DNA of 26,347 nucleotides from a virus. The translations under genes were made by a program, and so were the position numbers. Below are positions 1 through 26,347 of the stretch, piece by piece. The stretch is taken from positions 1 through 26,347 of IMG/VR virus record IMGVR_UViG_3300017963_000688, one strand, 5' to 3'. The stretch's first letter is position 1, and each line of letters begins with the position of its first letter. Below the pieces are notes generated by a model. That model made no database searches and had not been told where the DNA came from. It worked only from the letters and a program-made list of their open reading frames with translations.

Positions 1-114
1 GGGCATGTTAATAATAATCTTGCTGACATTATCGTAGACAAGGCAAGGGCCGGAGAAACTGGAGTCAAGCAATTGCAATGGCTGCCAGAGTTTACTAAGT
101 TTAAGGAGATGTAA
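1..114 (+). CDS. C-terminal fragment, probable DnaB-type replicative helicase
   Basis: An open frame enters from the left edge and ends at TAA 112-114, leaving 37 residues with no start in the window. The tail reads LADIIVDKARAGETG followed by LPEFTKF. This matches the usual end of DnaB-family helicases, where an 'E-I-I-x-K-x-R-x-G-x-T-G' strand is followed by a short hydrophobic strand and 'E-x-T-R/K-F'. The family unwinds DNA at the replication fork as a hexamer, so a replication module probably lies to the left. The overlapping AAGGAGATG also serves as ribosome site for the next gene, whose ATG begins two bases after this stop. The call rests on a short C-terminal pattern only; a RecA-fold relative is possible. 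Confidence 0.6.
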   Translation, partial: GHVNNNLADIIVDKARAGETGVKQLQWLPEFTKFKEM

Positions 115-115
115 T

Positions 116-505
116 ATGAGAGATTTTAGAGGACTAAGAACAGACGGCAAGGGGTGGGCCAATGGCTATCTTATAGCCGACAATTGGATAAGTGAGTGCG
201 AGATTGACTTTTCATGCTACCCTGAGTACATACAGGATGATTGCCTTGAGGTTGGCCCCGAAACAGTCGGCCAATACACTGGCCTCAAGGACAAGAATGG
301 TGTTGAGATATATGAGGGGGATGTGGTGAAAGGATTTGGGAACAGAATGATTGTTTTCTATAACGATATGCGTGCGATGTTCGCACTGGATTACATTACA
401 GATTACCAAGGAATGAATACACCTTCAAGGCAAATCTCGCCTAATGATGATTGGGATGAATACGAAGTCATCGGCAACATACACCAGAGTCCAGAGCTAC
501 TATAG
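116..505 (+). CDS. YopX-like phage protein
   Basis: A 129-residue protein with the hallmarks of the YopX family: N-terminal FRGLRTDGKGW and GYLI, the central block ETVGQYTGLKDKNG then EIYEGDVV, and a C-terminal EVIGNIHQSPELL. YopX proteins are common in phage early and accessory regions; their biochemical role is unknown. The start is set by AAGGAG eight bases upstream of the ATG. It sits between the helicase-like end and a DUF551-like gene and is probably co-transcribed with both. The family assignment is strong, but no function can be given. Confidence 0.9.
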   Translation: MRDFRGLRTDGKGWANGYLIADNWISECEIDFSCYPEYIQDDCLEVGPETVGQYTGLKDKNGVEIYEGDVVKGFGNRMIVFYNDMRAMFALDYITDYQGMNTPSRQISPNDDWDEYEVIGNIHQSPELL

Positions 506-537
506 CACTAACATTAAGTGATAGAAAGGAGAAAGAT

Positions 538-807
538 ATGGCTAAGAAAAACATAGGATTAAACACAAGTATTCAGGTGTTGCAAAGCAGGGTCGCAGAG
601 CTTGAGGCTGAACTCAAGAAGCACGACTGGATTAGCGTTGAGGATAGGCTGCCGAGAAAGGATAGCAGGTGGCTGCAATACCTTGTCTTGACAAATGAAA
701 TGGCAGACGCATGTTCTTATAGGGAGTTTGATGAGGGTTGGCAATGGGACAGCGACCGAGGCGAAGTCACTCACTGGAAACCAATTAATTCGCCGGAGAT
801 TAAATAA
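538..807 (+). CDS. DUF551-like protein with short coiled coil
   Basis: An 89-residue protein. Residues 12-28 form a short heptad-type helix (VLQSRVAELEAELKK). The rest carries the DUF551 signature: WISVEDRLP near the start of the domain, a central strand (YLVLTN), and VTHWKPI near the end. DUF551 proteins are frequent in phages and prophages and have no known function. The GAAAGGAG upstream fixes the ATG. The stop overlaps the next start as TAATG, which implies coupled translation with the HNH gene. Confidence 0.85.
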   Translation: MAKKNIGLNTSIQVLQSRVAELEAELKKHDWISVEDRLPRKDSRWLQYLVLTNEMADACSYREFDEGWQWDSDRGEVTHWKPINSPEIK

Positions 808-1247
808 TGGCTAAGAAAAAGTTCAAAGCAAAGCCCATGAAGGTTTGGCTCGATTCCCTTGCCCGTCTCTTGGTCAAGACCAGGGACGAGTGGTGCTGTC
901 AGTATGAACACTGTAAGGGGCCAGTTGGGGTCATGGAGTGGCATCACATAAGGTACAGGACCCTGAACCACCTAAGATGGGAGTTAGACAATGGCATCAC
1001 CTTATGTTCAAGCTGTCACAGGGAATGGCATAATGGAGCTAAGTTGCAGAAGTGGTTCTGTGAGACGTTCCCAGAGAGGTATGAGTTTATCTATTCTAAG
1101 CCCAAGCCTCTAGGGACGTGGAAGGAACAGGACTTCCTTGATGTGCAGGATAAGCTAGTAAGATTATGTATTGACTATGAGGTAGACCCTAGTAGGCTGT
1201 CTCATTCACAAGGTAAAAGGTTGGCTAAATTAATGGAGAAGATATGA
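807..1247 (+). CDS. HNH nuclease
   Basis: A 146-residue protein with an HNH (beta-beta-alpha metal) nuclease core. A zinc site is suggested by C31/C36 and C67/C70. The catalytic signature is E44-W-H46-H47, then N62 in ELDNGITLC, then H71 and H75 in CHREWHN. HNH enzymes cut DNA with one bound metal ion. In phages they act as homing enzymes, packaging nicking partners, junction-processing enzymes or restriction nucleases. The basic N-terminus (MAKKKFKAKPMK) fits DNA binding. The gene overlaps the following methyltransferase by four bases (ATGA), so the two are translated together. Whether they form a functional pair is inference; the position away from the terminase argues against a packaging role. 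Confidence 0.85.
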   Translation: MAKKKFKAKPMKVWLDSLARLLVKTRDEWCCQYEHCKGPVGVMEWHHIRYRTLNHLRWELDNGITLCSSCHREWHNGAKLQKWFCETFPERYEFIYSKPKPLGTWKEQDFLDVQDKLVRLCIDYEVDPSRLSHSQGKRLAKLMEKI

Positions 1248-1906
1248 GATTAATACATGGCGATTGCCTAGAAGCAATGAAACTAATACCAGAGGATGCC
1301 ATTGTAGTAAGCGACCCACCTTTCAACGTGAAATACCATTACAATACATGCCGTGACAATATGAAAGAGTCTGTTTATTACGACATGCTTTCTACGGTCA
1401 TCGGTGGACGCAAGGCAGTTATTGTGCATTACGGAGAGCAGTTGCATAAATTGAGCATTAAGCTTGGGTATGCTCCAGACAAAATTGTATCTTGGGTTTA
1501 CAATTCAAACACAGCTAAGCAGCACAGGCAAATTGCTTTCTACGGCGTCAAGCCAAACTTCAAGCAAGTCGGCCAACCTTACAAGAATCCAACAGATAAA
1601 CGAATAGCACAAAGAATCAAAGAAGGTAAGATGGCCAAGCTGTATGACTGGTGGAGCGTAAATCAAGTAAAGAATGTATCCAAGGAAAAAACAGAACATC
1701 CTTGTCAAATGCCGTTGAAAGTCATGGAAAACATAGTAGGCATACTTCCTGTCGGTGCAACAATCCTTGACCCATTCATGGGTTCAGGCACAACGGGCGT
1801 GGCATGTGTCAATTTAAAGCGTGACTTCATCGGGATTGAAATGGACGACAAGTATTTTGAAATAGCAAGTAAACGAATTGAAGATGCGAAAGGATTATTC
1901 CAATGA
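1244..1906 (+). CDS. DNA (adenine-N6 or cytosine-N4) methyltransferase, beta class
   Basis: A 220-residue S-adenosylmethionine-dependent DNA methyltransferase. The catalytic motif IV, S23-D-P-P-F27-N, comes near the N-terminus (after HGDCLEAMK). The cofactor motif I, D176-PF-M-G-S-G-T-T, comes near the C-terminus, followed by GIEMDDKYFEIASKRI. This order is that of the beta class, as in RsrI- and DpnA-like enzymes; a DPPF catalytic site methylates an exocyclic amino group of A or C. The middle (about 60-150) is the likely target-recognition part and is short. Phage enzymes of this type usually protect phage DNA from host restriction. The four-base overlap with the HNH gene before it and the next gene after it indicates one operon. 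Confidence 0.93.
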   Translation: MRLIHGDCLEAMKLIPEDAIVVSDPPFNVKYHYNTCRDNMKESVYYDMLSTVIGGRKAVIVHYGEQLHKLSIKLGYAPDKIVSWVYNSNTAKQHRQIAFYGVKPNFKQVGQPYKNPTDKRIAQRIKEGKMAKLYDWWSVNQVKNVSKEKTEHPCQMPLKVMENIVGILPVGATILDPFMGSGTTGVACVNLKRDFIGIEMDDKYFEIASKRIEDAKGLFQ

Positions 1907-2346
1907 TGCTATGCACAGAATGTAAACAAGACAAAGCCCGCACTAACGCTGGCCTCTGCATCTCCTGTAACGAGGGCATGATCGAGGAATTGACCTGTGA
2001 TGCTATTAGGTACAGGAAAAGGGCTAAGATGGCGGAGGGGAAGGCGGCAGAGCTTGAAGCTGAGAACGAGAAGCTAAAGAAAACTCTAGAGCTTCACGCT
2101 GGTGACGTATGTTCGCTACACACAGAAATAGATGTTCTTACAGGTGAGCATAAGTTTCAGGATGAGGCACAGAATGAACGAATCACAAAGCTTGAAGCAG
2201 AGAACGAGAAGTTAAAGTATACAATTAAAATTATGTCAGAGTTGCGTTCCACGCCTGTTGTCAAAATGGAATGTCCTCATTGTAAAAAACTGAAAGACAT
2301 TCAGGTAGACTGTGAATGTGGATTCATTAAAAGGGGCAATCAATGA
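1903..2346 (+). CDS. Zinc-motif protein with coiled coil, unknown function
   Basis: A 147-residue protein of unknown role. It opens with a zinc-type knuckle (CTECKQDK, then CISC), continues as a long charged helix of about residues 30-115 with heptads, and closes with a second Cys cluster (CPHCKK, then DCECG). The helix contains LEAENEKLK twice, encoded by a 29-base direct repeat. Two zinc modules separated by a coiled coil suggest a dimeric nucleic-acid or protein-binding factor, but that is inference. The start overlaps the methyltransferase stop (ATGATG); an ATG three bases later is an equally possible start. Confidence 0.7.
   Translation: MMLCTECKQDKARTNAGLCISCNEGMIEELTCDAIRYRKRAKMAEGKAAELEAENEKLKKTLELHAGDVCSLHTEIDVLTGEHKFQDEAQNERITKLEAENEKLKYTIKIMSELRSTPVVKMECPHCKKLKDIQVDCECGFIKRGNQ
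2051..2217 (+). repeat. 29-base imperfect direct repeat inside the coiled-coil gene
   Basis: Copies at 2051-2079 and 2189-2217 begin AGCTTGAAGC and differ at two of 29 positions. Both encode LEAENEKLK in the same frame and lie 138 bases (46 codons) apart. Near identity at the DNA level, beyond what coiled-coil sequence bias requires, points to a recent internal duplication or slippage. Confidence 0.85.
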
Positions 2347-2735
2347 CTGAACAAGAACTGCTAAAACTAACAGGCGATGAACTTAGCATGGCGTTGGGCG
2401 AGGTGTTACGTGGCGATATGCGAGCTAACCATGATGAAGATAGTTCCGGTAGGTGTAAAAAGTGCTTATGTAAATTTACAGACCCTAGTTGGCGACGTGA
2501 ATGTATCGCAGTGCCCATCCTCCTCACTCCAGACAATGCGTTTAAGTGGCGTGATTGGGCGGTGGACAAGCTTGATAAATGTGAATACGTTAAAGCCTTA
2601 CTTGCTGTCTTTGGTGTTGCATGGAATCCAGTAGACATAGATTTCACTGTTGTATGTGGTTTATTTGGGTGCGAACTGAAACCAGAACACTACCTCAAAG
2701 CCGCAGCTTTATGCGAGATAAGGAGTAAGAAATGA
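2343..2735 (+). CDS. Hypothetical phage protein with CxxC
   Basis: A 130-residue protein that I do not recognise with certainty. An N-terminal acidic helix (LLKLTGDELSMALGEVL) is followed by CKKCLC at about residues 38-43, a stretch with paired tryptophans (FKWRDWAVDKL), and a C-terminal AALCEIRSK. The general layout resembles the small 'ABA sandwich' phage proteins, whose end also reads like 'alcRaalk', but the match is weak. It overlaps the preceding stop by ATGA with AAAAGGGG upstream. Its own stop overlaps the next start in the same way. Confidence 0.7.
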   Translation: MTEQELLKLTGDELSMALGEVLRGDMRANHDEDSSGRCKKCLCKFTDPSWRRECIAVPILLTPDNAFKWRDWAVDKLDKCEYVKALLAVFGVAWNPVDIDFTVVCGLFGCELKPEHYLKAAALCEIRSKK

Positions 2736-2932
2736 TAACAAGACTAGAGTTCGGAGAAGATGAAGTAGATGAAGCAATGGATGCCATGAATGCTAAGTCT
2801 ACCTTAAGTAAGGTGTGGCAAGTCAGGGAGGGATTAAGGATGTATCTTAAGCACATGCCAGATAAAGACCCAGTTGCTTACCTTGAATATATATATGATG
2901 AGTTATGTGAAATAGAACACTTTTCTGAATAG
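2732..2932 (+). CDS. Small acidic hypothetical protein
   Basis: A 66-residue acidic protein with predicted helices and no recognisable motif. The start is well supported: AAGGAG lies eight bases upstream, and the ATG overlaps the previous stop as ATGA. Small acidic helical proteins like this are common in phage early operons. No function can be assigned. Confidence 0.7.
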   Translation: MITRLEFGEDEVDEAMDAMNAKSTLSKVWQVREGLRMYLKHMPDKDPVAYLEYIYDELCEIEHFSE

Positions 2933-2960
2933 GGATTTTCAAAGAAAATAAGGAGATGAA

Positions 2961-3200
2961 ATGAAGACACTTATAGCTATGTGTATACTTTTAGTATGCA
3001 CCAGTTGCACACAGTACATTGAATGGGAAAGTGAGCATAAAAAAAGGCAGTACAACAGCCTGTTTAAGACTGTGACTGCCGATGGGATTGCTATTGGGGA
3101 TATAAGAATCCAGAACCCAGCAAGTACCCCACAAGATATAAATGTAAAAGGGAAGATACCTAAGACGCCGATTGAGATTGACGTTGGTGTAAATAAATAA
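2961..3200 (+). CDS. Small probable lipoprotein
   Basis: A 79-residue protein with a lipoprotein-like signal: MK, a hydrophobic run TLIAMCILLVC, then T-S-C16. C16 is the likely lipidated residue. The -3 position is Cys rather than the usual Leu/Val, so the lipobox is imperfect. The mature part is polar and has several prolines near the end (NPASTPQD, KIPKTPIE). It is the last gene before the terminator and has AAGGAGATGAA before the ATG. It could be an outer-membrane spanin subunit or a superinfection-exclusion lipoprotein; neither is shown. The candidate inner-membrane partner at 3899-4177 is on the opposite strand. Confidence 0.65.
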   Translation: MKTLIAMCILLVCTSCTQYIEWESEHKKRQYNSLFKTVTADGIAIGDIRIQNPASTPQDINVKGKIPKTPIEIDVGVNK

Positions 3201-3207
3201 GCGCATG

Positions 3208-3244
3208 AAAAAGGGACACGTCCGCTATGGTTATGTCCCTTTTT
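3208..3244. terminator. Bidirectional rho-independent terminator
   Basis: A perfect 11-base inverted repeat: AAAAAGGGACA at 3208-3218 pairs with TGTCCCTTTTT at 3234-3244, around a 15-base loop. Read on + it ends in eight T (3240-3247). Read on - it ends in the complement of the A run at 3208-3212. It lies between the convergent lipoprotein and hydrolase genes, so it can stop both operons. The hydrolase stop codon (3246-3248) lies at the edge of the T tract. Confidence 0.93.
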
Positions 3245-3245
3245 T

Positions 3246-3839
3246 TTATTTCAATCGTTCTGGGTCTGATATTGGAACTCGCATGAGGTCTTTTAGTTTA
3301 TCGCCCCACCACATACAAGGGGGCATTCTATTTGTAGGGAAGGCATCCATGGTCCCCAGTTCCTGTAGTATGATTCCATTTGTTTCTGTACAATGGAGGT
3401 TGATTGTATTCTCCCTGTTTATCCACCTAGGCATGATACATTTAGCAAGCTCTCTAAGGCCGCTGTAGCCACTTTCGTAAGGAACCCCATGCAACCTAGC
3501 CATAACCAGAGAAAGTCCCGTGGCGCAAGTGTCAGGAGCTTGTACGGCACGTGAGAAAACCTTGCCTTTGTAGTTCTTCAGCCACTCGTCATAAGAGTTG
3601 ATCTGGACGCCAGATTTATTGGCCCATTTGTTCATGGTCGTGGACTCAAAGACATAAAGCTCGCCCAGTTTAAGGTGAATACCCTTCTTGCCAAACTCCC
3701 ACTTCATGACCTTGTCGCATTTCACCAGCAAGGCTACGTGGGACAAAGATGAGTGTTTATGTCCTACTGCCCATTGAGCTAATTGGATTGTTCTGGACAT
3801 TGGGGACGTGCCAGAGCAGAGTAGTATTCCTATGTTCAT
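3246..3839 (-). CDS. Papain-like hydrolase (YiiX / permuted NlpC-P60 type)
   Basis: A 197-residue protein with the permuted papain-like order His, Glu, Cys. H34 sits in S-H-V-A-L-L-V, E65 in YVFEST, and C150 in HCTETNG at the head of a helix. The family includes peptidoglycan amidases/endopeptidases and lipid or protein amidases. Placed last in the late operon, after the fibre and a membrane protein, it is a good candidate for a lysis enzyme acting on peptidoglycan crosslinks, but its substrate is not shown. No lysozyme, amidase_2 or transglycosylase was seen elsewhere in the window. AAGGAT precedes the ATG, and a GC-rich hairpin lies just upstream. Confidence 0.75.
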   Translation of the reverse strand: MNIGILLCSGTSPMSRTIQLAQWAVGHKHSSLSHVALLVKCDKVMKWEFGKKGIHLKLGELYVFESTTMNKWANKSGVQINSYDEWLKNYKGKVFSRAVQAPDTCATGLSLVMARLHGVPYESGYSGLRELAKCIMPRWINRENTINLHCTETNGIILQELGTMDAFPTNRMPPCMWWGDKLKDLMRVPISDPERLK

Positions 3840-3855
3840 GTTAATCCTTATTAAT

Positions 3856-3885
3856 GCCCCGCCCCCGATAATCTGAGGACGGGGC
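3856..3885 (-). other. GC-rich intergenic hairpin without U tract
   Basis: In the - strand transcript, GCCCCGTCC can pair with GGGCGGGGC (nine pairs, one G-U) around a loop of about 12 bases. No run of U follows; the next bases hold AATAAGGAT, the ribosome site of the hydrolase. It is therefore unlikely to be a simple terminator. It may protect or process the mRNA, or modulate hydrolase translation. Confidence 0.6.
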
Positions 3886-3898
3886 TGGAGAGAGAGTA

Positions 3899-4177
3899 TT
3901 ATTTCTTAACTGGCTCTGTGTTGCCATTTCTAATGTATGTGGATAGGCTGTCTAGTTGAGACTCTATCCTAGGGATTGCGTCTAGCTTTCCATTTACGTT
4001 GTTTATCAGCTTGGTGTTTTCTTTCACGTCAGTCTGTAAGCAACTAATATCTTGTTTGTTCTCTTTTACATCTCCAGTCACTGCTCCGCTTGCATATATA
4101 ATGCTCGCCAAAGCTATGACAGTCCCTATAACAATGCAGGCCGTGACTAAATTATCACTAGTCGTCTTTGACATCAT
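3899..4177 (-). CDS. Small membrane protein with coiled coil (lysis-type candidate)
   Basis: A 92-residue protein. Residues about 9-33 form one hydrophobic segment (NLVTACIVIGTVIALASIIYA). The rest is a polar heptad region (DVKENKQDISCLQTDVKEN, LINNVNGKLDAI, ESQLDSLSTYI). A single N-terminal membrane anchor plus a soluble coiled coil is the shape of an inner-membrane spanin or of some small holin-like and accessory lysis proteins. Location next to the putative hydrolase fits lysis. Two in-frame ATGs (4177 and 4174) are possible starts; both overlap the end of the 44-residue gene upstream. Confidence 0.65.
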   Translation of the reverse strand: MMSKTTSDNLVTACIVIGTVIALASIIYASGAVTGDVKENKQDISCLQTDVKENTKLINNVNGKLDAIPRIESQLDSLSTYIRNGNTEPVKK

Positions 4178-4292
4178 TAACCTCCACTGTTTTGCATTTC
4201 GCCAGTTCGCTTATAAGCAAATGCACATCGGCATATGGCTTTGTTACGAGGTAGTTGATGATCTGTTGTGCTAGTTCTACTGGTACTTCCAT
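4158..4292 (-). CDS. 44-residue conserved-type small phage protein
   Basis: A short ORF starting MEVPVELAQQIINYLVTKPY and ending at TAG 4158-4160. The start has a strong AGGAG ribosome site seven bases upstream. The gene overlaps the next one by 20 bases. The 'ELAQ-x-I-L/I-N-Y-L-x-x-K/R-P-Y-x-x-V' layout resembles small proteins near phage fibre and lysis genes. Predicted all-helical and soluble; function unknown. Confidence 0.75.
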   Translation of the reverse strand: MEVPVELAQQIINYLVTKPYADVHLLISELAKCKTVEVNDVKDD

Positions 4293-4300
4293 GATGTCTC

Positions 4301-4555
4301 CTAAAGATTGCTTAACATTGATTCCATCAGAGCTGTATCTGGTGGGTTTTGGTCTAATACGAGTTTATTGTAGCCTTTTTTGGCCTTTCTTTCAAGCTGA
4401 TTTATGACATACATCTTTACCCACTCAAGGGATGTGTAGTCGTCTGTGAATGTGCCATCTTCTTGTAAGGTCTGTGGTATCGGCATGTCCCTACAGAAAC
4501 ATTCTGCAAATACTTCAAACTCTTCGTCTGCCATTTCTAATCCTATTGATGCCAT
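4301..4555 (-). CDS. Small acidic protein following the tail fibre
   Basis: An 84-residue protein with start MASIGLEMADEEFEVFAE. The frame is open further back to 4609, but the ATG at 4555 has AACTAGGAG ending seven bases upstream, and using 4609 would overlap the fibre gene by 46 bases. The C-terminal half (LEWVKMYVINQLERKAKKGY) resembles the helical, basic ends of small proteins found after phage fibre genes. No catalytic motif is visible and the role is unknown. Confidence 0.75.
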   Translation of the reverse strand: MASIGLEMADEEFEVFAECFCRDMPIPQTLQEDGTFTDDYTSLEWVKMYVINQLERKAKKGYNKLVLDQNPPDTALMESMLSNL

Positions 4556-4563
4556 GCTATCTC

Positions 4564-7359
4564 CTAGTTCAATGCGGCCCATGTTGCAGGCGTTCCGGTT
4601 GCCGTACACACATAAGCCTTGTTATCGCTTGTATTGTAAACCACTTCACTTTCTGTTCCGTTTGTTGCTGTCATTGGGCCTGCGTCAGTTACATTTGGTA
4701 GCTGGAATCTCGCAGAGCCATTGAATGTCTGTGTGCCTGTTGCTGATATTGAGGTGTAGTTGGTTGTGCCGCCATCGCCGAGGGATGAAATACCATTGAC
4801 TTCTAACTGGCTAGTAGGTGATAAATTGTCGCCGACCCTAACTTTCTTAGGGAATCTAACCGTGTCGTCTGGGTCTAGAATGATTAGGTCATTTCCGCCG
4901 CCAGCGTTATTCCCTTCGCCAAACTTCAATGCATTATCGGTATTGTCCAGGCTGATGTAAAATCTCTCTACGCCGGACAACAAAAAGAACAAAGGGGCGT
5001 CGCCAGCACCGTCTTGTTCTATAGTAATTCCATTGACCAGTGATGACGAGTTCTCGTACACATGAAGCGGCAGGGTTGCTGTACCTGCTTTCCCGAACAA
5101 AGCAGAGCCTATTGAATTGAATGATCCCGTGGTTGTGTGGTCGTCAACTATGAAGTCTCCGTTCGTGTTTAATTCTCCAATACCAGTTCTGCATAAGAAT
5201 GTATCAACGACACCTGTTCCACTTCCCCATCGAATCTCTCCATCGGCACGGATTAATATCCTTCTGTAATCATCACCTACCACTCCACCACCGAATACGG
5301 TACTTGCCTCCCCGCCTCCGACAAGGTTGAAAAACTCGCTTGAGCTGGATTTTAAGAAACCACTTGTTATGGCCGTGCCAAGCTCAACTGCCCCAAGCGT
5401 TGATGTATTCAACTTCAGTACACTGTGAATACCCGCACCTGTGCCTGCCAATGCCAAGTCTATAGCATCGTCTTCTGCCTGTGCTATAAGACTATCTGTT
5501 GGGATTACCAAATCCCCATTAACAGTAACCTCGTCTGTAGCAAGCTGGATAAGGTCTGTGTCAGTTGATATTCCTATTGTCGGACATTCAATGGTTGTGC
5601 TGGTTGTTTTGAGGAACACAGGGCTGTCAGTAAACTCCAACGCCGTCTCACCAGCATTGACCTGTGGTATTTTAAGGGTTTCGCCTGTATAAGCCGCTGG
5701 TGTGTCTGTAAGCCCTAAGAACGTCGTAATACCAGAACCGCCCGCACCTGAGCCTGCTGTTGAGTTCGGAATGAAGCCACGCAGGTCTTGATAGTAAGAG
5801 GATAATGGCTCTCCGTCTGTCGTCCATGCACCTCCAACGTATTTGAGGACGTACCGACCTATCAGGAAACCAACACCTCTGTATTGCCTTGGAATGGAAT
5901 AGACTGCTTTACTGGACGCATCAGACATACCAGCTTCTACGCTGTTGTAAGAGCCATTTCCTGACGGAAGATTGCAGAATATATGAGATTCCTCACCTGT
6001 CTTATTGCACACGCCCCAGATAACTAGAGAGTGCCATTTTGCATTGCCAATAGCAGAACCATCGCCTACTTTAGTCAGAACGTCAAGGTCTGTCAAAACC
6101 CTGTAAGGTGTGTCAGGGTCATTTAGAATATGAATGTCTCCGCCGGAGGTCATTGACTCGCCTGGGAACGTCTGTAAGTGCATCTGGTTTACTTGCCCGC
6201 TTGTTACGTCAATCTGCGTCCCCGTGACTTCTGACAAGGTTGACTCACACCCATCTTCCCATGCAGCATCAAGTATGCGAATCCGCCTGCCTATATGTGG
6301 CAGGTGGCCTTGGTTGGTATGAGTGTCCTGGATATGGTCATTCCAGTTCTGATTCCTTAATGCACCATTAAGTTTTGTTGTGGCTATGGTCTGGACTACA
6401 ACCTCTGCTACCTTAATGTGCTCAACTGACTCCGGCCACTCTGTACCAGTCGTCAGGACTTTTGTTGATTTTGGTATGTAAACAAAATTTGTAACAGGAA
6501 CAGTGTCGTCCAGAGACGGAGTAAGCTCTATCTCTGCTTCACCAACGTCTGTAGGGAGTGATGTGAAGCCGTCACTGAATATCATAGTCATGTCAACATG
6601 GCCGTTTGATGGTCTAAGTTTGCCCCATATTTTGTCACCTCCACCTTGGTCCTCCACGACAGTCCTGAAATCGAACGACTCTCTGAATACGCCATTCCAA
6701 AAGTTCTGGAGAGTGTCAATGGCTTTACCGGATATGTCGATCTGTAGAGTACCAGCAGTGCCGGTGTTAGTGATACCACCAATCTGTATTGGGTAGTCTG
6801 GGAACTCAGGCTTATTATTTGTCAGCTTGCCGGCCGTGGCTGCTGATACCCATACAGTATCACCAACACTTATTGTTGTTGTTGTCTCTATATTAGATGT
6901 ATCAAAGTCCCTGACCTTACCTAGCTGTGTAGCTATGCCCTCTGTACCCGTAGGTATATCCATCGTGGTAATAAGGACAACTCCAGCAAAGGTAGAATGA
7001 CTGTCGGCCTTGGCAGGGGCAACGGCAGGCCTGCCACTGACAGCACCTACTGGATACACAGGAGTTCCGTTTGGAATCGGAGAACCAGTGTTGTTATATA
7101 CAATAACAAAAAGCTCTTGCCCAACCTGCAATACAGGGCCTAGGCCAGTAGATAGGTTTATGGTATAGTCCATGTTGTTCCACCATGCGAGACCCTCTGG
7201 CTCGGAAGGGGGAGTATAGTCGATGTCGTAGGTTATAGAATCAATGCCTGTAGGAGTGGTAGTGACCTCGAACCTTTTGGCTGTGTCGTTCCACTGCAAG
7301 ACCTGGTCTTCTTCGGTCCCACGGTCTACTTGTGCATCTATTAGAGAATTTACTTCCAT
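4564..7359 (-). CDS. Tail fibre / large structural adhesion protein
   Basis: A 931-residue protein, rich in Thr, Ser, Gly and Asp, with beta-rich low-complexity character. The N-terminal part has fibre-like strands (QVLQWNDTAKRFEV). The middle contains the fibre signature FLGLTDTPAAYTGETLK followed by GETALEF. The C-terminus has QLEVNG repeats and ends VYNTSDNKAYVCTATG then PATWAAL, typical of fibre and collar-whisker tips. It probably forms trimers that contact the host surface. The ATG follows directly after the TAG of the J-domain protein gene, with AAAAGGAAC as ribosome site. No chaperone domain or autoproteolytic site was recognised. Confidence 0.8.
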   Translation of the reverse strand: MEVNSLIDAQVDRGTEEDQVLQWNDTAKRFEVTTTPTGIDSITYDIDYTPPSEPEGLAWWNNMDYTINLSTGLGPVLQVGQELFVIVYNNTGSPIPNGTPVYPVGAVSGRPAVAPAKADSHSTFAGVVLITTMDIPTGTEGIATQLGKVRDFDTSNIETTTTISVGDTVWVSAATAGKLTNNKPEFPDYPIQIGGITNTGTAGTLQIDISGKAIDTLQNFWNGVFRESFDFRTVVEDQGGGDKIWGKLRPSNGHVDMTMIFSDGFTSLPTDVGEAEIELTPSLDDTVPVTNFVYIPKSTKVLTTGTEWPESVEHIKVAEVVVQTIATTKLNGALRNQNWNDHIQDTHTNQGHLPHIGRRIRILDAAWEDGCESTLSEVTGTQIDVTSGQVNQMHLQTFPGESMTSGGDIHILNDPDTPYRVLTDLDVLTKVGDGSAIGNAKWHSLVIWGVCNKTGEESHIFCNLPSGNGSYNSVEAGMSDASSKAVYSIPRQYRGVGFLIGRYVLKYVGGAWTTDGEPLSSYYQDLRGFIPNSTAGSGAGGSGITTFLGLTDTPAAYTGETLKIPQVNAGETALEFTDSPVFLKTTSTTIECPTIGISTDTDLIQLATDEVTVNGDLVIPTDSLIAQAEDDAIDLALAGTGAGIHSVLKLNTSTLGAVELGTAITSGFLKSSSSEFFNLVGGGEASTVFGGGVVGDDYRRILIRADGEIRWGSGTGVVDTFLCRTGIGELNTNGDFIVDDHTTTGSFNSIGSALFGKAGTATLPLHVYENSSSLVNGITIEQDGAGDAPLFFLLSGVERFYISLDNTDNALKFGEGNNAGGGNDLIILDPDDTVRFPKKVRVGDNLSPTSQLEVNGISSLGDGGTTNYTSISATGTQTFNGSARFQLPNVTDAGPMTATNGTESEVVYNTSDNKAYVCTATGTPATWAALN

Positions 7360-10300
7360 CTATTGTTCCTTTTGCCATTTACGAACTGCCAGTGAGAAGG
7401 CTTCTGCTGCGTTTGCGTTGTATTGTGTTTCCAGGTTAATCAATTCCCTTTGTGTTTCTTTAGAGAACTTGTTCAAGAAATCACCTACGTCACGTTTAGC
7501 AACCAAGCCTAACGGCGAAGCATTGTCTAATGCAGACCTTATGCCAGACTCAATGCTAGCAAGCTCTTCTGCGTCATCACCTGCCCTATTTAAGAGGAAG
7601 AATAGGTGTTTGCTTGCATCTTTGGTGTCGCCGACAAGTATCTGCCTGATTGCCATTTCGTAAGAAAGCGTACGCTCTGTAGGAACTTTCTTTGTCCAAC
7701 CAAGGATAGCCTGTGAAGCCTTCTGCTTGGCCTTATCTGTGGCATTAGGGTTTTTCTTGTCATAAGCATACTCAAAGCCTTTTGTTCTGGCTATTGAATA
7801 TTCCTGAGTTATGTTCTTCTCATTGAACTTGGCATCTACTTTGTCAAATAAAGCCATTGCTTGTTTAAGTGCGGCAGACTCTTTCTGTGCTAATTGGACA
7901 ATTGCATCTTTGGTTTGACTTGGATTCCATGTAGATTTCACTACTGCATCGCCAACATTTTTAGCTGTCTGAAGTGTAGGCCCACCAAAAAGATTTGGCA
8001 ATCCGTAGACTATGTCAGCCAGAATACCAACTGCGCCTCCGTCCAATATATCTTTAATGATATTAGATGAGATGGCCTTGAGGTTTCGATTCTCTTCTTT
8101 AGTGAGGTTCTTTGTTAGTGACTCGCTTTTTCCTAAAGTAAAGTCTCGTGCAACGTTGTATATCTCACCGACAATAGCCATTGAAACTAGCCATCTTACC
8201 ATTTTAGATGGGTCACGATTCTGTACGGAATCTTTGATTACGTCATTCCATACATGACCAACTTGGTCTGCACCCCATGTCTTAAATTGAGCCGAGATTC
8301 GCATGAATGGCTTATTGTCCCACCAGCTACGCTTAGTACTTAACATAACAGGGAAGGCCGTGTCTTTGACTGTTCGGTGAAGGATTGCATCTAACAGCTC
8401 TGGAGGGATGTCGTCAGCCGAAGTCAGCTTGCTTATTAATTCGTCATTTCCAAGCTCACGTAATCTATTTTTAGCTTGCCTCGGAGACTGTCCAATAGTT
8501 TCAAGAACAGATATGATTCCGCCGATTCTCTTGTCAAGAACCTTTGATATTTCGCTGTTGCTATTAAGAAGTTTCAAGTCTCTGTCGATTGAGTTCTTCT
8601 TCATCTGAGCAAGGAACACTTGGTTGCCTCTTTCAGATTTAGAGAATATCTTGCCTGCAACTTTAGTCAAGAGATGGCCAGGCTGGTATCCTTCACCAAG
8701 AGATGTATTGGAAAAGATGGCACCACGGCGTATCATTTCCTCTTCTACTTCTCTTGAATGCTTAATCCATGCACTTATAATTGGTGGGAACTCTTTTAAC
8801 GTCTTAAACAAAGTGCTAGTTGGTCCCATTGCAATTGCTTTTGGGGCTCTGTCAAGCATATTCTTTGTTATCGTCAAAGGAGATAGTCCAATCTTAGATA
8901 GGAACTGATAACCTCTAACTGCTCCGCTAATCTCCTGGCTTGCCGCAGATGCCTGTGAACCTCTTCCAAAAGAAGCTTTAATGAAAGTATCTAGTGTATT
9001 AGCTTCGTCTGCATTTGTTACTCCACGCAAAGACTCACTTTTGACGGCAAGCTTAGGGAATGGCTGGCCTTTTACGTCAGCGCCCCACTGTCTTATGCCT
9101 TCAATAGAGAGCCAGTTCTTCTGAATAAGACCTTCAAGGACTCTGTCAGGGTCCCATTCTATAAATCTATCTGGCAATGGAACTCTAGTCCGTTCAAGGT
9201 AGCCAGAAACTCCACGTAATTGATCTTGCCTGAACCTCTGCAAGTCTGCTACATATTCTTCTACTGAATTAGCAGTACCATTCTTGACGGCTTCTTGGGC
9301 GACCTCGATCACTTCAGGGGAGTTCATGCCTTTATTGGCAGCTTGCTTGAGTATCTTTTCGCCAAGTGCATTAGGAACTTGCGGGAATGCCTCGCCAGTC
9401 TTAGTCAATGAAACTTTCTTACCGCCTACTGTACGCTTAATGCCGACCTTATTTGCTTCATCGAGCATTACGTCTAGCGCTTTACGTAGTTTATCACCAC
9501 GCTCTTTTATCCATTTAGGAGGGTTAGCTTCACGTCCATTGATATACTTGGCAATACGTTCACGGTTAGCCTTATTGACACCTTTAAGTATCTTCTCTGT
9601 ATCCAAAGCAGTGTTATTTATCTGCTTCTGTGCCCTCTGGCCTACCTCATTTAAGTCCTTGGAGATAGATTTACCTTCAGGGCCAAGAGATTCAAGGTGC
9701 TTGGTATATCGACGTATATTGCGACTTGCAACTTCCTTAGTCGCACCCTTAATATCAGACAAAGTAGAACCTAAACGTGTAGCTGTTTCTGTTACTTCTG
9801 TTACAATATCAGGTATGATTGTAGTGGCACCTGCCTGTTTGCCTCCAGCTAGGGCTGGTTCTTGACTAGGCACCTTAGTTAGCGGCGGCTCCTGTGGCTT
9901 GATATGAGGCGTTTTAACCTTAATAGGCTCTACGGGAGGTGTGGCTGGAGATTTCGCCTTCACGGACGTCACAGGGGCCTTAACGGGCTCTGTGACAGAA
10001 GCAGGCCGAAACTTAGGCTTGATAGTGACTGGCTGGCCACGGAATATTATATCTTTTGCCTTCCCATCCTTTAGTAAATCACGAGCCTTTATGACTGCTT
10101 CAAACTCATCTCTCATTCCTTTTACTTTGTCTGGGTGATACTTGAAAGCCTCTTTTTGTGCGGCCTTGCGAATCTGTTCTGGAGTAGCACCCTTTTTGAG
10201 CTTGAGGAGTTTAAGGGCCCTTAATTTTTCTGTTGGGGTTAGTTTAGACCATACACCTTTAATGCCAGAGCCTAGGTATGAGAATACCGCACCAACAGCC

Positions 10301-11136
10301 ATATCCCTAAGCACTGCCTTTGGGCCTTCAAAGCCATATTCAGTGTCTGTTGGATTAATAACCGTACTAGCAGCCTTTGTTATTTGGGCAATAGCTGCGT
10401 TGATCCCATATATCTTCCCTGCTTCAGCGGCTTTAATAGTGGCAGTGATTCCTTTTGGGGTTCCACCTACGAGCTTAGTTTTAATACCTAGTGCATTAGC
10501 GGACTGTATTCCACCAGCAAACTCTGCGATTTCGCCTATAGCTTTACTAAATCCAGATGGGTCGTACCCCATGGCCCAATCAACTGCCTCAGTCAAAGTC
10601 ATATCCTTAGCTTCTTCTGCTATCATACCTTCTGGCATCACTCTTTTGATGGCAGCGTAAGCAACATCTCCTATGTGAAACATTTTGCCATTTGCATATT
10701 TGAAGAATGTGCGTATCGGTGTTTGACCAAGAAGCTTTATCCCTGCGTCTACTTTCTCTATCCTACTTGGGTTTGGAGGTAAGTCCATTCCGTCACCAAC
10801 AAAGAAATTCTTTATTCCAACTTTAGATAGGAACTTTGGAGGAGTGGTGAACTCAGATGTGGGCTGTGATGGTGGGCTTAATGGCTGGTTAAGGTTCTCG
10901 TATCCACGCTCTGCTTCGGACAAGGGTATGCCTAGGTCAAGGTGCATCTTCCATATGTCTTCAGCTGCGGTTGTAACCTCTTCTTTGTCTGTGTTGCCAG
11001 CAAAAACATTGGGGCCAGCAGCTCTTGCGTTAAGGTCGTCCAGTTCAACTTGCTCATCTTGAGTCAACGATGTGGACACACCTGCTCTGCTGTTAAGTGA
11101 GTCAAGTTCAGATTGTTCTTGTACCGTTAATGGCAT
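7360..11136 (-). CDS. Large internal virion (ejection) protein with DnaJ domain, gp16 position
   Basis: A 1258-residue protein in the gp16 position, between a gp15-like protein and the fibre. Residues 3-40 hold two copies of LTxxEQxELDxLNxRA. Residues about 190-290 are hydrophobic/Ala-Gly rich. Residues about 305-358 form a J domain (KKGATPEQIRKAA, YHPDK with H334-P-D336, then DEFEAVIKARDLLKDGK). Residues 365-440 are a Pro/Lys/Thr linker. The rest is long and helical, with a C-terminal part like large polyvalent phage proteins. No lytic transglycosylase motif was seen. In T7 the gp16 homologue is ejected and spans the cell envelope; here the J domain suggests contact with host DnaK. Start and stop are tightly coupled (TAATG before, TAG-ATG after). 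Confidence 0.85.
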   Translation of the reverse strand: MPLTVQEQSELDSLNSRAGVSTSLTQDEQVELDDLNARAAGPNVFAGNTDKEEVTTAAEDIWKMHLDLGIPLSEAERGYENLNQPLSPPSQPTSEFTTPPKFLSKVGIKNFFVGDGMDLPPNPSRIEKVDAGIKLLGQTPIRTFFKYANGKMFHIGDVAYAAIKRVMPEGMIAEEAKDMTLTEAVDWAMGYDPSGFSKAIGEIAEFAGGIQSANALGIKTKLVGGTPKGITATIKAAEAGKIYGINAAIAQITKAASTVINPTDTEYGFEGPKAVLRDMAVGAVFSYLGSGIKGVWSKLTPTEKLRALKLLKLKKGATPEQIRKAAQKEAFKYHPDKVKGMRDEFEAVIKARDLLKDGKAKDIIFRGQPVTIKPKFRPASVTEPVKAPVTSVKAKSPATPPVEPIKVKTPHIKPQEPPLTKVPSQEPALAGGKQAGATTIIPDIVTEVTETATRLGSTLSDIKGATKEVASRNIRRYTKHLESLGPEGKSISKDLNEVGQRAQKQINNTALDTEKILKGVNKANRERIAKYINGREANPPKWIKERGDKLRKALDVMLDEANKVGIKRTVGGKKVSLTKTGEAFPQVPNALGEKILKQAANKGMNSPEVIEVAQEAVKNGTANSVEEYVADLQRFRQDQLRGVSGYLERTRVPLPDRFIEWDPDRVLEGLIQKNWLSIEGIRQWGADVKGQPFPKLAVKSESLRGVTNADEANTLDTFIKASFGRGSQASAASQEISGAVRGYQFLSKIGLSPLTITKNMLDRAPKAIAMGPTSTLFKTLKEFPPIISAWIKHSREVEEEMIRRGAIFSNTSLGEGYQPGHLLTKVAGKIFSKSERGNQVFLAQMKKNSIDRDLKLLNSNSEISKVLDKRIGGIISVLETIGQSPRQAKNRLRELGNDELISKLTSADDIPPELLDAILHRTVKDTAFPVMLSTKRSWWDNKPFMRISAQFKTWGADQVGHVWNDVIKDSVQNRDPSKMVRWLVSMAIVGEIYNVARDFTLGKSESLTKNLTKEENRNLKAISSNIIKDILDGGAVGILADIVYGLPNLFGGPTLQTAKNVGDAVVKSTWNPSQTKDAIVQLAQKESAALKQAMALFDKVDAKFNEKNITQEYSIARTKGFEYAYDKKNPNATDKAKQKASQAILGWTKKVPTERTLSYEMAIRQILVGDTKDASKHLFFLLNRAGDDAEELASIESGIRSALDNASPLGLVAKRDVGDFLNKFSKETQRELINLETQYNANAAEAFSLAVRKWQKEQ

Positions 11137-12545
11137 TACTGGGCTTTCTTTTTAAGTAATTCTTGCCTTCGTGATTCCTCTTCCGCTGACAATGGCTTGA
11201 GCTCTACTGCTGGTTCATCTGATTTAATGACCGCTGATTGAGTGTACATTTGGTCTTGTGTAGGGACTCTGCCTTGTGCTATCTCTGAATTGACCCATGT
11301 CCGTAGTTCTGCATTCGCAGTGTTCACTCTGGCATCGTCTTTCTTTTTACCAGTCCTGAAGAACCTAAGTTCTTTGTCATTAGCTTTCATTATAGCCTCC
11401 ATATCATTGACTACTTGCTTTGGATATGGAGTTTCAAGCTGTGCAATTGCCGTCTGAAACTCTGAGTCAGTAATACTTCTATCGCTGTATCTTGCAGTTA
11501 AAAGTTCATCGTAAGCTTGCTCTTTGTTGAGTTTAAATTTAGAGAAGTCTAATAGCGTATTAGTTATTACAGCGTTGCCATCTGGTGTGGTTTCCGTGGG
11601 TGCTGGCTGATATGAATCTTCTGCCCACTGTGTCCATTTGGCTTTATTAACTACCTCACCTGGCTTTGCATCAAGAGATGGAAGTATAGACCCGTCATCA
11701 AGTTTGCTTTGTGCAATCATATCTGGAGTAAGATTGCCTTGAGATATTTGCTCAACAAAGGCGGTGTTAATATCCATGTTGCGAGAGAACTTGAGGTCTT
11801 CAGACTTCTTACGAGCAAACTGCTCCATCATGTCAATACCTTTGAGTTCGGCAAGGCTTTCTTCAGAGCTGAATATATTTGTCTGGTTGACAAGTTCACG
11901 GGCTTGATCGAATGCCTCTACATCACCACCCATGCCAGCTTTCTTGAGATTGGCCAGTTCGCCTTCAACTTGCGACTGACGAGCCTTAGATAGTAATTTC
12001 GCTGCATCGCTTTTGTCAAGTGGATTAGGGCCAAGTTGTCTCCGGGCTATCATTCGTTCTGCTCTGTCAATGGCATCTGGGTCTGTACCTGAAGCCACGG
12101 CAGCTATGTTAGCAGACATCTCTGTTTGCCAGTTATCATCAGCCCTTGCCATCTGAGCAGTAGTAACGCCCATCTGCCACTTAGGAGCCTGTGAACCTAC
12201 CCATAAATTGTATGCCTGTGCCCCTCGTTTGTTCTTGGGGGCATGTTGGCTTATTCTCTCCAAGGTCTGTTCATAATCAGCTTGGTATGTATCGGGGTCT
12301 AAATTGCCTTTCATGCGAATCTTGAAGTCGTTCAGTTCGGCCTGTGCTTTACGCTGTGACTCGCTTAACTGAGTGTTAGCCTGTTGTAAGTCGTACTGTT
12401 TATACAGGTCTGCACCGGCCAGTAATGCCTGTCCTACGGCAGCACCAGTGCCACCAGTGCCTCTTACGTCTATATTAAGCGGGGTAGCTGTTGACGGAGT
12501 GAAGCCTAGTCTTGGTCTTGATCGTTGTATTCCAAATTTTGCCAT
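11136..12545 (-). CDS. Internal virion protein, gp15 position
   Basis: A 469-residue, mostly helical, polar protein with no enzymatic motif. Its N-terminus (MAKFGIQRSRPRLGF) is basic; the region about 25-60 is Ala/Gln rich, followed by long helices with many QA, LAN and KKA segments, and a Lys/Glu-rich tail. Its length and its place between a gp14-like protein and the 1258-residue giant match the T7-type internal core protein gp15, which helps build the trans-envelope channel during DNA entry. Assignment is by position and character, not by a diagnostic motif. AGGAT precedes the ATG, and the stop overlaps the next start as TAATG. Confidence 0.65.
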   Translation of the reverse strand: MAKFGIQRSRPRLGFTPSTATPLNIDVRGTGGTGAAVGQALLAGADLYKQYDLQQANTQLSESQRKAQAELNDFKIRMKGNLDPDTYQADYEQTLERISQHAPKNKRGAQAYNLWVGSQAPKWQMGVTTAQMARADDNWQTEMSANIAAVASGTDPDAIDRAERMIARRQLGPNPLDKSDAAKLLSKARQSQVEGELANLKKAGMGGDVEAFDQARELVNQTNIFSSEESLAELKGIDMMEQFARKKSEDLKFSRNMDINTAFVEQISQGNLTPDMIAQSKLDDGSILPSLDAKPGEVVNKAKWTQWAEDSYQPAPTETTPDGNAVITNTLLDFSKFKLNKEQAYDELLTARYSDRSITDSEFQTAIAQLETPYPKQVVNDMEAIMKANDKELRFFRTGKKKDDARVNTANAELRTWVNSEIAQGRVPTQDQMYTQSAVIKSDEPAVELKPLSAEEESRRQELLKKKAQ

Positions 12546-12553
12546 GTTTTATC

Positions 12554-13081
12554 CTATGCAAACCCAGTTAAAGTACTCATCCCAGCTTGATTTCCTGTTC
12601 CTAAGCCCGCTGTATTAGCTGTCCCAAACCCAGCTGGAGCAAAAGCGGCTCCAGCGGCCATGCCTGCAAGTTGGATTCCGAAGTTTATATTGGCTCTACG
12701 TGCTGCGTTCTTGGCTCTGGCCTTAGCAGCCTTGCCTCTTAGTCGCTCACCTGTAGCCTGAGACTTAGCTCTACTTAAGGCTGTTTCGCCTTCAAAGCCA
12801 ATCAAGAGGTTTTCAAGTTCGGACTCTTCTGCTTGCTCGCCAATTATATCAGTACCGACTGGAGCATCTAGTCCGCCTGCTGCACCAAGTCCAGCTCTGA
12901 GAGAACTCTTAATCCTCTCGGCTTCTTTGGCTTGCTGGATTGAATCGAATCCAGAGCGAACCTTTGCTGCCTTGCCCTGTTGTTCGGCTACCTGTGCGTT
13001 GTATTCGGCTATATTTTGAGCCGATGTACCTTCTGCGCGGATACCGGATGCACCACTTAATGTTTCGTATACGTTGCCCAT
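12554..13081 (-). CDS. Internal virion protein, gp14-like
   Basis: A 175-residue protein. It has an Ala/Gln/Lys-rich helical N-terminal half (AEYNAQVAEQQGKAAKVRSG, then QQAKEAERIKSSLRAGLGAAGG), an Arg/Ala-rich patch (RLRGKAAKARAKNAARRAN) and a hydrophobic Ala/Gly segment (FGIQLAGMAAGAAFAPAGFG). This is the usual build of the T7 gp14 family, the ejected protein that forms a pore in the outer membrane. The position directly before the gp15-position gene agrees. TAATG overlap with the small gene upstream and a GGGGGG-rich site support the start. Confidence 0.8.
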   Translation of the reverse strand: MGNVYETLSGASGIRAEGTSAQNIAEYNAQVAEQQGKAAKVRSGFDSIQQAKEAERIKSSLRAGLGAAGGLDAPVGTDIIGEQAEESELENLLIGFEGETALSRAKSQATGERLRGKAAKARAKNAARRANINFGIQLAGMAAGAAFAPAGFGTANTAGLGTGNQAGMSTLTGFA

Positions 13082-13266
13082 TAAAATATCCCCCCTGGCA
13101 TCTTATTAAGGAACGAAGAGTATCCTTCTTTCCTGGCTTCCTTTTTTGTTTTGCCAGTAAGAGTTGCTTCAATACCCTCAATAGAGTCCGCCTCCTTAGG
13201 AAGAACACCGATGCTCCTTGAAGCAGAGGTGGCACGTCCAACCGAGTCATTCAACACTTGTCCCAT
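13081..13266 (-). CDS. Small hypothetical virion-region protein
   Basis: A 61-residue basic protein (MGQVLNDSVGRATSASRSIG through FLNKMPGGIF) with no recognised domain. It is bracketed by TAATG overlaps on both sides, so it is translated with the gp13-like and gp14-like genes. A small peptide at this place is common in related gene orders and may be a minor virion component. Confidence 0.7.
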   Translation of the reverse strand: MGQVLNDSVGRATSASRSIGVLPKEADSIEGIEATLTGKTKKEARKEGYSSFLNKMPGGIF

Positions 13267-13676
13267 TACATATACCTCGCATACATAAACGCATCTTTGT
13301 CGCCAACGAAATTCTTCATTGTGCTTTCCTTTGTAAAACCAAGATGTTCAACTAATCTTATTGCTTCAGGAAAGTCACACTCTACGTAAGCCTGAAGCCT
13401 GCTTATATTGTTGTTTTCGCAGAAGTTATTTATACTATCACGGATTACACGGAAAGCAATCAACCGCTTGTCTTTGGCTAATTGGGTCATATCAACCCAG
13501 CACCATGCCGTATGGAGATTAATAAACCTAAACCCACCAACGCCCATGACCTGGCCATCGTCCTCCAGTGTGTATAAATAACTAATCTGTCCTGGGCATT
13601 CCTTCTGCATTCCACGGCTTGTGGAGTTGTCGCCCATATAGTCCAAATCTTCTTGTATACTCTCTCTAAATATCAT
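13266..13676 (-). CDS. GNAT-fold protein, T7 gp13-like
   Basis: A 136-residue protein with an acetyltransferase-like pattern: N-terminal MIFRESIQEDLDYM, a VMGVGGFRFIN strand, an AFRVIRDSINNFCENN helix, and the C-terminal pair EAIRLVEHLGF and STMKNFVGDKDAFMYAR. It resembles the phage gp13-type GNAT family found just before the internal virion proteins; the T7 protein is needed for proper assembly of the core. The pyrophosphate-binding Q/RxxGxG/A loop is not clear, so enzymatic activity is doubtful. The gene overlaps the nozzle body by ATGA. Confidence 0.82.
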   Translation of the reverse strand: MIFRESIQEDLDYMGDNSTSRGMQKECPGQISYLYTLEDDGQVMGVGGFRFINLHTAWCWVDMTQLAKDKRLIAFRVIRDSINNFCENNNISRLQAYVECDFPEAIRLVEHLGFTKESTMKNFVGDKDAFMYARYM

Positions 13677-15772
13677 CGTCCAGTTTTGCTCACTCTTGAT
13701 AAAATAGCTCTTACTGTTAATGGGGTTGGATTAGTAACCCCAGACGTTTTCTTGCTCGTTACTATCATTGGGTCGTCAATAGTGAATCCTGCGTCCTGAT
13801 GAACAGTTACGTCACCAGTGAATAGGTCGTCTATTTCAGACTTATTAATCAGTTCAGCCGATGTGAGGTCAACATCGTATGTATCGCTTTCACTATCACC
13901 ATAAGACACATCCTTTGAATCAAGGACGCTGAGGACGGCTTCTGCGGCTTTCTTTGTGCTACCATGTGTTGAACCACCTCCTGTGTCTGTATCAAGTCTC
14001 ATGGGCTTTACAATAGGCGTAAACGGCAAGCCTACGTGTACTACAGAGGCGGCATCGTCCAGCGTAATCTCACCGCCAGATACCGTCTTTGGACCCACAG
14101 AGATACCGTCAGCCAATACAGCCACAGTCTCACCTTCAAGATAGTCAAGGCCTGTAATAGTTGTGGTAGCCACATCGTCATAAATATAGCCAGCATCGAC
14201 AAAATGTGCGTCATCATCATCTGTGAATCTCCTTGGAGTAAACCTCTCAATTACCACTACTTCTTCGCTATTCAAGGTACGGTTCACTGATAGCCATACC
14301 TCGTCTTCGTTTGTACTTGGTATTACACAGCCTGAATTAACGCTACCGTTTGTTGGGTGATTGGAGTAAGCTATTACATTCTGGTCCTTTTGGTAGGTCA
14401 GGGAATGAAGTGTGCCATCTGCCATACCAAACCATAGGATTGATTCTGGGTGCTCTTGGTGTGCAAGCCATGTTACGGTAGAGGTTGCTGTGAAATGCTC
14501 TGCTAGCAAGGTTAGTTCTGGGGTAGTATATTTCTGTTCATTGGCATTGTATGTGTACTCCATTAACTTCTTGCCAACAACGTCAATGAAGACAATAGCG
14601 TTGTTTATCTTAATACCTTGTACATCAGCACAACCATACCCTGACTGCTCGTCTACTGTGAAGTTTGTTGGAGTAATAGGGGTGCCAATGCGGTTTGTCT
14701 GTATTGACCATGGCTTACCTGATGTGCCAATGGCTACAGTCTTGTCTACTGTGTCAACCCAGCGTATCTCATTACCAGAGCTTATCGAAACTGCAAAGGA
14801 ATTGTCATCGTTCACTCCTGCATCAAAGTTCTCATAGTCACCAGTCCTGCTTAACCACACGTCCCGCCTAGCCCCGTATATGGCCCTGTCAGAGAGAAAC
14901 GTGATAGACTTAGGGTATCCCTGCACATCACTCCATGAGCCTTCAGCCCAGCGTAAGATAGCTTGCCCAGATGATTTACTGCCAAGATAGGATAGGACTG
15001 TGACTTGCACTGAGGTTGAGCTATTGTAAGAGTCAACCCTTACTATGCCTATCGTCAGGCTGGTATTGTTGGTGAGGTCTGCACTAAAGCCAGATGACAT
15101 GCCTGCTTGCGGTGCTATTCTATATGTTACGTTACTTGAATTCTCTGTGGCTGTGAACTGTATATTCCTATCGTTCTTTGAAACAAACGACCTGAATACC
15201 TCCCAGTCATTACCAGCTACTTTCCTCTGTAGCTCTACGGTTCCAGTCCATGTCCCATGGGTATTAAACGTAAAATTGCCTTTAATATTTAACGCAGAGC
15301 TTGTAGATGTGCCAGTGGTAGATGTCTTAGAGTCTCCACTTGACATTGGGTAGGTGAGTTCAAATAAAGCCCCTACATGGCCAGTCTCAAATGTAGCAGA
15401 GCTAGCCACTAATTGACCAGTCCCACCAACTGTCTCTGTTCCTGTATAAGTCATAGTAACGTCATCGTCATTAGCAAGGTCGTTCCTGAGTAGGAATGGG
15501 CCTTTCTCAAAGACGACTTTATCAAGAGAGAATGTGGTTGGGCTTGTTCTGGATAGTTTGTATTGGGGGTAATCTACGTGAGTAATCCACATTACATCAC
15601 CTAGTTGCTCAAATTGTAGCTGAGGCAGGTCAGAGATGCTATACGGAGTTGCTATTGGGGCGCCGTCGCCGTCTAATAGGGCTCCGTCAAAGAAGAAGCT
15701 GGCGTATTCATGGCCAAACTCAATAGTATAGGCTATTGTGGCTGAGTATATAAATGGAACCATTCTTGTCAT
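13673..15772 (-). CDS. Tail tubular B / nozzle-like protein, body (lacks N-terminal cap)
   Basis: A 699-residue protein that begins inside the family sequence. Its first line (MVPFIYSATIAYTIEFGHEY) corresponds to the 'RLIPFxFSxxQAYVLEFGxxY' block that normally follows the GEVSPxxDARxDxxKYxxGCRRLENM cap. Further family landmarks are IATPYSISDLPQLQF, the DVMWITHVDYPQYKLSR block, FLSDRAIYGARRDVWLSRTGDYENF, and late beta-rich repeats. Relatives are often annotated as FCCH-domain or stabilisation proteins and are thought to form the tail nozzle. The start is real: TAAGGAAACAATATG gives its own ribosome site nine bases after the GLUG gene. The missing cap is supplied, if at all, by one of the two ORFs upstream. 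Confidence 0.85.
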   Translation of the reverse strand: MTRMVPFIYSATIAYTIEFGHEYASFFFDGALLDGDGAPIATPYSISDLPQLQFEQLGDVMWITHVDYPQYKLSRTSPTTFSLDKVVFEKGPFLLRNDLANDDDVTMTYTGTETVGGTGQLVASSATFETGHVGALFELTYPMSSGDSKTSTTGTSTSSALNIKGNFTFNTHGTWTGTVELQRKVAGNDWEVFRSFVSKNDRNIQFTATENSSNVTYRIAPQAGMSSGFSADLTNNTSLTIGIVRVDSYNSSTSVQVTVLSYLGSKSSGQAILRWAEGSWSDVQGYPKSITFLSDRAIYGARRDVWLSRTGDYENFDAGVNDDNSFAVSISSGNEIRWVDTVDKTVAIGTSGKPWSIQTNRIGTPITPTNFTVDEQSGYGCADVQGIKINNAIVFIDVVGKKLMEYTYNANEQKYTTPELTLLAEHFTATSTVTWLAHQEHPESILWFGMADGTLHSLTYQKDQNVIAYSNHPTNGSVNSGCVIPSTNEDEVWLSVNRTLNSEEVVVIERFTPRRFTDDDDAHFVDAGYIYDDVATTTITGLDYLEGETVAVLADGISVGPKTVSGGEITLDDAASVVHVGLPFTPIVKPMRLDTDTGGGSTHGSTKKAAEAVLSVLDSKDVSYGDSESDTYDVDLTSAELINKSEIDDLFTGDVTVHQDAGFTIDDPMIVTSKKTSGVTNPTPLTVRAILSRVSKTGR

Positions 15773-15781
15773 ATTGTTTCC

Positions 15782-16954
15782 TTATACAGCTTGACATATC
15801 TGTTTAAAATCTGCGTTCTCTTGCCACTTTAATCTTGGGTAATCGTTTCCCTCATCTATCATCCATATAGTACTAAAATCCCATCCCGAATAAGTTGCTT
15901 GTTGTTGCATTGAAGATGTTGTTGATTTTGCTATACCTGCTACGTCGCCGTCTGTACCGACATCATTAAGTGGTGCTGGTGGAGTTGCTATTAAGTCGCC
16001 ATCCCAGTATATGCCAGTATGGGTCAGTGTTCCACCATCAGAGTTATTTCCTATAAACCCTCCAATCTCACCTGGTATCCCAGAATCTTCAATTCCGCTT
16101 ATAATTACAGATGAATAACAATTAGTTATAGAATTGTTTGTACCGCCTTTTAAACCTATTAAACCACCAACCCTAGTTAATGAATCTGTTCCAGATGTAT
16201 TTATAATCGAACCTGTGGCATAACAATTAGCAATGTCGCCACCAGAAAAATAACATAACCCGCCTGCTGAAAAAAAGTTACGGCTAGACGTATTTATTAC
16301 ATTAGCTGAACATATACTCATATTAGCATTAGTTGTGTGAATCAGCCCACCAGACTGATTGTTTTGGCTTCCACTAATAGAACCTTGAACGTGCACGTTT
16401 GTAATGGCAGTTGCCCCAAAATCGTTTGAGGTTAGTAAAGCACATGCCGAACCTGCATTAGTTATTGCCATATTTGATAAGGTTAAATTTTCTATTGTAG
16501 CACTGTTTACAGACCTAAAAAAGCTAACAGTTCCATTAGAAGCGTCCATTGAAATATTGCTTATTGTGAAGTAGTTACCGTCAAAAGAGCCAATAAACGG
16601 TAATCCTGGCGTACATAATGGCACAAAACCAGAGCCAGTGGCGTCAAGATTATTCATTAGTTCATAATCGCCACTTCTCAGATGAGTACCCTCAACACCG
16701 ATTTTCATTAAATCCGACATTGTATATATCTGAATCTTAGTTGGGTCAGGCGTAGGCCCTTCATAGTAGCAAGCCGCCCCGTTCCCTACCACAATCATCT
16801 CAGTGCCTGGCCTCTTCTCTACGCTGCCATATTTACGAGGTATCATGTTCTCTAGCCTGCGACAGCCAGAGGCGTACTTTTCTGTGTCAGTGCGTGTGTC
16901 TATTTTGGGGCTGAACTCACCGCCTGAGAATGTTACTGTGTTTATATTAGTCAT
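15782..16954 (-). CDS. Nozzle N-terminal cap fused to GLUG-type beta-helix domain
   Basis: A 390-residue fusion. Residues 1-55 repeat the nozzle cap (GGEFSPKIDTRTD, EKYASGCRRLENMIP, KRPGTEMI). Residues 56-70 are a linker (YYEGPTPDP). Residues 71-378 look like GLUG-repeat bacterial surface proteins: 'YELMNNLDATGSG', 'FIGSFDGNYFTISNISM', repeated GGLI/GGFIG and ITNCYSS/IANCYATGS turns, and the typical closing block SGWDFSTIWMIDEGNDYPRL. This is a right-handed beta-helix fold that may bind host surface glycans or proteins. The DNA is AT-richer than its neighbours (about 37% GC over 16081-16440 by hand count). The start at 16954 is chosen over 16969 because GAGGATGG precedes it and it mirrors the MTNIN start of the other cap copy. 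Confidence 0.82.
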   Translation of the reverse strand: MTNINTVTFSGGEFSPKIDTRTDTEKYASGCRRLENMIPRKYGSVEKRPGTEMIVVGNGAACYYEGPTPDPTKIQIYTMSDLMKIGVEGTHLRSGDYELMNNLDATGSGFVPLCTPGLPFIGSFDGNYFTISNISMDASNGTVSFFRSVNSATIENLTLSNMAITNAGSACALLTSNDFGATAITNVHVQGSISGSQNNQSGGLIHTTNANMSICSANVINTSSRNFFSAGGLCYFSGGDIANCYATGSIINTSGTDSLTRVGGLIGLKGGTNNSITNCYSSVIISGIEDSGIPGEIGGFIGNNSDGGTLTHTGIYWDGDLIATPPAPLNDVGTDGDVAGIAKSTTSSMQQQATYSGWDFSTIWMIDEGNDYPRLKWQENADFKQICQAV

Positions 16955-17141
16955 ATGTTCCATCCTCATTGCTGACCGCTATCTTAGTAGTCCCAGGCCT
17001 CTTAGTGGCATTACCATAGACATCCGGTATCATGTTCTCCAAGCGTCTGCAACCACCAGTGTATTTCTCAATGTCCTTTCGGGCATCTATTTCTGGCGTT
17101 ACTTCACCTGAATTGAAATTGACTACATTTATATTGGTCAT
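16947..17141 (-). CDS. Free nozzle N-terminal cap peptide (duplicate copy)
   Basis: A 64-residue ORF, MTNINVVNFNSGEVTPEIDA through the GCRRLENMIP block to KRPGTTKIAV, ending DGTYD and TAA. It aligns end to end with residues 1-55 of the GLUG fusion (28 of 43 identical by hand over the core) and with the cap of intact family members. It stops just where those proteins continue into the body. The next gene's ATG lies inside its last codons (ATGACTAA), so the two are translationally coupled. It could be a functional cap that associates with the body in trans, or the residue of a duplication. Conservation of all the diagnostic cap residues argues against simple decay. Confidence 0.75.
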   Translation of the reverse strand: MTNINVVNFNSGEVTPEIDARKDIEKYTGGCRRLENMIPDVYGNATKRPGTTKIAVSNEDGTYD

Positions 17142-17560
17142 ACTCTGCCTACCGATTCATTGATAACAGTTACGGGTGGTGGGTCGGATTCATCATATAC
17201 GTTTGTTACTGTCTGGTTTGAATTATATACTATACCGAGGTCAATCTCTTTACCATCTTGCCAGAACAACTCACCCTGTGCTAATGGGTAGTCGGTTACG
17301 GCTGGTGAACCACCTGTCTGTAGGAATATCTCAATACGATAAGTCTCTACGTCAGTTCCAGTGATGGCAGATGGGAAGTCTGCTGAGTAATAGTCACCAC
17401 CATTGTCTGTCATTGGAATATCATACGTCAATATGTTGGCGTCATTCCAGACTTCAAATGTATCAGTGCCTACTATATTCACAGCGTCATCCTGTTTCCT
17501 TCTAATGACGGCGTATAAAGTAAAGCCTGACTTATAAGTATTGTATATTTCATTAGCCAA
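17138..17560 (-). CDS. Structural-region protein of unknown function (TTG start)
   Basis: A 140-residue beta-rich protein: MANEIYNTYKSGFTLYAVIR, then DTFEVWNDANILTYDIPMTD, GGDYYSADFP and TYRIEIFLQTGGSP. The pattern resembles small Ig-like structural proteins encoded between the adaptor and nozzle genes. The frame opens with TTG at 17560; no ATG lies nearby in frame, and AGGAAAG sits about ten bases upstream, so TTG is the likely start. It overlaps the preceding gene by eight bases and the cap peptide gene by ATGA. Confidence 0.7.
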   Translation of the reverse strand: MANEIYNTYKSGFTLYAVIRRKQDDAVNIVGTDTFEVWNDANILTYDIPMTDNGGDYYSADFPSAITGTDVETYRIEIFLQTGGSPAVTDYPLAQGELFWQDGKEIDLGIVYNSNQTVTNVYDESDPPPVTVINESVGRV

Positions 17561-17750
17561 GGGTAGTTTTCTTTCCTGTTGACTTTGGTGCTAGGTTTCC
17601 GGTAAGGAATGTCTTCGATAGACCTGACCTTTTGCGTTCTTCTTTTACTGCAAATTCTTCTGCCTCGCTCTGTACGGTTGGTACGGGAGGTGGCTCTGGT
17701 ACTGGTGGTGCTTCAATTGGGTCTGGTGTTCCGCCAAATACGCTTCCCAT
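17553..17750 (-). CDS. Small proline-rich structural-region protein
   Basis: A 65-residue protein: MGSVFGG, a Pro-rich stretch (PPVPEPPPVPT), a charged helix (EEFAVKEERKRSGL) and TFLTGNLAP ending KKTTLG. Small proteins with a Pro-rich N-terminus, a basic helix and a 'T-I/F-L-T-G ... K-T-x-L-G' end are usual between portal/adaptor and tail genes of such phages. Role unknown. AAGGAGACGATAATG gives both the ribosome site and the overlap with the gp11-like stop. Confidence 0.8.
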   Translation of the reverse strand: MGSVFGGTPDPIEAPPVPEPPPVPTVQSEAEEFAVKEERKRSGLSKTFLTGNLAPKSTGKKTTLG

Positions 17751-18496
17751 TATCGTCTCCTTGATATATTGTGAGTAAATCGTGCATCATTCCATGTTAG
17801 TTTGGCTAAGTTGCCCTTGCCTTCTTGTCTACTTATTGTTCTTGCTCTACTAGAGAGTCTGGCGTATTCACCAAGAAGCATATTCCTTAACGACTGTGCC
17901 CCTGAGTCAATACCAGATAAGGGATTGAGCAGTGCGAGTGCGAGTTGATTTATGAACATCTCTGTGAACAGTGAATCCCACTCTGTAGTATCTGCGACTT
18001 GTTTGATATAAACTATATCAAGTTCAGTCTCAGTTGATAATATATTATTGCTTTCAAGTGCCCAGTCCTGCTTGGAGTCTGTTGCACTGTTTATGTCTAT
18101 TACTGCATAGAGCCTAAGTGAGTCTGCTGGCAGGTCATATTCTGCTCCATATACATCTGTTGCAGAAGCTGACACCTCCACCCACTTGCCAGCTCCAAGG
18201 TCTGTATCAAAGTCGTCTGAGGTATGAGCTATTGCACATTTATACTGAACAGAGTCCTCATATACATACTGGTCTGTGGTATATACAGTCTCAGTCTTCC
18301 ATCCAGATGATAACCTAAGCGGTACACGGGCGAACTGCCAGTTGAAACTTCTTGTTAGCGAATCTCTTACTTGGGCAAAATGCAGGTTGGCCTGTTCGCC
18401 TTGGACTGTTGTTTGCAAGGCTTCTGTCATTTGCTTTGCGCCAATCCTAGCTAGTGACTGGTTTGCTAATGCAACTTCTTCTGTTGTTAATGCCAT
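17750..18496 (-). CDS. Tail tubular protein A (gp11-like adaptor) with CBM-like insert
   Basis: A 248-residue protein with the adaptor signature: ALTTEEVALANQSLARIGA, FAQVRDSLTRSFNWQFAR, DLPADSLRLYAV, and C-terminal FTEMFINQLALALLNPLSG. Gp11-type proteins form the ring between portal and nozzle. Residues about 65-108 interrupt the usual order with a segment (YEDSVQYKCAIAHTSDDF, then KWVEV) like family 5/12 carbohydrate-binding modules, which also appear in other phage tail proteins. It is the first gene after a strong terminator. GAGG lies nine bases before the ATG. Confidence 0.87.
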   Translation of the reverse strand: MALTTEEVALANQSLARIGAKQMTEALQTTVQGEQANLHFAQVRDSLTRSFNWQFARVPLRLSSGWKTETVYTTDQYVYEDSVQYKCAIAHTSDDFDTDLGAGKWVEVSASATDVYGAEYDLPADSLRLYAVIDINSATDSKQDWALESNNILSTETELDIVYIKQVADTTEWDSLFTEMFINQLALALLNPLSGIDSGAQSLRNMLLGEYARLSSRARTISRQEGKGNLAKLTWNDARFTHNISRRR

Positions 18497-18504
18497 AATT
18501 ACCT

Positions 18505-18535
18505 CAAAGAAAAGAGCGGGAGCCGAAGCCCCCGC
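18505..18535 (-). terminator. Rho-independent terminator after the capsid genes
   Basis: On the - strand, GCGGGGGC (18535-18528) pairs with GCTCCCGC (18523-18516) through eight pairs, one a wobble, closed by a C(UUCG)G tetraloop. The U-rich tract TCTTTTCTTT follows. It lies between the decoration-like gene and the adaptor gene, so it should lower tail-gene mRNA relative to capsid mRNA. The adaptor's ribosome site comes directly after it. Confidence 0.9.
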
Positions 18536-18544
18536 CCGTTATTA

Positions 18545-19315
18545 CTACTCTAAGTCAAGATCGACGATTGCTGGTTCAGCAGCAGCCGCTACGATCATAA
18601 CTGTACCCCATGAAGGCTTTAGTGTAACACGTACACCACAAGCCCCGGCAACAGCCATAGCTGCGGGAGCACCAACTGTATCACCAACAACCACTGTTTC
18701 AGCGGTATCAACGATAAGAGGAGCAGGCCCAGCTGTCTGTGCCCAGAAGTATTCGTCAGCAGCAACATCAACTAGAGCCACACCATTGGCAGCACCAGTT
18801 TGAGTTGTTGGGAATACTACTACATTGCTCTGTTTTGCAGGAACGATAGTAATCTCGTCGGTCGCTACAATAGCATTGCGAATTGGAGTTTCAAGAACAA
18901 GGTCAAGCAACGTGTCGGTAGACTGCTGCTTACTAGACTTGATCTTATAAATATCACCAAGAGCCGTTGCAGCACCCTTGTTGACGTTAAGATAACCACC
19001 AGCAAGCTCGTCATCAACGAGAGTTGCGCCAGTAGTAATCAGGACAGTAATCTCTGTAGCTCCCACAGATTGAGGGTGGGCAGTCTGAGCAATGGCAACC
19101 AGTTTAGTTTCAACCGGTGCCTGCTGAGACATCAGTGCAGCACCAATAGCTGCAGCTCCATTACGGCTGTATCTGAAGATACGTCCATCGCCATACTCAA
19201 GCTTTGTGCCTACCTGATATTCCTGTGTTTTACTAACAGAATAAATGTCCGTTTGTGGCTCACTTAGCGAGCCGTTGATGATTGTATTATCGTAACTGAT
19301 AATTGGTGCAGTCAT
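18545..19315 (-). CDS. Capsid-associated (decoration or head-fibre type) protein
   Basis: A 256-residue protein, rich in Ala, Thr, Val and Gly, with many short beta strands (GTKLEYGDGRIFRYSRNG, ITVLITTGATLVDDELAGG, LDLVLETPIRNAI, TVVVGDTVGAPAAM). It has no catalytic motif. It lies 14 bases after the major capsid gene, has AAAGGAG before its ATG, and is followed by a terminator, so it is expressed at capsid level. Proteins of this size and place in related phages are abundant virion components. Its precise role, such as cementing or fibre, is inferred from position. Confidence 0.7.
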   Translation of the reverse strand: MTAPIISYDNTIINGSLSEPQTDIYSVSKTQEYQVGTKLEYGDGRIFRYSRNGAAAIGAALMSQQAPVETKLVAIAQTAHPQSVGATEITVLITTGATLVDDELAGGYLNVNKGAATALGDIYKIKSSKQQSTDTLLDLVLETPIRNAIVATDEITIVPAKQSNVVVFPTTQTGAANGVALVDVAADEYFWAQTAGPAPLIVDTAETVVVGDTVGAPAAMAVAGACGVRVTLKPSWGTVMIVAAAAEPAIVDLDLE

Positions 19316-19328
19316 AACAAGCTCCTTT

Positions 19329-20249
19329 CTAAGCGATTTTCATAAGTGCTTCGTGAACCTTAGCACCTTCAAGACGGATAGCACCAGCACTCATTTCAGA
19401 GTAAACCTGAGTTGAGTAGTTCTTATCGTCCCGTTCTGTTATCCTTGACGTGACACCCTCAGCCGTTCCGAGGATAATTCCATCTTCTGCCCATGCGAAT
19501 GTACGTGAGCAGCTTCCGTCTGTGGTATCAGCAGGAAGTCTATTCGACCACACCCACTTGAACCCCATAAACGAATCTACTTTACCCTGCACAAGAGTTT
19601 TGACGGTGTTGTAATCAGCACTGCCAACCTCTGTGATGTCAAGCATGTCTGCAATCTCTTGAGGAGTTACACACCAGTACTTTGTGATGTCAGGGTCTAC
19701 ATCCTCTTCGTTGAACAACTGCATCATGTCAAGCATCTTAGCAAGAGTGATAATTGTCTCTGTGCCTGGAGTTGCGAGAGTACCAAGACTAGTGATAGTT
19801 CCATCGCCATTCATAGAGCGTGAATCGTCTTTGAATGCAATACTTGTCTGACCAGACTGACCTGTGGCTACATCTGCATAAACACTGGCAATGATGATGT
19901 CATCAAGCTTACGTCCCAGAGTCATAGCCTGTGCGTTAGCATAAGGGCTCTGTGGGTCGACAAGCATCTTGAGTTCGTCCATATTGTCAATAAGTGTTGC
20001 TGTGTTGTAGTCTGCTGGAGTCAGCCGACGTCTGCTGTGCGGAATCTCGTTAAGAGGAGTATCGCCGTGGCGAGTAGTCATCTCTTGAGCGTCCGCAAGT
20101 CCGAGCCTTTCGTAGTAGGCATTTCGGGCATTTGTCACAGTCTCGTTACGTACAAAGTTTCTAAGCTTAGAACCCTTCTGTTGTGAGAGCATGTAAACTA
20201 GCGCGGAATACTGTTCCGTAAAGGCAGTTGTAACTGTACTTGCTGCCAT
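19329..20249 (-). CDS. Major capsid protein
   Basis: A 306-residue protein right after the scaffold gene. Landmarks typical of this HK97-fold capsid family are an N-terminal helix with FTEQYSALVYMLSQQKGSKL, 'RLGLADAQEMTTRHGDTPLN', 'RRRLTPADYNTATLIDNMDELKM' (E-loop region), 'ALGRKLDDIIIASV'-like helix, 'WCVTPQEIADML', and a C-terminal DKNYSTQVYSEMSAGAIRLE block. It assembles the icosahedral shell. AAGGAACGTAACAATG gives a good ribosome site. It has no obvious N-terminal protease-processed delta domain, which agrees with the separate scaffold. Ends with TAG. Confidence 0.9.
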   Translation of the reverse strand: MAASTVTTAFTEQYSALVYMLSQQKGSKLRNFVRNETVTNARNAYYERLGLADAQEMTTRHGDTPLNEIPHSRRRLTPADYNTATLIDNMDELKMLVDPQSPYANAQAMTLGRKLDDIIIASVYADVATGQSGQTSIAFKDDSRSMNGDGTITSLGTLATPGTETIITLAKMLDMMQLFNEEDVDPDITKYWCVTPQEIADMLDITEVGSADYNTVKTLVQGKVDSFMGFKWVWSNRLPADTTDGSCSRTFAWAEDGIILGTAEGVTSRITERDDKNYSTQVYSEMSAGAIRLEGAKVHEALMKIA

Positions 20250-20270
20250 TGTTACGTTCCTTAAATTAGT

Positions 20271-20354
20271 TTACTGTTGTTCGATATAAGCTACCGCACG
20301 CGCGACCTTATCTTCATTTAAAGTCTGATAGACTACCGACCTCACGGCTATCGG
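20271..20354 (-). other. In-frame open extension after the scaffold amber stop
   Basis: After the scaffold TAG (20355-20357), the same frame stays open for 27 codons and ends in TAA at 20271-20273. The peptide (PIAVRSVVYQTLNEDKVARA and onward) looks protein-like, with an amphipathic helix and a normal composition. A GTG at codon 4 could start a 24-residue peptide but lacks a ribosome site. It may be a readthrough tail, a former C-terminus cut off by the amber codon, or chance. Confidence 0.4.
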
Positions 20355-21209
20355 CTACTCTGGGTGAGCTTCGGCATACAGTGCCGCTATTTCTCGCGTA
20401 ATCTGGTTGTATCTCGACGGACTCGTTTTCTTGAGCTCTCCATTAAGATACCCCGGAGTATTACGCAGCATATCTGCTTCCGCTAGTGCATCGCTTGGTG
20501 TATGTTTGGTTACATCGGCAGATATTACTTTATGTTCAACGAATTTAGATGCCATATTAGCAAGGAAGTCAGCAACCAATGGGTCGTTACCAATCTTGCC
20601 AAGCAAAGCTTCTTTTGTTTCGTCTGTGGTATTCTCTTCAATCATTCTGTTTGCAAGATGCATTCGTTCATCGTAGGCTGCACCCCATTGTTCTTTTAGG
20701 TCGGCCTGGCACTTCTCCATGGCCTGCATCTCAGACTCTTGCATGGCCTGTCTCATCCCCATCATACGGCTGTCATCAAGCTCAATCAACTTCTGAACTG
20801 CTGTTGGGCTCAAACCGAGTGAGTGGGCAAGATTCTTGAAGGCAGACTCCATTTCTTGGTTGACTTCTCCAAGTTCTTCAAGATGTGTAATCTCGTATTC
20901 ATCCGGTGTGTCTGGCCTCCCACAGGCCTTGTGGAACTCATCCCACTCTGTCTGGCTTGACTGTTCTGTTGGCATAACCATCATATTTGGTTGTTTGCCA
21001 ATCATCTTCTGTGCATTTACCAACTGTGACGCCATTGCTGCTACACTAGGCGTGCTTTTTAGCGTCAGGTCACTTCTGAGGTCTTCTGCTACTCCTGCAT
21101 GTTCCATCCAACCTTCTGTGAAGTTACCATCCTCTCCAATGTAGTTTGTTGAGACTGTTTCACCCGCTACCGGTTCTTCTACCGACGTGTTTTCAGCTAC
21201 CTCTGTCAT
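20355..21209 (-). CDS. Capsid assembly scaffolding protein
   Basis: A 284-residue acidic, helical, Met/Gln-rich protein immediately upstream of the capsid gene. Typical scaffold features are an acidic N-terminus (MTEVAENTSVEEP), 'PDTPDEYE' near residue 100, a long helix region (MGMRQAMQESEMQAMEKCQADLKEQWG), and a charged C-terminal end. Scaffolds guide capsid subunits and then leave. The start overlaps the Bbp19-like gene by 17 bases; a GAGAG lies before the ATG. It ends with an amber codon followed by an unusual in-frame extension. Confidence 0.88.
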   Translation of the reverse strand: MTEVAENTSVEEPVAGETVSTNYIGEDGNFTEGWMEHAGVAEDLRSDLTLKSTPSVAAMASQLVNAQKMIGKQPNMMVMPTEQSSQTEWDEFHKACGRPDTPDEYEITHLEELGEVNQEMESAFKNLAHSLGLSPTAVQKLIELDDSRMMGMRQAMQESEMQAMEKCQADLKEQWGAAYDERMHLANRMIEENTTDETKEALLGKIGNDPLVADFLANMASKFVEHKVISADVTKHTPSDALAEADMLRNTPGYLNGELKKTSPSRYNQITREIAALYAEAHPE

Positions 21210-21450
21210 TTCTTGCTCTCGCTTTCTTTTTTGTTTCTATGTCTTTATTAATCATCTCATGGATATACAATACCATGACTCTCTTTCCTTCTTCATATGG
21301 AAGCTTGCCTAAGTCAACTTCACCTTCTTTGTTTAAGCAAGGCCTGTTTAATGTTGTCCGTTTATTAAGTGCTTCAAGAACCCTTTGTCCATAAGGCGAA
21401 CCAAAGGTGTCTTTAAAGTCCATTACTAACTGTCTCTTCTCTTCAGTCAT
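21193..21450 (-). CDS. Bbp19-like small phage protein
   Basis: An 85-residue protein with the layout of the Bbp19-like family found between portal and scaffold genes: DFKDTFGSPYGQRVLEALNK, then 'YEEGKRVMVLYIHEMIN'. The family is predicted to be a small helical virion-assembly factor; its role is not known to me. The ATG directly follows the portal TAA, with GGGAGCG as ribosome site, and its end overlaps the scaffold start. Confidence 0.85.
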   Translation of the reverse strand: MTEEKRQLVMDFKDTFGSPYGQRVLEALNKRTTLNRPCLNKEGEVDLGKLPYEEGKRVMVLYIHEMINKDIETKKKARARNDRGS

Positions 21451-23070
21451 TTACGCTCCCATTAGTTGGCCAGCAGGTGAGCCTGGTTCTGGTGCTTTAG
21501 TTGAACCAGGGTAAGCCTTGGCCGCTGCTTCTGCCATTTGCATTCCCTTTTGTTCGTTGATCTCAGCTTGACGCTTCTCACGCTTGGCCTGAACCTCTTC
21601 CATTGATGCAATATCTTCTTCGTTCACGCCAAAGTCTCTGGCCATTCTTCGTATTGCGTCGTCCCAGTCTATGTTATCAAGGGCGGCTGGATTCATTTCC
21701 TGCACTGCACCAAGAATCGAAATCCACTGTTGAGCTGCTTCTGTCTCACCGCTTCTTAACGCAAGGGAGAGTGGTCCGGTATATTCAATCTTGAACTCCT
21801 GACCCTGTAGTTCTGGGGGTGGCGGCTGTAGTTTGCCGTTCCTTAGAAGAAGCATGACAACACGCTCGATGGTAGGAGTGAACAACTCACTTTGTAACCT
21901 ACCAATTGGTGAGCCAATCTTCTTGAACGACTCTAGAACCCTCTGTCTAATCTCTGTTGTGGTTCGTCTGTCTCCGGTTAGTCCGGTGAGTGGGGCAAAG
22001 GCTGAGGCAAAGAAGGCATCTTTGATTATCTCCTGCTGCATCATTAGGATGTCTTTGGTGATTGGGAAGTTGCCTTTAATCCCATCGTCAACTGCTTTGA
22101 TTGAACCAATCTGTTGTACATAGTTATTGGCATCTGGAGAAGCATCGAACTCACCCTCAAACGAATCAAGTATCTCACGGGCTGGGTTATTCCACTTATT
22201 ACCACATTCGGTAAGGTCACGCATCATCAGATTACATACCTGCGTCTGTGGGAGTATCTCTGTGCCCTGACCCCTGCCATACTTCTCTGTGGACGATTTG
22301 AGCCAACGTGGGACGCTATAAGGGAACTCGTCAAAGCCGCCCTCGTCTACTACCTCTACATCCTTGACAGATACATACAGTGACTCAATAGGCATGTTCT
22401 GGTTGTCTTGGAGATTGGGGTTGCGTCTTGCCCTTGGACGAATGATGTGGATGTATTCAAATATCTCTTCGGCTCTGTCTGGGTCTGATGCTGCCATAGA
22501 AGCTTCTTTGCCTGGGTTGGAAAACTCCTGTGTTGCCTGACGTGCTGTGAGGTTAAGGGTGAGGATTACTGTGTCAACCCTACCTGCCGAGTTCTCCATG
22601 ATTTGGTATGTACCAATGGCATAGTCCTTAAAGTTCAGGAAGCCTTGGTATTCAGAGTAAAGATTACCAGTCCCAAACACAACCAACGACCTGAGTGTTT
22701 CTGTGAGCTGGAGCATGAAGTTAGATGCAAACAGTTCATCATGTACAACCTCAGTAGCCTTATTGAGATACCTCTTTACGTCATCTACGTCTTGTAGGTC
22801 ACGGTTAGATGGTTTCAATGAGAAGAACTTCTGGCCTGGAGGGACTAGGTTGTGAGCCAATCCAGCAGCCATGTTCTGGCTTTCCATCACGGCAGTGACA
22901 TCATATATCTTCTGGGTCTTACGTTCACCCGGCTCCTTCTTGTCTACAATCTGATTCTCTCTTGGATAAGTGAGGTCAGCAGTGTCCTGCCACAGATTCC
23001 TGAAGTTGGACTGCTTTGAATGTTCACGATCTCTAAGGGAGATGATTTGTTGGGCTCGTTTGTCGGCCAT
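21451..23070 (-). CDS. Portal protein (head-to-tail connector family)
   Basis: A 539-residue protein of the podovirus head-to-tail connector family. N-terminal landmarks are RDREHSKQSNFRNLWQDTAD, YPRENQ, YDVTAVMESQNMAAGLAHNL and VPPGQKFFSLKP. Later ones are LRSLVVFGTGNLY, EFPYSVPRW, YGRGQGTEILPQ, LTGDRRTTTEIRQR and GRLQSELFTPTIERV. Twelve copies form the ring through which DNA enters and leaves, and which binds the terminase and the gp11-like adaptor. The C-terminus is Gln/Ala-rich and helical (barrel). GAGGACTAAC precedes the ATG, one base after the upstream stop. Confidence 0.95.
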   Translation of the reverse strand: MADKRAQQIISLRDREHSKQSNFRNLWQDTADLTYPRENQIVDKKEPGERKTQKIYDVTAVMESQNMAAGLAHNLVPPGQKFFSLKPSNRDLQDVDDVKRYLNKATEVVHDELFASNFMLQLTETLRSLVVFGTGNLYSEYQGFLNFKDYAIGTYQIMENSAGRVDTVILTLNLTARQATQEFSNPGKEASMAASDPDRAEEIFEYIHIIRPRARRNPNLQDNQNMPIESLYVSVKDVEVVDEGGFDEFPYSVPRWLKSSTEKYGRGQGTEILPQTQVCNLMMRDLTECGNKWNNPAREILDSFEGEFDASPDANNYVQQIGSIKAVDDGIKGNFPITKDILMMQQEIIKDAFFASAFAPLTGLTGDRRTTTEIRQRVLESFKKIGSPIGRLQSELFTPTIERVVMLLLRNGKLQPPPPELQGQEFKIEYTGPLSLALRSGETEAAQQWISILGAVQEMNPAALDNIDWDDAIRRMARDFGVNEEDIASMEEVQAKREKRQAEINEQKGMQMAEAAAKAYPGSTKAPEPGSPAGQLMGA

Positions 23071-23071
23071 G

Positions 23072-23287
23072 TTAGTCCTCTATTAAATTACCTTCAGCAT
23101 CTCTTGGCCAAAGCTTTACTACTCGTTCAGGCATGCCTGAGTTACTTAAGTCATACTTTGGGCCAAAATGTGAGCCCTTACCATTCCTACCCCACATGTG
23201 TTTGGGGAGGGTTTTTCCGTTATGGTCACATTTACCAAGCCTGTAGTTTTTTACTATTTGGTCTTTTATCTGTCTTGTATTGTCCAT
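23072..23287 (-). CDS. Small hypothetical protein between terminase and portal
   Basis: A 71-residue basic protein with no recognised domain: QIKDQIVKNYRLGKCDHNGK, PKHMWGRNGKG, GMPERVVKLWPRDAEGN. It overlaps the large terminase stop as TAATG and ends one base before the portal start, so it belongs to the packaging-head operon. The conserved-looking C and W residues may reflect a small fold, but no role can be given. Confidence 0.7.
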   Translation of the reverse strand: MDNTRQIKDQIVKNYRLGKCDHNGKTLPKHMWGRNGKGSHFGPKYDLSNSGMPERVVKLWPRDAEGNLIED

Positions 23288-24915
23288 TATTTTCTCAATG
23301 AATTTTTAGCAAATTTAGGTCTATTCTTCGCTCTTGAAGCATTGGCAATCTTCCCACCGCTTGCTGCTAACATGAAGTAGTTAAGGGCATTACGGTAATG
23401 TTCGTTCTTACCCTTATACCTGTATACGGCTGAGTTATTCCTCTTGTTTGTCTCAAGGACTTTGTATGCACCACATAACTGCTTAGCAAACTCCTGCATC
23501 TCTGGGCATACCCTAGGGATGGTAAACATGCCGGGGGTTGTTACTAACCGATGGGTCTTGTCGAATATCTCTGTACGGTTGACTGCTACTATGCCAGTGT
23601 TGTCGTTATAAACAGTCCCCATTGGGGTATTCTCTTTGTACTCACAAAGGAAAGTCTTGTGCCCTGAGTTCTTCTGGTATTCCCTTGCTGAGTCTTCATA
23701 GGGTCGGATGTCGATAACGTCGCTCTTGACATTGAACCTACGGGCAAGGTCGTGTATCTCGTACCACTCTTTAACCCTGGCAACCTTTAGTATCTGGTAT
23801 TGGTCGTTGCCAATCTTAGCACCAATTACTACATGTTTAATCTTACCCACGTCAACACCCATGGCACAAGGGCCTTTATGGGAACTATACATTCCGGTGT
23901 TATTGCAGCAGTTAAATACGTCTGCTTTTGTCAGTCTGTCCTCAGCTGCGATATAAGGCAAGCCGAGGTTGGTTCGATATACGTCTGCTACATTGCCTTC
24001 GGGTGGGTTTCTGAACGATGTCAGTATCTCCCATGGGTCGTTGTAGTTGGATGTCAACTGGCTATGCTGGTAGCCGTGCATGTAATCCGAATTACTAGGA
24101 AGGTCTGGAATCCACATCCCAGTCCCAGTGCCAGACCAAATAGGAACTTCTTTCTCGCATTTATGGCATCTGATAAAACCAGACCCATCAGCTCTTTGAC
24201 CTACACATCTTTCGGGGTCTTCAATAAAGAACTTCTCTGCACAAGTCCATGCACCACAGGTACAAAGTCTGTGCCAATACCTCTGGTCGGAGGTAGCAAA
24301 AATCTTATCAATGCCTTCGCCGGGAACGATAGGGTTAGATAGATAGACCTCTTCTTTGACTTTAGAGTGTCCCATTCTACCACGGGCCTTAGCGATTACA
24401 TCAAGGTCCATGTGATCGACTTCATCAAACTTAACAGAGTCTACGGGAATACCCTTCATCTTTGAAGATTCATTTACATCTGAAATCTTCTGGGAAAGAC
24501 GGGCACCTCTCAAATACAAGAAGGCATCGCCTATCTTCTTAAGTGAGGCCGTGTCAGTTCCTTTGCCGGAGCTTTTAACGAACCTGCCAATGGCCTGTTT
24601 GTTAGCACTAATCAAGGGATTGAATCTTGACTTACTGAACTCCTGTACATCGTCTGTGGTAGGGAACATATATAAGTCGCCTTGAGGATGGTGTCCGTGT
24701 ATCATGGCATGAAGGCTTCTTAAGACCTCAATCTCAGTCCAGCCACCCTGAGTTCCCTTCATATAACATCTTCTTCTGGCTGTAGATGACATGGGCTCTA
24801 TCTGGTATTCATGGCCACTGAATGAAAACTTAGCAGCCTGTAATTGAATACATTTAAGGGTGGCCCAATAGCCACAGTCTACTGAAGCTATTTGTTGGGG
24901 GGTTAAGTCAGGCAT
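23287..24915 (-). CDS. Terminase large subunit (GpA-like)
   Basis: A 542-residue packaging motor. The ATPase part has a deviant Walker A, K53-G-T-Q-G-G-W-T-E, with the lysine at the start of the loop as in lambda GpA. A Walker B is seen as VKFD164-E165-VD. A Cys cluster (C218-x-C220, C250-x-x-C253) forms the zinc knuckle common in GpA-like enzymes. The RNase H-like nuclease follows, with D355 in GVDVGK and D402 in VIDIRPYE as likely metal ligands. The enzyme cuts concatemers and pumps DNA into the prohead through the portal. The start has GAGAGAG before ATG 24915, and the stop overlaps the next gene. Confidence 0.95.
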   Translation of the reverse strand: MPDLTPQQIASVDCGYWATLKCIQLQAAKFSFSGHEYQIEPMSSTARRRCYMKGTQGGWTEIEVLRSLHAMIHGHHPQGDLYMFPTTDDVQEFSKSRFNPLISANKQAIGRFVKSSGKGTDTASLKKIGDAFLYLRGARLSQKISDVNESSKMKGIPVDSVKFDEVDHMDLDVIAKARGRMGHSKVKEEVYLSNPIVPGEGIDKIFATSDQRYWHRLCTCGAWTCAEKFFIEDPERCVGQRADGSGFIRCHKCEKEVPIWSGTGTGMWIPDLPSNSDYMHGYQHSQLTSNYNDPWEILTSFRNPPEGNVADVYRTNLGLPYIAAEDRLTKADVFNCCNNTGMYSSHKGPCAMGVDVGKIKHVVIGAKIGNDQYQILKVARVKEWYEIHDLARRFNVKSDVIDIRPYEDSAREYQKNSGHKTFLCEYKENTPMGTVYNDNTGIVAVNRTEIFDKTHRLVTTPGMFTIPRVCPEMQEFAKQLCGAYKVLETNKRNNSAVYRYKGKNEHYRNALNYFMLAASGGKIANASRAKNRPKFAKNSLRK

Positions 24916-24945
24916 ATTTCTCTCTCAAATCTTATTTACTGCGTA

Positions 24946-24986
24946 AATTTATACTTAAGTACTGTTTAATAAACTACTTATAAATT
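24946..24986. other. Long AT-rich inverted repeat upstream of the large terminase gene
   Basis: The + strand reads AATTTATA, bulge CTTA, AGTA, bulge CT, GTTTA, then A at the centre, then TAAAC, TACT, TATAAATT. This gives 17 pairs with two bulges on one side and almost no loop. In the - transcript it starts three bases after the stop of the zinc-ribbon ORF. No U tract follows. It contains the palindrome TACTTAAGTA. It may be an RNA processing site, a protein-binding site or a packaging-related element. Confidence 0.7.
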
Positions 24987-24989
24987 CTC

Positions 24990-25193
24990 TCAGCGTATTG
25001 TGGAAAGCACACTTTTGGTATCTGGGCTAGGGCTGAAAGCTATATCAAGCCATTCCCCTTTGCAGGATATACACAAAGGCCTGTGCCAGGCTGTTTTGAT
25101 ATATAACCCATTACACCTACAGCACTTAGCAAAATGGTCCATGGTTGTCCATCCTACAGATGCTGACTTGGGTTGTGGAGTTGGGTTGTACAT
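24990..25193 (-). CDS. Zinc-ribbon small protein
   Basis: A 67-residue protein with a single zinc ribbon, C24-C25-R-C27 and C-I-S-C at about 42-45, flanked by basic and aromatic residues (GLYIKTAWHRPL). Zinc ribbons of this kind bind nucleic acid or protein. It lies between the small and large terminase genes, which suggests a packaging or late-transcription role, but that is inference. AGGA sits ten bases before the ATG, a moderate ribosome site. Structured non-coding DNA lies on both sides. Confidence 0.65.
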   Translation of the reverse strand: MYNPTPQPKSASVGWTTMDHFAKCCRCNGLYIKTAWHRPLCISCKGEWLDIAFSPSPDTKSVLSTIR

Positions 25194-25443
25194 TATTGCT
25201 AAATCCTACAAAAAATTCTGGGGACACTATGTTATCTAGCCTGCCGGGGTGCTGGGGGGTTTCGCCCCTTGCCCTGTCCTTATTCTGTTTCTGTTAGCCC
25301 CTATATCTTGTGCCTGGCCCTGCCTCTGGCCCACTATATGTTGTATGACGCAGCAGGAGGCCGCTGAAGGCGATTGTGGCCTAATTGGTGCATTGGTATA
25401 GGTTAGGTGCCGTTTGTGGACTGGCGCCCCCTTCTCGTAAGCG
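25194..25443. other. GC-rich, structured non-coding region between the terminase genes
   Basis: No convincing ORF on either strand for 250 bases. GC is about 54% over 25261-25440 by hand count, above the neighbouring genes. It contains GGGGGGTTTCGCCCC (a short hairpin), two related 14-15 base repeats (GCCCCTATATCTTG at 25297 and GCCCACTATATGTTG at 25329), TGCCTGGCCC/TGCCTCTGGCCC repeats, a GGCGCC palindrome and two GGTGC copies. A cos or pac packaging site or a regulatory leader are the best candidates; no tRNA was found. Confidence 0.55.
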
Positions 25444-25647
25444 TTAAGCTAGCTTAATCTTAGGCTTTTGTACTGATTGCTCAACTAAGGCCTTTGCTAG
25501 CTCTTTTGCAGCCTCTACTTGATTAGCCTCTATCTCAGCTGTTTTATCGTCTGATACGTCGTTATCCTTATCCATGCCGTATAGCCTAGCCTTGCCTGTA
25601 GTGGCGCTGACGGCCGCTGATGGCTGGTTAAGGGATAAAGCTAGCTT
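25444..25647. repeat. Repeated AAGCTAGCTT / GCTAGC palindromes in the small terminase gene
   Basis: A perfect 14-base palindrome, TTAAGCTAGCTTAA, covers the small terminase stop codon (25444-25457). The 10-base core AAGCTAGCTT recurs at 25638-25647, and GCTAGC occurs again at 25496-25501. Three GCTAGC sites in about 200 bases is notable in coding DNA. Packaging recognition sites often lie in or next to this gene. Confidence 0.6.
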
Positions 25648-25893
25648 ACGCGCCTCTTCGTACTCAGCTTCAGCCTGATGGACGGTATAGCTGGTATCAA
25701 CTCTCAGATCAGCCTGATAAGCCTCTATAGCCTCTCTTATGTCCTTTCTTGCGTATATCTTCGCGCAGTGCCCACTGTTAGCATAAGCAGGTTGATAGCC
25801 CACTGCAACCAATGCTTCAGCCCTTTTATGGCCATTGCTAACGTATTCCCTAGCTATGGCTTTAATTGTGTGCTTGTCTCTTATACTAGGCAT
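25444..25893 (-). CDS. Terminase small subunit
   Basis: A 149-residue protein with a helix-turn-helix type N-terminal part: FxxEY-like AIAREYVSNGHKRAEALVAV, then GYQPAYANSGHCAKIYARKD and REAIEAY, as in the Terminase_2 family. A helical middle (QAEAEYEEARKLALSLNQPS) and a charged C-terminus follow. The small subunit binds the packaging site and regulates the large subunit. The frame is open to a GTG at 25920, but the ATG at 25893 has AGAGGGAA about nine bases upstream, matches the family length, and is preferred. The start overlaps the basic peptide stop by eight bases. Confidence 0.88.
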   Translation of the reverse strand: MPSIRDKHTIKAIAREYVSNGHKRAEALVAVGYQPAYANSGHCAKIYARKDIREAIEAYQADLRVDTSYTVHQAEAEYEEARKLALSLNQPSAAVSATTGKARLYGMDKDNDVSDDKTAEIEANQVEAAKELAKALVEQSVQKPKIKLA

Positions 25894-26002
25894 GTTTCTT
25901 TTCCCTCTTATATCCCACACTTGCCAGCATTATATCCTTTTCAGCCTTACGCTTACTCTGTTTATTGCTGACTTTTGGTTTTTTCTTAGTTTTATTTTGC
26001 AT
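25886..26002 (-). CDS. 38-residue Lys-rich peptide upstream of small terminase
   Basis: A short ORF, MQNKTKKKPKVSNKQSKRKA through EKDIMLASVGYKREKKHA, ending in TAG that overlaps the small terminase ATG. Thirteen of 38 residues are Lys. AAAAAGG lies about ten bases before the ATG, a modest site. It is the first ORF after the - strand promoter. It could be a DNA-binding accessory or a leader peptide coupling translation into the terminase gene. Confidence 0.55.
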   Translation of the reverse strand: MQNKTKKKPKVSNKQSKRKAEKDIMLASVGYKREKKHA

Positions 26003-26046
26003 TTATTTTCAGCCTTTTTGCTGTCTTAAAGGCGGGTTTTGTGATT

Positions 26047-26074
26047 ATTTTAAGTTTTTTTAATATTTTCTCAA
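26047..26074 (-). promoter_or_regulatory. Candidate sigma70-type promoter for the late operon
   Basis: On the - strand, TTGAGA (complement of 26069-26074) is followed after 16 bases by TAAAAT (complement of 26047-26052). The spacer is A-rich. It lies just upstream of the basic peptide and small terminase, with no gene between. Because a phage late operon may use an altered polymerase, this is only a consensus match. Confidence 0.5.
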
Positions 26075-26082
26075 GTTTTATC

Positions 26083-26110
26083 TTGCATTGGTCGAAGTAC
26101 AGTGTATACT
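26083..26110 (+). promoter_or_regulatory. Candidate sigma70-type promoter for the rightward operon
   Basis: TTGCAT at 26083-26088, a 16-base spacer, and TATACT at 26105-26110. The next gene's ATG is 44 bases downstream and has AAGGAG before it. Divergent from the - strand promoter, with 8 bases between the -35 boxes, so shared control of the two operons is possible. Confidence 0.6.
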
Positions 26111-26153
26111 TAATATAGTTAAATTAATCAATAATCTTTTAAGGAGTTACAAA

Positions 26154-26339
26154 ATGCAGACACTTAACAGGGAGATCGAAGTCACAAAACAAGGCCGATG
26201 TAACAATATCTACGTGTGTTACGATCAGATGGATAATTTTGGCAAGATTGAGCCTCGCAAGGTATTATTTGACTCTTGTTGTGATTATGAGTTAGATTGT
26301 AAACTACAACAAGCTGAAAATCTTAAACATCTATATTAA
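26154..26339 (+). CDS. Small Cys-rich hypothetical protein, first gene of rightward operon
   Basis: A 61-residue protein beginning MQTLNREIEVTKQGRC with cysteines at positions 16, 22, 42, 43 and 49. It has no recognised domain. The frame is open to 26088, but AAGGAG seven bases before ATG 26154 fixes this start, and the candidate promoter would otherwise lie inside the gene. As the first ORF of a divergent operon it may be an early gene; its role is unknown. Confidence 0.75.
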   Translation: MQTLNREIEVTKQGRCNNIYVCYDQMDNFGKIEPRKVLFDSCCDYELDCKLQQAENLKHLY

Positions 26340-26347
26340 TCATTTAA

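What the first reader, a model, noticed from the sequence alone, without database searches (positions are those of the whole stretch)
10063..10224. Complete DnaJ-type J domain inside the gp16-position ejection protein
Residues about 305-358 have helix II (KKGATPEQIRKAA), an intact H334-P-D motif and helix III (EFEAVIKARDLL), all that is needed to stimulate Hsp70. It sits before a Pro-rich linker in a 1258-residue internal virion protein and no free DnaJ is seen. It could recruit host DnaK to refold the protein after ejection, to pull the DNA in, or to assist core assembly.
Basis: partly seen in the sequence, partly recalled or inferred. Interest (0 to 1): 0.75.

Follow-up and report, generated by a model that had tools for sequence, protein, structure and literature searches.

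The report
J domain in phage ejection protein
A short-tailed phage carries, inside one of the large proteins it probably ejects into its host with its DNA, a genuine J domain (the module that switches on the cell's Hsp70 chaperone); none of the 46 comparable phage proteins examined has one, so it looks like a swapped-in extra for hijacking the host chaperone rather than a standard part of the ejection machine.

Summary
Residues 309-361 of the 1258-aa ORF (7360..11136, minus strand) match Pfam DnaJ above its curated cut-off (32.1 bits, E 1.2e-7). Against my own J-domain profile they score 35.3 bits, versus 12.6 for the best of 2000 shuffles. The HPD is intact.

"All that is needed to stimulate Hsp70" is overstated. 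E. coli contact positions Y25, K26 and K48 read A, Q and E here. Helix IV is not matched, and the structure prediction was inconclusive.

Gene order supports a gp16-like slot. None of 46 proteins in that slot of related phages has a J domain. The only core homologue (G066, 29% identity over the C-terminal two thirds) lacks it. The same slot in relatives carries ART-PolyVal, Zeta toxin, RadC, M15 peptidase, MuF-C or "large polyvalent protein" domains. Phage J domains otherwise appear as small stand-alone proteins.

Best explanation: an optional, virion-delivered effector domain that engages host DnaK at the start of infection, like RB43 Rki but fused to an ejection protein. Self-translocation or refolding, an assembly role, or a degenerate structural module remain possible. 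Only one contig carries it. It is a new variant of a known kind; function untested.

The parts
7360..11136 (-). 1258-aa gp16-position protein that contains the J domain (putative ejection protein)
   Evidence: ORF; gene order as in relatives; ejection itself is inferred
10054..10212 (-). J domain, residues 309-361 (Pfam match); the finding's 305-358 is 10063-10224
   Evidence: PF00226 32.1 bits over cut-off 27.8; PDB J domains; 35.3 bits vs 12.6 best of 2000 shuffles
10129..10137 (-). HPD motif, H334-P335-D336
   Evidence: sequence; alignment to E. coli DnaJ and 70 viral DnaJ
10225..11136 (-). N-terminal region, residues 1-304; only marginal similarity to the N-terminal domain of G066/L285
   Evidence: E 0.11, 5.6 bits vs best of 200 shuffles 4.0
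9802..10044 (-). Pro-rich linker, residues 365-445
   Evidence: 18.6% Pro over residues 365-450
7363..9801 (-). C-terminal core, residues 446-1258, shared with G066 slot protein
   Evidence: 29-30% identity, E 2e-84
11136..12545 (-). 469-aa protein in the gp15 position
   Evidence: homologues in the same place in relatives
12554..13081 (-). internal virion protein B-like (gp14 position)
   Evidence: phrog_418 internal virion protein, E 1.6e-9
13266..13676 (-). GNAT-like internal virion protein
   Evidence: phrog_4177 E 2.4e-14, phrog_308 internal virion protein, Pfam Acetyltransf_4
13673..15772 (-). tail tubular protein B (nozzle) body
   Evidence: phrog_376 E 1.7e-147
4564..7359 (-). 931-aa protein after the J protein, perhaps tail fibre (inferred from position only)
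   Evidence: no Pfam or PHROG match

Best explanation
The J domain is an optional effector ('cargo') module built into the gp16-position ejection protein of a podovirus. The protein is packaged in the virion, leaves with the DNA, and presents the J domain to host DnaK in the first moments of infection, before any phage gene is transcribed. There it recruits or titrates the host Hsp70 system, in the way the early phage J-domain protein Rki of RB43 engages DnaK, to favour take-over or to blunt chaperone-dependent sensing of phage proteins. Shown here: the J domain and HPD; the ejection-module context; absence from all relatives examined; effector domains in the same slot of relatives. Inferred: ejection of this protein, delivery of the J domain to the cytoplasm, DnaK binding, and the benefit.
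For: J domain real. Ejection-module gene order. None of 46 other gp16-slot proteins has a J domain, best other score under 6 bits; 0 of 39 portal-related virus records and 0 of 52 nozzle-related and other records encode any J domain, many of them fragments. The only core homologue, G066, keeps residues 446-1253 but not the J domain. In relatives the slot carries ART-PolyVal (3), Zeta toxin, RadC, peptidase M15, MuF_C and LPD domains, typical of polyvalent effector proteins (PMC5512222). Precedent: RB43 Rki binds DnaK, stabilises sigma32 and helps phage growth (PMC3486835); the defence protein bNACHT25 needs DnaJ with a working HPD (PMC12169576).
Against: Only one contig carries this architecture. 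Contact positions Y25, K26 and K48 are altered, so DnaK may not respond. Whether residues 305-361 reach the cytoplasm is unknown; in T7 gp16 the N-terminal residues 1-156 stay in the periplasm and 411-1118 are cytoplasmic (PMC8954989), and DnaK is cytoplasmic. The polyvalent-protein survey does not mention DnaJ or a J domain. Most slot proteins of the nearest relatives carry no recognisable effector domain.
Confidence: 0.45

Rival explanations
1. Self-translocation or refolding: the J domain emerges on the cytoplasmic side, recruits DnaK onto its own unfolded chain (the Pro-rich linker or the core), and DnaK ratchets the protein in or refolds it, as Pam18 does with mitochondrial Hsp70 (general knowledge).
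For: gp16 of T7 must partly unfold and refold on ejection (PMC8954989); the J domain lies in the chain itself just before a flexible linker.
Against: Relatives with the same machine and similar-size proteins lack any J domain, including the core homologue G066, so the core does not need it. Contact residues are altered.
Confidence: 0.22
2. Degenerate or structural J-like module: a helical hairpin that keeps the fold but is not a working co-chaperone.
For: Y25 is Ala, K26 Gln, K48 Glu; helix IV not matched. G066 and L285 have a HPD-less helical segment that all three MAFFT runs place opposite the J domain.
Against: HPD, F47, R22 and a basic residue at R27 are kept, which would be odd for a dead module; the alignment of the N-terminal regions is not significant (E 0.11) and the J profile gives G066 and L285 under 1 bit.
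Confidence: 0.2
3. Assembly chaperone: in the producing cell the J domain recruits host DnaK to keep the large ejection proteins soluble or to load them into the core.
For: Large virion protein; DnaK is abundant in the producing cell (general knowledge).
Against: Other gp16-slot proteins of 1000-2400 aa are made without it.
Confidence: 0.1
4. Chance match or artefact: a charged helical hairpin with HPD by accident.
For: The region is rich in Lys/Arg and helical; the single-sequence AlphaFold model (pLDDT 65) gave no J-fold hit in Foldseek.
Against: 35.3 bits versus 12.6 best of 2000 shuffles; over the Pfam cut-off; independent PDB matches. The model is too poor to count against it.
Confidence: 0.03

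Closest known systems
Rki (gp057w) of T4-related phage RB43, the first phage J-domain protein shown to work (PMC3486835)
   Same: Phage-encoded J domain with HPD and poorly conserved helix IV; proposed to act on host DnaK early in infection
   Different: Rki is a 237-aa stand-alone early protein with an N-terminal J domain, made after infection; here the J domain is internal in a 1258-aa putative virion protein
Polyvalent proteins of phages and conjugative elements (PMC5512222)
   Same: Large protein encoded among virion genes; relatives' proteins in the same slot carry ART-PolyVal and LPD domains
   Different: No LPD or enzymatic domain in the window protein; no J domain mentioned in the paper
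T7 gp16 ejection protein (PMC8954989)
   Same: Similar size (1258 vs 1318 aa) and slot after gp14- and gp15-like genes
   Different: No transglycosylase domain found and no gp16-type PHROG matched
DnaJ-like chaperones of jumbo and T4-like phages
   Same: J domain of the same Pfam family
   Different: Small proteins with an N-terminal J domain, outside virion modules where context was looked at
HMO-2011-type DNA polymerases with a 'DnaJ domain' (PMC6918029)
   Same: DnaJ-derived module embedded in another phage protein
   Different: That is the central CXXCXGXG module, not the J domain

Membership tests
J domain (DnaJ, PF00226) | Score above the curated Pfam cut-off | tested here: met
   32.1 vs 27.8 bits; 37.4 bits by the genome search
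J domain (DnaJ, PF00226) | HPD tripeptide between helices II and III | tested here: met
   H334-P335-D336, aligned with the HPD of E. coli DnaJ and 70 viral DnaJ
J domain (DnaJ, PF00226) | Four-helix J fold | tested here: inconclusive
   Single-sequence AF2 predicts helices at 12-23, 30-44 and 53-67 of the fragment, pLDDT 65; no Foldseek J-fold hit; helix IV not matched
J domain (DnaJ, PF00226) | Conserved DnaK-contact residues besides HPD | tested here: inconclusive
   Kept: R22, R27 (as K), R36 (as K), F47; changed: Y25A, K26Q, K48E, K51I
J domain (DnaJ, PF00226) | Binds Hsp70 and stimulates its ATPase | not testable with these tools
   Needs biochemistry
T7 gp16-type ejection protein | Large protein at the end of the internal virion protein cluster | tested here: met
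   Gene order in window and relatives
T7 gp16-type ejection protein | Transglycosylase domain or sequence family of gp16 | tested here: not met
   No such Pfam or PHROG match; so filed as gp16-position, not as gp16 family
Phage polyvalent protein | Slot among virion genes shared with proteins carrying LPD/effector domains | tested here: met
   ART-PolyVal, LPD1/5/22/23/38, Zeta toxin, RadC, M15 in relatives' slot
Phage polyvalent protein | LPD or known polyvalent domain in the protein itself | tested here: not met
   Only the J domain found; core vs LPD38 profile probability 0.5%; so not filed as a member
Phage polyvalent protein | Delivered into the host | not testable with these tools
   Needs virion proteomics and an ejection assay

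The most novel reading that the evidence does not exclude
A working J domain is delivered from the virion into the host by an ejection protein and seizes DnaK before phage transcription starts: a pre-packaged Hsp70 co-chaperone effector, for instance against chaperone-dependent defence sensors, a class not described for phages in the sources searched.
Probability: 0.3. Interest if true: 0.8.

Novelty: new variant of a known kind. Interest (0 to 1): 0.5.

Why it matters
The phage J-domain protein whose action is known (Rki of RB43) is made after infection. One packaged in the particle would act at time zero, before expression. It would tie together two topics: how large ejection proteins carry swappable effectors, and how phages control the host Hsp70 system, on which at least one defence protein (bNACHT25) depends. 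It gives a direct test (HPD mutation in one virion protein) of whether Hsp70 takes part in podovirus entry or early take-over.

Tried and rejected
Close relatives of the protein: none in phage records, viral contigs or bacterial genomes. A DNA pattern for KYHPDKVK gave one contig, a chance match in another protein.

A degenerate J domain in G066/L285 was considered, because all MAFFT modes put a HPD-less hairpin there. It is not significant, so it is kept only as a hint.

The segment in G066 between its N-terminal domain and core looked ADP-ribosyltransferase-like to me. There was no Pfam or PDB sequence hit. A poor AF2 model put PARP/ART folds at the top of Foldseek, but with E > 1. It is not claimed.

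Relationship of the core to LPD38 was tested and not supported. The 1134-aa L224 protein with a J domain was considered as a second case, but it lies next to PhoH-like and nuclease-like genes (read by eye), not in an evident virion module.

Full report
What is there. The window is a 26,347-base viral record, a fragment. Its minus strand is a podovirus morphogenesis module: large terminase, portal, scaffold/protease-like, major head protein, tail tubular A, tail tubular B (nozzle), a GNAT-like protein, internal virion protein B, a 469-aa and a 1258-aa protein, and a 931-aa protein. The 1258-aa ORF has one recognisable domain. Pfam DnaJ matches residues 309-361 at 32.1 bits over a cut-off of 27.8, E 1.2e-7. 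PDB J domains of HSP40/DNAJB1 and DNAJA1 match at E about 2e-7. A profile from 70 viral DnaJ proteins gives 35.3 bits; 2000 shuffles reach at most 12.6, and the reversed protein 0.9. The coordinates in the finding are exact.

How complete it is. Aligned to E. coli DnaJ, the HPD, F47, R22, K23-A24, A29, K31-Y32 and L57 are kept, and R27 and R36 are Lys. Y25 is Ala, K26 is Gln, K48 is Glu and K51 is Ile. A recent simulation study lists D35, K26, Y25, H33 and F47 as J residues that contact the DnaK nucleotide-binding domain and linker (PMC13012618). So three of those five are kept and two are lost. The fit to a generic DnaK is therefore uncertain. Helix IV is not matched, but it is also poorly conserved in the functional phage protein Rki (PMC3486835). 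The AlphaFold model without alignment has three helices in the right places but low confidence (pLDDT 65) and no Foldseek J hit. I count that as no evidence either way.

Relatives. No close relative of the 1258-aa protein was found in phage records, viral contigs or bacterial genomes. Relatives of the phage were reached through the nozzle (80 loci) and the portal (41 loci, most with 41-65% portal identity). Their gene order is the same. In 39 portal-related virus records and 52 other records, nearly all nozzle-related, there is no J domain at all, although many are fragments. I then compared 46 other proteins of the gp16 slot: 14 from portal relatives, 31 from nozzle relatives and bacterial prophages, and L285. 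None has a J domain; all score under 6 bits.

Modularity. The slot protein is very variable. Only one record, G066 (42.7 kb), has a homologue of the window protein: residues 446-1253 at 29% identity, E 2e-84. Its N-terminal half is different and has no J domain. Another record, L285, shares G066's N-terminal domain (E 8e-97) but not the core. So N-terminal domain, middle and core seem to be exchanged independently. In nozzle relatives the slot carries ART-PolyVal (three proteins), LPD1, 5, 22, 23 and 38, Zeta toxin, RadC, peptidase M15, MuF_C and others. These are domains of the polyvalent protein class, effectors thought to enter the host with phage DNA (PMC5512222). That paper does not mention DnaJ or a J domain. 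The 14 slot proteins of the nearest (portal) relatives show no convincing Pfam domain.

J domains in other phages. In the phage collection 209 of 50,697 records match a consensus J domain at E <= 1. In the rows shown that are annotated, the product is a chaperone/DnaJ-like or hypothetical protein; the one labelled 'protease/scaffold' (RHph_N65) lies in the replication region. Some records carry no annotation. One is a chance match. One (L224, 1134 aa) is large but not in an evident virion module. A J domain inside an ejection protein appears to be new in the collections searched; full-text searches for it found no paper.

Mechanism. Because the machine works without a J domain in the relatives, I favour an accessory effector over a core function. 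Rki of RB43 shows what a phage J domain can do: it binds DnaK, is toxic through its J domain, stabilises sigma32 and promotes phage growth (PMC3486835). The defence protein bNACHT25 needs host DnaJ with an intact HPD (PMC12169576), so interference with the DnaK/DnaJ cycle could also be counter-defence. Delivered with the virion, such a domain would act earlier than any expressed protein. The weak link is topology: in T7 gp16 the first 156 residues are periplasmic and residues 411-1118 cytoplasmic (PMC8954989), so a J domain at 309-361 could lie on either side, and DnaK is cytoplasmic. Self-translocation or refolding by DnaK is the main rival. A degenerate module comes next: in G066 and L285 a HPD-less hairpin lies opposite the J domain in the alignments, but that N-terminal similarity is not significant.

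Verdict. A real, HPD-bearing J domain in a putative ejection protein of one metagenomic phage; a new variant of a known kind (phage J-domain proteins; effector-carrying ejection proteins). Function inferred, not shown.

Noticed in passing
window 13673-16969 (-): The nozzle (tail tubular B) gene is split: a 395-aa ORF holds nozzle residues 1-59 plus a GLUG/M26_N-like domain and ends in TAA; three codons later, in the same frame, the nozzle body starts with its own ATG behind an AAGGAA.
   Followed up: partly
L152 5668-10146 (G067), L008 7066-10774, L009 9791-13312: Nozzle as an insertion site for surface-type domains: G067 has two tandem 'nozzle N-terminus + GLUG-like' ORFs before the body, L008 is split at another point with a GLUG-like domain in the second ORF, and L009 seems to have a LamG-like insertion near the C-terminus (read by eye).
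   Followed up: partly
L284 9018-9443 (G066 slot protein, between N-terminal domain and core): Segment that looks ADP-ribosyltransferase-like; no sequence hit, only weak fold hits to PARP/ART folds with E > 1.
   Followed up: partly
L224 898-4299: 1134-aa protein with a J domain near its N-terminus (PF00226, 36 bits) next to PhoH-like and nuclease-like genes in a 74.5-kb viral contig.
   Followed up: no
L130, L131: Elusimicrobiales MAG contigs hold podovirus modules distantly related to the window, with a slot protein of more than 2300 aa; that of L130 bears LPD5 and LPD1.
   Followed up: no
window 7360-11136, residues 1-45: The N-terminus of the 1258-aa protein has a two-fold repeat (LTVQEQSELDSLNSRAG / LTQDEQVELDDLNARAA) of unknown role.
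   Followed up: no

What the first reader, a model, noticed from the sequence alone, without database searches (positions are those of the whole stretch)
13673..17141. Nozzle (tail tubular B) gene split into body and two alternative N-terminal caps
The conserved cap (SGE-x-x-P-x-ID-x-R ... GCRRLENMIP ... KRPGT) occurs twice upstream of a 699-residue body that begins exactly where the cap should end. One cap is a free 64-residue peptide; the other is fused to a large extra domain. Each ORF has its own start and the three are translationally coupled. This could let the phage build a ring from two kinds of cap plus a common body, setting how many subunits carry the extra domain. I know of single-polypeptide relatives only; that the split is functional is inference.
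Basis: partly seen in the sequence, partly recalled or inferred. Interest (0 to 1): 0.8.

Follow-up and report, generated by a model that had tools for sequence, protein, structure and literature searches.

The report
Split phage nozzle with two caps
In an uncultivated short-tailed virus of bacteria, the gene for the tail-tip ("nozzle") protein is broken into a main body and two separate copies of its 60-residue N-terminal cap, one bare and one carrying a large extra domain; related uncultivated viruses share the arrangement, so it is real and old, and it suggests a way to hang receptor-type domains on chosen subunits of the nozzle ring.

Summary
Confirmed. On the minus strand a free 64-aa cap (16947-17141), a cap fused to a GLUG-like domain (start probably 16954; stop at 15782) and a cap-less 699-aa body (13673-15772) together make up one nozzle (tail tubular B, PHROG 376, Carin1 8ck1/T7 gp12 fold). 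The break falls exactly where the cap ends in intact relatives. It is not an assembly or nonsense artefact: at least four other IMG/VR contigs have two cap ORFs plus a separate body (three with cap-GLUG), with junctions in other frames or another gene between. One has a 64-aa free cap aligning without gaps to the window's (44/64) with the same tail. About ten more are split at this junction. 129 of 145 distinct nozzles sampled are intact there, including the nearest relative by capsid. Both caps evolve under purifying selection. In T7 gp12 the corresponding piece supplies three strands to the C-terminal platform barrel, so complementation in trans is structurally sensible (inference). That bare and loaded caps share one ring, setting how many subunits carry the domain, is plausible but untested: one relative has two loaded caps, another two nearly bare ones.

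The parts
16947..17141 (-). cap1: free 64-residue nozzle cap (MTNINVVNFNSGEVTPEIDAR...GGCRRLENMIPDVYGNATKRPGTTKIAVSNEDGTYD)
   Evidence: PHROG 376 pos 7-58, E 4.9e-13; cap HMM E 5e-26; same-length orthologue in L220, 44/64 identical
15782..16954 (-). cap2-GLUG: second cap fused to a large GLUG-like domain, 390 aa from the probable start (ATG 16954); ORF listed from ATG 16969 as 395 aa
   Evidence: PHROG 376 pos 6-56, E 4.7e-15; orthologues L098 (two copies) and L213
16772..16954 (-). cap portion of cap2 (about 61 residues, ...GCRRLENMIPRKYGSVEKRPGTEMIVVGNGAA)
   Evidence: 61% identical to cap1
15824..16740 (-). GLUG-like beta-rich extra domain (approximate limits)
   Evidence: Peptidase_M26_N (GLUG region) E 4e-4, below cut-off; phmmer to 6xja/6xjb IgA1 protease E 5e-7; phrog_30905 E 6e-11
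15785..15808 (-). C-terminal tail of cap2-GLUG ending CQAV, conserved in L098 (CQSV, CQAV)
   Evidence: alignment A8
13673..15772 (-). nozzle body, 699 aa, cap-less, starts MTRMVPF at the position where intact relatives continue after the cap
   Evidence: PHROG 376 pos 66-710, E 1.7e-147; 8ck1_A phmmer E 1.5e-63; 60% id to the separate body of L098
15779..15784 (-). stop codon of cap2-GLUG (TAA, 15782-15784) overlapping the Shine-Dalgarno-like AAGGA of the body
   Evidence: sequence
16947..16954 (-). 8-nt overlap cap1 stop / cap2 start (ATGACTAA); L098 has the same 8-nt overlap (GTGTCTAA)
17138..17560 (-). upstream 140-aa ORF (TTG start) whose stop overlaps the cap1 start (ATGA); similar ORFs precede the cap in L098, L213, L180, L220 and L018
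   Evidence: similarity judged by eye
17750..18496 (-). adaptor (tail tubular A), phrog_394
   Evidence: E 1e-28
13266..13676 (-). acetyltransferase-like gene directly after the nozzle, as in pelagiphages and epsilon15

Best explanation
This is a genuinely split nozzle. The cap is the N-terminal part of the nozzle's platform, the surface that docks on the adaptor ring. It is made as its own small chain and joins the body by non-covalent strand complementation instead of by a peptide bond. Two cap paralogues share the cap sites of the nozzle ring: one bare, one carrying a GLUG-like domain at its C-terminus, where the chain would otherwise run into the propeller. The domain would then stand at the platform/propeller edge near the fibre-docking region as a receptor-binding or decorating module, on only some subunits if both caps assemble. 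Shown: the split, its exact place, its recurrence, purifying selection on both caps, the fold of body and cap (predicted). Inferred: assembly in trans (about 0.8), GLUG as an adhesive module (about 0.6), bare and loaded caps mixed in one ring (about 0.45).
For: Exact split against PHROG 376 and against relatives in an alignment. Same layout in independent contigs with diverged sequence: L098 (body 60% id), L220 (59%), L213 (54%), L180 (49%), each with two cap ORFs and a separate body. Cap-body junctions differ in frame and sequence (4-nt overlap in L098 and L180, 4-nt gap in L213, a whole gene between in L220), so the break itself is what is kept. The free 64-aa cap in L220 aligns without gaps to cap1 with the same tail. 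Non-synonymous change is far below synonymous for cap1-cap2 (pN 0.28, pS 0.88) and cap1-L098a (0.25, 0.84). WIN+L098+L220 and WIN+L098+L220+L213 are starred clades, all two-cap. AlphaFold model of cap2-GLUG-body read through: body about 90 pLDDT, cap residues 31-60 about 76-90; it superposes on Carin1 nozzle 8ck1_A from model residue 1 to 1093, chain 7 to 829, Z 37.2, 637 residues, 2.5 A. In T7 gp12 the first 45 residues give three strands to the C-terminal platform barrel (PMC6702177). Parallel case: in L187 and L194 the C-terminal platform piece is split off and present twice, once bare (about 190 aa) and once loaded (about 560-610 aa).
Against: No proteomics, no virion, no complex prediction. 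Not all relatives have a bare plus a loaded cap: L098 has two loaded caps, L220 two almost bare caps, and several have one free cap, so a mixed ring is not the common denominator. Two caps per body would give twice as many caps as body sites if all were made equally. The nearest relative by capsid (L018, MCP 85%) has an intact nozzle, so the split is not required. The GLUG model is poor (pLDDT 42 alone, under 60 in the long model), so its fold and position are not shown. The adhesive role is by analogy only.
Confidence: 0.6

Rival explanations
1. Domain-acquisition by-product: the cap/propeller loop tolerates insertions, an extra domain entered there with its own stop and start, the cap stayed able to complement in trans, and duplication followed without any selected effect on ring stoichiometry. 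Each ring would carry whichever cap binds.
For: Breaks occur at several loops (cap/body; body HMM about 268-286; about 447-488; about 511-517), with unrelated loads: GLUG, Ig/FN3-like, tail-fibre-like, kelch-like, most of the smaller hits weak. Single free caps without duplication are common (L100, L135, L136, L165, L181, L195, L225).
Against: Two caps kept across WIN, L098, L220, L213 and L180, and across L180/L143 as two orthologous pairs, with purifying selection on both; bare plus loaded pairs arose at another break too (L187, L194).
Confidence: 0.25
2. The two caps do separate jobs: one completes the nozzle body, the other anchors the GLUG protein (or acts as an assembly factor) at another site such as the adaptor, so there is no competition for one site.
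For: L180a/L143a and L180b/L143b pair as orthologues, i.e. the copies keep separate identities there; L220 has two nearly bare caps, which would be redundant if they were equivalent.
Against: Both caps keep the same core motif, which in intact proteins serves the nozzle's own platform; in L098 and L220 the copies look partly homogenised.
Confidence: 0.13
3. Alternative product by stop read-through: in the window cap2-GLUG and body share a frame with one TAA between them, so a minor 1,093-residue fusion could be made.
For: Same frame, single TAA; the read-through chain gives a good nozzle model.
Against: Good SD and ATG right at the junction; in L098, L213, L180, L166 and L220 the two are in different frames, so read-through is not a conserved feature.
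Confidence: 0.05
4. Assembly or sequencing error, or a decaying gene.
For: The window is a single 26-kb metagenome contig; some other loci (L006, L039, L183) look like simple frameshift breaks.
Against: Independent contigs repeat the layout at about 40-50% protein divergence; pN much lower than pS; free-cap length and tail kept in L220.
Confidence: 0.02

Closest known systems
Single-polypeptide nozzle / tail tubular protein B (PHROG 376; Carin1 gp36, PDB 8ck1; epsilon15 gp12; pelagiphage tail tubular B; T7 gp12 fold)
   Same: Homologous cap and body; same gene order (adaptor, nozzle, acetyltransferase, internal virion proteins); same overall fold in superposition
   Different: There the cap is the N-terminus of one chain and occurs once; here cap and body are separate ORFs and the cap is duplicated, one copy carrying a GLUG-like domain
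SPP1 tail tube proteins gp17.1 / gp17.1* (3:1, FN3 added by frameshift; PMC7666168)
   Same: Works alike if the reading is right: one structural subunit in a bare and a domain-bearing form in the same assembly
   Different: SPP1 makes the two forms from one gene by translational frameshift on the whole subunit; here two genes encode alternative caps of a shared body. No homology claimed
T7 gp10A/gp10B capsid protein (own knowledge, not checked here)
   Same: Minor form with an extra domain at sub-stoichiometric ratio
   Different: Frameshift product, capsid protein, no split
GLUG-motif proteins (IgA1 protease N-terminal region, PDB 6xja)
   Same: Sequence similarity of the extra domain
   Different: Here it is carried by a phage tail cap; no protease domain

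Membership tests
Nozzle / tail tubular protein B, PHROG 376 | Propeller/platform body homologous to PHROG 376 over nearly full length | tested here: met
   Body 2-697 to profile 66-710, E 1.7e-147; 8ck1_A phmmer E 1.5e-63
Nozzle / tail tubular protein B, PHROG 376 | N-terminal cap motif present (F-x-x-G ... P ... R-x-D ... N ... G ... R-x-G) | tested here: met
   Present twice, as separate ORFs
Nozzle / tail tubular protein B, PHROG 376 | Position between adaptor and acetyltransferase/internal virion genes | tested here: met
Nozzle / tail tubular protein B, PHROG 376 | Fold: propeller plus platform as in 8ck1/T7 gp12 | tested here: met
   Z 37.2 to 8ck1_A, Z about 25 to T7 gp12 structures, for the predicted read-through chain
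Nozzle / tail tubular protein B, PHROG 376 | Hexamer under the adaptor ring in virions | not testable with these tools
   No virion available
Intact (single-polypeptide) form of that family | Cap and body in one ORF | tested here: not met
   Separate ORFs here; one ORF in 129 of 145 distinct nozzles sampled
SPP1-type bare/loaded subunits by translational frameshift | Two forms from one gene by recoding | tested here: not met
   Two separate cap ORFs with own starts; it may still work like it
GLUG domain (PF07581 / PF05342) | Score above Pfam's curated cut-off | tested here: inconclusive
   Window domain 20 bits against a cut-off of 27.7; loads of L180 and L225 pass the GLUG cut-off

The most novel reading that the evidence does not exclude
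A clade of podoviruses has turned the nozzle into a kit of strand-complementing pieces (cap, propeller halves, C-terminal platform), several present as bare and domain-loaded paralogues, so that a ring is built from mixed subunits with a controlled number of receptor-binding modules; the window's cap1/cap2-GLUG/body is one such kit.
Probability: 0.4. Interest if true: 0.9.

Novelty: new variant of a known kind. Interest (0 to 1): 0.72.

Why it matters
Solved nozzles are single-chain, six-fold uniform rings. A nozzle assembled from separate cap and body chains, with alternative caps, would show how a phage can put a receptor-type domain on a subset of otherwise identical subunits without recoding, would break the assumed six-fold symmetry, and gives natural cut points for displaying domains on phage tails. 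It also means that gene callers and family-based annotation can miss free 60-75-aa caps and mislabel cap-less bodies as complete.

Tried and rejected
Read-through or nonsense mutation: considered because cap2-GLUG and body share a frame; set aside because other members differ in frame. Assembly error: set aside by independent contigs. Single-protein search with cap2-GLUG in IMG/VR found nothing and the wide nozzle alignment had no stretch conserved enough to scan with; cap pairs and close body sets worked instead. The genome scan gave only one relative, intact, in an alphaproteobacterial MAG (L163). Isolated phages: no record with a second cap match (78 places in 78 records, 44 in 44), and the records opened were intact. 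AlphaFold of cap2-GLUG alone was poor (pLDDT 42), so no fold is claimed for GLUG; in the long model the GLUG columns had no aligned relatives. Pfam on other loads mostly gave nothing or weak hits. Literature searches found no split nozzle, but only open-licence papers are held. L006, L039 and L183 were left out as probable frameshift errors.

Full report
OBSERVATION. On the minus strand the window carries, in order of translation, cap1 (16947-17141, 64 aa), cap2-GLUG (stop at 15782; the listed ATG is 16969, the likely one 16954, giving 390 aa) and a 699-aa body (13673-15772). Both caps hit PHROG 376 only at positions 6-58 of 712 (E 4.9e-13 and 4.7e-15); the body hits 66-710 (E 1.7e-147). The caps are 61% identical. 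Chance is not an option (cap HMM E 5e-26 and 5e-25). The body begins MTRMVPF, exactly where intact proteins continue (for example ...NHGVVSRMVPFIYSSS in L018; alignment).

WHAT IT IS. The body is a nozzle: 8ck1_A (Carin1 tail nozzle) by sequence at E 1.5e-63, and relatives in pelagiphages, epsilon15 and BcepC6B sit at the same place, after the adaptor. The chain cap2-GLUG-body, predicted with its TAA read through purely as a modelling device, has a body at about 90 pLDDT and cap residues 31-60 at about 76-90, while GLUG is not reliable. It superposes on 8ck1_A from the first cap residue to the last body residue (Z 37.2, 637 residues, 2.5 A), and on T7 gp12 structures at Z about 25. In T7 gp12, three strands of the C-terminal platform barrel come from the first 45 residues, and the platform contacts the adaptor (PMC6702177). 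A free cap can therefore be read as a strand-complementing piece of the platform; this step is inference.

IS IT REAL? A survey of relatives fetched from IMG/VR and GenBank phages gave 145 distinct nozzles, 129 with cap and body in one ORF, 14 split at the junction and 2 undecided (loci with incomplete bodies are not in this count, and the sample was drawn partly by cap searches, so the share of split ones is not a frequency). The nearest relative by capsid protein, L018 (85%), is intact. But L098 has cap-GLUG, cap-GLUG and a separate 60%-identical body; L213 and L180 have a cap ORF, a small ORF, a cap-GLUG ORF and a separate body; L220 has a 64-aa cap, a cap of about 73 aa, a pectate-lyase-like spike gene and a separate body. 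L100, L135, L136, L165, L166, L181, L195, L225, L232 and L236 are also split at this junction, most with other domains on the body's N-terminus. The junctions differ in frame and sequence, so the break, not a particular stop codon, is conserved. The 8-nt cap1/cap2 overlap recurs in L098.

SELECTION. Between cap1 and cap2 pN is 0.28 and pS 0.88; between cap1 and its counterpart in L098 0.25 and 0.84. Cap1 and the free cap of L220 share 44 of 64 residues without gaps, including most of the terminal tail, with codon-position differences 12, 13 and 36. A free cap that ends at the same residue in two diverged phages is not a truncated relic. L180 and L143 share two orthologous cap pairs, so duplicates are kept; the caps of L098, L213 and L220 resemble their own partners, which suggests gene conversion or repeated duplication.

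PHYLOGENY. In a tree of the middle of the body, split nozzles are clustered (5 changes against 12.2 in shuffles, 2 forced by starred branches), inside a group of 22 rows with 94% SH-aLRT. WIN, L098 and L220 are one clade (99*) and L213 joins them (100*); all have two caps. The tree is a quick one with some long rows.

OTHER BREAKS. The same group is also cut at body HMM about 267-286 (L020, L102, L103, L136, L165, L186, L195, L225, L228, L236), where GLUG or other domains often start the second half, and near the propeller/C-terminal platform boundary (L171, L175, L187, L194, L235). In L187 and L194 the C-terminal platform piece occurs twice, once bare and once with an extra domain of about 400 residues. 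That is the mirror image of the window's bare and loaded caps, and the best independent support for the idea that bare/loaded pairs are useful.

MECHANISM. Shown: separate coding, exact site, recurrence, constraint, predicted fold. Inferred: caps join the body in trans; the GLUG-like domain sits at the platform/propeller edge near the fibre-docking side; the two caps share the ring. Against a single purpose of tuning the count: L098 carries two loaded caps, L220 two nearly bare ones, and many relatives have a single free cap. A neutral or domain-acquisition account remains the main rival.

KNOWN THINGS. The protein family is known; the split form was not found in the isolates or in the open papers searched. 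The closest functional analogue is SPP1 gp17.1/gp17.1* at 3:1, made by frameshift (PMC7666168). Verdict: new variant of a known kind, real, recurrent, and testable.

Noticed in passing
L187:9467-11649 and L194:9295-11612: The C-terminal platform piece of the nozzle is a separate ORF present twice, once bare (188/192 aa) and once carrying an extra domain of about 400 residues (weak kelch hit in L187).
   Followed up: partly
L020:6030-9732, L102:5989-9688, L103:5989-9700, L186:7001-10765: Nozzles split inside the propeller (body HMM about 267-286) into two overlapping or adjacent ORFs; in L020, L102 and L103 the second begins with a GLUG domain.
   Followed up: partly
window 7360-11136 (-): The 1258-aa putative internal virion protein contains a DnaJ J-domain (residues 309-361, E 1.2e-7).
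   Followed up: no
L143:6947-8361, L180:6953-8600, L213:7180-7318, L236:6300-6600: Cap tails contain repeats of a short motif like VxCYENEVVxYEN; similar YED/WED motifs occur in loops of nozzles and upstream ORFs of L100, L104, L166, L187, L020. Meaning unknown.
   Followed up: no
L019:4929-6394: In this close relative (MCP 69%) the ORFs downstream of the adaptor gene read like glycosyltransferases where the nozzle would be expected; the contig ends there.
   Followed up: no
L220:5392-6969: A pectate-lyase-like spike gene lies between the two caps and the nozzle body.
   Followed up: partly
L171:9489-11249 and L175:9888-11654: C-terminal nozzle ORFs with very long Ser-rich low-complexity stretches before the platform piece.
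   Followed up: no
window 116-1906 (+): Left end, other strand: YopX-like, HNH endonuclease and N6/N4 DNA methylase genes.
   Followed up: no

What the first reader, a model, noticed from the sequence alone, without database searches (positions are those of the whole stretch)
15782..16750. GLUG-type beta-helix domain acquired onto a tail nozzle cap
Residues 71-378 of the fusion read like GLUG/pectin-lyase-like bacterial surface proteins, including the closing 'GWDF ... W-x-I ... YP-x-L' block. GC drops to about 37% over 16081-16440 against about 40-48% in sampled flanking lines. A bacterial adhesin-like module fixed to the tail tube would be an additional receptor-binding or decoration device beside the fibre.
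Basis: partly seen in the sequence, partly recalled or inferred. Interest (0 to 1): 0.7.

Follow-up and report, generated by a model that had tools for sequence, protein, structure and literature searches.

The report
Split tail nozzle carrying adhesin arms
In this short-tailed phage the ring protein that forms the tail's exit nozzle is encoded in pieces, and its short docking arm exists as two spare genes, one of which carries a bacterial-adhesin-like domain, which points to a plug-in system for decorating the tail with cell-surface-binding parts.

Summary
The GLUG-type beta-helix is real, but it is not fused to a whole nozzle. The nozzle (phrog_376) is split into three minus-strand ORFs: a 64-aa free N-terminal arm, a second arm joined to a GLUG domain (395 aa), and a 'headless' 699-aa body. 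The body model aligns over its whole length with T7 gp12 63-790; the missing stretch is the one that, in T7, supplies three strands of the adaptor-facing platform barrel. Among 132 contigs classified, 106 keep arm and body in one ORF, 13 have free arm(s) plus a headless body, and 6 have free arms with no body on the stretch. Six phages, the window included, carry arm-GLUG proteins; each has exactly two arms. The body tree needs four changes between split and fused. One phage has an arm-InlB-repeat protein beside an intact nozzle. GLUG domains also sit at two other nozzle sites. Both arms of a pair are under purifying selection. Best reading: free arms complete the platform barrel in trans and so hang adhesin-like cargo on the tail. 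Docking in trans, stoichiometry and receptor binding are inferred. The literature searches made found no split nozzle.

The parts
16947..17141 (-). Free nozzle arm 1 (64 aa, no cargo), phrog_376 positions 7-58
   Evidence: phrogs E 4.9e-13; 60% identical to arm 2; dN 0.33, dS saturated against arm 2
15782..16954 (-). Arm-GLUG protein (390 aa from the ATG at 16954; the longest ORF starts at 16969)
   Evidence: start region with AGGA box 8 nt upstream
16784..16954 (-). Nozzle arm 2 (first 57 residues of the arm-GLUG protein)
   Evidence: phrog_376 positions 6-56, E 4.7e-15
15785..16759 (-). GLUG-type right-handed beta-helix cargo with a short C-terminal tail
   Evidence: profile hit to IgA1 proteases E 6e-10; Foldseek and VIA-align matches; GC 39.2%, GC3 27%
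13673..15772 (-). [quoted passage not shown]
   Evidence: phrog_376 positions 66-710, E 1.7e-147; model aligns with Carin1 nozzle 71-829 (Z 33.1) and T7 gp12 63-790 (Z 21.4)
15779..15784 (-). TAAGGA ribosome-binding box of the body gene, 6 nt before its ATG; it overlaps the stop codon of the arm-GLUG gene
17750..18496 (-). Adaptor (gp11-type, phrog_394), presumed docking partner of the platform
   Evidence: phrogs E 1e-28

Best explanation
The podophage nozzle chain is cut between its N-terminal platform arm and its beta-propeller. SHOWN: three separate cistrons (free arm, arm-GLUG, headless body); the same layout in divergent phages; conserved arm residues; purifying selection on both arms; a body fold that lacks only the arm. 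INFERRED: arms made as separate polypeptides slot their strands into the C-terminal platform barrel of the body (strand complementation in trans), rebuilding the ring that docks on the adaptor. An arm that bears a GLUG beta-helix thereby hangs that domain on the outside of the neck/tail near the fibre docks, where it most likely binds host surface polysaccharide or protein. Two arm genes allow a mixed ring of bare and decorated positions, and cargo can be changed without touching the DNA channel.
For: Arm/body division at phrog_376 56/66. Body model residues 1-699 align with T7 gp12 63-790, 8ck1 71-829 and 9efk 73-818. In T7 three strands of the platform barrel come from the 45-residue N-terminus (PMC6702177 section 8); [quoted passage not shown] The last ~110 residues of the headless body are the least confident of the model (block pLDDT 47-77 against mostly 80-95 before), as an incomplete barrel might be. 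Split architecture in 13 of 132 contigs, plus 6 with free arms; split/fused needs 4 changes on the body tree. Exactly two arms in 7 of 7 searched records of phages with arm-cargo proteins (G001-G007), against 127 places in 127 records of named phages. L141: arm-InlB repeat protein beside an intact nozzle. 27 free arms keep the core residues of 107 fused arms (G12, C31, N36, G50: 27 of 27 each). dN 0.28-0.55, dS 1.75-4.05 or saturated in 9 of 9 arm pairs. Junction length in fused nozzles is 6 residues in 89 of 105, so the cut is a discrete change. Cargo differs: GLUG (6 phages), YEN-type tails, a 188-aa unknown (L074), InlB repeat.
Against: No structure or virion proteomics shows a free arm in a particle. 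Mutual information between arm columns and the last 160 columns of fused nozzles was not above expectation (25 of the top 100 pairs vs 28 expected; 56 rows), so the strand pairing has no covariation support here. The arm part of the arm-GLUG model is not resolved (block pLDDT 27-38). A binding target is unknown.
Confidence: 0.58

Rival explanations
1. Arms no longer complete the platform: the body has compensated, and the free arms and arm-cargo proteins bind a different or additional site (for example the adaptor ring), as add-on decoration only.
For: L141 keeps an intact nozzle and still has an extra arm-cargo protein. Two arms per genome could match 12 adaptor sites rather than 6 platforms. 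No covariation signal between arm and platform.
Against: Free arms keep the same core residues as fused ones; none of the 132 contigs has a headless body without an arm on the stretch (but most loci were fetched through arms); no replacement N-terminus is common to all headless bodies.
Confidence: 0.2
2. The pieces are joined in the cell by stop-codon readthrough or frameshifting, giving a single nozzle with an internal GLUG domain.
For: In the window the arm-GLUG and body ORFs are in the same frame, separated by one TAA and 9 nt.
Against: The relation is not conserved: frame offset 1 in L049, L056 and L074, 2 in L066, L077 and L052; in L033, L035, L037 and L038 about 1.1 kb lies between arm and body (other genes, as read in L033), in L072 one gene. 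Stops are TAA, TAG and TGA. The window body has its own TAAGGA box.
Confidence: 0.05
3. Pseudogene decay or assembly error: a broken nozzle gene plus a tandem duplicate.
For: Very short ORF (64 aa); repeats can arise in assembly; single cases such as L134 (one TAA, 9-nt gap, same frame) may be simple breaks.
Against: The layout recurs in independent metagenome contigs; arms differ by about 40% in protein with saturated synonymous sites, yet low dN; body ORF intact over 699 codons.
Confidence: 0.03
4. The GLUG domain is an enzyme (polysaccharide lyase or hydrolase type beta-helix) that clears host glycans rather than an adhesin.
For: Lyases and tailspikes share the fold (Z 13-15).
Against: The clear top matches (Z 21.9-24.8) are the GLUG parts of IgA1 proteases, not lyases; active-site residues were not analysed.
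Confidence: 0.14

Closest known systems
T7 gp12 / Carin1 / LME-1 (9efk) tail nozzles, phrog_376-type tail tubular protein B
   Same: Arm motif, propeller body and platform C-terminus by profile and fold; adaptor gene upstream
   Different: Those are one chain; here the arm is separate and duplicated, and one copy carries a beta-helix
GLUG region of IgA1 proteases (M26) and bacterial GLUG surface proteins
   Same: Fold and sequence profile of the cargo
   Different: No protease part in the 395-aa protein; carried by a phage nozzle arm
N-terminal anchor domains of tailspikes and fibres (e.g. Klebsiella phages, PMC6872550, PMC12692247: listings only)
   Same: A short conserved N-terminal piece fixes a variable surface-binding domain to the tail
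   Different: The anchor here is a piece taken from the nozzle itself, which the headless nozzle body presumably needs
Dual tubeA (adaptor) phages such as phiGT1 (PMC10386132, passages read)
   Same: Paralogous neck proteins; those authors infer two rings or one heteromeric ring
   Different: There the whole adaptor is duplicated; here only the nozzle arm
[quoted passage not shown]
   Same: Nozzle/adaptor proteins reported to bind a host receptor
   Different: No GLUG cargo or split is mentioned in that abstract

Membership tests
Podophage nozzle (phrog_376 type) | Body matches the family profile over propeller and platform | tested here: met
   positions 66-710, E 1.7e-147; Z 33.1 to 8ck1
Podophage nozzle (phrog_376 type) | N-terminal arm and body in one polypeptide | tested here: not met
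   arm twice in separate ORFs; the open frame of the body extends only 3 codons further upstream
Podophage nozzle (phrog_376 type) | Adaptor gene (phrog_394) close upstream | tested here: met
   17750-18496, E 1e-28
Podophage nozzle (phrog_376 type) | Hexameric ring on a dodecameric adaptor | not testable with these tools
   needs structure or virion data
Pfam Glug (PF07581) | Score above curated cut-off | tested here: not met
   window protein 12.9 vs 20.5 bits; relatives L056 69.0 and L077 22.3 pass
IgA1-protease GLUG beta-helix fold | Same fold over the whole domain | tested here: met
   Z 24.8, 280 aligned, rmsd 3.5 to 3n6z; Z 23.4-24.7 to 7uvk, 7uvl, 6xja, 6xjb
M26 peptidase | Peptidase domain after the GLUG part | tested here: not met
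   only a partial Peptidase_M26_N match below cut-off; no other M26 model listed at E<=1; protein ends after the GLUG part
Receptor-binding protein | Binds a host surface molecule and is present in the virion | not tested
   needs experiment

The most novel reading that the evidence does not exclude
A class of short-tailed phages builds a heteromeric nozzle: headless propeller subunits are completed by two kinds of free platform arms supplied in trans, and the arms are interchangeable docking tags on which unrelated adhesin-type domains (GLUG helices, InlB-repeat protein) are mounted, so that surface recognition can be changed without altering the DNA-gating channel; the mixture of two arms breaks the six-fold symmetry of the tail.
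Probability: 0.4. Interest if true: 0.85.

Novelty: new variant of a known kind. Interest (0 to 1): 0.72.

Why it matters
The nozzle is the gate that holds DNA in and opens on infection, and the solved nozzles cited here are single-chain proteins. Repeated fission at one defined point, retention of two arm paralogues and changing adhesin-like cargo would show how a machine with a strict mechanical job can also serve as an exchangeable host-recognition platform. It yields a direct test: does the body need a free arm to form the ring, and are both arms in the virion? It would also give a short natural tag for mounting proteins on phage tails.

Tried and rejected
Considered and set aside: readthrough or frameshift fusion (frame relation not conserved); recoded stop codons (TAA, TAG and TGA all end arm ORFs); pseudogene decay (dN/dS, recurrence). 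Low GC as proof of recent transfer: it does not hold in L049 and L056. Donor of the GLUG domain: the tree with 44 cellular rows has mostly open forks (30 of 50) and names no donor; 57 rows passed the coverage filter but only 53 entered because labels of some coincided, and L073, L076 and L077 are not in it. Arm tree: 57 columns, 17 of 28 forks open, so the hint that GLUG sits on different arm lineages (arm 1 in L072, arm 2 in the window) is weak. Covariation between arm and platform: no signal. Single-protein scans with the arm-GLUG protein and the portal gave little. The alignment-guided genome scan gave 80 kept loci, of which 2 (L176, L210) have a nozzle arm; none has an arm-GLUG protein. 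Novelty: ten paper searches listed no split nozzle; this is a held open-licence library only, and the Carin1 paper itself is not held. Bias: loci were fetched with capsid, portal, body, arm and arm-GLUG queries, so 13 of 132 is not a frequency in nature; near-identical contigs were not collapsed, only 12 duplicate fetches of one contig; five fetched loci without any nozzle part on the stretch (L009, L010, L013, L016, L021) are not in the 132. The GLUG profile was built from the window, L049, L066 (two) and L056, so only its hits in other loci count as independent.

Full report
WHAT IS THERE. The window is a 26,347-base virus record. On the minus strand lie terminase, portal, scaffold, major capsid protein, adaptor (gp11 type) and then the nozzle region (portal, capsid protein, adaptor and nozzle by PHROGs; the others by position and my reading). 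The nozzle, in family phrog_376, is in three ORFs: 16947-17141 (64 aa, profile 7-58), 15782-16969 (395 aa, profile 6-56 followed by another domain) and 13673-15772 (699 aa, profile 66-710, E 1.7e-147). The arm genes overlap by 8 nt if the second starts at its MTNIN methionine (16954); the body follows the arm-GLUG gene after 9 nt with its own TAAGGA box.

THE CARGO. Pfam gives only sub-threshold Glug and M26_N matches for the window protein. Alignment with relatives gives a profile that hits IgA1 proteases at E 6e-10. AF2 from five sequences gives a beta-rich core with block pLDDT of 70-87 over about 71-250, with the arm unresolved. The four Foldseek matches below 1e-3 in the PDB are all IgA1 proteases; VIA-align gives Z 21.9-24.8 for six IgA1-protease entries, well above lyases and tailspikes at 13-15. 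One record labelled as a phage that matches it (MT836748, L030) is by its genes a bacterial contig.

THE SPLIT. In relatives the arm runs straight into the body: 6 linker residues in 89 of 105 fused nozzles measurable, 124 in one (L012). Of 132 distinct contigs with nozzle or GLUG matches, 106 are fused, 13 have free arm(s) and a headless body (window, L033, L035, L037, L038, L049, L052, L056, L066, L072, L074, L077, L134), 6 have free arms but no body on the stretch, 1 has a fused nozzle and an extra arm protein, 3 are cut by the end of the stretch and 3 have GLUG only. L134 may be a simple break. The body tree (42 rows, SH-aLRT) needs 4 changes for split/fused, at least 3 forced by strongly supported branches; direction is not told by the count.

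TWO ARMS. Window, L049, L066, L072, L077, L056 and L074 have two free arms each; L141 has one free and one fused. A search of the whole records behind L049, L066, L056, L072, L077, L074 and L141 found exactly two arms in 7 of 7, and one in the records of L011 and L033. Named phages: 127 records with an arm match, 127 places, so none has two at E<=0.01. Arm pairs show dN 0.28-0.55 with dS 1.75-4.05 or not computable (saturated, 4 of 9 pairs). The 27 free arms keep the residues that are nearly invariant in 107 fused arms.

CARGO VARIETY. GLUG on arms: window, L049, L066 (both arms), L072, L056, L077 (after a stretch of YEN-type repeats). L074: 188 further residues without a family match beyond the arm; L141: InlB-type repeat (Flg_new_2, E 4.7e-9) and a following stretch that looks LamG-like to me (by eye only), beside an intact nozzle. 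In the L033 group and L052 the extra domain sits on the N-terminus of the body instead. GLUG also occurs at body position about 285, at the start of a separate second half (L075, L076, L080), and at about 462 (L137, L073). In the GLUG tree the arm-borne GLUG of L056 is sister to the mid-body GLUG of L137 (98), and the two GLUGs of L066 are sisters (98): the module appears to change place within nozzle genes and to be duplicated with its arm.

ANATOMY OF THE CUT. The model of the headless body (19 sequences, pLDDT 81) aligns from residue 1 to 699 with Carin1 nozzle 71-829 (Z 33.1), HRP29 65-774 (22.7) and T7 gp12 63-790 (21.4, 6r21), and from 1 to 697 with LME-1 73-818 (27.6). In T7 the C-terminal platform barrel takes three of its strands from the 45-residue N-terminus (PMC6702177, section 8 read), and the platform contacts two adaptor subunits (passages); SU10 is described likewise (PMC9509320, section 12 read). 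The cut thus frees just the strands that complete the platform. The last ~110 residues of the headless model have lower confidence, which fits but does not prove an unfinished barrel. A covariation test between arm and platform gave nothing.

MECHANISM. Most likely the free arms complete the platform in trans and carry their cargo to the neck/tail surface next to the fibre docks. Shown: gene layout, recurrence, conservation, fold of cargo and body. Inferred: docking in trans, copy numbers, exposure, host binding. That nozzle and adaptor proteins can act in adsorption is reported for Vibrio phage OWB (PMC7241545, abstract). Paralogous neck rings have been proposed for phages with two adaptor genes (PMC10386132, passages).

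MOSAIC SURROUNDINGS. L006 shares 85% of the capsid protein but 31% of the adaptor and 38% of the nozzle body (best segment), fused; L066 shares 73%, 52% and 60%, split. The neck/tail block has thus been exchanged separately from the capsid gene, as expected for host-contact parts.

VERDICT. A real feature, larger than reported: not simply an acquired domain but a recurrent split of the nozzle with duplicated, cargo-bearing arms. I rate it a new variant of a known kind.

Noticed in passing
window 7360-11136 (-): The 1258-aa protein downstream of the internal virion genes carries a DnaJ (J) domain at residues 309-361 (Pfam 32.1 bits, cut-off 27.8).
   Followed up: no
window 17750-18496 (-), residues 66-109: The adaptor holds a small CBM_5_12-like insert (20.7 bits, below cut-off); the same stretch matches the nozzle of another phage, L003 6377-6499, at 54% identity: a small domain that may move between neck genes.
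   Followed up: no
L072 8312-8725; L077 6998-7414 and 7822-10593; L079 6989-7411: Free arms without GLUG often have tails of repeated 'xCYENxIVxYENE'-like strands; similar motifs occur in neighbouring neck genes.
   Followed up: no
L049 5622-5999; L056 3688-4074; L072 8734-9147; L077 7427-7822; L079 7423-7836: A 125-137 aa protein of unknown family recurs between or next to the arm genes (relationship judged by eye); the two scanned against PHROGs (L072, L077) have no match at E<=0.01.
   Followed up: partly
L012 3055-4116: A 124-residue insert at the same arm/body junction inside one ORF, partly matching phrog_30593.
   Followed up: partly
L030 (MT836748.1): A record labelled Bacteriophage sp. 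that by its genes (ABC transporters, long M26-like surface protein) looks like bacterial chromosome.
   Followed up: no
L075, L076, L080, L082, L085, L137: Nozzle cut in the middle of the body (profile about 285-301) in several phages, with or without GLUG at the new N-terminus.
   Followed up: partly
window 13266-13676 (-): A GNAT-type gene directly after the nozzle is kept in many relatives.
   Followed up: no
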